Below are positions 1 through 64,000 of a DNA stretch of 64,000 nt, piece after piece (within the stretch, counting starts at the first letter, position 1; every line of letters begins with the position of its first letter). The DNA comes from an uncultured Ectothiorhodospiraceae bacterium (GTDB taxonomy: Bacteria > Pseudomonadota > Gammaproteobacteria > S012-40). The translations under genes were made by a program, and so were the position numbers. The DNA is taken from contig CALZJE010000004.1 of assembly GCA_945787715.1 (NCBI GenBank), positions 1 through 64,000 of the forward strand, given 5' to 3'. The notes under the pieces are model-generated. The model searched no databases, had not been told where the DNA came from, and worked only from the letters and a program-made list of their open reading frames with translations.

Positions 1-181
1 GGGGGATTTAGTGAGTTGTTATGCTGAAGTGACAAAAGTTGGTAGAACATCCATCACCGTTTTTGTTGAGGTGTTTGCTGAACGGCGACGTCAGATAGAG
101 GAACGAATAAAAGTGACAGAAGCCACTGTTGTTTATGTTGCTATTGATGACGACAGAAAACCGAGAGCTGTGGACCCATAA
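1..181 (+). CDS. Acyl-CoA thioesterase, YciA-like (3' part only)
   Basis: The reading frame is open from base 2 to a TAA ending at 181, so only the last 59 residues are present; the start lies outside the window. The peptide begins GDLVSCYAEV and continues with TSITVFVEVF and ATVVYVAID, which matches the C-terminal half of YciA-type hot-dog-fold acyl-CoA thioesterases. Enzymes of this family hydrolyse acyl-CoA thioesters in the cytoplasm. The substrate cannot be inferred from this part. No operon partner is visible downstream, where the next gene is convergent. Confidence 0.75.
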   Translation, partial: GDLVSCYAEVTKVGRTSITVFVEVFAERRRQIEERIKVTEATVVYVAIDDDRKPRAVDP

Positions 182-236
182 AAAGCAGCAAATAAATTTT
201 ATGATACTTTTTGATAATTATATAAAATGAGTTAAT

Positions 237-695
237 TTAGTGATTATTTGTAAGAATGGTGACATTATTTAATTGCATACCGGCATTATTAAAGACCATG
301 TTTTCAGTATTATCGATTAAATCGATATTATCCAGCGTGAAGCTAGAGTTGTCTGTTGCAGCAATACCTGTTAAGCCATTTCGAATTTCAAATCCGGTAA
401 GCCAAATGCCAGAAGCATCTATGATAGAAACTATCTCTTGAGGTGCTGTAAAAGGGGCGTTTTGAAGAATTGCTTTTGATTCACCTGTGCTACCAATTAG
501 CAGCAGGTCGTCACTTTTTAAGTGAATAGGTCCGTAACAGGTGCCGGATACATGAAGTGTTGTGCCTGGAGTTACACCAGCAAGTACTGCTTTCAATTCA
601 TGACCGATAGAGCAGTGGACAGACTCTTCAGCTGCTTGAGCAGTACTCATCACCAATAACAGACAAAGACCTGCAAGACCTAATGGATACTTCAT
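237..695 (-). CDS. Small secreted right-handed beta-helix protein
   Basis: This 152-residue product starts with a clear signal peptide (MKYPLGLAG, hydrophobic core, cleavage probably after TAQA), so export to the periplasm or beyond is likely. The mature part contains stacked motifs such as SIIDASGIWLTGFEIRNGL, SSFTLDNIDLIDNT and MQLNNVTI, the N/D/G-rich rungs typical of right-handed parallel beta-helices (pectate-lyase-like fold). It is far shorter than known polysaccharide lyases of this fold and I see no catalytic signature, so an enzymatic role is not supported. A Shine-Dalgarno-like AGGAG lies just upstream of the ATG. Function unknown. Confidence 0.55.
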   Translation of the reverse strand: MKYPLGLAGLCLLLVMSTAQAAEESVHCSIGHELKAVLAGVTPGTTLHVSGTCYGPIHLKSDDLLLIGSTGESKAILQNAPFTAPQEIVSIIDASGIWLTGFEIRNGLTGIAATDNSSFTLDNIDLIDNTENMVFNNAGMQLNNVTILTNNH

Positions 696-883
696 GACAT
701 CTCCTATTGGTTTGTGAGAAACCGAAACGGAATGTTATAGGAGCTGCAATGATTGATCAACTGCTTTTCATGAGTGAAACTTGGTATTTGCGTTTCTGTG
801 TGCCCTAATGGATTAAAAGTTGGTGGATTATGATTGAATAAAATAAAATCCACCTGTTTTTTTATCAAAGATCGGAGTTCAAT

Positions 884-1639
884 TTGCTAAGTTATCGACA
901 CTCGTTCCACGCTGGAAATTATGCAGATGTTTTAAAACATATCGTTCAGGTTGAAATTCTTTCTCATCTAGTTATAAAAGATAAACCTTTTACTTATATT
1001 GATACTCACTCTGGAGCAGGGTTGTATAGTTTATCTTCAGAGCAAGCGACAAAAACAGCGGAGTTTAGCGAAGGCATCGGAAAATTGAATAAAAGCGATT
1101 GGCCTGAGCTGGAAAGTTATTTTAAGATAATAAATAGCCTTAACGCCGATGGTGAGCTCGCAGTTTATCCTGGTTCACCCAGGATTTTTGGAAAAGACAA
1201 ACGCTTTATTGTAAAAGCGGAAGATGGATATGAGCAGCTAATTGCTTTATTGCCCCCGATGTCAAAGCGAGGTTTTGTGTTAATTGATCCATCGTATGAA
1301 ATTAAAAGCGAGTATGATCGAGTAGTCGAGACTTTGATAAAAGCGCATCGAAGATTTACGACGGGAACATATGCGCTTTGGTACCCAGTAGTGGATAGAA
1401 GCCGAATTAATAGATTGGAAAAAAAGTTAATTGAAAGTGGAATAAAACGAATTCAGTTATTTGAATTGGGACAGCAAAAGGATACCATTGAGCGAGGCAT
1501 GACTTCTGCGGGAATGATTGTGATTAATCCACCTTGGACGCTATTTGGCAAAATGAAAGAACTACTTCCCAGGTTAGCAACCGTATTGGGCAGAGATGAT
1601 GTTCCAATTTTTAGATGTGAAGAGTTAGTGGGGGAATAG
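884..1639 (+). CDS. rlmJ: 23S rRNA (adenine(2030)-N6)-methyltransferase
   Basis: The 251-residue protein matches RlmJ, which methylates N6 of A2030 in 23S rRNA using SAM. The family N-terminus LSYRHSFHAGNYADVLKH is intact, followed by a SAM-binding THSGAGLYSL segment near residue 41 and a catalytic motif at residues 135-139. That motif reads DPSYE instead of the usual DPPYE, a mild substitution that still keeps the Asp, Tyr and Glu. Translation probably starts at a TTG, because no ATG fits the conserved N-terminus and a CGGAG ribosome-binding site lies upstream. It is slightly shorter than the E. coli enzyme (about 280 residues). It stands alone as a monocistronic gene. Confidence 0.93.
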   Translation: MLSYRHSFHAGNYADVLKHIVQVEILSHLVIKDKPFTYIDTHSGAGLYSLSSEQATKTAEFSEGIGKLNKSDWPELESYFKIINSLNADGELAVYPGSPRIFGKDKRFIVKAEDGYEQLIALLPPMSKRGFVLIDPSYEIKSEYDRVVETLIKAHRRFTTGTYALWYPVVDRSRINRLEKKLIESGIKRIQLFELGQQKDTIERGMTSAGMIVINPPWTLFGKMKELLPRLATVLGRDDVPIFRCEELVGE

Positions 1640-1681
1640 ATAAGCAGTGTTAAAGATATTGCGGCAGAATCTTGCCTGAGT

Positions 1682-2215
1682 TCATCCATCAAGTCTTATG
1701 CTTAGATAATCATTGGCTTGTTGAGCGGCAATATTAGTTTTACTCAATTCATATTGATCGCCATGTGCGGCACCCAGCTTTTGCATGTGCACAAACGTTT
1801 CCTTGCTTAACTGATGAAACAGATCACCGTCTTTGCTTTCAATCAATGAAGATAAATGAAAGGCGACATCCGGATTTTGCGAGCTGATATTTAAGCTGCT
1901 GTTATTAGGGTGGTAAGTCATATAAATAGGATACTCAGTGTCGCCAACACCTTGTTGATTAAGGCCTTGTTGTAAGAATGCATGAATCTTTTCAAGGTTG
2001 TCTGAGCTTTTTTGTAGAAATTCAGTTTGTTGATATTCATTTAGCACATTATTACTTTCGTGCTCAAGGCGTAATTGTGCGTCAAAGCTTATGGAAATAT
2101 CTTGATCTATGGAAATTGTTTTTCCTGTGTCGGTTGATAATGCGTTAATTGCATTATATTCACGTGTCTTATTTGAAAACGGATTGTTTTGAGGAAAATG
2201 GTTGTTAACTAACAT
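1682..2215 (-). CDS. Hypothetical protein, 177 residues
   Basis: I do not recognise this protein. It has no signal peptide and no membrane segment. It is polar and Asn/Gln-rich (MLVNNHFPQNNPFSNKTREYN at the start), with a central part that reads as mixed helix and strand. A good ribosome-binding site is not obvious; the ATG lies after AATTTTCA-type AT-rich sequence on the minus strand. It converges with rlmJ, leaving about 40 bases between the stops. The open frame and ordinary codon use support a real gene, but no function can be given. Confidence 0.6.
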   Translation of the reverse strand: MLVNNHFPQNNPFSNKTREYNAINALSTDTGKTISIDQDISISFDAQLRLEHESNNVLNEYQQTEFLQKSSDNLEKIHAFLQQGLNQQGVGDTEYPIYMTYHPNNSSLNISSQNPDVAFHLSSLIESKDGDLFHQLSKETFVHMQKLGAAHGDQYELSKTNIAAQQANDYLSIRLDG

Positions 2216-2537
2216 TGAAAATTCCCACGTTGTTTATTATTTGATGACACGGAAATACTATGAAATAGTTATGCCAATATGAGGGAGCCACTGGAAATTA
2301 GAATATCTTACAAAGGCGAGGCGTGACGTTTCCGAAAAAAAGAGTTTCTAAGTTGATGTAATGCCGCTTAAAAAAAGAAGCAAAAAGGTAATTGTGCAAG
2401 TGGCCGGAAACTGCAGTGTTCTTAAGAGCATTTCACAAGTTATCGTATCAGTTTGCACGACATCAAGTGTGTAGAGGCCGTATAAACGTTCGCTATCAAA
2501 ACTCTCAAGAACACAGGTGCTGCTAGTAGATTAAGAC
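2216..2537 (-). other. Intergenic stretch with a weak inverted repeat
   Basis: No gene with a start codon is visible here. An imperfect inverted pair, GTGTTCTTAAG at 2416-2426 and CTCAAGAACAC at 2504-2514, flanks about 80 bases. The minus strand also carries a start-less open frame of roughly 55 codons; I do not consider it a gene. Confidence 0.3.
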
Positions 2538-3131
2538 TTATTTTTTAGTTTGCTGAACAGAATGGCAACGCATGCAGTTTTTAGTGGGGGAAAAAGCAAT
2601 CTTTCCATGACAAAGTCCACAAAATTTTCCTTTAAAAATATCATCCATTTTTATATCCGTTGAACCTTTTTCTTTCTTAAACAGTGCTGGATGGCAATTG
2701 CTGCAAGCTAGCCATTCCGTATGCTGCTTATGAGGAAATAAAACATTGGGCATTGGCCCAGTATCGCTAAACAGAATATCAAGATTGATAGGCTTTAGGG
2801 GAGGCGCATCGCCACTAATGTCTGATCGAGGTAATATATGGCCGTCTTGCAGCGCTTTTACCCAGTTGATTAATCCCGCTGAATCCCGGGGGAACTCACC
2901 CATTGCTTCCATGGGTCGTTGTAGTGCGAACATTGCTGAATCATTTGCTGAGTCATGTATCCCGTCATCTTCAAGAGGGATTATTTTTCCAGTAGTTTGG
3001 AAATGGTCTGCTGTTTGCCAGAAAGCGCCATCAAATTTGTTTTCTGTGCTGGCAATCGATGGGTTTAGAAATCCTAAAACAATGGTGATAAAAGCAGCGC
3101 TCGAAGTTTTGTGAAGGTCAGACAGATACAT
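2538..3131 (-). CDS. Triheme c-type cytochrome (c7-like) precursor
   Basis: The 197-residue protein has three CXXCH heme-binding motifs near its C-terminus: CSNCH at 143, CGLCH at 171 and CMRCH at 186. Their spacing and the preceding LFPHKQHTEWLACSNCH segment resemble the c(7)-type triheme cytochrome domain, in which an upstream His (the HKQH region) can serve as an axial ligand. The N-terminus (FITIVLGFLNPSIAS) looks like a secretion signal, needed for heme attachment in the periplasm. A role in periplasmic or extracellular electron transfer is inferred from the family; the partner is unknown. It is a single gene, with no cytochrome-maturation or reductase genes beside it. Confidence 0.82.
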   Translation of the reverse strand: MYLSDLHKTSSAAFITIVLGFLNPSIASTENKFDGAFWQTADHFQTTGKIIPLEDDGIHDSANDSAMFALQRPMEAMGEFPRDSAGLINWVKALQDGHILPRSDISGDAPPLKPINLDILFSDTGPMPNVLFPHKQHTEWLACSNCHPALFKKEKGSTDIKMDDIFKGKFCGLCHGKIAFSPTKNCMRCHSVQQTKK

Positions 3132-3197
3132 AATTTACAACTCTCTTTGTTACAAATTTACTTTAAAAAAAGTGATTATATCGTGTTTCAATAGATT

Positions 3198-3221
3198 CGG
3201 CATGAACTGTGCCGTTTTTTT
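3198..3221 (+). terminator. Rho-independent terminator-like hairpin
   Basis: CGGCA at 3198-3202 and TGCCG at 3210-3214 form a perfect 5-bp stem with a 7-base loop, followed by seven T. The orientation is plus, but the nearest upstream gene is on the minus strand and is transcribed away from it, so no obvious transcript ends here. It may end an unannotated small RNA or be fortuitous. Confidence 0.45.
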
Positions 3222-3264
3222 CTTAAGATTGAATTGTAATTGCTAAGATTTAAGTCACTGTATT

Positions 3265-3336
3265 CTCGCTAATGGCTACCTCCTTGCTTATGGCTTTCTT
3301 CTCGCTAACGGCTCTCTTTTTGCAACGATTCTCTTT
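3265..3336 (+). repeat. Imperfect 18-bp tandem repeat, four units
   Basis: Four consecutive 18-base units (3265-3282, 3283-3300, 3301-3318, 3319-3336) share the pattern CTCGCTAAyGGCTnnCTC; the last unit is the most diverged. The period is a multiple of three and the plus frame is open across it (LANGYL, LAYGFL, LANGSL), but no start codon precedes it after the in-frame TAA at 3244. Confidence 0.7.
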
Positions 3337-3575
3337 TTTAAATCGATACTGGCTCAATGCGAGCCATTCATGAAATATCCTGATTAGGATCCTGTCAGAT
3401 ATAGGATGAATTTACAGCGGAAAAATTAATTTGATCAGATTTCTTGATCCTCTTCGACGAATGGCTACGTCTATTAGTTTCGAACGATTAAAAAAACTGC
3501 TTCAAAATGACTCGTCCTCGCTACAATTACCTAAGTCCGATAGGCTCCAGTATGCCAAGAGCGTTGCTTTAATCT

Positions 3576-4184
3576 ATGACACCTAATGATTCTGATCTTC
3601 AAAACTATCTCATTCTTTTTGCTTTAGTTGTGGTACTTATTTCTATAATTTTTTTCATTATATCGCGCGTACGAAAGAATGCTGATATCCGCGGCATATC
3701 GCAAACCATCGCATCTATAAGTATGTCTTCTATAAAAGACATCTCTATGCTCGATGAAATCGACGGATATGTAATGATTGATTATTGCATTATGACGCCA
3801 AAAGGTATTTTGGTTATTCTTATGCAAAACTACCCAGGAAATTTGTTTGGAGGCGACTCAATCGATAGTTGGACTCAAGTTTATCAGCATAGGAGTTATC
3901 AATTCGATAATCCTCTAAGACACCGGCAAAAATGCTTGCACGCAATGCAGGAATATATACCAGGTGTGCCGGTTGTCGCTCAAGTTGTATTTACTAATGT
4001 TGGCAATTTCCCTAAAGGCAAGCCTTCACATGTTTCCATGCTCAATGATCTCAAAGATGATCTAGGTGATTTTTTAGTAGGTGGCGAGCCTGCAGATCAT
4101 GTAAAAACTTCATGGCGTAAGCTTGAGGCATTAAAGTGGAGCGCATCAGCTGAAGGACGGGCGGCTTCAATCAACGCGCCGTAA
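3576..4184 (+). CDS. Membrane-anchored NERD (nuclease-related) domain protein
   Basis: The 202-residue protein starts with one hydrophobic segment (about residues 10-29, LILFALVVVLISIIFFIIS) and then a cytoplasmic domain. That domain (roughly 50-165) has features of the NERD family: VMIDYCIMTPKGILVILMQ, then GNLFGGDSIDSWTQVY, then the FDNPLRHRQKCLHAM motif and a final strand VVAQVVFTN. NERD domains are distantly related to Holliday-junction-resolvase-like nucleases. The usual E-x-K catalytic strand appears here as LVILMQNYPG, without acidic and basic residues, so nuclease activity is doubtful. The ATG lacks a strong ribosome-binding site. The role is unknown. Confidence 0.68.
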   Translation: MTPNDSDLQNYLILFALVVVLISIIFFIISRVRKNADIRGISQTIASISMSSIKDISMLDEIDGYVMIDYCIMTPKGILVILMQNYPGNLFGGDSIDSWTQVYQHRSYQFDNPLRHRQKCLHAMQEYIPGVPVVAQVVFTNVGNFPKGKPSHVSMLNDLKDDLGDFLVGGEPADHVKTSWRKLEALKWSASAEGRAASINAP

Positions 4185-4707
4185 TTAATTTTTTAAGCTT
4201 AAATCCCGGATATTTCACGAATTATCCGAGATAAGTATTCGTTGTTCATTTTACAGTATTGACATCTTTAATTTGCCATAATATTTCTCATTTTTTCCAG
4301 TGATCATGATTTATAAATAGCTCAGATATTTAAGCTGCTTACTTTATTTGTTATTTTTAAGGACAAGAAATTGCTCCTTAACCTGACGTACCCTAAGAAA
4401 CAGTCTTACACTTAAGGTTGGATTTTCGGATATATCTATTACTCTCTTTTCTTTCGTCTTATCTTTGCTAGACTTTTTTAAATTGAAAAAATTATTAAAT
4501 TCAAATCAAGCTTTCGAGATTTCTGAATGAACTCTTTGCTTATGTGTATGGAAGCGGTGCTGTGATATTTGTGCTTGACCTGATGCAAATATCTCACGTC
4601 CATCGTGTTAGGAAATATTTAGTTAGTTGGATTAGCCAGATTTGCTGGGCGTAATTTCCATAGCGTATTGGGATTGAAAAATGAATGATTGAACTGAGGG
4701 GTTAATC
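4185..4707 (+). other. Long AT-rich intergenic region
   Basis: More than 500 bases without a supportable gene. It contains one palindromic ATTCATGAA-type repeat at its start (4205-4230). The rest is AT-rich and stop-dense in all frames I read; promoters for the following gene are expected near 4600-4690 but none stands out. Confidence 0.5.
4205..4230. repeat. Palindromic ATTCATGAA-type repeat
   Basis: CGGATA and TATCCG enclose a TTCACGAA-like centre, giving a short hairpin about 20 bases after the NERD-like gene stop. It belongs to a family also seen at 21928, 29044 and (half copies) 3366 and 40881. It could act as a weak terminator or as a REP-like element. Confidence 0.6.
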
Positions 4708-5346
4708 ATGAACTGGAAGAATTTTTCAAGTCTTGTCCATGTTGGGAATTATTCATCAGATTTGTCAAGCAAAGGTCAAATGTTAGAACTGCTCCTTGGT
4801 AGAGGAAGTATTGGTAACAGTTGTGAAAAACATCATGCGTGGTATCCACGTGGTGTGAAAAATAGTGAATATGTTAATGGTTTCAGATATGTAGATATGA
4901 ACTATAGCTACTTTGGTGAGGAGTCCGTGCTAATTTCTGAGGCTAGCTGTTGCATGATAATGATTGTTCTGGACATGAATAGTCAATTGAAGTTTAGTGC
5001 ACACATTAGCGCAGCGAGTGATATGAAACGACTTCCATGGTTATCAATCAATGCTGATTTGAAATTCTTCTTTAAAAGTATCAAGTGTAACCTAGAGTGT
5101 GTTTCGCTATATTTGTTCAGCAATAATATGGATTGGGGCAAGGATGGAAGCTTTGAGCATAGAAATGTAATGAGTTTGTTAAGCGCATCTCTCTCAAGAA
5201 AACAGCTGGAAAAATTATCTAGCTCTACTTATTTAATTCAAGGTGAAGACGGCGTAAAATGGAATCCCTTTTGTGCCGTCCGCTTAAAGAATTTAGATGC
5301 AACACAAACAATGGAGATTTCATTTGTAAACCCCAGTATTGCATAA
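4708..5346 (+). CDS. Hypothetical protein, 212 residues
   Basis: I do not recognise this protein. It is soluble, with no signal peptide or membrane segment, and rather rich in Ser and Cys. It starts at an ATG 7 bases after GAGGGG, a good ribosome-binding site. The body alternates short strands and helices (SVLISEASCCMIMIVLDMN, FSAHISAASD, FFKSIKCNLECVSLYLFS) and ends with TMEISFVNPSIA. Its TAA stop is the first three bases of a repeat element (5344-5480), so the extreme 3' end may have been set by that element. It stands alone on this strand, followed by the convergent Tim44-like gene. No function is offered. Confidence 0.6.
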   Translation: MNWKNFSSLVHVGNYSSDLSSKGQMLELLLGRGSIGNSCEKHHAWYPRGVKNSEYVNGFRYVDMNYSYFGEESVLISEASCCMIMIVLDMNSQLKFSAHISAASDMKRLPWLSINADLKFFFKSIKCNLECVSLYLFSNNMDWGKDGSFEHRNVMSLLSASLSRKQLEKLSSSTYLIQGEDGVKWNPFCAVRLKNLDATQTMEISFVNPSIA

Positions 5347-5480
5347 TCCTATAAAACTCGTTGATCCGCGAGTTAGAGTACACCCTTTGTTTAACCATAC
5401 CAATTAAAACAATTGCTCGCCTAATGTGCCTGCTGTGGGTGTATTCACATCTCGTGTCTAATTGTTTTTTCTAGATTATT
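5344..5480. repeat. Gene-end repeat element, two-armed copy 1
   Basis: The element starts with TAATCCTATAAAAC, of which TAA is the stop of the preceding gene. It ends with TTTTTTCTAGATTATTA, the reverse complement of a similar head. The two arms of about 40 bp are imperfect inverted repeats (both run on to ..AATACACCC or ..AGTACACCC). The left arm contains a small hairpin, AACTCG at 5355-5360 with CGAGTT at 5369-5374. The internal block at 5410-5431 is shared, with one mismatch, with the copy at 58117-58357. No transposase gene is inside, so it is MITE-like. Confidence 0.75.
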
Positions 5481-5635
5481 AAAGGTGTTTGCGCACAAGA
5501 AGCCGATGAGAATGGATTTAATAGCGTGCAGAAATGAAACAACTGTGTACCGTACCAATTCGTCGTAGTTGGTATTTTTTAATATGAAACCGGAATGCGC
5601 GAAGAGGGGGCAATTATTGGGCAAGCAGTTTGAAC

Positions 5636-5673
5636 AAAAAAGCGAGATACAAGTTCTGCACCTCGCTTTTTTT
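5636..5673 (-). terminator. Rho-independent terminator of the Tim44-like gene
   Basis: AAAGCGAG (5639-5646) and CTCGCTTT (5662-5669) form a perfect 8-bp stem flanked by an A-run on the left and a T-run on the right. It can therefore terminate in both directions. It starts 3 bases beyond the stop of the minus-strand gene at 5676, its most likely user. Confidence 0.85.
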
Positions 5674-5675
5674 GT

Positions 5676-6599
5676 TTAGTCTTCTATTTGTTGTATTGCA
5701 TCAAGTAGCCATGAATGTTCCATTTTATTGTTAGGACGTAGAAAATACCAAGCTTCTTGAACTTTGCTTGTTTCTACGTTGTCTCCGTGAATTTCGTCAT
5801 ATTCTTTAAGTTCCGCGTTGAATACAACTGTTGCTTCTGTTGTGTTGCCAGATTTTACAACGTTCACCAATTCAGCTTTTAAAGAGATAATTTCGGTTCT
5901 GTTTTCGCCAGTGCGTGCGCGGAACTGATCTTGAAGTTCTGCGAAAACGCGATCGCTACAGAATTCGCGTAAGTCGCCTAGTTGGCCTTTATCCCACGCC
6001 TCTTGCAATAATTTATAAACACTTTCTGCGCCGTCGAGAAAACGTTTTTGATCGAAGTTTCTGGGAATCTTGCCAGTTTGTAAAATATTTTGCGGTTCTT
6101 CCAATGACTGTTCAGATGTGCCGCCACCAATAATATTTGCACTTTGGCGTTGTTGGAAATCAGCATCGCCAGCAGGATCAGCTTGAAATGGTGCGCCGTT
6201 TACCGTTGCCGATTCAGGAGCCATGCGCTGTTTCCTGCTCGCAAATATTTTGTACAGTACAAATGCAATAAGGCCAAAGAGCAAGATGTCCATGAAGTTG
6301 ATATTTTCAAATGCGCCACCAAAGAAAAGTGCGCCTAACAAGCCACCGATCATTAAGCCTCCCAATAAGCCCATCATTCCGCCTTTTTTGGACATTGCCG
6401 CTTTTTGTGCAGCATTTTGTTGCTGAGCGGGTGATTTTGCACCGCTAGTGTCGTTACGTTTTGCTGTTTGACTTTGAGATGGTTTACTGCCGAACGATTT
6501 TCCACCGCCTAAGCGTTTTGCTTCTGCATCGGGGATTATGCTCATGGTTAAAAACAGCCCGAGGAAGACCGACAAAGCGAGTACAGAAAGTTGTTTCAT
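5676..6599 (-). CDS. Tim44-like domain membrane protein
   Basis: I place the start at the ATG whose product begins MKQLSVLALSVFLGLF, because an AAGGTG ribosome-binding site precedes it; an upstream in-frame ATG at 6662 would add 21 unlikely residues. The 307-residue protein has a signal sequence ending near DAEAKR, a G/S/Q-rich linker (KRLGGGKSFGSKPSQSQ), two or three hydrophobic stretches around residues 75-120, and a C-terminal Tim44-like domain (about 180-307; FLDGAESVYKLLQEAWDKG is typical). Bacterial Tim44-like proteins are envelope proteins of poorly known role. A strong terminator follows. Confidence 0.82.
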   Translation of the reverse strand: MKQLSVLALSVFLGLFLTMSIIPDAEAKRLGGGKSFGSKPSQSQTAKRNDTSGAKSPAQQQNAAQKAAMSKKGGMMGLLGGLMIGGLLGALFFGGAFENINFMDILLFGLIAFVLYKIFASRKQRMAPESATVNGAPFQADPAGDADFQQRQSANIIGGGTSEQSLEEPQNILQTGKIPRNFDQKRFLDGAESVYKLLQEAWDKGQLGDLREFCSDRVFAELQDQFRARTGENRTEIISLKAELVNVVKSGNTTEATVVFNAELKEYDEIHGDNVETSKVQEAWYFLRPNNKMEHSWLLDAIQQIED

Positions 6600-6982
6600 T
6601 GTTTTATCACCTTCGTTGTTTGGTTTCCACGATATTCTACAGATTAAAAACAGCTTGTACATATTAAGTCATTGATTTGCCTAAATGGTGTTCATTAATT
6701 GTGATTTTATTACTGGTTCTATTTGTAGCTTTAATTATTAGAAGGATTTAAGGTTAATTGATGAGTGGTCTTCGTACGCCCCATTTTATACCAAAACCAT
6801 TTGCCTTTTTGCTTCGTGCTGGCGCATGTCAAACTTGCCGACGCACTATAAAAGCTCCAAATTCAACAGACATATGTGAGAGATCCACAATTATATCTTT
6901 ATAAACAATGAGATATATATCTGGCATTTCTTATGCAGACAGATAGGGAATTATCGATTTAATGGTGAAGAGGTAAGTGCCA
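6600..6982 (+). other. Leader region upstream of the nitrate transporter gene
   Basis: About 380 bases separate the Tim44-like gene from the transporter. A hairpin with GTGC-T-GGC at 6816-6823 and GCC-GA(C)-GCAC at 6837-6846 lies about 140 bases before the transporter start. Nitrate-assimilation genes in related bacteria often carry an antiterminator-controlled leader, but I cannot show one here and no T-run follows the hairpin. Confidence 0.4.
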
Positions 6983-8455
6983 ATGTTTGGTAGTGGTTTA
7001 AATGTTTTTAATCTCAAGCAAAACAATATTCGTGTTTTGCATTACACCTGGTTTGCATTTTTTATGACATTCGTGGTTTGGCTCGGATTGGGTCCCATGA
7101 TGCCTTTTATTAAAGAAGCACTTGATTTAACTGATCAGCAGGCAAAAGTTCTCTTAATTCTCAATGTGGCAATGACCATCCCAGCACGTATTGTTATCGG
7201 TATGCTGGTTGATAAGTATGGGCCACGTATTATGTATAGCTGTATACTCATTCTTGGTGGCTTGATAAGTATTGCATTTGCCTGGGCTGATAGCTATGAA
7301 GAACTGGCACTTTTACGATTTTTATCTGGCTTTATCGGCGCGGGATTTGTCGTTGGTATTCGTATGATTGGCGAATGGTTTCCTGCTCGCCAAACTGGTT
7401 TAGCGCAAGGTATTTACGGCGGTTGGGGAAATTTTGGCTCAGCGGGTGCAGCAATGACGCTTCCTTTTATTGCAGTAAGCGTTGGTGACACTGAAGGTTG
7501 GAGAATTGCGTTAACGGTAGCAAGTATTGGTGCGATTGCTTACGGTGTTCTTTATTACTTTATTGTTCGAGATACACCAAAAGGTTCTACTTACTTCAAA
7601 CCGAAAAAAATGGGTGCGATGGAAGTAACAAGCGCCGGTGATTTATATTTCTATATCTTGATGAATATCCCGCTGTTTCTTGCGCTCGGCGTTCTTGCAT
7701 GGAAACTTTCCCCTGCTCAAATGGGCATGATAGATCAATATACAACATATGTGATCTATCTGGCTCTTTTTGCAACATACGCAGTGCAAGTTTGGAAAAT
7801 CTGGCAGGTAAACTCTCACGTGCTTAAAAAGCCTGTTCCAGAGTTGCATCGTTATAAATTCAAGCAAGTTGCTGTACTGGATTGGGCATACTTGGTTACG
7901 TTTGGTACTGAACTAGCTGTGGTTTCCATGCTTGCGATGTTCTATGTGGAGTGGTTTGATATTCCAAAAGTAACGGCTGCATTGCTTGCCGGAATTTATC
8001 CATTTATTAATTTATTTGCGCGACCTGGTGGTGGCTGGATTAGTGATAAAATTGGTCGTCGTTTAACGTTGATCATTGTTTTTGCTGGAATCACTTTTTG
8101 CTTCCTGGCGTTAGGGTTTGTTGATCAAACCTGGCCTGTTGCGGTCGTCGTTGGTGTTACCATTGTTGCTGGTATTTTTTCCAAAGCTGGTTCTGGGGCT
8201 GTGTTCGCGATGGTGCCTCTGGTGCAGCGCCGTATGACCGGGCAAATTGCGGGAATGGCCGGTGCGTTTGGAAATGTGGGAGCGGTTCTCTTTTTAACCG
8301 TTAACTCACTGGTTGATTACAATTACTTTTTTATGATTATTGGAATTGTTGCCGCATTTGTTTTCGCTTTAATTATTTTTGTTTTAGAAGAGCCGCAGGG
8401 TCAAATGGTTGAAACATTGCCTGATGGTACTGTTCAAATGATCGATGTTAAATAG
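6983..8455 (+). CDS. Nitrate/nitrite transporter, NarK/NasA-type MFS
   Basis: This 490-residue inner-membrane protein has the 12-helix pattern of the major facilitator superfamily. It also has nitrate/nitrite porter features: the helix-2/3 loop LVDKYGPRIMY, then RMIGEWFPARQTGLAQGIYGGWGNFGSAGA (first nitrate signature) and GQIAGMAGAFGNVGAVLFL (second signature). Arg residues in helices 2 and 8 are probably the substrate-binding ones. ATG at 6983 has better spacing from AGAGG than the in-frame GTG at 6977. It is followed after 23 bases by the PP2C/kinase fusion gene, an arrangement known from nitrate-assimilation clusters. No nitrate or nitrite reductase gene is present in the window. Confidence 0.87.
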   Translation: MFGSGLNVFNLKQNNIRVLHYTWFAFFMTFVVWLGLGPMMPFIKEALDLTDQQAKVLLILNVAMTIPARIVIGMLVDKYGPRIMYSCILILGGLISIAFAWADSYEELALLRFLSGFIGAGFVVGIRMIGEWFPARQTGLAQGIYGGWGNFGSAGAAMTLPFIAVSVGDTEGWRIALTVASIGAIAYGVLYYFIVRDTPKGSTYFKPKKMGAMEVTSAGDLYFYILMNIPLFLALGVLAWKLSPAQMGMIDQYTTYVIYLALFATYAVQVWKIWQVNSHVLKKPVPELHRYKFKQVAVLDWAYLVTFGTELAVVSMLAMFYVEWFDIPKVTAALLAGIYPFINLFARPGGGWISDKIGRRLTLIIVFAGITFCFLALGFVDQTWPVAVVVGVTIVAGIFSKAGSGAVFAMVPLVQRRMTGQIAGMAGAFGNVGAVLFLTVNSLVDYNYFFMIIGIVAAFVFALIIFVLEEPQGQMVETLPDGTVQMIDVK

Positions 8456-8478
8456 ACTTAATAACTAAACAATAATCC

Positions 8479-10191
8479 ATGAGCACAAAACTTTTATTGA
8501 CTGCTGGGCAATATAGCGACAAGGGAATCAAAGAAAAAAATGAAGATGCTTGTGGAATACTCATTCCACAAGGATCTTTGATTGATACCAAAGGCGTTAG
8601 TATCGTAGTTGCGGATGGTGTGAGTAGTTCCGAAGCAGCGCGTGAGGCTTCGGAGACTTGTGTTCGTGGGTTTTTGACGGACTATTACAGTACTTCCGAG
8701 TCGTGGACGGTTAAAAACTCCGGCCAAAAAGTATTGGGTGCTTTGAATCGTTGGCTTTACGGGCAGGGGCAACGTACCTATGGTTCTTCTCAAGGAATGC
8801 TAACAACCTTGAGTATTGTTGTTATCAAATCAACGACTGCACATATTTTTCATGTGGGCGATAGTCGTATTTATCGAATTCGAGATGGTCACATTAAATG
8901 TTTAACTCGTGATCATCAAACTTGGGTTGGTAAAGATCGAGCTTTTTTAAGTCGCGCCATGGGTGCAGATATAACAGTAGAAATTGATTATCGTAATTTA
9001 GCGGTTGAAAATGGTGATGTATTTTTACTAACTACTGATGGTGTTCACGAATATATCAGCAGTAAACAGTTGTGCGAGTTTTATGAGCAAGGCAGTTCTA
9101 ACCTTGAGAAAATTGCAAAAACTGTTGTCACACACGCTTTAGAGCAAGGCAGTAGTGACAATGCAACATGTCAGTTTGTTAGGATTGATCAGTTGCCGTT
9201 GCAAAACGAAGAAGAGTTTTTACGACAACTGACGGAGTTGCCTTTTCCGCCACCTCTGGATCAAAATCAGTTGCTCGATGGATATCGTATTTTACGAGAA
9301 ATTCATGCTAGCAAACGATCTCAAGTGTATCTGGCTATTGATACTGAGACAGAAGAACAAGTTGTTATTAAAACGCCGTCTGTGAATTTTGAGGATGATG
9401 CAGAATATATCGATGGTTTTTTGCATGAAGAGTGGGCAGGTAAAAGAATAAACAGCCCTCATGTGTTAAAAGTTGTTGAACCCAAGAGACGAAGACGTCT
9501 TCTTTATTATGTGACTGAATATATCGAAGGGCAAACGCTCGAGCAGTGGATCAACGATAATCCACAGGCCGATATCGCTGTAGTACGTCCGATAATAAAA
9601 CAGATTGTAGCGGGTATTAGAGCATTTCAGCGCCAGGAGATGATTCATCAAGATCTAAAGCCTGGTAATATTATGATCGACAAGCAGGGGACTGTAAAAA
9701 TTGTTGATTTTGGCTCTACCAAAATTGCAGGAATTCAGGAAATTACGTCACCAATCAATCGCGGAGCTTTGTTGGGCACCCTAGATTATGCTGCACCAGA
9801 ATATTTTCAAGGTTTATCAGGTTCTCATGTTTCTGACATTTATTCAGTTGGTGCGATTGCTTATGAAATGTTAACTGGCAAATTGCCATATGGGGGACCG
9901 CTTTCATTAAAAGCGCTCAAACATGTGCGTTATGTTTCTGCCCGACATGTGAACGCTAGCGTACCATCGTGGATCGACGGGGCGTTGGAAAAAGCAACAC
10001 AATTAAATCCTGAGCTTCGTTACCCGGTGTTGTCTGAATTTTTACGTGATCTTGAAAAACCAAATCAATCACTCATCAAACAACACCAACCATTGATTGA
10101 GCGTGATCCAGTCTCCTTTTGGCGCACGCTAACAATTATCCTCTTTATTTCCAATATAGCTTTCATCTATCTATTCCTTGCTGACAAATAG
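8479..10191 (+). CDS. Fused PP2C phosphatase and Ser/Thr protein kinase
   Basis: The 570-residue protein carries a PP2C-type phosphatase domain at residues 1-235, with metal-binding motifs NEDACG, VADGVSSS, HVGDSRIYR, TTDGVHEYI and SSDNATC. It then has a Hanks-type kinase domain (about 263-530), with HQDLKPGNIMID near 389 and VDFGSTK near 409. The kinase keeps the catalytic Asp, Asn and DFG, but its Gly-rich loop (EIHASKRSQVYLA) is degenerate and HRD is HQD. A C-terminal membrane helix (TLTIILFISNIAFIYLFL) anchors it. Coupling to the nitrate transporter 23 bases upstream suggests control of nitrate uptake or assimilation; this is inferred from conserved neighbourhood, not shown. Confidence 0.92.
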   Translation: MSTKLLLTAGQYSDKGIKEKNEDACGILIPQGSLIDTKGVSIVVADGVSSSEAAREASETCVRGFLTDYYSTSESWTVKNSGQKVLGALNRWLYGQGQRTYGSSQGMLTTLSIVVIKSTTAHIFHVGDSRIYRIRDGHIKCLTRDHQTWVGKDRAFLSRAMGADITVEIDYRNLAVENGDVFLLTTDGVHEYISSKQLCEFYEQGSSNLEKIAKTVVTHALEQGSSDNATCQFVRIDQLPLQNEEEFLRQLTELPFPPPLDQNQLLDGYRILREIHASKRSQVYLAIDTETEEQVVIKTPSVNFEDDAEYIDGFLHEEWAGKRINSPHVLKVVEPKRRRRLLYYVTEYIEGQTLEQWINDNPQADIAVVRPIIKQIVAGIRAFQRQEMIHQDLKPGNIMIDKQGTVKIVDFGSTKIAGIQEITSPINRGALLGTLDYAAPEYFQGLSGSHVSDIYSVGAIAYEMLTGKLPYGGPLSLKALKHVRYVSARHVNASVPSWIDGALEKATQLNPELRYPVLSEFLRDLEKPNQSLIKQHQPLIERDPVSFWRTLTIILFISNIAFIYLFLADK

Positions 10192-10431
10192 GGTATATTT
10201 AACTAGTGTGTTTTAGTTAATGAGATTTATATGAATTTCTTCAGTTTAGATAAATACTGATCTATTTCTATTTAAACAGGTGTTGTTAAAGACTGAAAAC
10301 CTCAAGCTCTATTAGTCTCATTATTCTATGGTGTGATTAATCTTTGATCAGAAACTTCTTTTCACATACCACCGATGACTAAAATACGTTAAAATTCGAC
10401 ACTCTTAGATAACGTTAAAAAATTTCGTAAT

Positions 10432-11658
10432 ATGACATCACAAATCTCAGCACGTAAAAACACTCTGGCTGTGCGTATCGGCGATGTTGTCGTCGGTGGT
10501 GGAGCGCCAGTTGTTGTTCAATCCATGACTAATACCGATACGGCTAATGCGGTTGAAACAGCGATCCAAGTAGCTCAGTTAGCAAAAGCAGGTTCTGAAG
10601 TTGTTCGAATTACTGTTAATAGTGAGGAAGCGGCCAGCCAGGTTGCCGCCATTCGTGATCGACTTGATGATATGGGCTGTCATGTTCCATTAGTCGGGGA
10701 TTTTCATTTTAATGGACATAAACTGTTAGAGAAGTATCCTGATTGTGCCCAGGCTTTGGGGAAATATCGTATTAATCCTGGTAATGTGGGGAAAGGGAAA
10801 AAGCGGGATGCTCAGTTTGCTACCATGATTGAAATGGCATGCAAGTATGATAAACCTGTTCGAATCGGTGTGAACTGGGGTAGTCTGGACCAAGAACTTC
10901 TGGCCCTTGTGATGGATGAAAATAGCAATCGCGCTGAACCTAAGGAGTCAACGGAAATAATGCATGAAGCATTAATTCGTTCAGCTTTGGAGAGTGCAGC
11001 AAAAGCTGAAGAAATTGGTTTAGGAAAAGACAAAATTATTCTCTCATGTAAAATGAGCCTAGTGCAGGATCTTATTTCTGTATATCAGGATCTCTCATCA
11101 CAATGTGAATATGCTTTACATCTAGGCTTGACTGAAGCAGGAATGGGTTCGAAAGGAATTGTCGCTTCAACAGCTGCACTTGCTGTTTTGTTGCAGCAAG
11201 GCATTGGTGATACGATTCGAATATCATTAACACCAGAACCTCATGGTGATCGCACCAAAGAGGTTATTGTTGCGCAGGAAATTTTGCAAACCATGGGCTT
11301 GCGTTCCTTTACTCCTCAGGTAATTGCGTGCCCCGGTTGTGGTCGTACTTCCAGTACTTACTTTCAACAGCTGGCGAAAGATATTCAGAGTTATCTTCGT
11401 GATCAAATGCCTACATGGAGTGAAAAGCATAAAGGGGTTGAAGAGATGAATGTCGCCGTTATGGGCTGCGTTGTTAACGGCCCAGGTGAAAGTAAACACG
11501 CGAATATTGGAATTAGTTTGCCAGGCACTGGTGAGAAGCCTGTCGCTCCGGTGTATGTTGATGGCGTGAAAACTGTAACACTTAAAGGTGATAAAATTGC
11601 GGAAGAGTTTCAGCAAATTGTTACTCAATATGTCGAAGAAAAATATAAAACTTTGTAG
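10432..11658 (+). CDS. ispG: 4-hydroxy-3-methylbut-2-enyl diphosphate synthase
   Basis: The 408-residue protein is IspG (GcpE). It reductively converts methylerythritol cyclodiphosphate to HMBPP in the MEP isoprenoid pathway, using a [4Fe-4S] cluster. The TIM-barrel part opens with [10 protein letters not shown] and [10 protein letters not shown] and contains [11 protein letters not shown]. Cluster ligands are in CPGCGRT (about residue 300) and [11 protein letters not shown] (about 344), the short single-cysteine pattern of bacterial IspG. Length is normal for the compact bacterial form. The ttcA gene starts 9 bases after the stop, so the two are probably co-transcribed; both products are iron-sulfur enzymes. 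Confidence 0.96.
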
Positions 11659-11667
11659 TTATTAATT

Positions 11668-12549
11668 ATGTCTCAAGTTGAAAAGAAATTAAGGCATTAT
11701 ATTGCCAAAGCAATCTCTGAATACAATATGATTCAAACTGGTGACCGGGTGTTGGTGTGTTTATCTGGTGGTAAAGATTCTTATACAATGTTGACACTGT
11801 TGCATCAATTGAGATTACGTAGCGGTCGCAAGTTTGAACTGTTTTCCTTAACGCTAGATCAAGCTCAACCGGGTTGGGATGATAGTGGGTTACGGGAATG
11901 GTTAGAGAAAAAAGAATATCCTTATGAAATCCTTCATCGTGATACTTATTCTATTGTAAAAGAGAAAGTGCCTGAAGGTAAAACCTACTGTTCATTTTGT
12001 TCAAGACTACGTCGTGGAAATATTTATACCTACGCTAAAAAACATGGCTTTAACAAGATTGCACTTGGGCATCACCGTGATGACTTAATCGAAAGTTTGC
12101 TGATGTCGACTCTTTATAGTGGTGAGATTCGTTCTATGCCGCCGAAGTTATTGACAAATGATAAGCGCCATATTGTTATTCGACCTATGGTTTATTGCCA
12201 GGAAAGTGATATCATAAAATATGCAAAAGAAAAAGCCTTTCCTATTATTCCTTGTAATCTTTGTGGCTCGCAGGAAAACTTAACGCGTAAAAAAGTGAAA
12301 GCATTAATTCAGGATTTGGCTGCGCAAAACCCCAAGGTGCCAGCTAATATGTTACATGCTTTGAGTAGTGTTCGAAAATCGCAGCTAATGGATTTTGATC
12401 TCTGGGATTTTAAAAATCTTGAGGATGGCTTGGTGGAAGTGTCAATGGATGAAGAAGTCGATTCAGATTTATTGGAGCCCTTTGATGAACCCTTTGAAGA
12501 GTCATTTGTTGAAAACGAGAGCTCTGTTGCTATAGTTAATTTTCAATAA
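11668..12549 (+). CDS. ttcA: tRNA 2-thiocytidine(32) synthetase
   Basis: The 293-residue protein is TtcA, which thiolates C32 of certain tRNAs with ATP and an iron-sulfur cluster. The PP-loop motif SGGKDSYT lies near residue 34. Two cysteine pairs typical of TtcA follow: [10 protein letters not shown] near 110 and CNLCGSQE near 197. The [10 protein letters not shown] segment also matches. The acidic tail (residues 255-293, rich in Glu/Asp) is longer than needed for activity and varies in the family. It is probably translated from an ispG-ttcA mRNA. A 114-bp repeat element and a strong terminator follow. Confidence 0.95.
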
Positions 12550-12571
12550 TAATTAACTATATATTAATAAA

Positions 12572-12685
12572 TTGGAAATAAAGGATACCTGTTGAATTAT
12601 ACTGTTGGCAGCATGGACGCTGCCGTCAAGCTTATAAGGATATATTTACAGCGTGTATAATTCAGCAGGTATTGTTTGTTTCCAA
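12572..12685. repeat. 114-bp element with 31-bp terminal inverted repeats, copy 1
   Basis: The left end (12572-12602) and right end (12655-12685) are imperfect inverted repeats of 31 bp, reading TTGGAAAyAAA..ATACCTG inward to GAATTATAC. The core contains a perfect GGCAGC/GCTGCC hairpin. An almost identical copy of the same length lies at 15228-15341, and the flanking CTCGTTAGTAAG is also shared. It has no coding capacity, so it is MITE-like or an extended REP. It sits just downstream of ttcA. Confidence 0.88.
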
Positions 12686-12735
12686 CTCGTTAGTAAGATG
12701 CTTTGGCAGCGACATTATCGAATTGCATAATTCAG

Positions 12736-12765
12736 ATGCTGAGATGATTATCTCGGCATTTTTTT
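12736..12765 (+). terminator. Rho-independent terminator of ispG-ttcA
   Basis: ATGCTGAGAT (12736-12745) pairs with ATCTCGGCAT (12750-12759), with one G-T pair and a GATT loop, followed by a run of seven T. It lies 186 bases after the ttcA stop and beyond the inserted repeat, which may have pushed it away from the gene. Confidence 0.85.
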
Positions 12766-12801
12766 ACGTCTCATCCTTTTTCTAGAATTAAAGGTATAAA
12801 A

Positions 12802-13401
12802 ATGACCGAAACAATAATAGACCTGATTCGTCACGGAGAACCCGAGGGCGGAAGCCGGTATCGTGGTAATAATATTGATGACTTGTTAACTGAAAAAGGC
12901 TGGTCTCAAATGTGGGCTGCAGTAGGCGACTATGACGAATGGGATCTTATTATTACTTCCCCGCTGCAACGCTGCCGCGCTTTTGCTGAAGCATTGGGTG
13001 AAAAGCGGAATATTCCCATTGTCGTGGAGGAAAATTTAAAAGAAGTGGGCTTTGGTAGCTGGGAAGGGAAAACTCCTGCGGAAATTAAAGAAAAAGATTT
13101 GCTGGAGTTTGATGCCTTTTATGCTGATCCAGTAAATAATCGCCCAGAAGGAGCAGAGCCACTGGATGAATTTATTCAACGTGTTGTGGATGTTTATAAC
13201 AATGTTATAGAGAAATATTTGGGGAAACATTTGTTGATTGTTGCTCATGCGGGGGTAAATCGTGTTTTGATTGCTAATGCGATTGATGTGTCAGCTGCGG
13301 GAATGTATCGGATTGATGTTAAGAATGCTGGATTGAGTCGTATTGTCAACGGCTGGAAGGGGGATGTGCTTCGGTTTCACAATTTTTCTCAGTTAAATTA
13401 A
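12802..13401 (+). CDS. Histidine phosphatase family protein
   Basis: The 199-residue protein belongs to the phosphoglycerate-mutase-like histidine phosphatases. The RHG motif carrying the phosphorylated His is LIRHGEP at residues 8-14; the second catalytic His is in LIVAHAGVNR near residue 148; a conserved TSPLQRCRAFAEAL lies near 51. The enzyme resembles alpha-ribazole phosphatases (CobC), but no cobalamin gene is nearby, so the substrate is open. It has a ribosome-binding site (AAAGG) and lies between two terminators, which suggests a monocistronic unit. Confidence 0.85.
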   Translation: MTETIIDLIRHGEPEGGSRYRGNNIDDLLTEKGWSQMWAAVGDYDEWDLIITSPLQRCRAFAEALGEKRNIPIVVEENLKEVGFGSWEGKTPAEIKEKDLLEFDAFYADPVNNRPEGAEPLDEFIQRVVDVYNNVIEKYLGKHLLIVAHAGVNRVLIANAIDVSAAGMYRIDVKNAGLSRIVNGWKGDVLRFHNFSQLN

Positions 13402-13403
13402 AT

Positions 13404-13427
13404 ACGTGGTAAATACCGCGGTTTTTT
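13404..13427 (+). terminator. Rho-independent terminator of the histidine phosphatase gene
   Basis: CGTGGTA and TACCGCG form a short GC-rich stem (one G-T pair, loop about AAAT) followed by GTTTTTT. It starts 3 bases after the stop codon. Confidence 0.8.
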
Positions 13428-13626
13428 AAATCATTTCATTTGCAAGAGTTAACTGTTGTGGCAAAGCTTCTCTCGATAGTTTTTCACTTGGGAAAGAGAT
13501 TTTCATTATTGTAAACCCGTCTTTAGTTACTTCGGGAGTTTCATCAATTGGTGTGATTGGCAAATTAAATGGTCCTTTAAATGTACGTTCATTATTAGTG
13601 AGAATAGCTAATTTTAACTTGATTAC
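13426..13626 (-). pseudogene. Possible remnant of a coding sequence without a start codon
   Basis: The minus strand between the histidine phosphatase and the pentapeptide gene has an open frame of 66 codons that reads like real protein (it includes KLAILTNNERTFKGPF, DETPEVTKDGFTI and MKISFPSEKLSREALPQQ) and ends in TAA at 13426. It opens right after an in-frame TAA with no ATG, GTG or TTG near its beginning; the only Met is at codon 41. The simplest reading is the tail of a decayed gene. No family is recognised. It could also be a functional short protein starting at a rare codon. Confidence 0.4.
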
Positions 13627-13732
13627 TTATGTTGCTCTCAGAGTTGATTCGAATTACTTTGTATGTCATAAAAGTGATTAAAGTCTAGTTTTTTATTGAA
13701 TTACTTGTGAATGTTGAGTTAGGTGGAAGTTA

Positions 13733-14056
13733 ATGATTGAAATATACGATAAAAAAGGTTTTGATAAATTACTTATTCTCGAAAGAATGGATTTGGTGAG
13801 CGCTGATTTGCGCGAGGTTAATCTAAAAGACGCAAATCTGGTTCAATATGAATTGCAAGGCGCGGATTTGAGAAATGCCAATCTCGCTGGAGCAGATTTG
13901 CGGCTGGCGAATTTGAGCGGCGCAGATTTACGTGGGGCTAATTTATCGGGAGCAGATTTGACCGGTGCAATATTAGATAACACGCAAATGGATCCAGAGT
14001 CTTTTTCGGAACAAAAAATTATTCCAATTGCGGTTAATCCTATAAAAAGCAGTTGA
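13733..14056 (+). CDS. Pentapeptide-repeat protein
   Basis: The 107-residue protein has a central block (about residues 24-85) of A(D/N)LxxA repeats: ADLREVNLKDANL, then ADLRNANLAGADL, LANLSGADLRGANLSGADL and so on. Such repeats form a right-handed quadrilateral beta-helix. Small family members have varied roles, some as gyrase-binding DNA mimics; nothing here indicates a specific partner. The ATG has AGGTGG upstream. Its last residues, NPIKSS, and the TGA stop are encoded by the head of a repeat element (14035-14110), so the original C-terminus has probably been replaced. Confidence 0.85.
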   Translation: MIEIYDKKGFDKLLILERMDLVSADLREVNLKDANLVQYELQGADLRNANLAGADLRLANLSGADLRGANLSGADLTGAILDNTQMDPESFSEQKIIPIAVNPIKSS

Positions 14057-14110
14057 TTCTTGCAAAATACCCCAAGGACACTTTGCTTAAGAGCATAACG
14101 CAGCTTCTCA
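14035..14110 (+). repeat. Gene-end repeat element, one-armed copy
   Basis: The sequence starts AATCCTATAAAAAGCAGTTG inside the 3' end of the pentapeptide gene and supplies its TGA. It aligns without gaps to 20402-20476: after the head come ATACyCCAAGG, ACTTTsCTTAAG and TAACrCAG in the same order and spacing. The head also matches the element ends at 5344 and 58117. Confidence 0.75.
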
Positions 14111-14168
14111 CTTTTTCTAAATTAAGAATATATAACATAGATAGTGTGTTTTGATTTTTACGGTTGGC

Positions 14169-14203
14169 TTTTTTTAAAAAAGCCGGCGCAAGATAATGCG
14201 CCG
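14169..14203. terminator. Two nested hairpins after the pentapeptide gene
   Basis: A hairpin of GGCTTTTTT with AAAAAAGCC is directly followed by CGGCGCA (14184-14190) pairing with TGCGCCG (14197-14203). On the minus strand the second stem is followed by GGCTTTTTT, the layout of a minus-strand terminator, although no minus-strand gene is nearby. On the plus strand the first could end the pentapeptide transcript weakly. Confidence 0.45.
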
Positions 14204-14214
14204 ACTGGGAAGCG

Positions 14215-14250
14215 CAGAACGGATTGAGGGAGGGAGAAAGGTCCGTTCTG
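14215..14250 (+). promoter_or_regulatory. Perfect hairpin with a purine-rich loop upstream of htpX
   Basis: CAGAACGGA (14215-14223) and TCCGTTCTG (14242-14250) form a perfect 9-bp stem. The 18-base loop contains GAGGGAGGGAGAAAGG, that is, repeated GGA motifs presented in a hairpin loop, as CsrA/RsmA targets often are. It ends about 50 bases before the htpX start. It could be part of a 5' leader or of a separate small RNA; the transcription start is unknown. Confidence 0.5.
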
Positions 14251-14301
14251 TCTATTGATTATCGACAATGCATGATCAACCTTTATAACTGACTAGCTAT
14301 T

Positions 14302-15183
14302 TTGCTACCCTTGTTTTTAGTGACAAATCTGGCAATAGTGCTGGTATTAAGTATCTCTTTGAGCTTATTTGGCTTTGAAGGTATTCTTGATCAGCAAGGC
14401 ATTGATTTGGATTTGAATTCGCTATTAATCTTTGCTGCTGTTTTTGGCTTTGGCGGTGCTTTGATTTCATTAGCGATATCTAAATGGACAGCCAAAAGGA
14501 TGACCGGCGCTCAGGTTATTAAAAGTCCAGCAACTCCGAAGGAGAAATGGCTGGTGCAAACTGTTAGAGCGCAAGCGGAAAAATCGAGCATCGGCATGCC
14601 TGAAGTAGCGATATTTCACACTTCCGAGATTAATGCGTTTGCTACAGGTATGTTTCGAAATAGTGCGCTTGTAGCAGTAAGTTCAGGATTATTAGAAGCA
14701 ATGAGCGAGGATGAAGTAGAGGCTGTGTTGGCTCACGAAATTAGTCATGTAGCTAACGGTGATATGATCACTCTTGCTTTGATTCAGGGAGTGGTTAACA
14801 CATTTGTTATTTTTCTTTCACGTGTTATTGGTCATTTTGTCGATCGAGTGGTTTTTAAAAACGAGAGAGGGCATGGCCCAGCATTTTGGATAACTGCAAT
14901 TATTGCAGAGTTGGTATTGGGTATTTTGGCTAGTATTATTGTCATGTGGTTTAGTCGTCAAAGAGAGTTTCGAGCCGATGCAGGGGCTGCAAATTTGGTT
15001 GGACAAGATAAAATGGTCAGTGCGCTCGAATGCTTACAGCGTAGTAGTGGTCAAGCATCAGCTTTGCCTGATCAAATGGCAGCGTTTGGGATATCGGGTA
15101 ATATTGGCAGTGGAATAAAGCGATTATTTATGTCGCACCCTTCATTGGATGAGAGGATTCAGGCGTTGAGAAATGCAAATTGA
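14302..15183 (+). CDS. htpX: Inner-membrane zinc metalloprotease HtpX
   Basis: The 293-residue protein is HtpX, a membrane M48 protease that degrades misfolded membrane proteins. It has two N-terminal membrane helices, the zinc motif HEISH near residue 145 ([14 protein letters not shown]), two more hydrophobic stretches (155-175 and 190-215) and the third-ligand region [18 protein letters not shown]. No ATG fits: alignment to the family N-terminus (short start, LLFLxTNL) leaves a TTG at 14302 or an ATT one codon upstream, and no clear ribosome-binding site precedes either. The preceding purine-loop hairpin may therefore matter for translation. A 114-bp repeat follows the stop. Confidence 0.93.
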
Positions 15184-15227
15184 TATGACGCAGGTCGCTA
15201 ATTCGGCCTTAGTTTGTTGTTAATAAA

Positions 15228-15341
15228 TCAGAAATATAGGATACCTGCTGAATTATACTGTTGGCAGCATGGACGCTGCCGTCAAGCTTATAAGGACATA
15301 TTTACAGCGTGTATAATTCTGTAGGTATTGTTTATTATCAA
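15228..15341. repeat. 114-bp element with terminal inverted repeats, copy 2
   Basis: This copy has the same length and order as 12572-12685: a left end with ATACCTGCTGAATTATAC, a GGCAGC/GCTGCC hairpin, the shared core GTCAAGCTTATAAGGA, ATTTACAGCGTGTATAATTC, and an inverted right end. Differences are mostly in the outer 10 bases of the ends. It lies 45 bases after the htpX stop. Confidence 0.88.
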
Positions 15342-15492
15342 CTCGTTAGTAAGTTGCTATTTTGAAGGAATTATTGAAAGCTTGATTGCTAAATATAAGG
15401 ATGTGTTCCTGAATAGTGGCTTATGGAAGTGGTAGATTACTGATTAAATCACTGCGCAATTGGCGCTTCATGTATGGCTAAGCAGCATCCTC

Positions 15493-16527
15493 CTAGGATA
15501 CATTTATTGGTTTTTTATAGGGAGTATGTGGAACTTCACGGACAAGCTTGGGAATTGCGTAACCCGGCAATTTCTCTTGCATATTCTTGATGAGTTTTTT
15601 TGCGGTCGATTCGTTTACATTAAAATGCGCAGTACCTTGAGCTTTATCTAGCATATGAAGATAATAAGGCTTAACACCATTTTCGATAAGTTTCAGGCTA
15701 AGCTGTATGAGTGTATTCTCATTGTTGTTGACGCCTTTTAAAAGGACGCTTTGATTAAACAGTTCAACACCTATTTCATGTAATTTGCCAAGCGAGTCGC
15801 TTGTTAATTGATCGATTTCATTGGGATGATTAATGTGTACAACCATGATTAGTTTTAATCGAAGTTTTTCTATCCATCCAAGGAATTGTTCGTTAACCCT
15901 GTCTGGTAAAATGGTAATTTGACGTGTATGAATTCTGAGAAATTTAACGTGTGTTATTTGATCTATATCATGCGCAAGTTTACTCAGTCGCTGATCAGTT
16001 AGGGAGAGCGGATCGCCACCACTAAAAATAACTTCATAAATCGAATTGTCATTTTGTATATATTCAAGAGCGGAATCCCAGTTTTGCTTACTAGGGTTGG
16101 AACTGCTGTAGTCAAAATGCCGACGGAAGCAGTAACGACAATGTATGCCGCAAGCGCCGGTTAGCGTTAATAGAACTCGCCCGTGATACTTATGAAGTAA
16201 TCCAGGCGTTTTTTCAAATTGTTTATCTTCTACCGGGTCTGTTGTATAGCCCTCGGTGATTATTGTTTCCTCAGTGAGCGGTAAAATCTGACGCAATAAC
16301 GGATCGTAGATGTTCCCCTTTTCAATTTTATCTAAATAACTTTGAGTGACACGGAGTGGGAACATTTTGTGTGCTTTTTCGAGCTTTGGTAGCAAGGTAG
16401 CAGGTAGATTGAGTGCTTCGATAAGGGCTTCTGGCGATTTAATTGATTCAGCAAGCTGATTTTGCCACTTGGGAAGCTGCACAGTTGAATGATTTACCTG
16501 TATTATATTGCGCTTTTGATTGGACAA
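15493..16527 (-). CDS. epmB: EF-P (R)-beta-lysylation protein EpmB
   Basis: The 344-residue protein is a radical-SAM lysine 2,3-aminomutase of the EpmB type. It makes (R)-beta-lysine from lysine, which EpmA then attaches to elongation factor P. The iron-sulfur motif is Cx3Cx2C at C136, C140 and C143 (CGIHCRYC). SGGDPLSL and the PLP-lysine region near the C-terminus (YYLHMLDKAQG) match the family. It lacks the extra domain of catabolic lysine aminomutases, and it is divergent from efp with a 75-base shared promoter region, which settles the assignment. Confidence 0.94.
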   Translation of the reverse strand: MSNQKRNIIQVNHSTVQLPKWQNQLAESIKSPEALIEALNLPATLLPKLEKAHKMFPLRVTQSYLDKIEKGNIYDPLLRQILPLTEETIITEGYTTDPVEDKQFEKTPGLLHKYHGRVLLTLTGACGIHCRYCFRRHFDYSSSNPSKQNWDSALEYIQNDNSIYEVIFSGGDPLSLTDQRLSKLAHDIDQITHVKFLRIHTRQITILPDRVNEQFLGWIEKLRLKLIMVVHINHPNEIDQLTSDSLGKLHEIGVELFNQSVLLKGVNNNENTLIQLSLKLIENGVKPYYLHMLDKAQGTAHFNVNESTAKKLIKNMQEKLPGYAIPKLVREVPHTPYKKPINVS

Positions 16528-16602
16528 TTTTTAAACGTCTCGGGAATTTATAACATTATTGGGTGATATGAAGTCACCGGGTAACACCCTTGTGAGGTAA
16601 AC

Positions 16603-17175
16603 ATGGCAACTTATAGCACGAACGAATTTAAATCAGGTATGAAAATTATGCAAGATGGTGATCCTTGCTCAATTGTTGAAAACGAGTTTGTAAAGCCGGG
16701 AAAAGGCCAGGCATTTAATCGAGTTAAGATTCGTAATTTGAAAACAGGCCGAGTTGTTGAGCGCACTTTTAAAAGTGGTGAATCAGTCGAAGCAGCAGAC
16801 GTTATGGATACAGATATGCAGTATCTTTATACAGATGGTGAGTTTTGGAACTTTATGGATGCCGAAACATTTGAGCAGGTTGCCGCAGATGGTAAGGCTG
16901 TTGCTGATTCAGCAAAGTGGCTTAAAGAGCAAGACACTTGCACAATTACTTTATGGAACGGTGTCCCCATTTCAGTAACTCCACCAAATTTTGTTACTTT
17001 GCAAATTACAGAAACTGACCCTGGTGTGCGTGGAGATACAGCGAGCGGTGGTGGCAAACCTGCGACACTGGAAACTGGAGCTGTAGTACGTGTACCTCTA
17101 TTTATTGAGATAGGGGAAATCATCAAGGTCGATACACGAAGCGGTGAGTATGTTGGACGCGCTAAAGACGAATAG
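16603..17175 (+). CDS. efp: Translation elongation factor P
   Basis: The 190-residue protein is EF-P, which relieves ribosome stalling at consecutive prolines. It has the three beta-barrel domains of normal length. The modified residue is K34, in KPGKGQAF, the context recognised by EpmA. The C-terminal signature ([27 protein letters not shown]) is intact. A GAGG ribosome-binding site precedes the ATG. The modification enzymes flank it on both sides (epmB divergent, epmA 44 bases downstream). Confidence 0.97.
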
Positions 17176-17219
17176 CTTTGACATAACCCAATCTACTTTA
17201 AACCATTAAGGCTCGTTCG

Positions 17220-18164
17220 ATGAGTGTGCAAAATGTGATTCTTCGACGAGCTGAGCTTTATTCAGTCATTCGAGAGTTCTTTTCGGAAAGAAAAGTGTTG
17301 GAAGTAGAAACCCCCGTGTTTTCGAAATCTGGAAACACAGATCCTTTTATTCAGTCGTTGACTGCAAATTTTTCTATTTCTGCTGATATTAACGAAATAC
17401 ATTATGCACAAACTTCACCTGAGTTTGCGATGAAAAGACTATTGGCAAATGGCTCGGGTTCTATCTATCAGATATGCAAAGTATTTCGTATTGGAGAAAT
17501 AGGAAGGCTTCATAATCCAGAGTTCTCTATGCTGGAATGGTATCGCGTGGGGTTGAGTTATCATGAACTTATGGATGAGATCGCAGCGTTATTGAAAGTG
17601 CTGGAAGTTTCAGAAAAATCACAGCGAATTAGTTACAAAGATTTATTTTATCAGTATCTGGAAATCAATGTTTGCAATGCAAGTATCGATCAACTAAAAA
17701 ATTGTGCGGCAAAATTTAAAATAGATGCAATTGGGCTTGGAGATAATCATGATGAATGGTTAAATTTATTACTGAGCCACTTAATTGAACCGAAGCTAGG
17801 TGTAGATTATCCCCTTTTTATTTATGATTATCCTGCTTCACAAGCTGCACTCGCCAATGTACGCCAAGAATCTTATCCGATTGCAGAACGATTTGAGTTA
17901 TATCTCAATGGAATAGAAATTGCTAATGGTTACCAGGAGCTAATGGAGGGAGAGGGCTATAGAGAGCGTTTTTGTCTCGAGAATGAAAAGCGCTTAAGTC
18001 AAAATATGGATGAAATACCCATTCAAAATAATTTGCTGGAAGATCTTCAAAAGGGATTGCCCTATTGCTCGGGCGTTGCCTTGGGATTAGACCGTCTTCT
18101 TATGTATCTATGCGATGTTCATGAAATAAAAAATATTCTTACATTTGATTTCTCTAATAGTTAG
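17220..18164 (+). CDS. epmA: EF-P lysine ligase EpmA
   Basis: The 314-residue protein is a class II lysyl-tRNA-synthetase paralogue (GenX/PoxA/YjeA) without the tRNA anticodon-binding domain. It attaches beta-lysine to K34 of EF-P. Class II motif 2 appears as FRIGEIGRLHNPEFSMLEWYR and motif 3 as GVALGLDRLLM. It is slightly shorter than the E. coli protein (325). It probably forms an operon with efp; no EpmC hydroxylase gene is adjacent. Confidence 0.94.
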   Translation: MSVQNVILRRAELYSVIREFFSERKVLEVETPVFSKSGNTDPFIQSLTANFSISADINEIHYAQTSPEFAMKRLLANGSGSIYQICKVFRIGEIGRLHNPEFSMLEWYRVGLSYHELMDEIAALLKVLEVSEKSQRISYKDLFYQYLEINVCNASIDQLKNCAAKFKIDAIGLGDNHDEWLNLLLSHLIEPKLGVDYPLFIYDYPASQAALANVRQESYPIAERFELYLNGIEIANGYQELMEGEGYRERFCLENEKRLSQNMDEIPIQNNLLEDLQKGLPYCSGVALGLDRLLMYLCDVHEIKNILTFDFSNS

Positions 18165-18514
18165 CTAGCTATTTCGTTTATTAAAAACGTTGTGAGTCTT
18201 GCTTTTTTAGGCTGTGTTAACTATACCTACATATAGGTATGTCAATTATTTTAGTTGCACTTCTGGATTGTGCATTTTAAAGTGTGATTGAGGAAGTAGA
18301 GCTATTCTAAAGCTTGGTGTGTTTAATAAAGCTGATCAGAATATAACTTATTATTTTGTTTACTTTTGCGTATATGCTAGTGGGTGATGTGGATAACTTT
18401 CAACGTGTTTTGAAGTGTATTTCAGCAAGCACTGGGAAGTTGCATTGAGCAAGTAGGTGCCCAGCAACGGATTGATATGAGTAATGGCGTATTTTCCTTG
18501 AAAAGGGGATGAAT
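18165..18514 (+). other. Intergenic region with a small perfect dyad
   Basis: No gene is supported. A perfect inverted repeat, ATACCTA at 18223-18229 and TAGGTAT at 18234-18240 separated by CATA, could be an operator or a weak hairpin. The rest is AT-rich without clear signals. A ribosome-binding site (AAGGGG) for the PilZ gene closes the region. Confidence 0.4.
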
Positions 18515-18856
18515 ATGGGAGCTGTAAGCGCAATAGAGCAGCGTTGGAGTCAACGCCGAAGTACATCGCTTGATGTTGATGTTGTAAAGGATAGTAATTT
18601 ATTAGTTCATTGTAGAGCGAGGGATGTTAGTCTTGGTGGTGTATTTTTAGAAATTGATGAACAAAAAGTCGGCAAATGTCAAGATGTTGAGCTAATTTTC
18701 ACATTAGCGAAGTCAGGAGCCGCGCAGCATAAATTGAAAGCACGAACAGTTCGAATAGCAAGTGATGGTATTGGATTGATGTTTAAAGATTTTGATACCA
18801 ACTCATTTCGAGCATTACAAGAAATAATGAGATACTCAGCTGCTGTAGCAGAATAG
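18515..18856 (+). CDS. PilZ domain protein, c-di-GMP binding
   Basis: The product (113 residues from this start) is a stand-alone PilZ domain. The c-di-GMP-binding motifs are RRSTSLDVDV (the RxxxR region, here in the form QRRS) and DVSLGGVFLE (D/NxSxxG). The domain starts at the N-terminus and the C-terminus is a helix (FRALQEIMRYSAAVAE). ATG at 18515 is 6 bases from AAGGGG; an in-frame ATG at 18509 is too close. It has no partner in an operon. A second PilZ protein is encoded at 38774. Confidence 0.85.
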   Translation: MGAVSAIEQRWSQRRSTSLDVDVVKDSNLLVHCRARDVSLGGVFLEIDEQKVGKCQDVELIFTLAKSGAAQHKLKARTVRIASDGIGLMFKDFDTNSFRALQEIMRYSAAVAE

Positions 18857-18924
18857 TTACAATTTTAATTTGTTTGTTAATTGGGCATGTTTTGCAGGTG
18901 TTTATTTTTCATCCAATTCGAGAT

Positions 18925-19803
18925 TCAAACAATATTACCAATATGCTGCCCCATATTTACAGTATTTGTGGCGGTTAGCGCTTCGTTCCAATTTATGGAG
19001 TTCTCCGGGAAAAGCAAAATAACTGTGGAGCCCATATTAAATCTGCCTAGCTCATTTCCTTTTTTAAGCGTTATCTTTGAATCATCTTCCTGATAATTCC
19101 ATGTTCGAATTTTAAAACCAGCCGGTGGTGTAATGGTTCCTTCCCATACTGTTTCCATGCTTGAAACGAATATCGCACCGACGAGAATTACTGCCACTGG
19201 ACCCGCATTAGTCTGAAACAAGGATGCAACTCTTTCGTTTCGCGCAAACAAACCAGGGACATGAGTTGCTGTCACTTCGTTTACACTAAATAGCCGCCCG
19301 GGTATATGTATCATTTTTTCCAATGAGCCGTCTATTGGCGCGTGAATTCGATGATAATCTTTCGGTGATAAGTAAATAGTCGCAAACTTGCCATTTATAA
19401 ATTTTTCGTAACTATCATCATTACCCAGCAATGTTTTGAGGGAATATTCATGTCCCTTTGCCTGAAGAATTTGACCGTCTTTAATGTCGCCTATCTGGCT
19501 AATAGTGCCGTCTACAGGGCAGGCGATTGAATTTGTCTCTGGACAAATAGGGCGTGCTTCCGGTTTCAATGCGCGTGTAAAAAAGTGATTAAAACTGGAG
19601 TATGCTGTTAAATCAGGCTCAACAGCATCTTTCATATCTACATTGTAGCGTTTGGCCACCTGTTGGATAATCAAGTTTTTAAATGCTTGCTGTTCACACC
19701 TTGTTAATTTGTGCATGATTGCTGATAAAAAGTGGTGCGGTAAAAAATATTGCGGGAATATTTTTAGTGTATCGAGAAAAGTCATGCTAGATTGTTCATT
19801 CAT
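18925..19803 (-). CDS. psd: Phosphatidylserine decarboxylase proenzyme
   Basis: The 292-residue protein is the type I phosphatidylserine decarboxylase that makes phosphatidylethanolamine at the inner membrane. Self-cleavage creates a pyruvoyl group from Ser in the GST motif; here the site reads FNMGSTVILLF, that is MGST rather than LGST, which should still process. The catalytic His regions DYHRIHAP and VTATHVPGLF are present. It is monocistronic and divergent from pncC; the usual neighbours (rsgA, orn) are not in this window. Confidence 0.95.
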   Translation of the reverse strand: MNEQSSMTFLDTLKIFPQYFLPHHFLSAIMHKLTRCEQQAFKNLIIQQVAKRYNVDMKDAVEPDLTAYSSFNHFFTRALKPEARPICPETNSIACPVDGTISQIGDIKDGQILQAKGHEYSLKTLLGNDDSYEKFINGKFATIYLSPKDYHRIHAPIDGSLEKMIHIPGRLFSVNEVTATHVPGLFARNERVASLFQTNAGPVAVILVGAIFVSSMETVWEGTITPPAGFKIRTWNYQEDDSKITLKKGNELGRFNMGSTVILLFPENSINWNEALTATNTVNMGQHIGNIV

Positions 19804-19927
19804 TCTTACTGATTGCCTTAATTATCAAAGTGTTGTATTGCTGTGGATAAATGTTGCAGCATAATAACATGGTGATGAATGGGATGGGTAGAACTACAAT
19901 CTGGAATTCACAGATAAAGGGATACAT

Positions 19928-20419
19928 GTGAGTAACATTGCCTACGAACTTGGGTTGAAGCTTAAGCAGTTAAATTTGGTTCTCGTCACTGCAGAGTCTT
20001 GCACCGGTGGGTGGGTTTCAAAACTGGTTACTGATGTTCCGGGGAGCTCTGCTTGGTTTGATCGAGGGTTTATTACGTATAGTAATAACGCGAAGTCTGA
20101 AATGCTTAGTGTTGATCGTAATATCATCAATGAATTTGGTGCAGTGAGTGAGCAGACAGTATTGGCAATGGCGCAAGGTGCACTTGTGAACAGTAATGCA
20201 GGAATTGCAATAGCAACTAGCGGAATTGCTGGTCCTGACGGTGGGACGTTGGAGAAGCCTGTGGGTCTTGTTTGCTTCTCTTGGTTGAAGAATCAAGAAT
20301 TTCAAATAACAGAGAGTAAGATGTTTACGGGTGATAGAGATCAGATTCGATTGAAAGCGTCCAATTATGTTCTAGAGAATTTGAATGCCTTGTTAGTTCA
20401 GTCTAGTAAAAGCAGTTGA
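19928..20419 (+). CDS. pncC: Nicotinamide-nucleotide amidohydrolase, CinA C-terminal type
   Basis: The 163-residue protein matches the C-terminal (PncC) domain of CinA, which deamidates NMN to NaMN in pyridine-nucleotide salvage. The motifs TAESCTGGWVS, YSNNAKSEML and ATSGIAGPDGG are intact. The start is GTG, since the adjacent ATG is out of frame and runs into a stop. Placement upstream of recA is common in gammaproteobacteria. The last residues (SKSS) and the TGA come from the head of a repeat element (20402-20476), as also happens in the pentapeptide gene. Confidence 0.92.
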   Translation: MSNIAYELGLKLKQLNLVLVTAESCTGGWVSKLVTDVPGSSAWFDRGFITYSNNAKSEMLSVDRNIINEFGAVSEQTVLAMAQGALVNSNAGIAIATSGIAGPDGGTLEKPVGLVCFSWLKNQEFQITESKMFTGDRDQIRLKASNYVLENLNALLVQSSKSS

Positions 20420-20476
20420 TCCACGAATTTATACTCCAAGGGTACTTTCCTTAAGGATGTAACACAGGCTCTCGTT
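20402..20476 (+). repeat. Gene-end repeat element, one-armed copy
   Basis: The head TCTAGTAAAAGCAGTTGATC overlaps the end of pncC and supplies its stop. The following ATACTCCAAGG, ACTTTCCTTAAGG and TAACACAGG align with 14035-14110 in order and spacing. CCACGA after the head matches the copy at 58117. AAGG and CCTT inside can form a small stem. Confidence 0.75.
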
Positions 20477-20644
20477 TCGCTTAGCTATATGAAAAACAAT
20501 ATCCTGCATTTCTATCTTGTGCGGTATTTGTTTTTCCTACGTTCAAAGATCTGTATCGTTTTATTTGCTCCAATGTTTATATATTTTCCATTTGTAGGGG
20601 CGAATATTTGTATTTTCCCAAAAGAAACCTAAAATGAGGTTGTG

Positions 20645-20664
20645 TACTGTAGATAAATACAGTA
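20645..20664. promoter_or_regulatory. LexA (SOS) box of recA
   Basis: TACTGTAGATAAATACAGTA is a near-perfect palindrome that fits the gammaproteobacterial LexA consensus CTGT-N8-ACAG. It lies 50 bases before the recA ATG, where it can block the promoter. DNA-damage induction of recA follows from this. Confidence 0.95.
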
Positions 20665-20713
20665 AATTAGCGAGCATTAAACCAACAAACCAGTGTTAAT
20701 AGAGGCGTGTGTG

Positions 20714-21769
20714 ATGGCGATAGATGAGGGTAAACAAAAAGCGTTAAGTGCAGCATTAAGTCAAATCGATAAACAATTCGGTAAAGGCTCCATAATGCGT
20801 ATGGGTGATGGTAATGCGATAAGAGATATTGAAGCGGTGTCCACTGGTTCGTTAGGACTTGACATTGCGCTTGGAATAGGTGGATTGCCTCGAGGTCGTG
20901 TTGTTGAAATTTATGGCCCAGAGTCTTCCGGTAAAACAACGCTCACTCTTTCTACTATTGCTCAAATGCAAAAAATGGGCGGGACAGCAGCTTTCATTGA
21001 TGCAGAGCATGCACTGGATCCTGTTTATGCAGAAAAGCTCGGCGTTAATATTGATGACTTATTGATCTCTCAGCCTGATACGGGTGAACAAGCGCTCGAA
21101 ATTACCGACATGCTTGTCCGTTCAAATGCCGTCGACATAATTGTTATTGACTCTGTTGCTGCTCTGACACCAAAAGCCGAAATTGATGGTGATATGGGTG
21201 ATAGCCATATGGGATTGCAAGCTCGCTTATTATCACAAGCTTTGAGAAAACTTACCGCAAATATTCAACGAGCAAATGTGTTGGTTATTTTTATTAATCA
21301 GATTCGAATGAAGATAGGGGTTATGTTTGGAAGTCCTGAAACTACGACTGGAGGCAACGCACTCAAGTTTTACTCCTCAGTTAGGTTGGATATTCGTCGT
21401 ATAGGGGCAATTAAAAAAGGTGACGAAGTTGTTGGCAGTGAAACTCGGGTCAAAGTCATTAAAAATAAAGTTGCTCCTCCCTTTAAAATGGCTGAATTTG
21501 ACATATTATATGGAGAGGGTATCTCACTTTACGGCGAGCTAATTGAAGTTGGCGTGAAGCACAATATTATCGATAAGGCCGGCGCATGGTATAGCTATGA
21601 TGGTACCCGTATTGGACAAGGTAAAGAAAATGTGCGTAATTATTTTAAAGAGAATCCCGCAATGCCTGAAGAGATAGAAGGGAAAATCCGTGAACTGTTG
21701 TTGCCTAAAAATACCGCGCCTGCGAATAAAAAAGAAGAGTCTGAGGGAAGTCTTGAGAAGGCAAACTAA
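20714..21769 (+). CDS. recA: Recombinase RecA
   Basis: The protein (351 residues) is RecA, the ATP-dependent strand-exchange protein and LexA co-protease. The start is the ATG giving [15 protein letters not shown], matching the E. coli N-terminus, with AGAGG nine bases upstream. Walker A is GPESSGKTT; loop and C-terminal regions ([17 protein letters not shown]) are intact, and the tail is acidic. A LexA box lies upstream. A DUF547 gene separates it from recX, an unusual insertion into the recA-recX pair. Confidence 0.98.
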
Positions 21770-21927
21770 CAATAGTTACTCTTATTTATGAAAAGCAATA
21801 GACTGAGCTAATGCTTTGAAAGTTCAACAAAATTGGTGTGTAATATGATTGAGGTAGTATTGAGCCATCGGCTTTGTTCATGAATGCGTAGGTGAATATT
21901 AAATAGTACTCTTAACATAAAGGAATA

Positions 21928-21957
21928 AACCCGGGTAATTCATGAATCATCCGGGTT
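21928..21957. repeat. Palindromic ATTCATGAA-type repeat
   Basis: AACCCGG and CCGGGTT enclose a GTAATTCATGAATCAT centre, forming a perfect 7-bp stem. It ends 10 bases before the DUF547 start codon, so it could affect translation there or terminate recA transcripts weakly (no T-run). Confidence 0.65.
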
Positions 21958-21967
21958 AAGAGTTTAA

Positions 21968-22780
21968 ATGATAAAAATTTTCGCCAAACAGTATTTTATG
22001 TGGCTGGGTCTTATTACTGCTTCGGTATTGTGCATTCCGAATGCGGAAAGCAATGATCGAGAATTGTATCGTAATGCACTAAAAAGTTATGAATGGCTGC
22101 TACAAAACTCGCTTCGTCAAAATGTTGTAGATTACTCATATTTAAAAAAAAATCAAAGTGTTATAAATCATTATGTGTATATTGTAGGGCGAACCCCTTA
22201 TGATAGTCTTCAGCGAACAGAGCAATTAGCCTTTATTATTAATGCTTATAATGCTTTCGTTTTGCGCTTAGTTTTGGATTATTGGCCACATATACGAAGT
22301 ATGAATGATATTCCTGATTTTCCTTTACCGAGACGCTGGAAAGACCAGCGCTGGATGTTTGACGGTAAGCGGATTACCTTAAATGAATTGAAGGACAATT
22401 ATTTAAGACCATTAAAAAATCCTATGGCATATTTTTCGCTTTTCTGTGGTGCGATTTCATGCCCAGATCTTCAGCCTACTGTATATCGAGCTGCAATTAT
22501 CAATAAGCAGCTTGATGAATCAGTCAAAAAGTTTTTATCGCAAAAAAAAGGATTGCAATGGCAAATGTCGGATCCGTTGATCGGGAAGCCTAAACCTATG
22601 GTGTATGTATCAAAGCTTTTTCGAAAAGATGAAGATGTATTTATTGCTAATGGTTATTCGATTCTAGAGTTTGTTGAAGAGTTTGCGCCTCAGGAATTCA
22701 AAACTTTTTTGAAAGAATATAGAGATCAGATTCGGTTGAAATTTCTTCGTTTTGATTGGGATGTGAATGCTGTTAGATAG
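21968..22780 (+). CDS. DUF547 domain protein, exported
   Basis: The 270-residue protein starts with a signal peptide (MIKIFAKQYFMWLGLITASVL, cleavage near NAES). The DUF547 domain covers most of the rest: QLAFIINAYNAFVLRLVLD, then ITLNELKDNYLRP, then FSLFCGAISCPDL (family motif with SCP) and ILEFVEEFAP. The family has been suggested to be hydrolase- or peptidase-like, but activity is not established. An AAGAG ribosome-binding site lies between the upstream palindrome and the ATG. Its place between recA and recX is unusual; I see no LexA box of its own. Confidence 0.85.
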   Translation: MIKIFAKQYFMWLGLITASVLCIPNAESNDRELYRNALKSYEWLLQNSLRQNVVDYSYLKKNQSVINHYVYIVGRTPYDSLQRTEQLAFIINAYNAFVLRLVLDYWPHIRSMNDIPDFPLPRRWKDQRWMFDGKRITLNELKDNYLRPLKNPMAYFSLFCGAISCPDLQPTVYRAAIINKQLDESVKKFLSQKKGLQWQMSDPLIGKPKPMVYVSKLFRKDEDVFIANGYSILEFVEEFAPQEFKTFLKEYRDQIRLKFLRFDWDVNAVR

Positions 22781-23063
22781 TTTGTTTTTAGGAGACTGTT
22801 GGACATTAGGTGATCGTAGCGAAGGAGAGTTTTTTTGTAGCAGAATTTTTGATCGTTCGAGGCTTGTAGCCATAGCTATTTGTCGAAAAGCATCGGAACA
22901 TCTGATCAAAATAACTTTTTACTCATGACTGCATGGGCGCAGGTGGTAGAGAACCAACAGTAGGCGCTTTAGGCGACACATAAGCAGTTACCGAGTAGAT
23001 TTATCCTATGTCCGATAGGCTTTTATATGTGTTTTTTATCTATTGTGATACAGGGATTAGATT

Positions 23064-23522
23064 TTGGATCATTTGGTTGAAATTAAACAGCAAGCAATAA
23101 AATACCTTAGCTATCGAGAACATAGTGCTGAAGAGTTGCAGCGGAAGCTTGTGCGAAAATTTGACAATATTCCTGAGCTTTGTAATGTTGTTAATGAATT
23201 GGCTAAAGAAGGGCTACAGAGTGATTTGCGTTATACCGTATTGTATATTGAATCGCGTGCACGAAAGGGTTATGGTCGACGCTATATTGAAAATGCACTA
23301 CAACAAAAAGGTGTTTCAAGAGAGGATATCATTCAAGGCCTTAATGAGTGTGTTGTCGATTGGCAGCAAGTGGTACAAAAGTCACGGCAAAAAAAGTTCT
23401 CAAACAAAATTCCCCAGGATGTAACGGAAAAGCAGAAACAAACCCGTTTTTTGTTAAATAGAGGGTTCACCAGTCAAGAGATAAAAAATTTATTCAATAA
23501 GTTACCCGATGAATCTTTTTGA
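23064..23522 (+). CDS. recX: Regulatory protein RecX
   Basis: The 152-residue protein is RecX, an inhibitor that caps RecA filaments. The tandem three-helix repeats are visible: AIKYLSYREHSAEELQRKL, then GLQSDLRYTVLYIESRARKGYGRRYIENALQQKGV, and the final QKQTRFLLNRGFTSQEI. The start is TTG, with AGGGA nine bases upstream. It is separated from recA by the DUF547 gene and about 280 bases, so translation coupling to recA is lost. It probably depends on read-through or on its own promoter. Confidence 0.92.
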   Translation: MDHLVEIKQQAIKYLSYREHSAEELQRKLVRKFDNIPELCNVVNELAKEGLQSDLRYTVLYIESRARKGYGRRYIENALQQKGVSREDIIQGLNECVVDWQQVVQKSRQKKFSNKIPQDVTEKQKQTRFLLNRGFTSQEIKNLFNKLPDESF

Positions 23523-23843
23523 GTATTGGTCATTTATTAATCATCAATTCCGCTTATTTTAAAACCTACCTCCTATCTATTTCTTTATGATTTATTTACA
23601 TAATACTGATGATACAATACGCATCATTTGAGTTCGCAGAAACAGAATGCTTCATTTGAGTTCTTTTACGCTAGCTGTGGATTGGATTCATTATGAAATG
23701 TAGAGTGTAGGCGTAATTCCACATAGAATTTGTAGTGCTGATGAGATGGTGCTTCCATGTGTAATCTACCCAGTGATTACAATTAATATAATAAGAAAAA
23801 GGGACTTTTCGGCTGTTTGAAAGGTGTAAAAGACAGGAAAAAT
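23523..23843 (+). other. Intergenic region before alaS
   Basis: About 320 bases without a supported gene. Short near-repeats of CATTTGAGTTC occur at 23627-23637 and 23652-23662. No T-box-like or other leader is evident. An AGGAAA ribosome-binding site precedes alaS. Confidence 0.4.
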
Positions 23844-26444
23844 ATGAAAACCACTGATATTCGCAGAAAATTTTTAGAATATTTTAAAAATCAAAACCAC
23901 GAGATGGTTGCTAGCAGTTCACTGATTCCAGGTAGCGATCCCACGTTATTATTTACAAACGCTGGAATGGTGCCATTCAAAGATGTATTCCTCGGCCGAG
24001 AAAAGCGGAATTATGTCCGAGCAACAAGCTCACAGCGCTGTGTGCGCGCTGGTGGTAAACATAATGATCTAGAGAATGTTGGCTACACCGCCAGGCACCA
24101 CACTTTTTTCGAAATGTTGGGTAACTTTAGCTTTGGGGATTATTTTAAAAAAGAAGCCATTCATTACGCCTGGGAGTTTCTTACTCAAGAAATGAATTTA
24201 CCTACGGAAAAGTTATGGGTAACCGTCTTTGATGAAGATGATGAGGCAGCTGATATTTGGTTGAATGATATAGGGGTTGATCCAGCACGACTTTCACGTA
24301 TTGGCGCAAAAGATAATTTTTGGTCCATGGGCGATACTGGCCCCTGTGGTCCATGCACCGAAATTTTTTATGATCACGGAAAAGAGGTCGCTGGTGGACC
24401 ACCCGGTACACCAGACGAAGATGGCGATCGCTATGTGGAAATCTGGAATCTAGTTTTCATGCAGTACGATCGTAAATCAAATGGTGAACTCGTTGATTTG
24501 CCAAAGCCCTCAGTAGATACCGGCATGGGACTGGAGCGTTTAGCTGCAGTAATGCAAAATGTGCATAGCAATTACGAGATTGATTTGTTCCAAGGTCTAA
24601 TCAAGGCATCGGCTAAAGCAGTTGGTGTATTAGAATTAACAAGTAATTCACTAAAAGTTATTGCTGATCATATTCGATCCTGCTCATTCTTGATATTAGA
24701 TGGCGTTGTTCCATCCAATGAAGGCCGAGGCTATGTGTTACGTAGAATTATTCGGCGCGCTGCACGTCACGGGTTTGAACTTGGTAAAAAAGACCCTTTC
24801 TTTTTCTCACTTGTTGCAGCGCTATGTGAAGAAATGGGGAGTGCATATCCAGAACTTGTCGAGAAAAGAGATTTTATTGCCCAAGTATTGAAGCAGGAAG
24901 AAGAGCGATTTGCTGAAACGCTGGAACACGGCATGAAAATTCTAGATGAAGCAATCCTAGACCTGAAATCTAAAATCATACCCGGCGAAGTTGTCTTTAA
25001 GCTCTATGATACCTTCGGATTCCCTGTCGATTTAACTGCTGATATTGCGCTGAATAAAGGTTTGTCTATTGATCTCGATGGATTTGAAAAAGCAATGGAT
25101 GAGCAGCGAGAACGTGCACGTGCCGCCAGTAGTTTTGGCGTGGATTATGGTGATGCGGTTAGTGTTGATGAGGCAACTGAATTTTCTGGTTATACACAGT
25201 TAGAAGATGAAACTTCTGTCGTACAGCTAATTAGAGATGGGCAGGTTGTTGATGTCATGGAAACAGGCGATGAAGGAATTATGGTTCTGGATAAAACGCC
25301 TTTCTATGCTGAGTCTGGAGGGCAAGCAGGCGATAGTGGCACTTTAACTAGCGATAACGTTTCTATTTTTGTGAATGATACGAAAAAACAAGCCGGATCA
25401 GTGTTTTTACATCAAGTAAAAGTTGATTCAGGTCAAGTTAGAACTGGAGATGTGCTTAAAGCGAGAGTTGCTAGTAATGTGCGCGCTGATATCGAATGTA
25501 ACCACTCGGCTACTCATTTGCTTCATGCAGCATTGCGAAGAAAATTGGGTGAGCACGTTAATCAAAAGGGTTCCTTAGTTGAAGCGGACAGGCTGCGCTT
25601 TGACTTTTCTCACCCGAAGCCAATGACAGCCGAGGAAATCGTGGAAATTGAGTCTCTGGTGAATGAGAAAATTAGAGCTAACCTGTCCACCAAAGCAAGT
25701 GTCATGAGTATGGATGACGCTAAAACAACAGGGGCGATGGCATTATTTGGTGAAAAATATGGTGATGAAGTGCGAGTTTTACGCATGGGCGATTTTTCTG
25801 TTGAATTATGCGGTGGAACTCATGTTAAGCGAACTGGTGAAATCGGCATATTTAAAATAATTGGTGAGTCCGGTGTTGCTGCAGGTATCCGTCGTATTGA
25901 AGCGGTAACAGGACGAGAAGCGCTATCGTACATACAATCCCTAGATCAGGGGATTTTGAATCTTTCTTTAATGCTAAACACGAAGCGTGAAGCTGTTGTC
26001 GATAAAGTGGCCCAACTTCAAGATAAATCACGATCTCTCGAAAAAGAGCTAGACCGATTAAAGGCAAAATTGTCGAGTGCCGCGGGCAGTGATCTCAGTG
26101 CGAATGCTATCGATATTGATGGTGTTAAAGTTGTTGCAGCGCACTTGGAGGGGGCAGATGTTAAAGCACTGCGTGAAACGGTAGACCAATTGAAAAATAA
26201 ATTGGGTACTTCGGCGATTATTCTTGCTGGGGTGGAAGATGGAAAAGTTCGGCTTGTCGCTGGTGTCTCAAAAGATGCAACAAATCGGGTAAAAGCGGGT
26301 GAACTGGTTAATGCTGTTGCCTTGCAGGTTGGTGGCAAGGGTGGTGGTCGACCCGATATGGCGCAAGCGGGTGGGACGCAGCCTGAGAATCTGGACTCAG
26401 CACTTTCGAGTGTTCCGGAGTGGATAAAAAATAACATTAAATAA
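23844..26444 (+). CDS. alaS: Alanine--tRNA ligase
   Basis: The protein (866 residues from this ATG) is AlaRS. The start is the ATG giving [14 protein letters not shown], the family N-terminus, with AGGAAA upstream; an in-frame TTG 27 bases upstream is unlikely. The class II catalytic core holds [13 protein letters not shown] and [16 protein letters not shown]. The editing domain has [12 protein letters not shown] (zinc His pair) and CGGTH near 655. The C-terminal coiled coil and C-Ala domain ([15 protein letters not shown]) are complete. The order alaS-lysC-csrA is conserved in the Pseudomonas branch. Confidence 0.97.
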
Positions 26445-26684
26445 TACACATTGGGTGATTTATGAGCTGTGCATTTTTTGAGTATTCTCAGGTTAAATAA
26501 GTAGCTATCTTTATCGGACCTGATGAACGGATCTGGTGATTAATCAGAGAATCTTTGTAATATTAAATTGCTACGCGATAAGTTCGTAATTTGATGAATT
26601 ATCCAAGATATATTTTGGCTAGATGGCTTTAATTTGAGCGTAACTTAGTGTTTAATCCACCCCTTTTTAGATCGTAAGAGAATT

Positions 26685-27911
26685 ATGGCGTTAATAGTAC
26701 AAAAGTATGGTGGTACATCTGTTGGTAATCCTGAGCGCATTACTGCTGTTGCCGAAAAGGTCGCAAAATTTCGGGAAGATGGCCACGATGTAGTGGTCGT
26801 TGTTTCGGCCATGAGTGGCGAAACAAACCGACTAACAGGGCTAGCACAGCAAATTAATGAACGACCCGAGGCGCGCGAACTGGATGTTCTGCTTTCCACC
26901 GGTGAGCAAGTGACCATTGCTTTGTTAAGTATGGCAATGCATCGTCTTGGGCTAGATGCTAAATCTTATACGGGTGGGCAGGTGCGAATATTAACCGATA
27001 GCGTTCACTGTAAAGCAAGAATTGTCAGTATTGCCGATCAAAAAATTCGCGATGATCTTAAAGCTGGGCGTGTTGTAGTGGTTGCTGGTTTTCAAGGAGT
27101 TGATGAAAATGGCAGCATAACAACACTTGGTCGCGGAGGCTCGGATACCACAGCAGTTGCATTGGCTGCAGCTTTAAAAGCGGATGAATGTCAGATCTAT
27201 ACTGATGTTGATGGTGTTTATACAACAGATCCTAGAGTTGTGTCGGACGCACGAAAAATAGACGTAATTACTTATGAAGAGATGCTTGAAATGGCCAGTC
27301 TTGGAGCCAAAGTATTGCAAATTAGGTCTGTAGAGTTTGCGAGTAAATATAATGTTCCCTTGCGAGTGCTTTCTTCATTTGAAGACGGTGAAGGGACGCT
27401 GATAACGTCAGAGGAAGAATGTATGGAACAAGCGCTGATTTCAGGAATAGCGTTTAATCGAGATGAAGCAAAGTTAACGGTTGCGGGTGTTCCAGACCAG
27501 CCTGGTGTTGCGCATAGAATATTGGGGCCTGTCAGTAAAGCAAATATTGAAGTTGATATGATCATTCAAAATGTAGGTGATGATAATGCAACTGATTTTA
27601 CGTTTACTGTCCATCGAAATGATTACAATATCGCCAAGGATATTCTTGAGAACGTAGCAAAAGAGCTTGGTGCCAAGGAAGTGACCGGAGATGTGAAAAT
27701 CGTTAAATTATCTCTGGTAGGTGTTGGGATGCGCTCACATGCTGGAATTGCGAGCAAGATGTTTGAGACATTAGCTCAAGAGGGTATCAATATTCGTATG
27801 ATATCTACATCTGAAATAAAGGTATCAGTAGTCATTGATGAAAAATATCTAGAGCTTGGCGTACGCTCTTTACACACAGCATTTAATCTAGAGCAAAAAG
27901 GCACTCCGTAA
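26685..27911 (+). CDS. lysC: Aspartate kinase
   Basis: The 408-residue protein phosphorylates aspartate in the first step of Lys, Met, Thr and diaminopimelate synthesis. It is the stand-alone, alpha/beta-type form: kinase domain with KYGGTSVGN at the start, GFQGVDENGSITTLGRGGSDTTA, YTDVDGVYTTDPR, then two ACT domains (about 265-408; VPDQPGVAHRILGPV and VGVGMRSHAGIASKMF) for lysine/threonine feedback. GTAAGAG serves as the ribosome-binding site. It is separated by 240 bases from alaS. Confidence 0.95.
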   Translation: MALIVQKYGGTSVGNPERITAVAEKVAKFREDGHDVVVVVSAMSGETNRLTGLAQQINERPEARELDVLLSTGEQVTIALLSMAMHRLGLDAKSYTGGQVRILTDSVHCKARIVSIADQKIRDDLKAGRVVVVAGFQGVDENGSITTLGRGGSDTTAVALAAALKADECQIYTDVDGVYTTDPRVVSDARKIDVITYEEMLEMASLGAKVLQIRSVEFASKYNVPLRVLSSFEDGEGTLITSEEECMEQALISGIAFNRDEAKLTVAGVPDQPGVAHRILGPVSKANIEVDMIIQNVGDDNATDFTFTVHRNDYNIAKDILENVAKELGAKEVTGDVKIVKLSLVGVGMRSHAGIASKMFETLAQEGINIRMISTSEIKVSVVIDEKYLELGVRSLHTAFNLEQKGTP

Positions 27912-27968
27912 ATAGCCTAATAAAATATATAGAATTAAGAAGGTTAAAAAGGAAAATATTTACGACTT

Positions 27969-28023
27969 ATATAATGTAGATCACACAATCTAAAATAAAT
28001 TACACCATATAATATAGATCACA
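27969..28023 (+). promoter_or_regulatory. Direct repeat with two TATAAT boxes upstream of csrA
   Basis: ATATAATGTAGATCACA (27969-27985) and ATATAATATAGATCACA (28007-28023) are identical in 16 of 17 bases, with a 38-base period. Each contains TATAAT, so they could be tandem -10 regions of csrA promoters or duplicated regulator sites (the shared GATCACA). No matching -35 elements are convincing. Confidence 0.45.
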
Positions 28024-28170
28024 TTAAAAGTGGCGCTATTCGTTGTATCACGTTCTTTCAAATCAGTATTCATAAAGTTTAGTTGGTGACGGTCGATAAG
28101 TTGGATTGACGGTTATTGATGGAAAAATGCTGTAAAGCAGCAGAAAAGCCGGCTAATGAAGGAGAATGTA

Positions 28171-28371
28171 ATGTTAATACTCACGAGACGCGTGGGCGAA
28201 ACTTTGATCATTGGGGATGATGTCACAGTTACAGTGCTCGGCGTTAAAGGAAATCAAGTTAGGATCGGAGTTAATGCACCTAAAGAAGTTAGTGTGCATC
28301 GGGAAGAAATATATAACCGTATACAGCAAGAAAAAGATGAAGGGGATGACACAATTGAAGACGCGATATAA
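28171..28371 (+). CDS. csrA: Carbon storage regulator CsrA
   Basis: The 66-residue protein is CsrA/RsmA, a dimeric RNA-binding protein that recognises GGA motifs in hairpin loops and controls translation. The sequence [17 protein letters not shown] is the family hallmark, and the C-terminal [12 protein letters not shown] includes the RNA-binding Arg region (VSVHREEI). The start is the ATG giving MLILT, with AAGGAG eight bases upstream; five codons of an in-frame upstream ATG are disregarded. It is followed by a weak hairpin and tRNA genes. Confidence 0.97.
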
Positions 28372-28450
28372 TTATTAACAACTCTTGTCTCACTTGTAAC
28401 AATCGCGCAAAACATTTCACTGTGAGGCGCAATAGACGAAATGAAATATG

Positions 28451-28482
28451 CAGCCGGTAATTTCTTCCGGTTGTGCTCTTTT
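28451..28482 (+). terminator. Possible terminator after csrA
   Basis: CAGCCGG (28451-28457) pairs with CCGGTTG (28467-28473), with one G-T pair, followed by TGCTCTTTTG, a weak T-tract. It lies 80 bases after the stop. Confidence 0.5.
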
Positions 28483-28678
28483 GCCACTGCTGTATTAGTA
28501 TTCTTCATCTAAAGTTATCCGATTTTCTCACCTTTCATTTATTGTGTTGAAAAGAAATTTCTAACTATGCGCCAATTTTAGGCAAATAATCGATTTAATT
28601 GAAAAAAAAGGTTCACTATTCGCATCGTTTTTGCGAGAATACGCGCCGTTGTTGCAGGAATCATAACTGTAATAATAT

Positions 28679-28773
<95 letters not shown>

Positions 28774-28816
28774 TTCATTAAGTTCTAAGTAATCCCTAAA
28801 TAGATTGATTTTTAAC

Positions 28817-28845
28817 TTGACGATAATGTGTTGGATGGGCATAAT
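28817..28845 (+). promoter_or_regulatory. Sigma-70 promoter of tRNA-Arg
   Basis: TTGACG (28817-28822), a 17-base spacer and CATAAT (28840-28845) form a near-consensus promoter 17 bases before the mature tRNA-Arg end, followed by a C/G-containing discriminator (CCTGCC), a feature of promoters under stringent control. Confidence 0.75.
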
Positions 28846-28861
28846 CCTGCCTCAGTTTTAA

Positions 28862-28938
28862 GCGCCTGTAGCTCAGCTGGATAGAGTACCTGGCTACGAA
28901 CCAGGCGGTCGGGCGTTCGAATCGCTCCAGGCGCACCA
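28862..28938 (+). tRNA. tRNA-Arg (anticodon ACG)
   Basis: A 77-base tRNA with acceptor GCGCCTG/CAGGCGC, discriminator A and encoded CCA. The D-loop AGCTCAGCTGGAT is standard; the anticodon loop CTACGAA sits between CCTGG and CCAGG. The T-stem has one G-T pair. A34 is normally edited to inosine by TadA to read CGU, CGC and CGA. Confidence 0.96.
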
Positions 28939-28946
28939 TATTAAAT

Positions 28947-28979
28947 AAAGCCTTAACCCCCTTGGGTTAGGGCTTTTTT
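28947..28979 (+). terminator. Rho-independent terminator after tRNA-Arg
   Basis: AAAGCCTTAACCC and GGGTTAGGGCTTT form a long stem with one mismatch and a CCTT loop, followed by a T-run. It starts 8 bases after the tRNA CCA end. Confidence 0.9.
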
Positions 28980-29043
28980 ATTGGTCTATCATTGGATATG
29001 ACTTCAATCGTATCTTCTCAATTATTTACTGCGTAAGCTCAAG

Positions 29044-29068
29044 CTAGGATAATTCATGAAATATCCGG
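29044..29068. repeat. Palindromic ATTCATGAA-type repeat
   Basis: GGATA and TATCC enclose ATTCATGAAA, with outer bases CTA..CCGG. It is the same family as 4205, 21928 and 40881. It lies 80 bases before relA. Confidence 0.6.
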
Positions 29069-29146
29069 TCAAGCTAAACCTATGTTATTCTAGTATCTTA
29101 TTTTATAAATCCTCATATATACTCAGATTATTTTCTTTCCTAAAAT

Positions 29147-31249
29147 ATGAAACGACCATCAAGCAGTCATTGGGCGAATAATTTCACTCAGGAAGAGTGT
29201 GATATTATTAATAAAGCATTCTCAATAGTTGAGAAGAATACCTCTATTGATGATCACTGTTCGATTATTTCCGAAATTTTGGATCATATTAACGCGGATG
29301 CAGAAACAATTGCTGCAGCAGTATTAGTGACCTCACGGCTCTACTCAGATCTCCCTCGATCCCTCATAGAAAGTAATTTTGATAACGGTATTATTGCGCT
29401 TACAAGCGAGAGCTTCTCACTCATACAGGAAGAGGCAGAATGGTATGCAGAATTAGTTGATGATGGAAAAAAACCTATAGCAGGGGCTCATCACATGATG
29501 CTACTTAGTATGATGAAGGATACTCGCACAGTGTTCATTTTGCTAGGTTTGCAAATGTTGAAAATGCGTAAATTAGTACATTGGGAAGAATCCCAAAAAC
29601 AAAAAGCCGCAATAGAGACACAGCTAATCTTTGCTCCGTTAGCGAATAGACTAGGAATCGGACAGCTTAAATGGGAGCTGGAAGATTACGCATTTCGTTT
29701 TCTCCATCCTGATCAATATAAAAAAATTGCACAAGCTCTGGAAGAAAAGCGCATCGATCGTGAGCGATATATGGCGGAAATAGTCAGTGTCCTCCAAGCA
29801 AAACTGTCTGAAGCAGGTATTGAAGCGGATGTTTATGGGCGTCCAAAACATATTTTCAGCATTTGGTCCAAGATGCAGAAAAAACAGCTTAAATTTGATG
29901 AGCTTTTTGATGTAAGAGCGGTACGAATTATTGCTAAGGACTTGGGAACTTGCTACTCAGTATTGAGTATTGTTCATGAAATGTGGCAGTTTTTACCAGG
30001 AGAATATGATGACTACATTGCGTCTCCAAAAGCTAACAACTATCAATCATTGCATACCGCAGTATTAGGTCCGCAAGATCGAACCATTGAAATTCAAATT
30101 CGCACTAAAGATATGCATTCACACGCTGAATTAGGGGTTGCTGCTCATTGGCGATATAAAGAAGGTGGTAAGCGAGATAAGGGATTGGAAACACATTTGG
30201 AAAGTGTTCGTGATCTATTGAGTGATGAGAGTCCCTTAAGTCCATCAGAGACAATAAGCCCAAAAATTTATGTGTTGTCGCCAAAAGGAAATGTTGTTGC
30301 ATTGCCTCGTGATGCAACACCGCTGGACTTTGCATATACAGTTCATTCAGAAGTTGGTAATCGTTGCAGGGGGGCAATGGTAAACGGCAAAATGGTGCCT
30401 TTAACGACCAAGTTGAATAGCGGTGAAACTATAGAAATCATTACTGCTAACAATGCGACACCGAGTCGTGATTGGCTTATACCACACCTGGGTTATATAA
30501 AATCAAATCGTGCTCGAGCAAAAGTTAAACACTGGTTTAAGCGTGAATTTCGAAATGAGCATATACATGCGGGTAAGAACGCGTTGGCTAAAGAGATGCA
30601 TGAGTCACTAAATAATAGTGGGCTAAATCATTTGGCCCAGTTATTTAATGTAAATAATATTGATGATCTCTATGCTGCAATTGGACGTGGTGAATTGGGT
30701 GTCCATCAAGTTCTAAATTCGTATAAAAAAGCACAGAATATAGAGAGAGAAGAAGCTGAGGAAATAGAGTATAAACGTCCGGCTCAAACGAAAACTCAGC
30801 AACGAGATATCATCATAGAGGGTATTGATGAGCTGATGTCTCAATTGGCTAGATGTTGTAAGCCTGTGCCAGGTGATGAGATTGTTGGTTTTATTACCAA
30901 GGGGAGAGGTGTAACTATACATCGTACCGATTGCCAGAACATTGACCATTTGAAAAGTCAATATGGTGAACGATTAATTCCAGTGAGCTGGGGAGATCAA
31001 CGAACTGGAAAGTATGATGTGGACATAGAAGTGATTGCTATGGATCGTTCAGGTCTGCTGCGTGATGTAACCTCAGTTATTTCTTCTGTGGATGTAAACG
31101 TAAGTGGGGCTAATACTTACTCAGACAGGAAAACACATCAAGCAAAAATGCGATTGACCATAGAGATCAGTGAACCAGAGCAGCTTGAAAAGGTATTATC
31201 CCGTTTAATGAGTCTCAAAGATGTTTTGGATGTAGCAAGGATAAAATAG
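29147..31249 (+). CDS. relA: GTP pyrophosphokinase (ppGpp synthetase I)
   Basis: The 700-residue protein is the monofunctional RelA. The N-terminal hydrolase region is degenerate (HHMMLLSMMKDTRTVFILLG, no HDxxED), so it should only make (p)ppGpp. The synthetase domain (about 240-360) holds GRPKHIFSIWSKMQKK and YDDYIASPKANNYQSLHT; the TGS domain starts at PKIYVLSPKGNVVALP (about 370-430); the zinc-finger and ACT domains end the protein (ARCCKPVPGDEIVGFITKG, DRSGLLRDVTSVI). RelA binds stalled ribosomes. The next gene, mazG, starts 2 bases after the stop, giving a relA-mazG-hrpA operon. Confidence 0.96.
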   Translation: MKRPSSSHWANNFTQEECDIINKAFSIVEKNTSIDDHCSIISEILDHINADAETIAAAVLVTSRLYSDLPRSLIESNFDNGIIALTSESFSLIQEEAEWYAELVDDGKKPIAGAHHMMLLSMMKDTRTVFILLGLQMLKMRKLVHWEESQKQKAAIETQLIFAPLANRLGIGQLKWELEDYAFRFLHPDQYKKIAQALEEKRIDRERYMAEIVSVLQAKLSEAGIEADVYGRPKHIFSIWSKMQKKQLKFDELFDVRAVRIIAKDLGTCYSVLSIVHEMWQFLPGEYDDYIASPKANNYQSLHTAVLGPQDRTIEIQIRTKDMHSHAELGVAAHWRYKEGGKRDKGLETHLESVRDLLSDESPLSPSETISPKIYVLSPKGNVVALPRDATPLDFAYTVHSEVGNRCRGAMVNGKMVPLTTKLNSGETIEIITANNATPSRDWLIPHLGYIKSNRARAKVKHWFKREFRNEHIHAGKNALAKEMHESLNNSGLNHLAQLFNVNNIDDLYAAIGRGELGVHQVLNSYKKAQNIEREEAEEIEYKRPAQTKTQQRDIIIEGIDELMSQLARCCKPVPGDEIVGFITKGRGVTIHRTDCQNIDHLKSQYGERLIPVSWGDQRTGKYDVDIEVIAMDRSGLLRDVTSVISSVDVNVSGANTYSDRKTHQAKMRLTIEISEPEQLEKVLSRLMSLKDVLDVARIK

Positions 31250-31251
31250 AT

Positions 31252-32040
31252 ATGGCGCCGATTGAAAAATTGATGGATATTATGGCAAGCTTACGAGACC
31301 CAATTACTGGATGTGTCTGGGATAAACAGCAGACTTATAAAACGATTGTTCCACATACCATCGAAGAGGCCTATGAAGTTGCCGAAGCTATAGAGCTTGA
31401 AAATTACGAGGAGTTAAAGCATGAGTTGGGAGATCTACTTTTCCAAGTGATTTTTTACTCACAAATAGCAAAGGAAGAAGGCCGCTTTAACTTTATTGAT
31501 GTGGTCGATTCAATTTCGGAAAAGATGATTCGTCGTCATCCACATGTTTTTTCCAATTATAAGATCGAAAATGTGGAGCAACAGAAGAAGCTTTGGGATG
31601 AAATAAAACAGAGTGAGAAGTCCACTGTGAATGATGTTTCCTTCTCTAGTGTATTGAATGGTGTGAATTTTAATCAGCCTGCAGTTTCTACCGCACGAAA
31701 ACTTCAATCAAAAGCAGAGAAAGTGGGTTTTGATTGGCCAGATTATCGTGGACCACTCAATAAAGTTAACGAAGAAATTGATGAAGTGAAAGAAGCGATT
31801 GATTCTGGTTGTAAAGATAGGATGACTGATGAGCTAGGTGATCTACTGTTTGCCGCTGTAAATTTATCAAGAAAACTTGGAGTAGATCCTGAAGTGGCAT
31901 TGCGATCAACTAATCGAAAATTTGATATGCGTTTTAAAGCCATGGAACAGATGGCGCGTGATGAAAAGTCAGAGTTTGCAGATCTATCGCTTGAAGAGCA
32001 AGAAGCGCTTTGGATTAAAGTAAAAAAGCAGAATAAATAA
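31252..32040 (+). CDS. mazG: Nucleoside triphosphate pyrophosphohydrolase MazG
   Basis: The 262-residue protein hydrolyses NTPs to NMP and PPi and can lower ppGpp effects. Two MazG folds are present: the first with CVWDKQQTYKTIVPHTIEEAYEVAEAIE and ELGDLLFQVIFYSQIA, the second with EEIDEVKEAIDSG and DELGDLLFAAVNLSRKLG (the ExxE...D motif). Length equals that of the E. coli enzyme. The mazEF toxin-antitoxin pair found between relA and mazG in E. coli is absent here; the genes almost abut. Confidence 0.95.
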   Translation: MAPIEKLMDIMASLRDPITGCVWDKQQTYKTIVPHTIEEAYEVAEAIELENYEELKHELGDLLFQVIFYSQIAKEEGRFNFIDVVDSISEKMIRRHPHVFSNYKIENVEQQKKLWDEIKQSEKSTVNDVSFSSVLNGVNFNQPAVSTARKLQSKAEKVGFDWPDYRGPLNKVNEEIDEVKEAIDSGCKDRMTDELGDLLFAAVNLSRKLGVDPEVALRSTNRKFDMRFKAMEQMARDEKSEFADLSLEEQEALWIKVKKQNK

Positions 32041-32044
32041 TACC

Positions 32045-35000
32045 GTGCCCAATCAGAATAAGAAATATGAGCAGCAGCTTCAGCAATGTATGCTCAAAGA
32101 TAAGTTTCTCTTGACCTATCTCAATAATCAGAACAAAAATTCAAAGAGAACAAAACAGCAATCTGAAGAGCAACTTCAGAACAGGTTAGATAATTCTATC
32201 GCGAAGGCAATCTCTCGGCAACAATCGATACCTGACATTGAGTTTCCTGAAGAATTACCAATTACTGCAAAACTGAATGAAATAAAAAAAACAATCCTGG
32301 AAAATCAAGTTATTGTTTTAAGTGGTGAGACAGGTTCTGGTAAAACAACCCAGCTTCCAAAAATTTGTTTGGATCTTGGTTTGGGGGTCAAAGGTTTTAT
32401 TGGCCATACCCAGCCTCGTCGAATTGCAGCGAGAACCGTTGCGAACAGAATTGCAGAAGAGCTGAAATGCAACATTGGTGAATCTGTTGGATTCAAAGTT
32501 CGTTTTAGTGATCATGTTAGCCCTCTCACGCATATTAAACTGATGACTGATGGTGTTTTGCTTGCTGAAATACAATCAGATCGTAACTTGTTAAATTATG
32601 AAGTGCTGATAATTGACGAAGCCCATGAGCGTAGCTTAAATATCGACTTTATTCTGGGTTATATCAAATCGATTTTACCTAAACGACCTGATTTAAAAGT
32701 TATTATTACCTCTGCTACTATTGATACAGAAAAGTTTTCTCGACATTTTAATGATGCTCCGGTATTAGAAGTCTCGGGCCGTACATTTCCTGTTGAAGTA
32801 TTGTATCGACCTCTTGATGAAGGGAGTGAGGAAAACTCTGTAGTTAAATCGATATCAGATGCTGTCTTTGAATTAAATCGACGTGCAGCTGGCGATACAT
32901 TGATATTTTTACCGGGTGAACGAGAGATCAGAGAGACCGCAGAATATCTAAGAAAACACCACCCGGAAGACACCGAAATACTTCCACTGTTTGCTAGGCT
33001 GTCAGTTAAAGATCAAGAAAAAATTTTCAAGCCTCATCAGCGTCGAAGAGTTGTGTTAGCAACTAATGTAGCAGAAACTTCTTTGACGGTGCCAGGAATA
33101 CGTTATGTGGTAGATCCTGGCCTCGCACGGATTAGCCGTTATAGTATTCGTAGTCGTATACAGCGCTTGCCTATTGAGCCGGTGTCTCAAGCCGCAGCAA
33201 ATCAGCGTTCAGGTCGATGTGGAAGGATAGAAGCTGGGGTTTGTATTCGGCTATATTCAGAAGAGGATTTTAACGCACGTCCGCAGTTTACTGATCCTGA
33301 AATTCTTCGCGTAAACTTGGCCAGTGTTATTTTACAAATGTTGAGTTTGCACTTTGGTGATATCCATAAATTTCCCTTTATTAATCCCCCGGAACGTAAA
33401 CACATTAATGATGGCGTTAAACTCCTTTATGAAATCGGCGCTGTTGATAAGGATCATAAATTAAATGAGGAAGGTCGCTTAATTTCCAAGCTTCCTATAG
33501 ATCCTCGTTTAGGGAAAATGTTGCTTCAAGCAAATAGAGAAGGATGCTTATCCGAAGTGCTTATCATTACAGCGTTTCTTTCGATACAAGATCCGCGCGA
33601 ACGTCCATTTGAAGCGCAACAAAAAGCAACCGAGTTGCATGCCAGATTCAAGGATGAAAAGTCAGATTTTTTAGCGATACTGAATTTATGGGGATATTTT
33701 CATGAGCAGTCGAAGCATCTTTCACAAAGCAAACTACGAAAACTTTGTGCGAAAGAATTTATTGCCTATATGCGCATGCGAGAGTGGCGTGATATTTACA
33801 TTCAACTCAAGAATCAAGCTTTAGAATTGGGTTTAAAACTGAATGATAAAAAACCTGAATATATCTCGTTACATCGAGCAATCTTATCTGGCTTATTAAG
33901 CAATATTGGTTTTAAAACTGAAAATAAAGAGTTTAGTGGTGCTAAGCAAAAAAAATATTTTATATTTCCTGGTTCGCATCTCTTTAAAAAACCTCCGAAG
34001 TGGGTCGTCGCTTCTGAAATTGTGGAAACAGGAAAGAACTACGCGCGAAATGTGGCAAGTATAGATCCTGAGTGGTTGGTCGATTTGGCAAGTCATCTAC
34101 TTAATCGTAGTTACTTCGAACCCCATTGGCAGAAAAAAAGTGGGCAAGTTGGTGCTTTTGAGAAAATCGGTCTGTTTGGCTTGATTATTATCCAGAAAAA
34201 ACGTGTGAACTATGGGCCTATTAATCCAAAGGAATCGCGAGAACTATTTATTCGTCATGCACTCGTCTATGGGGAAGTAAAAACGCCAGAACGATTTATT
34301 ACGAAAAATTTACAAGCTATTAAGGCAATAGAAGCGGAGGAAAGTAAATATCGTCGGCCAGACCTTCTTTTACCTGAAGAAGATATAATTGAGTTCTTTG
34401 ATAAAACTATTCCCGAGGATATGTACTCCTGGAAAAGTTTTAAACTTTGGTACGATAAAAGAAAAAAAGATGACCCCGACTTTTTGGTGTTCACTGAAGA
34501 GCAACTAATCCGAAAATCAAAGCAGAACGATGTAGAGGAATCGCATCCTGATAAACTTCAAATCAATACATTCCAATTCAAGTTGAAATATCGGTTTGAA
34601 CCGGGCGTTAAAAATGATGGTGTAACAGCTATTGTACCTCTGAGTTTATTAAGTCAATTAAAGTCATATTGGTTTGATTGGTTGGTGCCTGGGCTGATAA
34701 AAGAAAAAATCACATTGTTAATAAAATCCTTACCAAAGAATTTACGCAGGAATTTCGTGCCAGCCCCTGATTTCGCACAAAAAATATTGGAGTCATGTAG
34801 GCTTTATGAGCGGCCGTTACTTTTAACCATAAGTGAAAAACTGAGTGAATTCGGGTCAGTTAAAATTAAAGAGTCAGATTTCAGCTTTGATAAACTCCCT
34901 CCATACCTATTCTTTAATATTGAATTGATTGATTTAGAAGGAAAAACAATTGATCAAAGTCGCGATATCTCACAACTTCAAAAGAGATATGCAGAACAAT

Positions 35001-35893
35001 CAGAAAAAGAGTTCGAAGAATTACCACTGGATCAATTGGAAATTGAAGGAATCATCGATTGGAGTTTTGGGGATTTGCCGGATTCTAAAGAGCTGGATTC
35101 CCCAATGGGAAATTTGACGGTCTACCCCGCATTGATCGACGAAAAAGATTCAGTAAGATTAAAATATTTCCCTACACAAAAAGAAGCTAGCTTGCATTCA
35201 AAAACAGGAATGATTCGTTTAATCAAACTTTCACTTGATAACAAAATTCAATATTTAAAGAAGAACCTTGCGCATATTGATAAGCAATGCATGTACTACG
35301 CCTCTGTTGGTCAATGTAATGAACTTAAGCTTGATTTGGTCGATTTTGTTATCGACTCTGTTTTTTTAGAGGGAAGTAAGCCAATAAAAAGTCAGCAGGC
35401 ATTTATAAAACTATTAGAAGAAAAACAGTCTGTTTTATTAGATACGGCAAATAGAGTTTGCAACATTAACTTGGAAGTTCTGAAAATATATAATGAATGT
35501 AAAAAGAAACTAAAATCAGTTTCAAATCCTCAATTGTTAGAAGCATTAACAGATGTTCAAGAACAACTTCAGAATCTTGTTTATCGAAAATATCTCTCCG
35601 AATTAGATATTGAGTCGCTCAATAGTATTCCTCGGTATTTAAAAGCAATTATCCGCCGGCTAGAGAAATTAAACGCTAATGTGTTAGTGGATAGAAAGCA
35701 TATGTTAGAAATTAGGAAGTATTGGTCTAAGTATAAAAAGGTGAAAGCATCGCACCCTGAAAAAATGGACGATATTGCTGATCTGCGTTGGATGATGGAG
35801 GAATACAGGGTTTCGTTGTGGGCACAGGAGCTCAAAACTCGTTACCCAATTTCCTCTAAAAGGTTAGATGAGCAATTCAAGAAGATTAGCTAA
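32045..35893 (+). CDS. hrpA: ATP-dependent RNA helicase HrpA
   Basis: The 1282-residue protein is a DEAH-box helicase of the HrpA type, recently linked to rescue of collided ribosomes in E. coli. Motif I is GETGSGKTTQLPK near residue 94, motif II DEAHERSLN near 192, motif III SATID, and motif VI QRSGRCGR. Helicase-associated and OB-fold domains follow (about 440-750), then a DUF3418-type C-terminal half rich in charged helices. The start is GTG, four bases after the mazG stop, suggesting translational coupling. The length is normal for the family (about 1300). Confidence 0.94.
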   Translation: MPNQNKKYEQQLQQCMLKDKFLLTYLNNQNKNSKRTKQQSEEQLQNRLDNSIAKAISRQQSIPDIEFPEELPITAKLNEIKKTILENQVIVLSGETGSGKTTQLPKICLDLGLGVKGFIGHTQPRRIAARTVANRIAEELKCNIGESVGFKVRFSDHVSPLTHIKLMTDGVLLAEIQSDRNLLNYEVLIIDEAHERSLNIDFILGYIKSILPKRPDLKVIITSATIDTEKFSRHFNDAPVLEVSGRTFPVEVLYRPLDEGSEENSVVKSISDAVFELNRRAAGDTLIFLPGEREIRETAEYLRKHHPEDTEILPLFARLSVKDQEKIFKPHQRRRVVLATNVAETSLTVPGIRYVVDPGLARISRYSIRSRIQRLPIEPVSQAAANQRSGRCGRIEAGVCIRLYSEEDFNARPQFTDPEILRVNLASVILQMLSLHFGDIHKFPFINPPERKHINDGVKLLYEIGAVDKDHKLNEEGRLISKLPIDPRLGKMLLQANREGCLSEVLIITAFLSIQDPRERPFEAQQKATELHARFKDEKSDFLAILNLWGYFHEQSKHLSQSKLRKLCAKEFIAYMRMREWRDIYIQLKNQALELGLKLNDKKPEYISLHRAILSGLLSNIGFKTENKEFSGAKQKKYFIFPGSHLFKKPPKWVVASEIVETGKNYARNVASIDPEWLVDLASHLLNRSYFEPHWQKKSGQVGAFEKIGLFGLIIIQKKRVNYGPINPKESRELFIRHALVYGEVKTPERFITKNLQAIKAIEAEESKYRRPDLLLPEEDIIEFFDKTIPEDMYSWKSFKLWYDKRKKDDPDFLVFTEEQLIRKSKQNDVEESHPDKLQINTFQFKLKYRFEPGVKNDGVTAIVPLSLLSQLKSYWFDWLVPGLIKEKITLLIKSLPKNLRRNFVPAPDFAQKILESCRLYERPLLLTISEKLSEFGSVKIKESDFSFDKLPPYLFFNIELIDLEGKTIDQSRDISQLQKRYAEQSEKEFEELPLDQLEIEGIIDWSFGDLPDSKELDSPMGNLTVYPALIDEKDSVRLKYFPTQKEASLHSKTGMIRLIKLSLDNKIQYLKKNLAHIDKQCMYYASVGQCNELKLDLVDFVIDSVFLEGSKPIKSQQAFIKLLEEKQSVLLDTANRVCNINLEVLKIYNECKKKLKSVSNPQLLEALTDVQEQLQNLVYRKYLSELDIESLNSIPRYLKAIIRRLEKLNANVLVDRKHMLEIRKYWSKYKKVKASHPEKMDDIADLRWMMEEYRVSLWAQELKTRYPISSKRLDEQFKKIS

Positions 35894-36072
35894 ATTCTTG
35901 AAGTTAATATCCTGTGTGACAATTTCAAACATTTGTTTTTAATAATGTATTACGTGGATTGAATAATCATTCAGAACTTCAATAGATTGGCCGTTAAGCT
36001 GTATATGCATGAGAGGCGTATGGCTTAATTACCACACACTCATAATGAACATTAAAGTTGGTGCCATTCTCT

Positions 36073-38406
36073 ATGATGTCAAGATCATTCTTGTTGGTGG
36101 GGTTCTTAGTTCTTGAATGTTTTGTATTTTTATTTCTAAGCATTAATGTTGTTAATGTCGTAAATGACTCTTTGACTAAGACATTGCAACATGAAGCGTC
36201 AATTCTTGCTGATGCATTATCCCCAGCTGCTGTAAAAGCTATTATTTCCAATAATCACAACGAACTCAGTGAGTCAGTTAAACGTATATATCGTACCGAA
36301 CACATAGAGCATGTGCAGGTAGTCGATGCTTCAGATAATCAGATTGTCTCTTCAATTTTGGATTCTGATGTGAAAATTGGTATCTCTGACCCGACGTTTG
36401 CTTCTATATATGTACATAAACCTCTTTACAATGATGGAAAAATTATTGGGAAAATCAGTCTGATAGTTTCTTCCAAGCTCATTCAGTCATCACTCTCTGA
36501 TATTTACCAAAGTTTGTATCTTGTTGCGCTGCTTGTGATATTCCTAAATTTATTAGGTGTAATGTTTTTTCGAAAGTTAATTTCGAGAAATGTTGGTGTT
36601 GGTCAATTTAATGACCTTGCACATCAATGTGGTGTGATAACGCTTAGTTCAGAAAATAAAACTTGTATCGATGGTAGGATTAATAGTCTTGAAAAATTAA
36701 AGCATGCTTTGATATGTAAATCTCCAGAAGCGATCGTACTTATTGATCACAACAATAATATTATTGAATTTAATTCACCTTCAGAATTATTGTTTAGTGT
36801 TGATAGTCATAATGTGGTGGGTAGAAATCTTGATGAAGTGTTTTGTCTATCGAATCATGAAGAAAAACACTCGCTTAGCGAAGTGGTTGGAAAGATACAA
36901 AATGTGGGACAAGAAAAACGCATAAGTGTAAAAGTGCATAATTCGATAAGTACTGATGCTGATGTGTTAATGGATGTCGTTACGTTTGATTGTTCTAATC
37001 GTAATAAACACGCTATTTTGTATTTTAAAAGATTAAATGTTCAAGTGAATGAAGATTTGATTAAACAGTATGTTGCTAAGCTGGATGACTTAACTAGCTT
37101 ACCTTGCAGGGATGTATTGGTTGAGCATCTTTGCGGGGCAATACAATATGCAAAAGAAGAGAATCGACTGGTAGTAGTACTGAAGTTAGGATTAGATCGG
37201 TTTAAGAACATCAACGACTCACTTGGGCATCACATAGGGAATGAGTTGCTACTGAATGTTGCTCACCGATTGTCTTCAATGTTGAGGCGTGGAGACATAG
37301 TATCCCGTGTTAGCGGCGATCAATTTGTTATTGTGCTTGCTGATGTATCCGAATTCACAAGTCCCGACAGTTTGATAAAACGGCACATTGATGTTTTTGC
37401 TGATCCGTTTGTTGTCGAAAGTCACTCATTACATGTCAATGTAAGTATAGGTGTTACGGTATATCCGACTGATGATACTGATGTTGAGATTTTGCTTCGC
37501 AATGCAGAATCGGCAATGTTTCGTGCAAAACTTACTAGCGGTAGTAGCTACGAATTTTATTCAGATGAAATGCGATCTCGTTCGAAAGAACGGCTTTTCC
37601 TGGAAAATGAGTTACGCTCTGCTCTGAAATATGATCAGTTTGAACTTTATTATCAGCCTCAAGTAGATCTTTCTTCTGGGAAAATTATCGGTGTCGAAGC
37701 ATTGATACGTTGGAATCACCCAACACTTGGTCAAATTCCTCCAATTCGTTTTATCTCGATAGCGGAGGAGACTGGATTAATTGTACCAATAGGTGAATGG
37801 GTTATACGACGAGCATGTGAACAAAATATGGAACTAACGAAAGAGCGCGGTGAGAATCTCATGCTTGCAATCAATTTGTCAGCTCGGCAATTCACCGCAA
37901 ATAATATTGTAGGAACTGTGGCTGATGTTTTGAATGAAACCCAGTATCCTCCAGAGTATCTCGAGCTGGAGATCACTGAAAGTCTTTTGATGGATAATAT
38001 TGACGGAGTAGCAAGTGTATTAAAAATATTCAGCGACCAGGGAATTAAAATATCGATGGATGATTTTGGGACTGGGTATTCGTCGTTAAGTTATTTGAAG
38101 AAATTTCCTATTAATACGTTGAAAGTTGATCGAATATTTGTCAATGATATTTTGAATGATTCAGATAATGCATCCATTGTTAGAGCAACCATTAAAATGG
38201 CGCATAGCTTAAATATTGACATAGTCGCTGAAGGTGTCGAGACAGAAGAACAGTTGAGCTTTTTATATCAACATCATTGCGATAAAATCCAAGGTTTCTT
38301 ATTTAGCAAACCTTTGCGAATAGGTGAGCTAAAAAATTTATTGAGAGAAGATAAAATGTTGCATTTACCTTATATGCCCAGATACTCAGCCGCTAGATTT
38401 CAATAG
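36073..38406 (+). CDS. Membrane PAS-GGDEF-EAL protein, probable c-di-GMP phosphodiesterase
   Basis: The protein (777 residues from the first ATG) has an N-terminal helix (LLVGFLVLECFVFLFLSI), a periplasmic sensor of about 110 residues, a second helix near 150-170 and a PAS-like domain (about 215-320). A GGDEF domain follows, whose active-site motif is SGDQF near residue 414 instead of GGDEF. The EAL domain (540-770) keeps EALIRW, ELEITESLLM, DDFGTGYSSLSYLKKFP and EGVETEEQ. Hence it should hydrolyse rather than make c-di-GMP, and the degenerate GGDEF may sense GTP. TTG and GTG starts up to 15 bases upstream are possible. An 8-bp tandem repeat overlaps its stop. Confidence 0.88.
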   Translation: MMSRSFLLVGFLVLECFVFLFLSINVVNVVNDSLTKTLQHEASILADALSPAAVKAIISNNHNELSESVKRIYRTEHIEHVQVVDASDNQIVSSILDSDVKIGISDPTFASIYVHKPLYNDGKIIGKISLIVSSKLIQSSLSDIYQSLYLVALLVIFLNLLGVMFFRKLISRNVGVGQFNDLAHQCGVITLSSENKTCIDGRINSLEKLKHALICKSPEAIVLIDHNNNIIEFNSPSELLFSVDSHNVVGRNLDEVFCLSNHEEKHSLSEVVGKIQNVGQEKRISVKVHNSISTDADVLMDVVTFDCSNRNKHAILYFKRLNVQVNEDLIKQYVAKLDDLTSLPCRDVLVEHLCGAIQYAKEENRLVVVLKLGLDRFKNINDSLGHHIGNELLLNVAHRLSSMLRRGDIVSRVSGDQFVIVLADVSEFTSPDSLIKRHIDVFADPFVVESHSLHVNVSIGVTVYPTDDTDVEILLRNAESAMFRAKLTSGSSYEFYSDEMRSRSKERLFLENELRSALKYDQFELYYQPQVDLSSGKIIGVEALIRWNHPTLGQIPPIRFISIAEETGLIVPIGEWVIRRACEQNMELTKERGENLMLAINLSARQFTANNIVGTVADVLNETQYPPEYLELEITESLLMDNIDGVASVLKIFSDQGIKISMDDFGTGYSSLSYLKKFPINTLKVDRIFVNDILNDSDNASIVRATIKMAHSLNIDIVAEGVETEEQLSFLYQHHCDKIQGFLFSKPLRIGELKNLLREDKMLHLPYMPRYSAARFQ

Positions 38407-38440
38407 TTCAATAGTTCAATAGTTCAATAGTTCAATATTC
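38401..38440 (+). repeat. 8-bp tandem repeat over the stop codon
   Basis: CAATAGTT is repeated four times and then decays (CAATATTC). The first unit contains the CAA TAG that ends the EAL-protein gene. Slippage would change only the 3' untranslated part. Confidence 0.9.
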
Positions 38441-38773
38441 GTTACAAATTGACCAATTCGCCTACAACCTTTTCCTACTTTCTTTCCCTCTTTCCTTCTT
38501 GAATTGTAAGTCAATAATCTTTGTCCAGTAGTGCCCAGATTGCTACTACCTTTTTCTAGGTTTAATACAATGATTTCAGTATGGCGCACCAAAACCCGAT
38601 GTCAAAAGAGGCGTTTGACTCGAGTGCGGCGCAGGAAGCATTTTAAGCGATCATAACTACTTGATACTTATATACCCATGAATTGCATAGGACTTCGCGG
38701 TATGCTCGTTGCAATGTGATGGATGCCGCTAACGTTGTTAGGGAATACGCTTAGTCTCTGCCAGGAGGGCTCT
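38407..38773 (+). other. Intergenic region between EAL and PilZ genes
   Basis: Besides the tandem repeat at its left end there is a pyrimidine-rich stretch (CCTTTTCCTACTTTCTTTCC, 38467-38486) and no supportable gene. AGGAGG at 38763 is the ribosome-binding site of the next gene. Confidence 0.45.
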
Positions 38774-39202
38774 ATGCGAAAACATATTAGACATCCATCA
38801 GATATTCCCATCGAAGTTACTCAGTTGGGGTATGAGCAGCTATCAACTGAAAACTTAAAAGATATTAGTTTTGGTGGCTTATCATTTCACTCTAAAGAAT
38901 CAATTTCTCTCGGTCAGTTAATTAAGATCCATATTCCAGTTGTGGAGCCAGAGTTTGAAATATTAGCTAAAGTTGTTTGGTGCGAGCAACAGTCAGGCGC
39001 TTTTGAAATTGGTGTGGAGCTAGATAATCATGATGCTGCTTTTCGTGTTCGCATGATTGAGCAAGTATGCCATATTGAGCACTACAAGCATCAAGTGCTT
39101 TCTGAGCAAGGGCGTCACTTATCAGGCGCAGAAGCCGCCATGGAGTGGATAGCAAAATATGCACACACTTTTCCTAAAATTGACGAGTTGGAATCGACAT
39201 GA
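38774..39202 (+). CDS. PilZ domain protein
   Basis: The 142-residue product starts at the ATG giving MRKHIRHPSDIPIEV, six bases after a perfect AGGAGG; an upstream in-frame ATG at 38723 has no such site. The PilZ motifs are RKHIRHP (RxxxR) and DISFGGLSFHS (DxSxxG), so c-di-GMP binding is likely. The C-terminal 45 residues form a helical extension (MIEQVCHIEHYKHQVLSEQG) that may bind a partner. It follows the EAL protein on the same strand but is separated by 370 bases, so co-regulation is only a possibility. Confidence 0.86.
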   Translation: MRKHIRHPSDIPIEVTQLGYEQLSTENLKDISFGGLSFHSKESISLGQLIKIHIPVVEPEFEILAKVVWCEQQSGAFEIGVELDNHDAAFRVRMIEQVCHIEHYKHQVLSEQGRHLSGAEAAMEWIAKYAHTFPKIDELEST

Positions 39203-39266
39203 AAATAGCGTCATTTACTCGATTTTGTTAAAATGTGTGGTTTGTTTAACAATTTGAAGTCACATT

Positions 39267-40595
39267 ATGAAAGCTCCCGAATTACTGTCTCCTGCTGGCA
39301 CCTACAAAAACATGCAGTACGCATTTGCCTATGGTGCAGATGCGGTATACGCGGGGCAGCCCCGATATAGTTTACGTGTTCGTAATAATGATTTTTCGAT
39401 GGAAAATCTACAGAAAGGCATTAGTGAAGCCCATCAACGCGGTAAAAAGTTTTTTGTTGCGAGTAATTTATTACCTCATAATGCCAAGTTGAAAACTTAT
39501 TTGGCAGATATGAAACCTATTGTTGAAATGAATCCTGATGCCTTAATCATGGCCGACCCAGGGTTGATTCATATGGTGCGAGAAGAGTGGCCAGAAATGA
39601 CGATTCATCTATCTGTTCAGGCAAATACTGTTAACTATGCAGCTGTAAAATTTTGGCAAACTCTTGGAATCAAGCGAGTCATTCTTTCTCGTGAATTATC
39701 TCTTGAAGAAATTGAAGAAATAAAACAACAGTGCCCGGAAATGGAATTGGAAGTTTTTGTTCATGGTGCTTTGTGTATAGCTTACTCTGGACGCTGTCTC
39801 TTATCGGGTTACTTTAATCATCGAGATCCTAATCAAGGGACTTGTACAAATTCTTGTCGATGGAACTATACCGCTCACGAAGCAGAAGAGACAGAAACGG
39901 GTGATGTCAAAAGAGCTAAGCCAAGGGTGGATCAGCCAGTCATGTTTGATCCTAAAAAAGACAATATACCCCGGGAGGAAGTGCTTCTCATCGAGGAGGA
40001 AGGGCGTCCGGGTGAGTTGATGCCTATGTTCGAGGATGAGCATGGAACTTATATTATGAACTCGAAAGATCTACGTGCAATTCAACATGTACAAAAGCTT
40101 GCAGAAATTGGTGTAGACTCGTTAAAGATTGAAGGTCGTACTAAATCTCATTTTTATACAGCGAGAACTGCACAAATTTATCGCCGAGCAATTGATGATG
40201 CGATCGCAGGTAGAGAGTTTAATTTTGAATTAATGACAGCGCTAGATGGATTGGCAAACCGGGGTTATACAGAAGGTTTTTATCGCCGTCACGTACCTGA
40301 GGAGTATCAAAATTATACGCAGGGAAATTCCCTTTCAACAACTCAAAAATTTGTAGGCGAGATTATAGGTTTTGATACTGAAACAGGGATGATGGATGTC
40401 GACGTGAAAAATAAGTTCTCTGTTGGGAATGAATTAGAGCTTATGTATCCTGGTGGTGCTCGAACATTTGTACTGGAAGTAATGGAGGATCAAAAAGGCA
40501 ATGCGATGGAGGTGGCTAAGGGTAGTGGCTACCATGTTAAAATTCCTTCTCCCGTTAACGATCCTGAGCTGGGATTATTGATGGTTAATTTTTAA
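39267..40595 (+). CDS. trhP: Prephenate-dependent tRNA uridine(34) hydroxylase, U32 peptidase family
   Basis: The 442-residue protein is TrhP (YegQ), needed for 5-hydroxyuridine formation at tRNA position 34. The N-terminal barrel starts KAPELLSPAGTYKNMQYAFAYGADAVYAGQPRY in family style. The cysteine cluster is HGALCIAYSGRCLLSGYFNHRDPNQGTCTNSCRW, and the U32 signature follows at SLKIEGRTKSHFYTA. The C-terminal beta-barrel is complete. It is monocistronic, 64 bases after the PilZ gene. Confidence 0.93.
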   Translation: MKAPELLSPAGTYKNMQYAFAYGADAVYAGQPRYSLRVRNNDFSMENLQKGISEAHQRGKKFFVASNLLPHNAKLKTYLADMKPIVEMNPDALIMADPGLIHMVREEWPEMTIHLSVQANTVNYAAVKFWQTLGIKRVILSRELSLEEIEEIKQQCPEMELEVFVHGALCIAYSGRCLLSGYFNHRDPNQGTCTNSCRWNYTAHEAEETETGDVKRAKPRVDQPVMFDPKKDNIPREEVLLIEEEGRPGELMPMFEDEHGTYIMNSKDLRAIQHVQKLAEIGVDSLKIEGRTKSHFYTARTAQIYRRAIDDAIAGREFNFELMTALDGLANRGYTEGFYRRHVPEEYQNYTQGNSLSTTQKFVGEIIGFDTETGMMDVDVKNKFSVGNELELMYPGGARTFVLEVMEDQKGNAMEVAKGSGYHVKIPSPVNDPELGLLMVNF

Positions 40596-40959
40596 GAACT
40601 CTGCTATCGTTTATCATTCAATGCATATTCAAAATGGTCGCTCTCATATTTTTTATTGATTTGTATATAAATTAGTCTGATCTAGTTTAAATCGCATAAT
40701 ACATGATGAACTATTGCGGTGAAGAGAAAATTAGTTTTTTTCCTACAAGTTATATTTCCATGGGAATTATGTCACTTCTTTCCCCAGTTTGGCCAATACA
40801 AAACAACCAATACAACGCCTATTGACTGATCAGGGTAACATGCAACTTTCCTTTCGCTATGGTATATGAAACTATAAGTAAACCCGGATAATTCATGAAT
40901 TTGTTTCTTTTCATGTTTATGTTGCGAAGTATTAACGTTTCTAGAGAGGAGAACACGTA
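40596..40959 (+). other. Intergenic region with a half ATTCATGAA-type repeat
   Basis: No gene is supported. AACCCGGATAATTCATGAAT at 40881-40900 matches the left half of the palindromic repeat family but lacks the right arm. Otherwise AT-rich; GAGAGGAG lies before the YceI-family start. Confidence 0.45.
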
Positions 40960-41529
40960 ATGAGAATAGCGATGGTGCTTATCATTATGTTATTTGTTAC
41001 ATCTGCTTCAGCACAAAGTGAATTTTATAACATAGATCGAAATCATACCTTCCCTCATTTTGCTATTGATCATATGGGTATTTCTACTTTATGGGGGCGA
41101 TTTGATCTTACAACCGGACGAATTCTCATTGATCGGGAAAATAGCAACGGCTATATCGAGGTGGAAATTTCTGCAGTGTCTGTTAATACAGGGCTAGAAA
41201 AACGAGATAAACAATTGCGATCTCCTGATTTTTTAAATGTGATGGAATATCCTGATATTAAATATAAGTCGAGAAATGTTATTTTTGATGGTCGTTATAA
41301 AGCTAAAGTTGAAGGTGACCTTACTCTTTTAGGTATCACTAAGTCGGTTAATCTTGATGTGAATCGAATTCGATGTGGGGTTAATCCAGTAACAAAACAA
41401 GATGTTTGTGGCTTTGAAGCGGCTGCAGAAATTAAACGTTCAGATTTTGGTAATACATTCGCTTATCCAAACGTAGGTGACAATATAAAGTTGTGGTTCC
41501 AAGTAGAAGCAATTAAAGAAGTAAGATAA
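40960..41529 (+). CDS. YceI-family periplasmic lipid-binding protein
   Basis: The 189-residue protein has a signal peptide (MRIAMVLIIMLFVTSASA, cleaved before QSEF). The YceI lipocalin-like barrel follows: YNIDRNHTFPHFAIDHMGISTLWGRFD, then VEISAVSVNTGLEKRDKQLRSPDFLN, YKAKVEGDLTLLGITKSVNLDV and RSDFGN. Family members bind polyisoprenoid chains in the periplasm; their physiological role is not settled. AGAGGAG precedes the ATG. It converges with rsmA, 10 bases between stops. Confidence 0.9.
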   Translation: MRIAMVLIIMLFVTSASAQSEFYNIDRNHTFPHFAIDHMGISTLWGRFDLTTGRILIDRENSNGYIEVEISAVSVNTGLEKRDKQLRSPDFLNVMEYPDIKYKSRNVIFDGRYKAKVEGDLTLLGITKSVNLDVNRIRCGVNPVTKQDVCGFEAAAEIKRSDFGNTFAYPNVGDNIKLWFQVEAIKEVR

Positions 41530-41539
41530 GAAAAGCCTA

Positions 41540-42325
41540 TTATTGCAGGCTACTAACCTGATTAGCAATTTCTACAAATTGGCTTATTTCTAATGTTTCC
41601 GCGCGACAGCCTGGATTAATGCCCAGGCTTTCAATTTCTTCTGTGGTTAATATTTTTTTCAAATTATTTCTCAAAGTTTTTCTACGTTGCGAGAAACATT
41701 GAGTAACGATTTGAGCGAATATTTTTTCATCGACAACATTGTACGGATTAGTTGCATGAGGCTCGAGCCTTACAATCGCAGAATCCACTTTGGGCGGAGG
41801 AAAAAATGATCCAGGCTTGACTACAAACAGTCTTTCCACCCTGCAATGATATTGCATCATAACACTTAACCTGCCATAAGTTTTGCTGTTCGGTTTTGCA
41901 GCCATACGATCTACCACCTCTTTTTGTAGCATGAAATGCATGTCTGAAATATGGGGTAAAAAACTGATGAGATGGAACAATAGTGGCGTGGATATATTGT
42001 AAGGTAAGTTGCCAACAACTCGAAAAGGCTGGTTATCTTTAACGAGTGTTGAAAAATCAAATTTTAACGCATCACTTTGATGAATACGTAAAGTGCCGAG
42101 ATGATCTAGATTTTGATGGAGAATAGGAATTAAGTCTCTATCCAATTCAACAACGTCAATCTCGCCAACAGCTTTGAGAAGAGGTTCTGTGATAGCGCCT
42201 TTCCCTGGGCCAATTTCGACAAAGTTTTCGCCTTGCTGAGGATAAATCGCATGAATTATATTTTGAATCACCATGTTGTCATGGAGAAAGTTTTGGCCGA
42301 AACGTTTGCGTGGTTGGTGAGCCAT
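41540..42325 (-). CDS. rsmA: 16S rRNA A1518/A1519 dimethyltransferase
   Basis: The 261-residue protein is RsmA (KsgA), which dimethylates two adenines in helix 45 of 16S rRNA late in 30S assembly. KRFGQNFLHD at the start, the SAM-binding EIGPGKGAITEPLL and the catalytic NLPYNIST are all present, and the C-terminal helical domain is complete. It is the last gene of the lptD-surA-pdxA-rsmA operon, starting 2 bases after the pdxA stop. The apaG-apaH genes that often follow are replaced by the convergent YceI gene. Confidence 0.97.
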   Translation of the reverse strand: MAHQPRKRFGQNFLHDNMVIQNIIHAIYPQQGENFVEIGPGKGAITEPLLKAVGEIDVVELDRDLIPILHQNLDHLGTLRIHQSDALKFDFSTLVKDNQPFRVVGNLPYNISTPLLFHLISFLPHISDMHFMLQKEVVDRMAAKPNSKTYGRLSVMMQYHCRVERLFVVKPGSFFPPPKVDSAIVRLEPHATNPYNVVDEKIFAQIVTQCFSQRRKTLRNNLKKILTTEEIESLGINPGCRAETLEISQFVEIANQVSSLQ

Positions 42326-42327
42326 GA

Positions 42328-43314
42328 TTAATTTTTACTTTTCGTGATATCTAATGCGGTTTGTATTGCAAGCAACAAGCTTTGCTCACTTGCTTTGCCT
42401 GTTGCTGCAAGATCTAGTGCGGTACCGTGATCAACAGAGGTGCGAATAATAGGTAATCCTAGCGTTACATTAATCGCGTTACCAAACCCGATATATTTTA
42501 GCACCGGCAAACCTTGGTCGTGGTACATCGTTAGAACTGCGTCAGCTTCTGCTAAATATTTTGGTGTAAACAGCGTATCAGCGGGAAGTGGGCCTGATAA
42601 GTTCATCCCTTGCGCTTTTAGTTGATCAATAACAGGTGAGATAATATCTTTATCTTCTGTTCCCAGGTGGCCATCCTCACCTGCATGAGGATTCAGGCCT
42701 GCAACGAGAATTTTTGGATTAATGATGCCAAAGCTGTGTTGCAAATCGTGATGTAATATCTTTAAGGTTTGTTTTACTGATTTTTGAGTGATGTTTTCAG
42801 GTACCTTAAATAAAGGCATATGTGTTGTAACAAGCGCTACGCGAAGCCCTTCTGTTGCAAGCATCATTACGGGTAAGGGGGCATTGGTTTTTTCGGCAAG
42901 ATACTCGGTGTGGCCAGAAAAATTGTTTACAACACTGTTGAGAACACTTTTTTGAATTGGGCCAGTAACAAGCGCATCCGCTTGTTTATTCATGCAGGCT
43001 TCTATTCCCAGGTCCAGAACATTTAGCACATACTGAGCATTTTCCTCGTCCAATTGGCCAGCGATACTCGGTTTGGCTAGTGATGTGGGTAGAACTTTTA
43101 AAGTTCCTGCTGGTGAGCAAGTACGATCATCTTCGAGTGAGCATTTTTGGATTTTAATGTCGAGTTTTAATTGTTTCGCACGATCAGCAAAAAATTCAAT
43201 ATCACCAATAGTAATTATGTCAGCATCAAATTCTTTTTGCGCGCAAAGTAGAACGATATCCGGGCCTATACCTGCAGGCTCTCCTGCAGATACAACTATA
43301 CGTGGCAGTTTCAT
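42328..43314 (-). CDS. pdxA: 4-hydroxythreonine-4-phosphate dehydrogenase
   Basis: The 328-residue protein oxidises 4-phosphohydroxythreonine in the DXP-dependent pyridoxal-phosphate pathway. The family start VSAGEPAGIGPDIVLL, the metal His sites (SGHTEYLAEKT, MYHDQGLPVLKY) and GLNPHAGEDGHLG are present. Length is as in E. coli (329). Its start codon abuts the surA stop with no gap, so translation is probably coupled. Confidence 0.97.
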   Translation of the reverse strand: MKLPRIVVSAGEPAGIGPDIVLLCAQKEFDADIITIGDIEFFADRAKQLKLDIKIQKCSLEDDRTCSPAGTLKVLPTSLAKPSIAGQLDEENAQYVLNVLDLGIEACMNKQADALVTGPIQKSVLNSVVNNFSGHTEYLAEKTNAPLPVMMLATEGLRVALVTTHMPLFKVPENITQKSVKQTLKILHHDLQHSFGIINPKILVAGLNPHAGEDGHLGTEDKDIISPVIDQLKAQGMNLSGPLPADTLFTPKYLAEADAVLTMYHDQGLPVLKYIGFGNAINVTLGLPIIRTSVDHGTALDLAATGKASEQSLLLAIQTALDITKSKN

Positions 43315-44598
43315 CTATTGATCTTTTACTTCTACAAATGCTTCTTCACGTAGTTGACGTAACCAAGTTTCAGCTATTTCGTCAGTCTTGCGTTGGCGAA
43401 TAAATTCACGTGCTTTATTTTTTGAAAACTGCTCGCTATTGTCAACGTCGCGTCGATCTTGAACTTGTACAATATGCCAACCGAACTGTGATTGGAATGG
43501 TTCGCTGACTTCGGATATTTTCAGGCTGTCCATAGCGCTTTCAAACTGAGGCACCATTTGACCGGGACTAACCCAGCCAAGACTGCCCCCTTGGGTTGCG
43601 CTAGTGCGGTCTTCACTATGAGATGTCGCAATTTCTTCAAAGCTATCACCAGCAAGAATGCGCTCTCTGAGTTGGCGCAAACGAGTGATGATATCCATTT
43701 CTGTGTTAAGTTCATTGGGTTGTAGCAGAATATGGCGAGCTAGGGTTTGTACAATAATATGTTTTTCACTAGAGCGTTTTTCGTTGAGTTTAATAATGTG
43801 AAAGCCGCTAGAGCTACGAATGAGTTCACTGTGGTCGCCAGGATTCATGTGAATAACGATATTTGAGAAGAGGGTGGGCAGTTGGCCTGCTTTGCGCCAT
43901 CCTAATTTACCACCTTCCAGTGCATTTTGACCATCGGAATTACTGATCGCCACTTGTTGAAAACCTGCGCCACTATTTAGTTTGTCCAACACTTTATTTG
44001 CTCGAGCAAGTGTTTTCTCAATCTCTTCTGCCGATGCGGCTTCAGGAGCCGAGATAAGGATATGGGAGATATTATATTCATCATCAATATTCCCTTGTGT
44101 TGCTTGTGTCGCAAGAAAGTTTTGAATCTCTTGATCAGAGATTGTGATGCGATTATTGACCTCCCGTTGACGCAATCTGGCGAGTATCATGTCGTCACGA
44201 ATATTTTCGCGGAACTCTGGAAACTTGAATCCTTCACTTTCTAAGAGGTTTCGAAATTCACGCAAGCTGACATTGTTTTGCTCTGCTATACGACTTAGTG
44301 TGGCATTGAGTTCATTATCATTAATACGAATACCCGTTGCATGAGCGAGTTGCAACTGAATTTGTTTTAAAATTTCGCGCTCTAATACCTGTTTCCGGAG
44401 AATATTTTCAGGTGGCAGTTGAGCATTTTGAGTGCGTAGTTGTGTCTTAATATTGTTGATTTGGCTATTTAGCTCCAATGTAGTGATGATATCGTCATTC
44501 ACTACGGCAGCAATGCCATCAATTTTTTCTGATTTTGCCGCAACCAAGAGTGGTGCGCTTAATATCATTACGCCAAAAAGAATAATAATTTGCTTCAC
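43315..44598 (-). CDS. surA: Periplasmic chaperone and peptidyl-prolyl isomerase SurA
   Basis: The 427-residue protein is SurA, the main periplasmic chaperone for outer-membrane beta-barrels, including LptD encoded just upstream. It has a signal peptide ending at LLVAAKS, the N-terminal chaperone domain with KIDGIAAVVNDDIITTLEL, two parvulin domains (about 170-275 and 280-385; each with the GGKLGWRKAGQLP or GGSLGWVSPGQMV motif) and the C-terminal strand. All domains are present and length is normal. Confidence 0.97.
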   Translation of the reverse strand: MKQIIILFGVMILSAPLLVAAKSEKIDGIAAVVNDDIITTLELNSQINNIKTQLRTQNAQLPPENILRKQVLEREILKQIQLQLAHATGIRINDNELNATLSRIAEQNNVSLREFRNLLESEGFKFPEFRENIRDDMILARLRQREVNNRITISDQEIQNFLATQATQGNIDDEYNISHILISAPEAASAEEIEKTLARANKVLDKLNSGAGFQQVAISNSDGQNALEGGKLGWRKAGQLPTLFSNIVIHMNPGDHSELIRSSSGFHIIKLNEKRSSEKHIIVQTLARHILLQPNELNTEMDIITRLRQLRERILAGDSFEEIATSHSEDRTSATQGGSLGWVSPGQMVPQFESAMDSLKISEVSEPFQSQFGWHIVQVQDRRDVDNSEQFSKNKAREFIRQRKTDEIAETWLRQLREEAFVEVKDQ

Positions 44599-44647
44599 TA
44601 GTTCAACCTGTTTTTAAACAATATTTATTGCTGGCTTTAGTAGAGTT

Positions 44648-46780
44648 TTAAAGATTACCGAGGACTTCGTCGGAAAACTGTTTGTCCACATTATTGCCAA
44701 ACCGTGCTAACCCTTTAAGTTCAATCTGCAAACCGAAAGAGGTTTTCATTGCTGTGTCCAAGTCTGTATTGTAGCTCCTGGCTAAAAAACGAACACTCCA
44801 GCAGCAGTTATTATACTCTAAACCTAGCAATGCTTCTTGTGTCTGCTCAGTTTTTAATGAATATAACCAGCGACCTGCAATTCGCCAGGATTGGCTTATG
44901 TTAAGAATGCCTAGTCCGGATATTTGTTCAATTTGCTTTTCCCTCACACGGTAGGCAATTTCAAATAGTTCCTGATTATCAAAGTAGCGTAATGCAACAT
45001 TGCCTTTATGGATATCATGTTCAGTGGAGTATTTCATAGCTTGTGCCGATGAAGATAGTGTCTTACCTAACCGGGTATATAGATTGATCGCACTAATTGT
45101 ATCGCCGGCATCAACCCTTTTTTCTCCGGGAATATGGGAGGTTAAATCTTGTAAATAATGGGCTTGGGTAAACGAGACTTTATATTTTTCATTTCCATCA
45201 GCTGTTAACAAACGAGAACTTAACGCCCATGATATTCGATTATCACCACCAACTCTATCGTATCCGCCATAGCGATTGGCGGCGAAAAGTTGTTCGCTAT
45301 TGATGTCTAAAATGCTGCTATCAATAAGTGGTATTTCGGATTGTTTCTTATTAGGAATATAAACATAACCGAGCCGCGGTTCCAGGGTCTGCAATCCCTT
45401 AGCAACTTTTCGCTCAAAAAATAGCCCGCTATCAGTTCGAAACAGCCAGTTATAAAATTTGTGATTCACTGTCTGCTCTTTTTCTGAGCGATGAATACTT
45501 GCTTGAAGTGTGATTGAAGGAATAAAAAAGCCCGCCATTTTTTCAATAGGTACTGATAATTCAGGTTGGAAAATCATGCGCTGAATAATGTCGTTACTTG
45601 ATCGGTTAAAATAACTGTATTCTGATCGCGTTTTAAATGTAAGGCCATAGCCTTGATGTTGTGTGCCCAGTGATATTTGAGGTAAGCGCCGATACGGCTC
45701 TTGTGCTCCATCAAGAATTTGAAAATCCTGAAAAAGCGTATTTAACTGCCAACTATTACTGAGGGTAGTACTTCGAAGATCGCGTGAAATTTGGGTTTTG
45801 TTAACAGTATTTAGTGTACTGCTTAAGTCATGGAAATATTCTGTATCTGAGACCTGGGCAAAGTTACCTAATATTTTTGTATTCTTCGTCGCTTTAGCTT
45901 CGAAAGTTGCCACGGCGAAGCTTCGATCTGTTTTAGTCTTTGTGTCATAAGGCAAATATTCATAACCAAGACTGGTATTAAAGTTTTTTTGTAGATAACG
46001 AAACTCGGTGCTGAGCTGACCACCGCGATTTTCAATGAAGCGGGGTGTTAGCGTCATATCATAATTGGGTGCCAGGTTAAGATAATAGGGAACACTCAAG
46101 TCAAAACCATTGGTGCTTGAATAGGCTGGGCTGGGGGCTAGGAATCCGGTTTTTCTTCCAGCTAATGGAAAACTGATATAAGGCAGGTAGAGAATTGGAG
46201 TACCCATAATTTCTAATCGCGTGTTATACGCGACACCTTCATTCTGTGCATGGTTAAGGGTGATTGATTCTGCTTTTAATTGCCATTGCTCTTCACCATC
46301 TGCACAAGTTGTATATGTTGTATTGTCCAGCTGAACGATATTATCCTCGAAAGCGATTTTTTCTGCTCGCCCTCTCGCGTCTTCTTCAATTAATTGGTAA
46401 CGCGTACTTTTAGCAGTCCCGGTGTTATTCGTTAGGTCCAGCTGCAATTCATCCGCACGCAATTCGATATTGCCTTCTCTAAAATTGATATTGCTTTCAG
46501 CTTGAATGCTGTTTTTATCTTTCAAGTAGGTCGCTTTATCAGCTTCAAAATATTGGGTTGGCGTTTGCACCGAAATATTGCCTTCAGCGGAAAATCGATT
46601 AGATTTGTGTGCCTCGAATTTATCTGAAGAGATGTGAATGCGATTGTCGTCATCTTCCACCTTTTTACGTTGTGGCTCAAAAACGCTAGTTGCGCAGCGG
46701 CTTATCTCATCGGCGTATGTGGAACTTTCCCAAGCTAGTAGTGAAACGCAAAGCAACAGAAGGACGTGATTAGTCCGCAT
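44648..46780 (-). CDS. lptD: LPS-assembly protein LptD
   Basis: The 710-residue protein is the outer-membrane barrel that inserts lipopolysaccharide. It has a signal peptide (LLLLCVSLLAWESSTYA), an N-terminal OstA-type beta-jellyroll (RIHISSDKFEAHKSNRFSA) and a barrel of about 500 residues opening with PYISFPLAGRKTGFLAP. Four cysteines for the essential disulfides are kept: ISRC and TTCADGE in the N-terminal part and NNCCW near residue 665. It is a little shorter than E. coli LptD (784). It is the first gene of the operon, divergent from amgK as in Pseudomonas. Confidence 0.96.
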   Translation of the reverse strand: MRTNHVLLLLCVSLLAWESSTYADEISRCATSVFEPQRKKVEDDDNRIHISSDKFEAHKSNRFSAEGNISVQTPTQYFEADKATYLKDKNSIQAESNINFREGNIELRADELQLDLTNNTGTAKSTRYQLIEEDARGRAEKIAFEDNIVQLDNTTYTTCADGEEQWQLKAESITLNHAQNEGVAYNTRLEIMGTPILYLPYISFPLAGRKTGFLAPSPAYSSTNGFDLSVPYYLNLAPNYDMTLTPRFIENRGGQLSTEFRYLQKNFNTSLGYEYLPYDTKTKTDRSFAVATFEAKATKNTKILGNFAQVSDTEYFHDLSSTLNTVNKTQISRDLRSTTLSNSWQLNTLFQDFQILDGAQEPYRRLPQISLGTQHQGYGLTFKTRSEYSYFNRSSNDIIQRMIFQPELSVPIEKMAGFFIPSITLQASIHRSEKEQTVNHKFYNWLFRTDSGLFFERKVAKGLQTLEPRLGYVYIPNKKQSEIPLIDSSILDINSEQLFAANRYGGYDRVGGDNRISWALSSRLLTADGNEKYKVSFTQAHYLQDLTSHIPGEKRVDAGDTISAINLYTRLGKTLSSSAQAMKYSTEHDIHKGNVALRYFDNQELFEIAYRVREKQIEQISGLGILNISQSWRIAGRWLYSLKTEQTQEALLGLEYNNCCWSVRFLARSYNTDLDTAMKTSFGLQIELKGLARFGNNVDKQFSDEVLGNL

Positions 46781-47116
46781 TTGTTTCCACCGTTTGGCCG
46801 CTGTAGTAAAAGGGGGGTGATAAATGAGGGCTTACCATTGAATACTTCAGATTACTTTTTCAAATAAGAGGGCGGGTATTTTAAGCCATATGCGGATTAA
46901 TACCAAAGTGACTTATGCCTGAATAGCATCAAATGGTTATTTTTAAGTCATTTCCTGCGGTTAGATTCTTCTTCACGGCTAACTTTTTGTTTTTCAGCAT
47001 AAAATGCAAAAACTCGTTATTATCAACAGATAACTTTATATCCGGAATGAATACGGCATAACTTATTGGCTTATAACGTGTCGTAGTGTAGATAATTTAA
47101 TCAAAAGGTTTTAAAC
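46781..47116. other. Divergent promoter region of lptD and amgK
   Basis: About 335 bases between divergent start codons. Envelope-stress (sigma-E) promoters often drive lptD-surA; I see no convincing GAACTT-TCTGA pair. AAAAGG lies before the amgK start. Confidence 0.45.
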
Positions 47117-48118
47117 GTGACAGATATTCGTTTGCAACAATTAACGGACTGGCTGAAATTCACTCTGGAGAGTGACGACCTCAACATTACAGTCGCTTCT
47201 GCGGATGCCAGTTTCCGTCGCTATTTTCGTGTTGAATCTCATGGGAAAACCTGGATAACAATGGATGCTCCTCCGGACAAAGAAGATTGTAAACCTTTCG
47301 TTAAAGTTGCAACCGCCTTTCATCATGTCGGGATGAATGTGCCTGAGATATACGCTCAGGATTTGAGTCATGGATTTTTAGTGTTAACTGATTTCGGAAA
47401 TACCTGTTATTTGGAAAAACTGTCGGAAGAGACTTCGGATCAGCTGTATAGCGATGCCATGCAATCACTGCTTAACTTGCAAGTGAATCCTAAAATTAAA
47501 AATGTAGACTTGCCAGTCTATGACGCACTACTACTTGATAGAGAAATGCGTTTGTTTGATGAGTGGTTTTTGAAGAAACATTTAAAATACAATCTTAACA
47601 GTGATGAACAGATATTATTGGATGAAACCTATGAGCGGCTAAAAAATGAAGCCTTATCGCAAGATCAAGTATGGGTACACCGTGATTACCATTCTCGAAA
47701 TCTCATGATAGTGTCAGACAATAATCCGGGTGTTATTGATTTCCAGGATGCAGTCGTTGGTGCAATTACCTATGATTTGGTTTCGTTATTACGAGATTGT
47801 TACATCAGTTGGCCGAGTGAGAAGGTTGAGCAATGGGTGCAGCAATATCATATGATGTTAAAAGCAAAAGGGCGTTGTCGTGACATATCCGAAGCACAGT
47901 TTATGCGTTGGTTTGATTGGATGGGTATTCAACGACACCTGAAAGCTATTGGAATTTTCGCTCGCCTAAATTATAGAGATAACAAACCAGGATATCTTAA
48001 TGATATCCCGCGAACACTTAACTATGTTCAAACAGTTTCTTCAAAATATGCAGAGTTACAAAATTTTCATCAATTTATTGTGGATGTTGTTTTACCAAAA
48101 ACACACGCTGGAGAATAA
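47117..48118 (+). CDS. amgK: N-acetylmuramate/N-acetylglucosamine kinase AmgK
   Basis: The 333-residue protein is an aminoglycoside-phosphotransferase-fold kinase that phosphorylates the anomeric carbon of MurNAc and GlcNAc during peptidoglycan recycling. The catalytic loop is VHRDYHSRNLMIV (near residue 193) and the metal-binding motif VIDFQDAVVG. ASFRRYFRV at the N-terminus is typical. The start is GTG (product MTDIRLQQL). The murU gene starts 2 bases after the stop. The pair feeds UDP-MurNAc synthesis while bypassing MurA, which is known in Pseudomonas to give intrinsic fosfomycin tolerance. Confidence 0.93.
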   Translation: MTDIRLQQLTDWLKFTLESDDLNITVASADASFRRYFRVESHGKTWITMDAPPDKEDCKPFVKVATAFHHVGMNVPEIYAQDLSHGFLVLTDFGNTCYLEKLSEETSDQLYSDAMQSLLNLQVNPKIKNVDLPVYDALLLDREMRLFDEWFLKKHLKYNLNSDEQILLDETYERLKNEALSQDQVWVHRDYHSRNLMIVSDNNPGVIDFQDAVVGAITYDLVSLLRDCYISWPSEKVEQWVQQYHMMLKAKGRCRDISEAQFMRWFDWMGIQRHLKAIGIFARLNYRDNKPGYLNDIPRTLNYVQTVSSKYAELQNFHQFIVDVVLPKTHAGE

Positions 48119-48120
48119 TC

Positions 48121-48771
48121 ATGAAAGCGATGATTCTTGCTGCCGGTAGAGGCGAGCGTATGCGTCCGTTGACTGACACATGCCCAAAGCCGTTATTAAA
48201 AGTTAAAGGACAAGCACTGATTGAATATCATATTAAGGCTTTGGTTAAATCAGGCATTAATGAGTTGGTAATAAATCATGCTTATCTAGGCCAGCAAATT
48301 GAAGACTATTTAGGGACTGGTGAAAAATATGGAGCTGCCATTCAATATTCTCCAGAGTCAGATGCCATGGAAACTGGCGGAGGGATTTTTAATGCGCTTC
48401 GATACTTTGGGGATGAGCCATTCATAATTGTTAATGGTGATGTATGGACTGATTATGATTTTTCACATCTGCCGAAGCAGATTAGCAACCTTGCTCATTT
48501 AGTCATGATAAACAATCCTCCTCATAATCCTGGTGGTGACTTTTACTTTAATAGCGGAATGTTAAATGAGTTCAAAGGAAATAAATTAACGTATAGTGGG
48601 ATTGCAATAATACATCCATTATTATTTAAGGATTGTGCATCGGGTGCATTTCCATTAGCGCCCTTACTAAGAAGTGCGATCTCAAATAACCAGATATCAG
48701 CTGAACATTACCTGGGAGTTTGGGTTGATGTGGGGACGCCGGAGCGCTTAGCTGAATTAGATCAAGCTTAG
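48121..48771 (+). CDS. murU: N-acetylmuramate alpha-1-phosphate uridylyltransferase MurU
   Basis: The 216-residue protein is a nucleotidyltransferase that forms UDP-MurNAc from MurNAc-1-phosphate. The nucleotide-binding signature is LAAGRGERMRPLTDTCPKPLL at residues 6-26, with the metal Asp in FIIVNGDVWTDYD and a second in WVDVGTPERL. It is the size of P. putida MurU (about 225) and lacks the acyltransferase domain of GlmU. It is translationally coupled to amgK. Confidence 0.93.
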   Translation: MKAMILAAGRGERMRPLTDTCPKPLLKVKGQALIEYHIKALVKSGINELVINHAYLGQQIEDYLGTGEKYGAAIQYSPESDAMETGGGIFNALRYFGDEPFIIVNGDVWTDYDFSHLPKQISNLAHLVMINNPPHNPGGDFYFNSGMLNEFKGNKLTYSGIAIIHPLLFKDCASGAFPLAPLLRSAISNNQISAEHYLGVWVDVGTPERLAELDQA

Positions 48772-48862
48772 TTGTAACGTAAACATACCTGTAATGATTG
48801 AGATTTAGATTTCATTTTGTCTTATACTGAAAATCGTTAAATATCTGCGGTAATCTCAAAAA

Positions 48863-49957
48863 ATGGCATTTCGCATACTCGTCTGTATTTCTGCTCATGG
48901 TTTTGGTCATCTTGCGATGACTGCTCCGATTTTAAATCGCCTTTCCAAACTTTACAATGTTAAATTGGTTGTTCGAACGAAACTTCCTGAGTCACTAATT
49001 CGTGAACTTATTTTTGTTGAAGTTGAAATCATCAATGAGGCCGCAGACTTTGGGATGGTTATGAAAGATGCATTCGAAGTGGATTTAGAGGAAAGTAAAA
49101 AGAAATATTTTGAATTCCATAGTGATTGGGATATGCAAGTAGAAAAAGAAATGTGGAGTCTGGAGCAACTTCAACCTGATTTAATTTTATCCAATGCGCC
49201 CTATTTAACGATAGCTGCAGCGGGAAAACTTCAAATACCTTGTCTTGGATATTGCTCTCTTAATTGGGCAGATATTTTTCAGTCCTATTTCGGAAACGAT
49301 TCTCCAGAAGCGAGAAAAATTATTCATGAAATGCGCAATGCTTATAATAGCGCAGATTTTTTCATTCTTCCGGAGCCCTCTATGCCAATTGAGTGGATAA
49401 ACAGTGTTATAAATATTGGACCAGTGGCTCGCATTGGTAATAATGTGAAAGCGCAAATATGCGAACGATTAGCTATCGCTGACACTACGCGTTTAGTTTT
49501 GGTTGCGCCTGGAGGGATCGAAACCGATGTGCCAGTTAATGATTGGCCGCAAGTAGAGAATATTCACTGGATAGTGAGTTGGGAATATTTGAGTGTGCGC
49601 AAAGATGTTTCCTGTATAAAAGATACAGGATTCATATTTAACGATATCCTTGCCAGTTGTGATGCGATTATTTCCAAGCCTGGTTATGGTACTGTCACTG
49701 ATACAGTATGTAATAACATTCCAGCGCTTTATGTTCTTCGAGGCGATTGGGCTGAAGAAGAATTTCTTGTAAATTGGTGGAAGCAAAAAGGGTGTGTCGA
49801 GCAAATTACAAAAGAGCATTTTTTTAGTGGGAATGTTGTGCACTCATTAGAAAGTTTGTGGAGCAGGTCCGCAGCTGAAAAAATTACTCCGAGTGGTATC
49901 GACGAAATTACTTCAATTATTTCGGGTTATATTTCCAATAAATTTGAATTACACTAA
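48863..49957 (+). CDS. GT-B-fold glycosyltransferase-like protein
   Basis: The 364-residue protein has the two-domain GT-B layout. Residues 1-40 hold CISAHGFGHLAMTAPIL, the glycine-rich turn of MurG/UGT-type enzymes; a middle linker is at about 180; the C-terminal half contains LVLVAPGGIETDVP and ISKPGYGTVTDTVCNNIPALYVLRGDWAEEEFLV, which corresponds to the nucleotide-sugar-binding region. Donor and acceptor are unknown. It lies 90 bases after murU on the same strand, so a link to cell-wall sugar metabolism is possible but unproven. Cytoplasmic; no membrane helix. Confidence 0.7.
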   Translation: MAFRILVCISAHGFGHLAMTAPILNRLSKLYNVKLVVRTKLPESLIRELIFVEVEIINEAADFGMVMKDAFEVDLEESKKKYFEFHSDWDMQVEKEMWSLEQLQPDLILSNAPYLTIAAAGKLQIPCLGYCSLNWADIFQSYFGNDSPEARKIIHEMRNAYNSADFFILPEPSMPIEWINSVINIGPVARIGNNVKAQICERLAIADTTRLVLVAPGGIETDVPVNDWPQVENIHWIVSWEYLSVRKDVSCIKDTGFIFNDILASCDAIISKPGYGTVTDTVCNNIPALYVLRGDWAEEEFLVNWWKQKGCVEQITKEHFFSGNVVHSLESLWSRSAAEKITPSGIDEITSIISGYISNKFELH

Positions 49958-50006
49958 CTTGGATTAAGTTTAAATTTCCACACTTTTCAACTCAAAGGTA
50001 AATATT

Positions 50007-51206
50007 ATGCAAATTGGCACACCATTATCATCGTCAGCATTAAAAGTTATGTTGCTTGGGGCTGGTGAGCTGGGAAAGGAAGTGATCATTTCACTTCAGC
50101 GCTATGGGGTTGAAGTTATTGCAGTGGATCGATATGAGAATGCACCTGGGCATCAAGTTGCACACCGAGCTTATACGATGGATATGACTGATGAAGATTC
50201 ATTGCGAGAGCTAATCCTTAAAGAAAAACCTAAATATATTGTGCCTGAAATCGAAGCAATTGCGACCCATGTTCTCGCTGAATTAGAGCAGGAAGGTGTC
50301 GCGGAAGTTATTCCTAAAGCTCGTGCAACGCAACTAACGATGAACCGGGAAGGTATTCGTCGTTTGGCAGCAGAAGAGTTAGCGTTGCCAACTTCGCGCT
50401 ACGCCTTCGCCAAGAGTCTTAATGAACTGAAAATCGCTATCGATGGTGGTGTAGGATATCCCTGTTTTATTAAGCCGGTGATGTCATCATCTGGTAAAGG
50501 GCAATCATTGATTAATTCGTCTAACGAAGTCGAAGCGGCTTGGGAATATGCGCTACAAGGCGGGCGTGTTAATCAGCCAAATGTGATTGTTGAAGAAAAA
50601 ATAGAATTTGATTTTGAAATTACCTTGCTTACTATTCGTTCGCTTGATGAATCTGGAAATATTCAAACAAGCTTCTGCGAGCCAATAGGGCATGTACAAA
50701 TATCAGGTGATTATGTCGAAAGCTGGCAACCCCAACCTATGACCGAGAAAGCCTTAGCCCTATCAAAAGATATTGCTAAAAAAATAACGGATAATCTTGG
50801 TGGTAGAGGTATTTTTGGTGTCGAACTTTTTGTTAAAGGTGATGATGTTTGGTTTAGTGAAGTAAGTCCTCGTCCACATGATACAGGGATGGTGACAATG
50901 GTTTCGCAACGACAAAATGAATTTGAGTTACATGCAAGAGCAATACTGGGCTTGCCCGTCAATAGTGAGCTGACTTCAGCAGGTGCGAGCGCTGTGATAT
51001 ATGGCAGTATGGATGAAGTTGGTGTGAGTTTTGTTGGGTTGGAGTTGGCATTGAGTGTTCCTCAAGCAGAAGTCCGTTTGTTTGGAAAACCTGAATCATT
51101 TGTAAAACGAAGAATGGGCGTTGCTTTAGCGTACAGCGATTCAGTGGCGCAAGCGCGTGAAAATGCGAAAGTTGCTGCAGGACAAGTTAAAGTAATAAAA
51201 GAATAG
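50007..51206 (+). CDS. purT: Formate-dependent GAR transformylase
   Basis: The 399-residue protein is PurT, which makes formyl-GAR in purine synthesis from GAR, formate and ATP. The pre-ATP-grasp start ([31 protein letters not shown]), the ATP-grasp core ([33 protein letters not shown]) and the metal site ([30 protein letters not shown]) are intact. AAAGGTAAA precedes the ATG. It is probably monocistronic; a highly structured non-coding region begins about 30 bases after its stop. Confidence 0.96.
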
Positions 51207-51236
51207 TAAAAACAACGGGGTAGAAAAATTAGAATG

Positions 51237-51371
51237 GGGAGGACCCTTGAACAATGTATTCGTAATCACTTGCTGCCCAAAGCCTTTTATAAAGACTTTG
51301 TTCCCCTCCCTTTATCCGCATATAGCGAACGGCGTACAAGTGTTTAAGGTCCTCCCAGAAAAACACTTGTA
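51237..51371. ncRNA. Candidate structured RNA, strand undetermined
   Basis: TACAAGTGTTT (51335-51345) and AAACACTTGTA (51361-51371) form a perfect 11-bp stem with a 15-base loop. The loop sequence AAGGTCCTCCC (51346-51356) is complementary to GGGAGGACCCTT at 51237-51248, 90 bases away, with one bulge, allowing a pseudoknot or an alternative long-range stem. Between them, CAAAG-CC-TTT and AAA-GA-CTTTG (51278-51300) make another hairpin, and CACTTG (51267-51272) competes for CAAGTG (51337-51342). On the minus strand the region follows the small ORF directly and exposes GGGAGGACC in the loop and AAAGGGAGGGG in a single strand. No known RNA family was recognised. Confidence 0.4.
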
Positions 51372-51373
51372 AC

Positions 51374-51484
51374 TTAGCGGAACCCGTTTTTTGAGTAAAT
51401 TTTATATGTTACATAACTACCTAAGCCAGTGCCAACAATTGTAATAATATAAATTGCCATTGTTAGTGTATCTGTATAAGCCAT
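51374..51484 (-). CDS. Small membrane protein, 36 residues
   Basis: The minus strand encodes a 36-residue peptide beginning MAYTDTLTMAIYIITIVG and ending YKIYSKNGFR. It has a single predicted membrane helix (about residues 8-27) and a positive C-terminal tail, the layout of small bacterial inner-membrane proteins. GAGGG lies six bases before the ATG. The layout recalls short DUF3149-type proteins, but similarity is too weak to claim. Its stop is 2 bases from the 11-bp hairpin at 51335-51371, which would form the start of its 3' untranslated region. Confidence 0.5.
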   Translation of the reverse strand: MAYTDTLTMAIYIITIVGTGLGSYVTYKIYSKNGFR

Positions 51485-51988
51485 TGTCGCCCTCTACAAA
51501 ATTAAGTTAATGTGTGTTGTTGATGTCGAGGTATCTTGCATGATTGGCAGACATTATTCAAGTGATTTAGTCTGTTATTCCTACCAAAAAATAAGCAATC
51601 TCTCCCTATTTTTATTTATTTGCTCATGAATTCATCAAATTGTTTAAAGTATATTTTGAAAGCAATTTTCAATATGGATTACTTGTAAATTGCAGTCGCT
51701 TGCTCAAGCATTAGTTGATTGTTTTCAATTCAGTTGTTTTCGTAAGCTGTGTAAGTACTAACAATATTCCTAGTAGATGAAGTTTTCCCCCTCCAATTTA
51801 ACTTTCTAAAGCGTAGTGAGAACTGAGTCCTGAAAGATAAAGGATTAATTTGTCAGGACGCTACATTCTCTAGAATTCGCATCAATCTGATCAGCTTCGA
51901 ATTAGTCTAAGTTGTTCCTGAATAGCACTAGCGTTGTGAATATGTCAGGGGTTATTCAGTAATTAGGTTGTTAACAGATAGGAGTAGT

Positions 51989-52867
51989 ATGCGGGGGATG
52001 AAAGTATATAAAACGCCAAGCGACTTGGTGCGGGGTGTCGATAAGTTAGTTTCATTACCAGAGGTTTGTTTTTTGGTAAATGATTTGGTTAATGATCCAA
52101 AGTCAGAAATTGAGCAAGTCGGAAGTGTTATAAGCCAAGATCCGGATTTAACAGCGCGTTTATTAAAATTAGTGAACAGTTCCTATTATGGATTTGAGAC
52201 TCCTATTGATACTGTGTCACGTGCAGTGATGATGGTAGGCCTCAGAGAGTTGCAACATATGGTATGGGCAAGTTCTGCGGTGGAAACCTTTAAAAGCTTG
52301 CCGCCAGAAGATGCGAATATGGCAGGATTTTGGCGGCACAGTATTTTTTGCGCTGTTGTTGCTCGTATCTTAGCGAGGGAATGTAATGTTCTTCATCCTG
52401 AAAGATTATTTGTTACGGGATTGATGCATGATATCGGGCGTTTGTTGATGTTTATCAAAATGCCAGAAGCTTCGAGTAAAATTTTTAATATGGAAAAAGC
52501 CTCGCCCGAGAGAAATATAGAGGAGTTTGAGCAGGAAGTATTGGGATACGATCACACAGACATTGGTTTGGCACTTTGTAAGTCCTGGGGACTACCAGAG
52601 AGTATCTCAACAGCTATTGGAAATCATCACGCGCCAAGCACTGCAGACGAATATGAATTAGAAAGTGCAATATTGTATGTCGCAAATTTAATGGCTCATG
52701 CATTAGAGTTAGGTGATGAAGATGATTTTCAGAAAACAGCTGATGTTGAAGTGTGGCAGCTGTTAAATTTATCCGAAAAATCAATTAAAAAAACGTTGCA
52801 TGAAGCGGTATTGCAATTTTTAGAGGCGCTGGAGTTATTGTTGCCCGGTGCGAGTCAAAGAGTTTAG
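51989..52867 (+). CDS. HDOD domain signalling protein
   Basis: The protein (292 residues from this ATG) is a single HDOD domain. It begins with SLPEVCFLVNDLVNDPKSEIEQVGSVISQDPDLTARLLKLVNSSYYG, the family hallmark, followed by RELQHMVWASSAVE and a partial HD motif (VTGLMHDIGRLLMFIKMP, then DHTDIGLALCKSWGLPESISTAIGNHH). HDOD proteins act as non-enzymatic output domains in signalling, often with c-di-GMP or chemotaxis-type systems. ATG at 51989 has AGGAG five bases upstream; further upstream starts are less likely. The CheZ-like gene starts 13 bases after the stop, so they form an operon. Confidence 0.88.
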   Translation: MRGMKVYKTPSDLVRGVDKLVSLPEVCFLVNDLVNDPKSEIEQVGSVISQDPDLTARLLKLVNSSYYGFETPIDTVSRAVMMVGLRELQHMVWASSAVETFKSLPPEDANMAGFWRHSIFCAVVARILARECNVLHPERLFVTGLMHDIGRLLMFIKMPEASSKIFNMEKASPERNIEEFEQEVLGYDHTDIGLALCKSWGLPESISTAIGNHHAPSTADEYELESAILYVANLMAHALELGDEDDFQKTADVEVWQLLNLSEKSIKKTLHEAVLQFLEALELLLPGASQRV

Positions 52868-52880
52868 AAGGAAATAGTAA

Positions 52881-53369
52881 ATGTCTGATACATCGCTATA
52901 TGGCACGGATTTTAACACCCCCGCATATGCTAAAGAAGTGGACCGTGAAGAACTAGCTAGAGCATTGATATTATTTTGCATTCAAGACGGGAATATCGCT
53001 TCTGAAAATATTAGTGGGCGTTTAGCAAAAATACAAACAATGTTGAATGAAACCCAGGAAAAGCTTGGCGGAAATGAAGAAAATATACCGCTTTTGATGG
53101 CCGTCAATGGCGTGCAGAGCGAAGTAACAGAAGCTCTCATGGCGTTACAATTTTTTGATCGCATTACTCAGCGAATGGATCATGCCGTAGCGACAATCGA
53201 AGGTGTTCAATCTACACAAGATATGCGTAAGCGATTCACAATGGAAGACGAACGTGTACTTTATGATGCGCTATCGAAAGGTGCGAATTTAGATCTGGCT
53301 GTTAATATGGCAAAGCAGACGCTAATTTCAACAATTGATAAAAAGGGCGAAGATATCGAACTGTTTTAG
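52881..53369 (+). CDS. CheZ-like phosphatase candidate
   Basis: The 162-residue protein is all-helical and acidic. The segment EALMALQFFDRITQRMDHAV contains Asp93 and Gln97 in a DxxxQ arrangement, the same catalytic pattern that CheZ uses to dephosphorylate CheY (DLTGQ in E. coli). CheZ is longer (214) and forms a four-helix bundle dimer; here two long helices (about 25-62 and 66-108) could make such a bundle. The C-terminal tail (VNMAKQTLISTIDKKGEDIELF) ends in an acidic/hydrophobic peptide, as CheZ does for CheY docking. Assignment rests on this motif and on linkage to the HDOD gene. Confidence 0.5.
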   Translation: MSDTSLYGTDFNTPAYAKEVDREELARALILFCIQDGNIASENISGRLAKIQTMLNETQEKLGGNEENIPLLMAVNGVQSEVTEALMALQFFDRITQRMDHAVATIEGVQSTQDMRKRFTMEDERVLYDALSKGANLDLAVNMAKQTLISTIDKKGEDIELF

Positions 53370-53551
53370 TATTACTAAATATGTGCTCCTCCTTTTAATT
53401 GAGCATATATTCCTCATCTGTTCTTGAGATTAAAGATTGCTTTGATAATAAATCTAGTTTACCCTTAGCCGCCTCAAATATTAGAGCATATTTCTTGTAC
53501 GATTCGCCCTTTGTGGTTTGTTGTTGTGCAAGTCAATCGTTCGATGATTTC

Positions 53552-54218
<667 letters not shown>

Positions 54219-56171
54219 ATGAATGGAGAGCAGTCGTTTCGAAGTTTTTTACGGCTTTTTCATTCCGGCTTTCTGATTGCCGTAAATAAATTGTTACTTA
54301 ATTCCAATATATTAAACGCATATCTCAGGAAAAGCGGGGGAGGCTGTTTGTTAGCAAGCATTGGAGCATTTAGCGAAAGTGTAAAATGCACTCAAGATGA
54401 ACTGAGTATTTCTTGTTCATGCTATGTCGTGATATTTTATGTTCTTTTTCTTTTTTCTTTTCCCGTCATTGCAGAACCCGAGCGACCTAAAAAATTCACA
54501 AATGAAGATAACATGGCTGCGATCAAGTATGTTCGTGAATTTGCTGAGTATCATCGTGATGAAAATGACATCCCAGGATTGAGCATTGCGCTTATTGAGG
54601 GAGAGAGAATTATTTGGCAAGGGGGTTTGGGCGTTAGCAACAAGAATTCTGAAATAGCATCGGATGAGTTAACGTTATATCGTGTTGGAGCATTATCAAC
54701 TTTGATGACTGCTGCACTCATTGTGCAGATGGAACAAGAAGGAAAATTGAGGTTAAATGATCCTGTTACACAATACCTCCCGGAATTAAAAATTAAAAAT
54801 CAAGATTCTGTTCCCACAATAAAACAGCTGCTAACACATCATGCCGGACTGCCATTAAGTTATTTTAATGGGATGTGGACTGAATCTCCCGATTCGCTTC
54901 AAACGATTGTCAACAAAATAAGTGATTTATCCGCTAGCTTTTCTGTGGATCGAGTATTTGCTTACTCTAATTTAGGCTATGACCTATTAGGTAGAATAAT
55001 TGAAATTGTGAGTGGCAAAAGTTTTACTGAAGTTGCTGATAAAAAGTTGTTTAAGCCATTAGGAATGAAGTATTCGAGTTTTGCATGGAAAAAAATAGAT
55101 AAAAAAAAGTTAGCTGCTGGATATAAGGATGGAGAATTTAAACCGTTTCTAGAGACAAGAGATCTACCAGCTTTGGGATTAGTCAGTAATGTAAATGATT
55201 TAGCGAAGTTTGCACAGGCAACAATGGGATTATTATCCTCATCTCAAAAAGTGATGAAACAGCCTTCCTGGAATAAAATGATTCAGGTTCATAATAGTCA
55301 TATTAAACTTGATTTAAATAAAGGGATTGGGTTGGGCTGGCAAATTGGGGGAATGGAAACGAAATACGGGAAATCCGTTGTTTGGCGACAAGGGTCAACG
55401 CTTTTACATCGAAGTAGAATTGCAATGATTCCTGAGCTAGGTTTGGGAGTTGTAATTATGTCAAATTCCAGTAAAGGATTTCGAGCGCTCGATGCGATAA
55501 GTAATGAGGCTTTGGATGTTTTGCTTGAAATCAAACTGGGTAAGCAACCGGCTAAGGAAAAGAGTCCACAGATAGAGTTAACTGGAAAAATCACTGACTT
55601 TAAATCACTTTATAGTTCTTATATCGGATTGATAAAGGCTGAAAAAAATGGGGATAATTTTTTGCTGGATGCAATGGGTTGGGAGATTGTACTTAAGCTT
55701 GAGAATAACGGATGGTATCGACTCGAATATGAACTGTTAGGATTTATTCCCTTAAAATTGGATTGGTTTGCAAAAATTAGAGTGACTGCCGCAATTATTG
55801 ATGGCGTTGATGTGGCGATAATTCACCACAATGGTGTGAATTATTTATTTGGCATGGCGTTGAATCCTCCAGTGCTTTCGGAAAAATGGCGTAATCGTAT
55901 TGGGGTGTATGGGCCGAAGATGAAAGATGCGCTATTAGATCATTATGAAGTCGGTGAGGGAGAGCTAAAACTCTATGAGGAGGTTTTAGTGTTTGAATAT
56001 GAGCTTCCAGCATTTTTACCGTTAAAGTTACGGATACCGTTTTTTCCCTTGTCTGATAATGAGGCTTTGATTCCTGGATTGGGCACCGGTCTAAATGAGA
56101 GGGTGACAGTTGGTCTTGATAAGGATGGAGAATACCTGTCTTATTCAGGGTATAAAGTCGTAGAGAAGTAA
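54219..56171 (+). CDS. Beta-lactamase-fold (serine hydrolase family) protein lacking catalytic residues
   Basis: The C-terminal 530 residues match the class C beta-lactamase/PBP4*-like fold (IPGLSIALIEGERIIWQGGLGVSN, then MEQEGKLRLNDPVTQYLPELK, TIKQLLTHHAGLP). The catalytic SxxK, expected in the segment YRVGALSTLMTA, reads A-L-S-T: the nucleophilic Ser is Ala and the Lys is Thr. The YxN motif (AYSNLGYDLLG) is kept; the HxG-type motif is RQG. A pseudo-enzyme is the likely reading. A hydrophobic segment ending FSFPVIAEP looks like a signal peptide, but it is about 70 residues inside this start. Alternatives are TTG at 54348 behind GGGGGAGG, or TTG at 54126. About 200 C-terminal residues form an extra beta-rich domain. 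Confidence 0.8.
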   Translation: MNGEQSFRSFLRLFHSGFLIAVNKLLLNSNILNAYLRKSGGGCLLASIGAFSESVKCTQDELSISCSCYVVIFYVLFLFSFPVIAEPERPKKFTNEDNMAAIKYVREFAEYHRDENDIPGLSIALIEGERIIWQGGLGVSNKNSEIASDELTLYRVGALSTLMTAALIVQMEQEGKLRLNDPVTQYLPELKIKNQDSVPTIKQLLTHHAGLPLSYFNGMWTESPDSLQTIVNKISDLSASFSVDRVFAYSNLGYDLLGRIIEIVSGKSFTEVADKKLFKPLGMKYSSFAWKKIDKKKLAAGYKDGEFKPFLETRDLPALGLVSNVNDLAKFAQATMGLLSSSQKVMKQPSWNKMIQVHNSHIKLDLNKGIGLGWQIGGMETKYGKSVVWRQGSTLLHRSRIAMIPELGLGVVIMSNSSKGFRALDAISNEALDVLLEIKLGKQPAKEKSPQIELTGKITDFKSLYSSYIGLIKAEKNGDNFLLDAMGWEIVLKLENNGWYRLEYELLGFIPLKLDWFAKIRVTAAIIDGVDVAIIHHNGVNYLFGMALNPPVLSEKWRNRIGVYGPKMKDALLDHYEVGEGELKLYEEVLVFEYELPAFLPLKLRIPFFPLSDNEALIPGLGTGLNERVTVGLDKDGEYLSYSGYKVVEK

Positions 56172-56269
56172 AAAATTCATTATTCACTTTCTGAAATTAT
56201 TTGAGCAAGAAATAAGCAAGGTAAAAAGAAGGATGTAAATATCCGTTAATATCTACCGATAAGCTCAAT

Positions 56270-58111
56270 ATGAGCCAAGCAATCTCCAAATTACAGCGTG
56301 TAAAACGTTCAAAGTATCAAAGTTTTTCCGGCATTGATGGCGATCATCCAATTAAACAAGCGGTGAAAAACATGTATGTTGGGTACGATGCTGTTTGTCG
56401 TACAGATGGTAAAGTTGCCTATTTTAACTTTGAGTTAGCGATTGAAATGGGATTATTGCCTGCTACCCATGCACATCGTTTAAATCCCGCTTTAGAAAAA
56501 GAGATAATTCATGCATTTTCATTAAAAATAGTCAATGAGTATGATGTCTTAAATCGTACCAAAATTGATCCAACACAGATTGCAAAAAAGCAATATATGG
56601 CCACGCGTTATCTACAGATGCAGCATCCCAATAAGTTTGGTATGACATCAGGTGATGGGCGAAGCATCTGGAATGGTCATTTTAAAGCAAAAAACGGACA
56701 CTGGGATATTTCTAGCTGTGGGACAGGTGCGACTCGCTTGAGTCCGGCTTGTGCCATTGAGAAAAAATTTTTTCGCACGGGAACAAACCTGGTTTCTTAT
56801 GGATGTGGATTGGCAGGATATCGAGAAGGTATGATTGCTGCTATTTACAGCGACTTGATGCATAAAAATGGAATTCCAACAGAGCGAACTTTAGCGATTA
56901 TAAGTTATAAAAATGGTACTTCTGTTAACGTACGTGCGTCAAAAAATCTATTACGGCCGGCTCACTTTTTTGGTTATATGAAACGGAAAGATTATCCGGC
57001 CTTAAAGGCGTTGATGGATTATTGCATTAATCGAGAGATAGAGAATAAAAATTTTCCTGTAATTAAAAATGAAAAGAAACGTTATCAGGAATTTCTCAAT
57101 TATATTGCGAAGAACTTTGCTCAGGTATCAGCAATATACGAAAGCGAGTATATCTTTTGCTGGATGGATTGGGATGGCGATAACATTTTGTTTGACGGTG
57201 GGATAATCGATTACGGTACGATACGACAATTTGGTTTATTTCATCATGAGTATCGTTATGATGATGTGAATAGAATGTCTACTACGATTACTGAGCAGAA
57301 AAACAAGGCAAAGTACATCGTTCAGATTTTTACCCAAATCGTAGACTATTTGTTAACGGGCAAAGATCAGCCAGCCACTGAATTTAAACATAATGCCACG
57401 ATATCTCTCTTTGAAAAAATATTTCAGCAGACCAAACTAAAGCGGTTGCTGTGGAAAATCGGTGTAACTGATGAGCAAATAGAAAAGCTGATAAAAGACA
57501 AAGAATCTCTTGAGCTAACTGAGCAGTTTCAAACTATATATCGTTTTTTTGAAAAAGCCGTGTCCAAGCGCAAAGCTTATAAAGTTGCAGATGGTATTAC
57601 ACGAGATGCTATTTTTTGCATGCGGGATTTTTTACGAGATTTTCCTCAATTCTATCAATATAATAGAAGAGTCATGAATGAAAGTGAATTCATCGAGCTC
57701 GTTGCTTCAAGTTATGCATCAAGACTGGATAAAGTTACGTTTCGAAAGAAAAGTGCTCAAATTAAAAAACTTCAAAAACGCTATATGGCATTGTTATCTT
57801 ATGTTGCAGCGAACGCGGGAATAACAGAAGTTGATTTGTTTGCCCAGATCATTGAGCGTTCGTCAATTATAAATCGTTATGAAAAAATGACAGGTAACGC
57901 GATCATTAATGTAGTCGATCGTTTGGCAAAAAAACGCGCTAAAATGAGTGTTGGTGAAGTGCAAAGTTTCATAAAAATATTGGTGAGTGAACAGACATTA
58001 CAGTCGATTGAATTAGAGGTGAAAAATCACACCATTCGCACATCAGAGCAGGTGAAAAAGTTGCTCAAGTGGTCGAATAAAATGATGGAGAATCATCGAG
58101 ATAGTATTTGA
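56270..58111 (+). CDS. Divergent SelO-like pseudokinase-fold protein
   Basis: The 613-residue protein resembles the SelO (YdiU) protein-AMPylase family in the order of its motifs: SGDGRSIWNG (128), GHWDISSCGTG (143), SDLMHKNGIPTERTLAI (194) and DWDGDNILFDGGIIDYG (300-316). In SelO the matching segments are GDGR, WxLKGAG, SEAMHxLGIPTTRAL and NTDN..DYG. The metal-binding Asn (N305) and DYG Asp (D314) are kept. The Lys of LKGAG aligns with Ser148 or nearby, and the partner Glu is Asp195, so activity may differ. The C-terminal 250 residues are helical and not SelO-like. Cytoplasmic. It follows the beta-lactamase-like gene by 98 bases. Confidence 0.6.
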   Translation: MSQAISKLQRVKRSKYQSFSGIDGDHPIKQAVKNMYVGYDAVCRTDGKVAYFNFELAIEMGLLPATHAHRLNPALEKEIIHAFSLKIVNEYDVLNRTKIDPTQIAKKQYMATRYLQMQHPNKFGMTSGDGRSIWNGHFKAKNGHWDISSCGTGATRLSPACAIEKKFFRTGTNLVSYGCGLAGYREGMIAAIYSDLMHKNGIPTERTLAIISYKNGTSVNVRASKNLLRPAHFFGYMKRKDYPALKALMDYCINREIENKNFPVIKNEKKRYQEFLNYIAKNFAQVSAIYESEYIFCWMDWDGDNILFDGGIIDYGTIRQFGLFHHEYRYDDVNRMSTTITEQKNKAKYIVQIFTQIVDYLLTGKDQPATEFKHNATISLFEKIFQQTKLKRLLWKIGVTDEQIEKLIKDKESLELTEQFQTIYRFFEKAVSKRKAYKVADGITRDAIFCMRDFLRDFPQFYQYNRRVMNESEFIELVASSYASRLDKVTFRKKSAQIKKLQKRYMALLSYVAANAGITEVDLFAQIIERSSIINRYEKMTGNAIINVVDRLAKKRAKMSVGEVQSFIKILVSEQTLQSIELEVKNHTIRTSEQVKKLLKWSNKMMENHRDSI

Positions 58112-58116
58112 GTAGA

Positions 58117-58357
58117 TTATCCTAGAAAAATCAGTTGATCCACGAGTTACGAGCGCATGGATGCGCGAAGGTAGAATAATGCAGGAGCAATTATCGTGAG
58201 CACAATCTCTTGATTTTCCTGACTATATAAAAAGATTTTGAATCATCAACCAGGTGATCGCAAAACTTTTCATTACGACAATCAAACCAATTGCTCGCCT
58301 AATGCGCCTACTTTTGGTGCACTCTAATCTCGCGTCCAACTGATCTTTCTAGGATTA
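58117..58357. repeat. Gene-end repeat element, two-armed copy 2
   Basis: The left end TTATCCTAGAAAAATCAGTT starts six bases after the SelO-like stop; the right end is the inverted form (TGATCTTTCTAGGATTA) and contains the TAA stop of the minus-strand barrel gene. It carries a perfect GCGCAT-GG-ATGCGC hairpin (58153-58166) and the block CAATTGCTCGCCTAATGCGC (58288-58307) shared with 5410-5431. It fills the whole gap between two convergent genes. At 241 bases it is about 100 longer than the copy at 5344. Confidence 0.78.
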
Positions 58358-59050
58358 TTGTGGAATATCGAAGTCATAGAGCAATGTCGCCCTAATGACA
58401 TCTGCATTTTCTTGATTAATATTGTATTGCTCCCATATCAGCGATGCGCCAAAACTTTTCGCAGCAAGATATTGGATGCCGGCTCCAAAAACCACTTCCA
58501 ATCCATCGTTTTTAGAAATGCTTTTTCTGGATTCGTTGGCAAATTCATAGTTGGTTCTTGTTTCTCGACTCCAGAGAATTGCTCCCCAATTGATGAACGC
58601 TTCAAATCCTTTATATATGGGCGTGCGCAATACTGTTCGAAGATCAAAACCAGAAGTTAGTCCTGTTGCTGTATAGTTTGCGCTATTGTTATCACTATCG
58701 CGTACTTGGCCAGTTAGTTTTACCGTTCCCAAATATTGATAGCTTGCTTCTACAGCGATATGTTCACTAAAAATATATCCCATGCCAAAAGAGAGGCTCG
58801 TCGATGTATCTTGCGCAGATAAATCAACGGTATACTGTGGTAGTTCTACATCAGGATTGTCGATAGAAAATTGATTGAGTAATGATGTTAATAAACGAGA
58901 TTCTGTTTGATTAATATCTGATTGAGTTGTCATGTCTGAAAAATCAGTCTGCCCAGCAGATGTAAAAATATAGACGCCATCAAAACTTTTTTCAGCATAA
59001 ACATTTTGACAGCTCAACAGGACTATTATTGGTGAAAGTTTTTTAATCAA
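58355..59050 (-). CDS. Outer-membrane beta-barrel protein
   Basis: The 231-residue protein has a signal peptide (MIKKLSPIIVLLSCQNVYA, then EKSFDGVYIF) and then alternating strands such as TSTSLSFGMGYIFSEHIAVEASYQYLG, FDLRTVLRTPIYKGFEAFINWG and IRATLLYDFDIP, as expected of an eight-stranded OmpA/OmpW/OmpX-type barrel. Ligand unknown. The stop codon TAA is supplied by the inverted end of the repeat at 58117-58357, and the last residues DIPQ overlap or abut the element. It is monocistronic. Confidence 0.75.
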   Translation of the reverse strand: MIKKLSPIIVLLSCQNVYAEKSFDGVYIFTSAGQTDFSDMTTQSDINQTESRLLTSLLNQFSIDNPDVELPQYTVDLSAQDTSTSLSFGMGYIFSEHIAVEASYQYLGTVKLTGQVRDSDNNSANYTATGLTSGFDLRTVLRTPIYKGFEAFINWGAILWSRETRTNYEFANESRKSISKNDGLEVVFGAGIQYLAAKSFGASLIWEQYNINQENADVIRATLLYDFDIPQ

Positions 59051-59118
59051 AATTAAAGTATCCAGATTATGATTCTAGATCATAGCAAGGGATGTTGTTG
59101 TTTGTCAGTAATATCATT

Positions 59119-60018
59119 TTATATTACTGATTGTCTTTTTTTGACAGTGAGCCCCAAAGCCATAATCATCCCTGTTGTTACAAATAAAACGCCAAAGAGC
59201 TGAAGTGGGGTAGGGGCTTCATTGAGTACCGGGTAGGCAAGAAGTAGTGCAAAGCTGGGTACAAGTGCCGCAAATAATGATCCTTTCGACGCACCCAATA
59301 GTTCCACCGCACGCGTATAAAAAAGAAGTGCAATAAGTACGGATAGGACACCCTGGAAAAAAGCTTGTAGTAAAACCTCAGATATCGGCGCGGTAAATAT
59401 TCCTGGTTCCATAAAAATAAAATAGGGCGGCAAGTAGATAGCCATGGAAACGACAGAAACGATACTGATTGCATGCATAGGTTTTACTTTCCAAAACCGT
59501 GAAGCAATTGTGTAACTTGCCCACAATAGTCCGCCAAAAATAAATAGAAAATCGCCGATCCAAATATTTTGCCCTTTATCTGTGAGTCCTTCCCAGCTAA
59601 TTGTAATAATGCCAATGATAATCGCAACCACTCCGGCTATTCGGATCAAACTGATTTTTTCCTTTAAAAAATACCAACTTCCTATTGCAGAAAAAATCAG
59701 CATACAACTTGGGACTATAATGCCGAAATGACTCGCGGGTGTATATGTTAAACCACCGACAGCAAGCATTAGATAAGGTGCTCCGGCTCCACATACGAGC
59801 AAAGTAACACCAAGTGGATTGATATTATTAAATTTATAGCGAATGAAAATAGGCAGTAATATTGGCCCTGCAACTAAAAAACGTAATGCAATCACATCCC
59901 ATATACTCAAGGTATGATCAATGCTTAATCTAGTAACTACGGGAAACATGGCCCAAATGATTGCAGCGATGACCCCAAATGTTATGCCTTTAAGCAAATG
60001 TCGCGGAATATTGCTCAT
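59119..60018 (-). CDS. EamA/DMT-family transporter
   Basis: The 299-residue protein has ten hydrophobic helices in two EamA repeats (about 10-140 and 155-290); IRIAGVVAIIIGIITISW ends the first and QLFGVLFVTTGMIMALGL the second. Such drug/metabolite transporters export or import small metabolites; the substrate is unknown. There is no strong ribosome-binding site; the 14 bases before the ATG match the head of the gene-end repeat (TAAGCAGTTGATCC). It is divergent from the aminotransferase gene. Confidence 0.88.
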   Translation of the reverse strand: MSNIPRHLLKGITFGVIAAIIWAMFPVVTRLSIDHTLSIWDVIALRFLVAGPILLPIFIRYKFNNINPLGVTLLVCGAGAPYLMLAVGGLTYTPASHFGIIVPSCMLIFSAIGSWYFLKEKISLIRIAGVVAIIIGIITISWEGLTDKGQNIWIGDFLFIFGGLLWASYTIASRFWKVKPMHAISIVSVVSMAIYLPPYFIFMEPGIFTAPISEVLLQAFFQGVLSVLIALLFYTRAVELLGASKGSLFAALVPSFALLLAYPVLNEAPTPLQLFGVLFVTTGMIMALGLTVKKRQSVI

Positions 60019-60186
60019 GGATCAACTGCTTATTCTCAGATTAATGATGGAAAGGGTGAAGAGCTGATATAGTAACAAATATTATATATTGCGGTTGACA
60101 ATAACCCTCTAGGCTTAGGTGTTGAACAACCTCTATTATTCCCACTATACTCCTGCCTATTCCGAAATTATTAAGAGAGCCTCGCA

Positions 60187-61377
60187 ATGACAGCAACTTC
60201 GTATTTCCCGCCTCTACGTACCTTAATGGGGCCAGGTCCTTCTGATGTTCACCCACGAATTCTAGGAGCAATGGCCCGTCCGACCATTGGTCATTTAGAT
60301 CCTAGTTTTGTTGCGATGATGGATGATGTGAAAGGCATGTTGCAGACTGTTTTTCAAACAAAGAATCAATTAACCCTGCCTGTCTCTGCGCCAGGTTCTG
60401 CCGGCATGGAAACTTGTTTCGTGAATCTGATCGAACCCGGTGAGAAGGTAGTTGTTTGTCAAAACGGCGCATTTGGTGGGCGCATGAAAGAGAATGTTGA
60501 GCGGGTCGGCGCGACGCCTGTTATGGTGGAAGATGAGTGGGGTAAAGCGATTGACTTGAATAAAGTCGAAACAGCGCTAAAAGAAAATCCAGAGGTAAAA
60601 GTGTTGGCTTTCGTTCACGCAGAAACGTCAACTGGCGTTCAGTCGGATGCAAAAGCACTGGCAGAATTGGCGCGCAAGTATGATTGTTTGACGATTGTCG
60701 ATGCTGTGACATCACTTGCTGGTACACCATTAAAAGTTGATGAGTGGGGGCTGGATGCGGTGTATTCGGGTACTCAAAAATGTCTCTCTTGCACACCTGG
60801 TATTTCACCCATCACATTTAGTGAGCGCGCTATTGAGCGAATTAAAGCGCGTAAACAAAAAGTACAAAGCTGGTTCCTCGATCTTAATCTTGTTATGGGG
60901 TATTGGGGCGAAGGCGCGAAGCGAGCTTATCACCATACTGCACCGATCAATGCGCTGTATGCATTTCATGAATCATTAGTGATGGTTCATGAAGAGGGAG
61001 TTGAGAATGCATGGACTCGTCATCAACAAAACCATGAAGTATTGAAAGCGGGTATTGAAGCACTTGGTTTAAAGTTTCTTGTCGCTAAAGAGCACCGATT
61101 GCCTCAACTAAATGCCGTCTGCATCCCAGAAGGTATTGATGAAACACAAGTGAGACAACTTCTTCTTAATCAATATAATTTGGAAATTGGAGCTGGTTTA
61201 GGTGCGCTTGCTGGAAAAGTATGGCGAATCGGTTTGATGGGGCATGCAAGCAATTTGAACAATATTCTGTTGTGTTTGACTGCTCTCGAAACAGCACTCA
61301 AAGCTCAGGGATTTAAATGTGTAGAGGGGGCGGCAGCTACAGCAGCTCAAGCGGAGTTGGTTGCACAGGGGAGATAG
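60187..61377 (+). CDS. Class V aminotransferase, alanine/serine-glyoxylate type
   Basis: The 396-residue PLP enzyme matches alanine--glyoxylate and serine--glyoxylate aminotransferases. The start LMGPGPSDVHPRILGAMARPTIGHLDP is typical; the PLP Lys is K198 in SGTQKCLS, preceded by the PLP Asp in TIVDAVTSLAG, and the C-terminal Arg is in GKVWRIGLMGHAS. It converts glyoxylate to glycine using Ala or Ser as amino donor; which one cannot be told. AAGAG lies before the ATG. It is probably monocistronic. Confidence 0.9.
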   Translation: MTATSYFPPLRTLMGPGPSDVHPRILGAMARPTIGHLDPSFVAMMDDVKGMLQTVFQTKNQLTLPVSAPGSAGMETCFVNLIEPGEKVVVCQNGAFGGRMKENVERVGATPVMVEDEWGKAIDLNKVETALKENPEVKVLAFVHAETSTGVQSDAKALAELARKYDCLTIVDAVTSLAGTPLKVDEWGLDAVYSGTQKCLSCTPGISPITFSERAIERIKARKQKVQSWFLDLNLVMGYWGEGAKRAYHHTAPINALYAFHESLVMVHEEGVENAWTRHQQNHEVLKAGIEALGLKFLVAKEHRLPQLNAVCIPEGIDETQVRQLLLNQYNLEIGAGLGALAGKVWRIGLMGHASNLNNILLCLTALETALKAQGFKCVEGAAATAAQAELVAQGR

Positions 61378-61710
61378 TAGCCCTTTATATTTTAGGTATA
61401 TCCCAGCTGTCTGCTCGAAAAAAACTCAGTGTATCGGTTAATAATTAATCGATGCACTGTGTGACGTAATCGATTGTTTCTAAAGTAAAATTTTTCTTTA
61501 CCCATTCCAAAAACTGTAACAAATCCTTAATTATCAATAGGATTGTCTGTTTTTTGCGCCGCGGATAAAATGTGATAGTCTTTAGATGTAGAAATAATAA
61601 ATCAGAATATTAATTGAGGTCTGGCTATAAATCTCTAACTTATAGTTAATGACTCACTCTAACTAAATATAAAAATAATTATTCGATAATAAAACAGTAG
61701 GATGGGGAAG
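61378..61710 (+). other. Intergenic region before the DUF3135 gene
   Basis: About 330 AT-rich bases with no gene in any frame that I can support. CGATGCACTG-like and GCGCCGCGGAT-like short GC patches occur, but there is no convincing hairpin with a T-run. Confidence 0.4.
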
Positions 61711-62100
61711 ATGAAGAATAAAATTAGCAACATAGCTGAAGCGAAACCGATAAAGACGAGTGATTTTGATTTTGATTACTGGTGTAAACTTGCTAAAAAA
61801 GATCCAGAAGCGTTTGAAACTGAAAGGAAAAAAGAAATTGATAACTACATTTCAAGCCTCAAGGATGAAGGTATCAAAGAAAGAATGTCGCGATTGCAGT
61901 GGCGTGTAGAGCGCGAGCGTGATTTAAGCAAGAATCCTATGGATTCGGCGGTAAGACTCTACGACATGATGTGGGACGCAGTGAGTAAGAATTATGCTGC
62001 TCTTCAAGAACTTGCCAATGAATTCAATGAGGAAAAATCTACACGACCTTCTCAGGTTCGTAAGCAAGCACAAGTATTAACTTTTCCTCAAGCAGACTAA
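61711..62100 (+). CDS. DUF3135 domain protein
   Basis: The protein (129 residues from this ATG) shows the DUF3135 signature FDFDYWCKLAKKDPEAFETERKKEID at about residues 21-46 and then a long amphipathic helix (MSRLQWRVERERDLSKNPMDSAVRLYDMMWDAV). It is soluble and highly charged; the function is unknown. An ATG 9 bases upstream (61702) is in frame and possible, but AGGATGGGG fits better as the ribosome-binding region of the second ATG. A strong terminator follows. Confidence 0.8.
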   Translation: MKNKISNIAEAKPIKTSDFDFDYWCKLAKKDPEAFETERKKEIDNYISSLKDEGIKERMSRLQWRVERERDLSKNPMDSAVRLYDMMWDAVSKNYAALQELANEFNEEKSTRPSQVRKQAQVLTFPQAD

Positions 62101-62126
62101 TTGCTAAAGTTATAAATGATGAACGA

Positions 62127-62155
62127 AATGCAGAGCCCTTGCTCTGCATTTTTTT
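62127..62155 (+). terminator. Rho-independent terminator after the DUF3135 gene
   Basis: AATGCAGAGC and GCTCTGCATT form a perfect 10-bp stem with a CCTT loop, followed by further T residues. Confidence 0.92.
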
Positions 62156-62261
62156 GTCTCAATCATTTACTTAGAGAAAGTCTAAGGAGTTCCCCCTTCG
62201 TGGACACGCTTTAAAGTAAATACTCACAAACTAATCTTTAATATTTGATACTGCCACATCT

Positions 62262-63557
62262 ATGTGCTTAACCTCTTTCCCACGACATAAAGAAATCTGG
62301 TCGATTGCTTTCCCGATGTTATTAACAGGGATTTCCACGCCTTTGCTGGGATTGGTGGATACAGCCGTGGTGGGGCATTTATCTGAACCCTACTACCTGG
62401 GGGCTGTAGCGATTGCTGCCATGATTTTTAATCTGCTTTTTTGGGCGATGGGATTCTTACGTATGAGCACCACAGGATTGACTGCACAATCGCAAGGGAC
62501 GGCAGAAGAGTCACTCATATTATTAAGAGGTTTAGTGATCGCTATGCTGGCGGGATTATTACTGATAATTTTTCAGTCAGCGATTTCGCAATTGATTTTT
62601 TCTTTTGTTGATAGTAGTGAAGAAATCATCCAGCATGCAATGATCTATTTTGATATACGGATATGGGCGGCGCCTGCAACGTTATGTATGTATGTTTTAC
62701 TGGGATGGTTTCTAGGTAAAGAGAAGCCATTTATCAATTTGATGATTGTGCTTTGCATTAATATTATTAACATCATTCTCGATATTGTGTTTGTTGTCGG
62801 TTTGGAAATGAATTCAGCAGGGGTTGCTTGGGCAACACTGCTTGCTGAATATATTGGGTTGATATTTGGAGTATTGATTTTAAAGCGATATGTTTCGTTT
62901 GGTGAAATAAAGATAGGGGCTGTTTTCAAGCTGGAATCGCTTAAAAGTTACCTTTCTATAAATATGAACATTTTTTTTCGCACCCTGTTTTTGATTGCCT
63001 GCTTTTCGTTTTTCACCTTGCAAGGGGCTAAATTTGGCCCCGTGATACTTGCTGCTAATGCTATATTGATGAATTTTCAGACTTTTATGGCCTATGCGCT
63101 GGATAGTCTTGCGCATGCCGCTGAAGTGCTGGTGGGCAAAACAATTTTTTCCCAAGATAAAAAGAAGTTAAAATCAACACTAATGACAACAGCCATATGG
63201 TCATTCAGTATAGCCATCATCTTTTCTGGTTTTTATCTCCTATTTGGTGAGCAGCTAATTCACCTATTGACCAGTATTAGCGAAGTACAAAGTATGGCTG
63301 CATTGTTTTTGCCCTGGTTAATACTTAGCCCATTACTCTCGGTGTGGAGTTTTTGGCTGGATGGAGTTTTCATCGGTGCTGGATATAGTGTTGCCATGCG
63401 TAACACGATGTTTGTTTCTATGCTTGCGTTTTTTGTCTCATGGTATCTATTATTGCCCTGGGGAAATAATGGGCTCTGGGCAGCTTTAATGATATTTATG
63501 TTCGCACGCGGAATTTCTATGTTTGTAAGTGCGTACCGAAAGAACTTGTTTATTTGA
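62262..63557 (+). CDS. MATE-family multidrug/cation antiporter (DinF-like)
   Basis: The 431-residue protein has twelve membrane helices and MATE hallmarks: IAFPMLLTGISTPLLGLVDTAVVGHLSEPYYLGAVAIA at the N-terminus and GWFLGKEKPFINLMIVLCINIINIILD. It resembles the DinF subgroup. These antiporters use H+ or Na+ to expel organic cations or drugs; the substrate is unknown. The ATG has no clear ribosome-binding site. The 3' end has been tandemly duplicated (14-bp unit), with the TGA inside the first unit. Confidence 0.9.
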   Translation: MCLTSFPRHKEIWSIAFPMLLTGISTPLLGLVDTAVVGHLSEPYYLGAVAIAAMIFNLLFWAMGFLRMSTTGLTAQSQGTAEESLILLRGLVIAMLAGLLLIIFQSAISQLIFSFVDSSEEIIQHAMIYFDIRIWAAPATLCMYVLLGWFLGKEKPFINLMIVLCINIINIILDIVFVVGLEMNSAGVAWATLLAEYIGLIFGVLILKRYVSFGEIKIGAVFKLESLKSYLSINMNIFFRTLFLIACFSFFTLQGAKFGPVILAANAILMNFQTFMAYALDSLAHAAEVLVGKTIFSQDKKKLKSTLMTTAIWSFSIAIIFSGFYLLFGEQLIHLLTSISEVQSMAALFLPWLILSPLLSVWSFWLDGVFIGAGYSVAMRNTMFVSMLAFFVSWYLLLPWGNNGLWAALMIFMFARGISMFVSAYRKNLFI

Positions 63558-63590
63558 AAGAACTTACTTGAAAGAACTTACTTAAAAGAA
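63554..63590 (+). repeat. 14-bp tandem repeat over the MATE stop codon
   Basis: TTGAAAGAACTTAC occurs twice in tandem and a third, partial unit reads TTAAAAGAA. A related GAAAGAACTT lies in the coding end just upstream (63538-63547), so the array seems to have grown from the gene's own 3' end. The first TGA is the stop codon. Confidence 0.9.
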
Positions 63591-63603
63591 GGTAGTCGTT
63601 TTA

Positions 63604-64000
63604 ATGAAAAGTTTGTGGAACGAAGAAGAAGCGAAACAGTATACGGATGAATTGGGATTGCGTGTTTATACCTCTCAATTATTAGGCAGAGATACCAACC
63701 TTGTTTTGCACGGTGGTGGAAACACTTCAGTAAAAATCACCGAGAAAAATATTCTCGGTGAAGATGTGGATATGCTTTACGTCAAAGGCAGTGGTTGGGA
63801 TTTAGAAACTATCGATCGCCCCGGTTTTTCTCCTGTTAAACTCGATCACCTTATTAAATTGGCGAACCTCGAAAGTTTGAGTGACCCACAAATGGTTAAT
63901 GAGTTGCGAGCCAACATGAGCCTTGCTTCTGCGCCTACCCCATCTGTTGAAGCAATTCTTCACGCGACATTGCCTTTCAAGTTTGTTGATCACACTCATG
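63604..64000 (+). CDS. Bifunctional class II aldolase/short-chain dehydrogenase (5' part)
   Basis: Only the first 132 codons are in the window. The product starts MKSLWNEEEAKQYTDELGLRVYTSQLLG and contains LVLHGGGNTSVK and LYVKGSGWDLETI, then PTPSVEAILHATLPFKFVDHTH with a metal-binding His. This matches the N-terminal aldolase domain of RhaD/AraD-type proteins fused to a short-chain dehydrogenase, which act on sugar phosphates or hydroxy acids. The dehydrogenase half is beyond the window, so the fusion is inferred from the family. AAAAGAAGG gives a ribosome-binding site, made partly by the tandem repeat. Confidence 0.83.
   Translation, partial: MKSLWNEEEAKQYTDELGLRVYTSQLLGRDTNLVLHGGGNTSVKITEKNILGEDVDMLYVKGSGWDLETIDRPGFSPVKLDHLIKLANLESLSDPQMVNELRANMSLASAPTPSVEAILHATLPFKFVDHTH

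Follow-up and report, generated by a model that had tools for sequence, protein, structure and literature searches.

A divergent SelO-related protein family with an altered active site and, in one large group of Bdellovibrionota, an adjacent S51 peptidase gene

Pseudokinases were regarded as inert until SelO showed otherwise. A SelO-like protein with a modified active site may be an enzyme with a different activity, a binding protein or a dead gene copy. Such a protein is encoded in a 64,000-nucleotide stretch of DNA from an uncultured Ectothiorhodospiraceae bacterium (contig CALZJE010000004.1, positions 1 to 64,000; hereafter, the window). The open reading frame at 56270-58111 (+) is intact and encodes a protein of 613 amino acids (P0001) which on its own has no significant match in Pfam, is matched by the NCBIfam YdiU model with E=3.5e-16 and 59 bits, far below the model cut-off of 431 bits, and as a single sequence finds SelO in the PDB only weakly, with E about 0.2.

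Relatives of this protein were found in 41 loci in a scan of GTDB genomes, most at 42-57% identity, and the alignment A1 of the window protein and 38 relatives (39 members) includes sequences from Gammaproteobacteria, Nitrospirota (Manganitrophaceae) and Bdellovibrionota. In a search of 369 gammaproteobacterial genomes with the A1 profile, 12 contain a clear full-length member; these members reach about 900-980 bits, against no more than 40 bits for canonical SelO, which means that the ∼600-residue proteins form a discrete family. The family is present in 120 of the 241 sampled Bdellovibrionota genomes and in 2 of the 148 from Nitrospirota. In the FastTree tree, the window protein groups with the gammaproteobacterial copies, the nearest of which comes from the same genus, and three Nitrospirota copies are placed among the gammaproteobacterial ones. 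The dN/dS values of six comparable pairs of relatives lie between 0.03 and 0.13, indicative of purifying selection (three further pairs are saturated at synonymous sites). Given the number of loci, the spread in Bdellovibrionota and this selection, the open reading frame is not a chance one.

The gene is not a dead copy or pseudogene either, as the intact reading frame and the low dN/dS rule this out, nor is it the drifted sole SelO of the organism because a canonical SelO with K113 and E136 in place is encoded on another contig of the same genome (L042, G000:C49:5756-7123). Broken copies with in-frame stops or frame shifts were seen elsewhere in the family, in a Thiotrichaceae MAG (L039), a gammaproteobacterial MAG (L041/L109) and Candidatus Manganitrophus GAC4 (L037), and may reflect gene loss or assembly error. 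No conserved operon was found around the family gene in gammaproteobacteria, where the neighbours vary by lineage. In the window, the upstream gene (54126-56171, +) encodes a serine hydrolase of the Beta-lactamase family (PF00144); as called, this ORF is extended far at its N-terminus, and the true start codon probably lies further downstream. At 51968-53369 (+), an HDOD-like protein is followed by a possible chemotaxis-type protein (CheZ-like, by eye). Related HDOD-like genes are also located near the family gene in loci L003, L006, L038 and L100.

The family belongs to the SelO superfamily by both profile homology and a SelO-type kinase-like fold. Profile-profile comparison (hhalign) of the family with an alignment of 23 canonical SelO sequences, headed by the SelO from the genome of the window, gives a probability of 98.3 and E=1.9e-14 over 302 columns, covering window residues 46-404. 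In this SelO alignment, the residues named in the Pseudomonas syringae literature fall at the same numbers, and K113 and E136 are both present in 23 of 23 sequences. The NCBIfam YdiU model matches all 39 aligned members, and Pfam SelO (PF02696) matches 24 of these, with a best value of 4e-12, the window protein not being among them. The AlphaFold model of the window protein (mean pLDDT 89.2, pTM 0.90) has nine Foldseek hits in the PDB at E<=0.001, all to SelO/YdiU, with true kinases appearing from E=0.03 upward; thus, the comparison with SelO structures that the first-pass annotation had proposed recovers a SelO-type fold, and the outcome named there as refuting, a predicted structure lacking the SelO/kinase fold, did not occur. 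The same annotation described the region after residue 330 as helical and unlike SelO, which for the most part does not hold: the profile alignment extends to residue 404, and sequence similarity to SelO becomes undetectable to profile alignment only beyond about that point, and the Foldseek alignment spans about 576 columns (TM 0.65-0.70 normalised by SelO length), which makes the helical C-terminal half not wholly foreign to SelO.

The active site is where the family departs from SelO. Profile alignment equates R93, K113, E136, E141, R176, R183, D252, N253 and D262 of SelO with R131, C150, A190, D195, R222, R229, D304, N305 and D314 of the window protein, respectively (Table 1). In SelO, the gamma phosphate of the flipped ATP is held by K113, with E136 supporting this contact, and is bound by R176 and R183 as well; the metal ligands are N253 and D262, the latter also acting as the base (PMC8097203). 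Among 103 family members, the residues equivalent to the arginines, the metal ligands and the base (R131, R222, R229, D304, N305 and D314) are all invariant. The SelO motif order, including DN and DYG, had been recognised at first pass and is confirmed. The ATP-contacting lysine is missing, as also noted then: the position of K113 is occupied by Cys in 54 members, Arg in 36, Ser in 9, Gly in 2, and Val and Gln in one each, but never by Lys, with Arg being the mark of the Bdellovibrio-like clade. The claim that the partner glutamate has become aspartate, however, results from a register error. D195, probably the residue that was taken for the partner, aligns with E141 (SEAM motif), at a position that is Glu in 83 of the 103 members, whereas E136 (IREFL) pairs with A190, and therefore, both halves of the Lys-Glu pair are lost; position 190 holds Ala in 54 members, Thr in 30, Ser in 15, Cys in 2, Asp and Gly in one each, and Glu in none.

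A further change, missed at first pass, affects position 300, which is Asp in 94 members, Glu in 8 and Ala in one (acidic in 102 of 103) where the SelO equivalent is Val248 in 23 of 23 sequences. D300 sits five residues before the metal-binding N305, a spacing as in PKA, and since the published SelO model equates V334 of human SelO with Asp166 of PKA, and N339 with Asn171 (PMC3281104), position 300 is that of the HRD aspartate. The possibility that the missing lysine has been relocated, as an invariant replacement, to the family-specific insertion finds partial support: K166 in this insertion is Lys or Arg in 95 of 103 members. Of the 85 residues that are near-invariant among the 103 members, most lie within the predicted active-site motifs or in the stretches that separate these. 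At the C-terminus, a fixed Ile or Leu ends 96 of 101 members, mostly as [RK]-[ED]-x-[IL], and the Cys(Sec)-Ser-Ser (SCSS) tail of SelO is absent; this CSS tail has been reported to be essential for the NADase activity of SelO (PMC13391479).

Table 1. Coordinates of the SelO-related gene and of its main active-site features in the window
Feature	Position	Strand	Basis
Whole gene, SelO-related protein of 613 aa	56270..58111	+	ORF, relatives, profile alignment, structure model
GDGR loop, residues 128-131; R131 = SelO R93	56651..56662	+	Invariant in 103/103
C150, position of the SelO ATP-lysine K113	56717..56719	+	Lys in 0/103
Bulk of the family-specific insertion (residues 156-176), located between strand b3 and helix C	56735..56797	+	K166 basic in 95/103
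A190, at the site of E136, the C-helix Glu of SelO	56837..56839	+	Never Glu
D195, aligned with SelO E141	56852..56854	+	Profile alignment
R222 to R229 = SelO R176, R183, phosphate-binding arginines	56933..56956	+	Invariant in 103/103; roles from PMC8097203
D300, acidic residue at the HRD-Asp position	57167..57169	+	Residue counts; PMC3281104
D304-N305 = SelO D252-N253, metal site	57179..57184	+	Invariant
D314-Y315-G316, DFG-like motif; D314 = SelO D262	57209..57217	+	D314 and G316 invariant
C-terminal residues RDSI	58097..58108	+	Ile/Leu end in 96/101, no SCSS tail

Gene neighborhoods provide a second line of information. In one large group of Bdellovibrionota loci, the SelO-like gene is directly followed on its own strand by a gene for a Peptidase_S51 protein (PF03575, E=4e-25) that has affinity to PepE and cyanophycinase. 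This second gene typically overlaps the stop codon of the first by 4 nt (for example, L025:3933-4595 and L035:8886-9548), and the two are usually translationally coupled. The motifs GlSAG (with the serine) and PH (with the histidine) are kept in 30 aligned copies of the peptidase. At a threshold of at least 135 bits, this S51 subfamily is found in 69 of the 241 Bdellovibrionota genomes searched, all 69 of which also have the SelO-like gene, so that it was never found without the family (Fisher P=9e-28, in a test that ignores shared ancestry); the peptidase gene lies directly downstream in 58 of these genomes, elsewhere on the same contig in 4 (in three of these, divergent within 125 bp) and on another contig in 7. 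In one Nitrospirota genome, the two genes are divergent and about 118 bp apart. Neither the loci of the Bdellovibrio-like clade nor those of gammaproteobacteria have an adjacent S51 gene; eight gammaproteobacterial genomes contain only more distant S51 proteins, encoded away from the SelO-like gene, and a search of the window's own genome found no S51 homologue.

The explanation that accounts best for these observations, with a probability of roughly 0.55, is that the gene encodes an active SelO-fold enzyme of the nucleotidyltransferase type with a rewired phosphate clamp, rather than a dead pseudokinase, and that in many Bdellovibrionota, this enzyme shares one pathway with the dedicated S51 peptidase. 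By homology, the nucleotide would most likely be held in the flipped orientation of SelO, with the distal phosphates in the grip of R131, R222 and R229 and the metal bound by N305 and D314, and a nucleoside monophosphate (AMP or another NMP) would be transferred to an acceptor. Catalysis is argued for by the invariance of the metal, base and arginine residues in three phyla, and transfer of NMP is favored over phosphotransfer because the family keeps the arginines with which SelO binds its flipped nucleotide. The loss of the Lys-Glu clamp implies either that the distal phosphates are gripped in another way or that another donor is used: with C150 and A190 at the clamp positions, the phosphate tail would be held unlike in SelO, perhaps by K166 in the insertion, or else the donor would be other than ATP. 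D300 may act as an additional general base. Several facts count against this explanation, namely that loss of the VAIK-type lysine abolishes or weakens activity in most kinases, that the CSS tail of SelO is missing and that the window's genome yielded no S51 homologue.

A rather unlikely alternative, although the least so of those considered, is that the protein activates carboxylates, that is, adenylates a carboxylate and couples it to an amino acid or peptide, with the coupled S51 peptidase cleaving a bond of the same kind. Adenylation of a carboxylate by a kinase-fold protein is known for SidJ, and the SelO-related MchC/MceJ may carry out such a reaction in siderophore-microcin assembly; MchC, a published distant SelO relative, acts in peptide conjugation. 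This route would fit the dedicated S51 partner, given that all 69 genomes with it also have the family and that it lies directly downstream in 58, commonly with the 4-nt overlap, and the specificity of the S51 relatives PepE and cyanophycinase, which cut Asp-containing peptide bonds. However, the adjacent peptidase is missing from the Bdellovibrio-like clade and from the gammaproteobacterial loci, none was found in the window's genome, and direct similarity of the family to MchC lacks statistical support.

Less likely again is a nucleotide- or ligand-binding scaffold without catalysis, the second option of the first-pass annotation, which is in accord with the finding that no member has kept either residue of the Lys-Glu ion pair. 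The invariance of the other catalytic residues in 103 members from three phyla, the concentration of near-invariant residues in and between the predicted active-site motifs and the purifying selection all make a pure binding role less likely, whereas the other parts of the original proposal, a distinct SelO-fold family with an altered active site and another activity, are, respectively, upheld and plausible. A phosphotransferase that acts on proteins or small molecules comes last and is improbable: D300, N305 and D314 would restore an APH/kinase-like catalytic loop (D-x4-N ... D-Y-G), with the near-universal acidic residue at position 300, its PKA-like spacing to the asparagine and the uniform valine of SelO in its favor, but the equivalents of Lys72 and Glu91 are missing from all members, the arginines that contact the flipped nucleotide in SelO never vary, and the Foldseek E-values of SelO structures are about nine or more orders of magnitude better than those of any true kinase. 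The family protein is probably a working enzyme with unusual chemistry and not a dead copy.

As a sister family of SelO in which a complementary part of the active site has changed, with the Lys and Glu lost and an acid at the HRD position, these proteins amount to a natural experiment on the catalytic requirements of the SelO fold, and the coupled S51 peptidase is a concrete handle on the substrate of a SelO-like protein. A more speculative and rather unlikely prospect is that the family is one more catalytic branch of the SelO fold, in which the phosphate clamp dispenses with the Lys-Glu pair and the HRD position carries an acid, and that it would be paired with its dedicated S51 peptidase, as writer and eraser or as ligase and hydrolase, in a new type of covalent modification made by predatory bacteria and their relatives. 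Because the family occurs in half of the Bdellovibrionota sampled, among which are complete genomes of Bdellovibrio size, a genetically tractable predator probably carries it; a limited literature search found no paper tying Bdellovibrio to YdiU or pseudokinases.

Two Bdellovibrionota loci, L178:3687-6029 (+) and L179:2458-4812 (-), encode a different arrangement, a SelO-like domain followed by a C-terminal cytidylyltransferase-like (NadD/NMNAT-like, GTFDPPHxxH) domain, for which no description was found in a limited literature search. These fusions resemble the family weakly, within residues 27-333 of the A1 profile, and share the GDGRAAW motif, but differ from it in the signal-peptide-like start, the retained SelO lysine (VVLKGIG, VVIKGIG) and the C-terminal domain. 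A similar SelO-like protein of 688 aa is encoded at L180:2596-4659 (-), also in Bdellovibrionota, with no cytidylyltransferase domain detected. The NADase reaction of SelO converts NAD to NMN and AMP, and NMNAT makes NAD from NMN. Given that this NADase activity has been reported (PMC13391479), the fusion of the two domains is suggestive.

Among the known systems, the closest is the SelO/YdiU protein adenylyltransferase (PF02696; P. syringae SelO 6EAC, E. coli YdiU 6LNA), which has in common with the family the fold, the metal site, the phosphate-binding arginines and the motif order GDGR ... GxG ... R..R ... DN ... DYG; the equivalents of R93, R176, R183, D252, N253 and D262 of the AMPylase proper, an enzyme that transfers AMP to Ser, Thr or Tyr of proteins, are all present. 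The family differs in having neither K113 nor E136 in any of the 103 members, Asp or Glu instead of Val at the HRD position, its own insertion between b3 and helix C, about 125 additional residues and no SCSS tail. MchC and MceJ, the siderophore-microcin maturation proteins, have been described as a distant SelO subfamily, a relation that holds with larger profiles (PMC3281104). Compared by eye, the MchC of the E. coli Nissle mch cluster has a segment, VREPVVRPAHF (RPAHF motif), that resembles VRASKNLLRPAHF of the window protein, but retains the lysine (YQVKGIG) and the helix-C Glu, both of which the family lacks, and has a different gene context. Membership in the MchC group is not supported by a profile match: hhalign of A1 against the single MchC sequence yields a probability of 1.3 and E of 0.041 in the wrong register; too few MchC homologues were found to build a profile. 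This test is weak, as canonical SelO also fails it, and a distant link to MchC may exist; no HlyC-like acyltransferase gene, a mark of the MchC/MceJ group when adjacent, was recognised among the partly annotated neighbors examined. The APH/choline-kinase type enzymes share with the family the layout of the catalytic loop, the APH motif D-x4-N-[IV]-L ... D-[YF]-G, but not the loss of the Lys/Glu pair, and the structure search ranks such kinases far below SelO. Relative to an active protein kinase, the VAIK lysine and the helix-C glutamate are absent from the family, whereas Asp or Glu at the HRD position and the aspartate at the DFG position are present.
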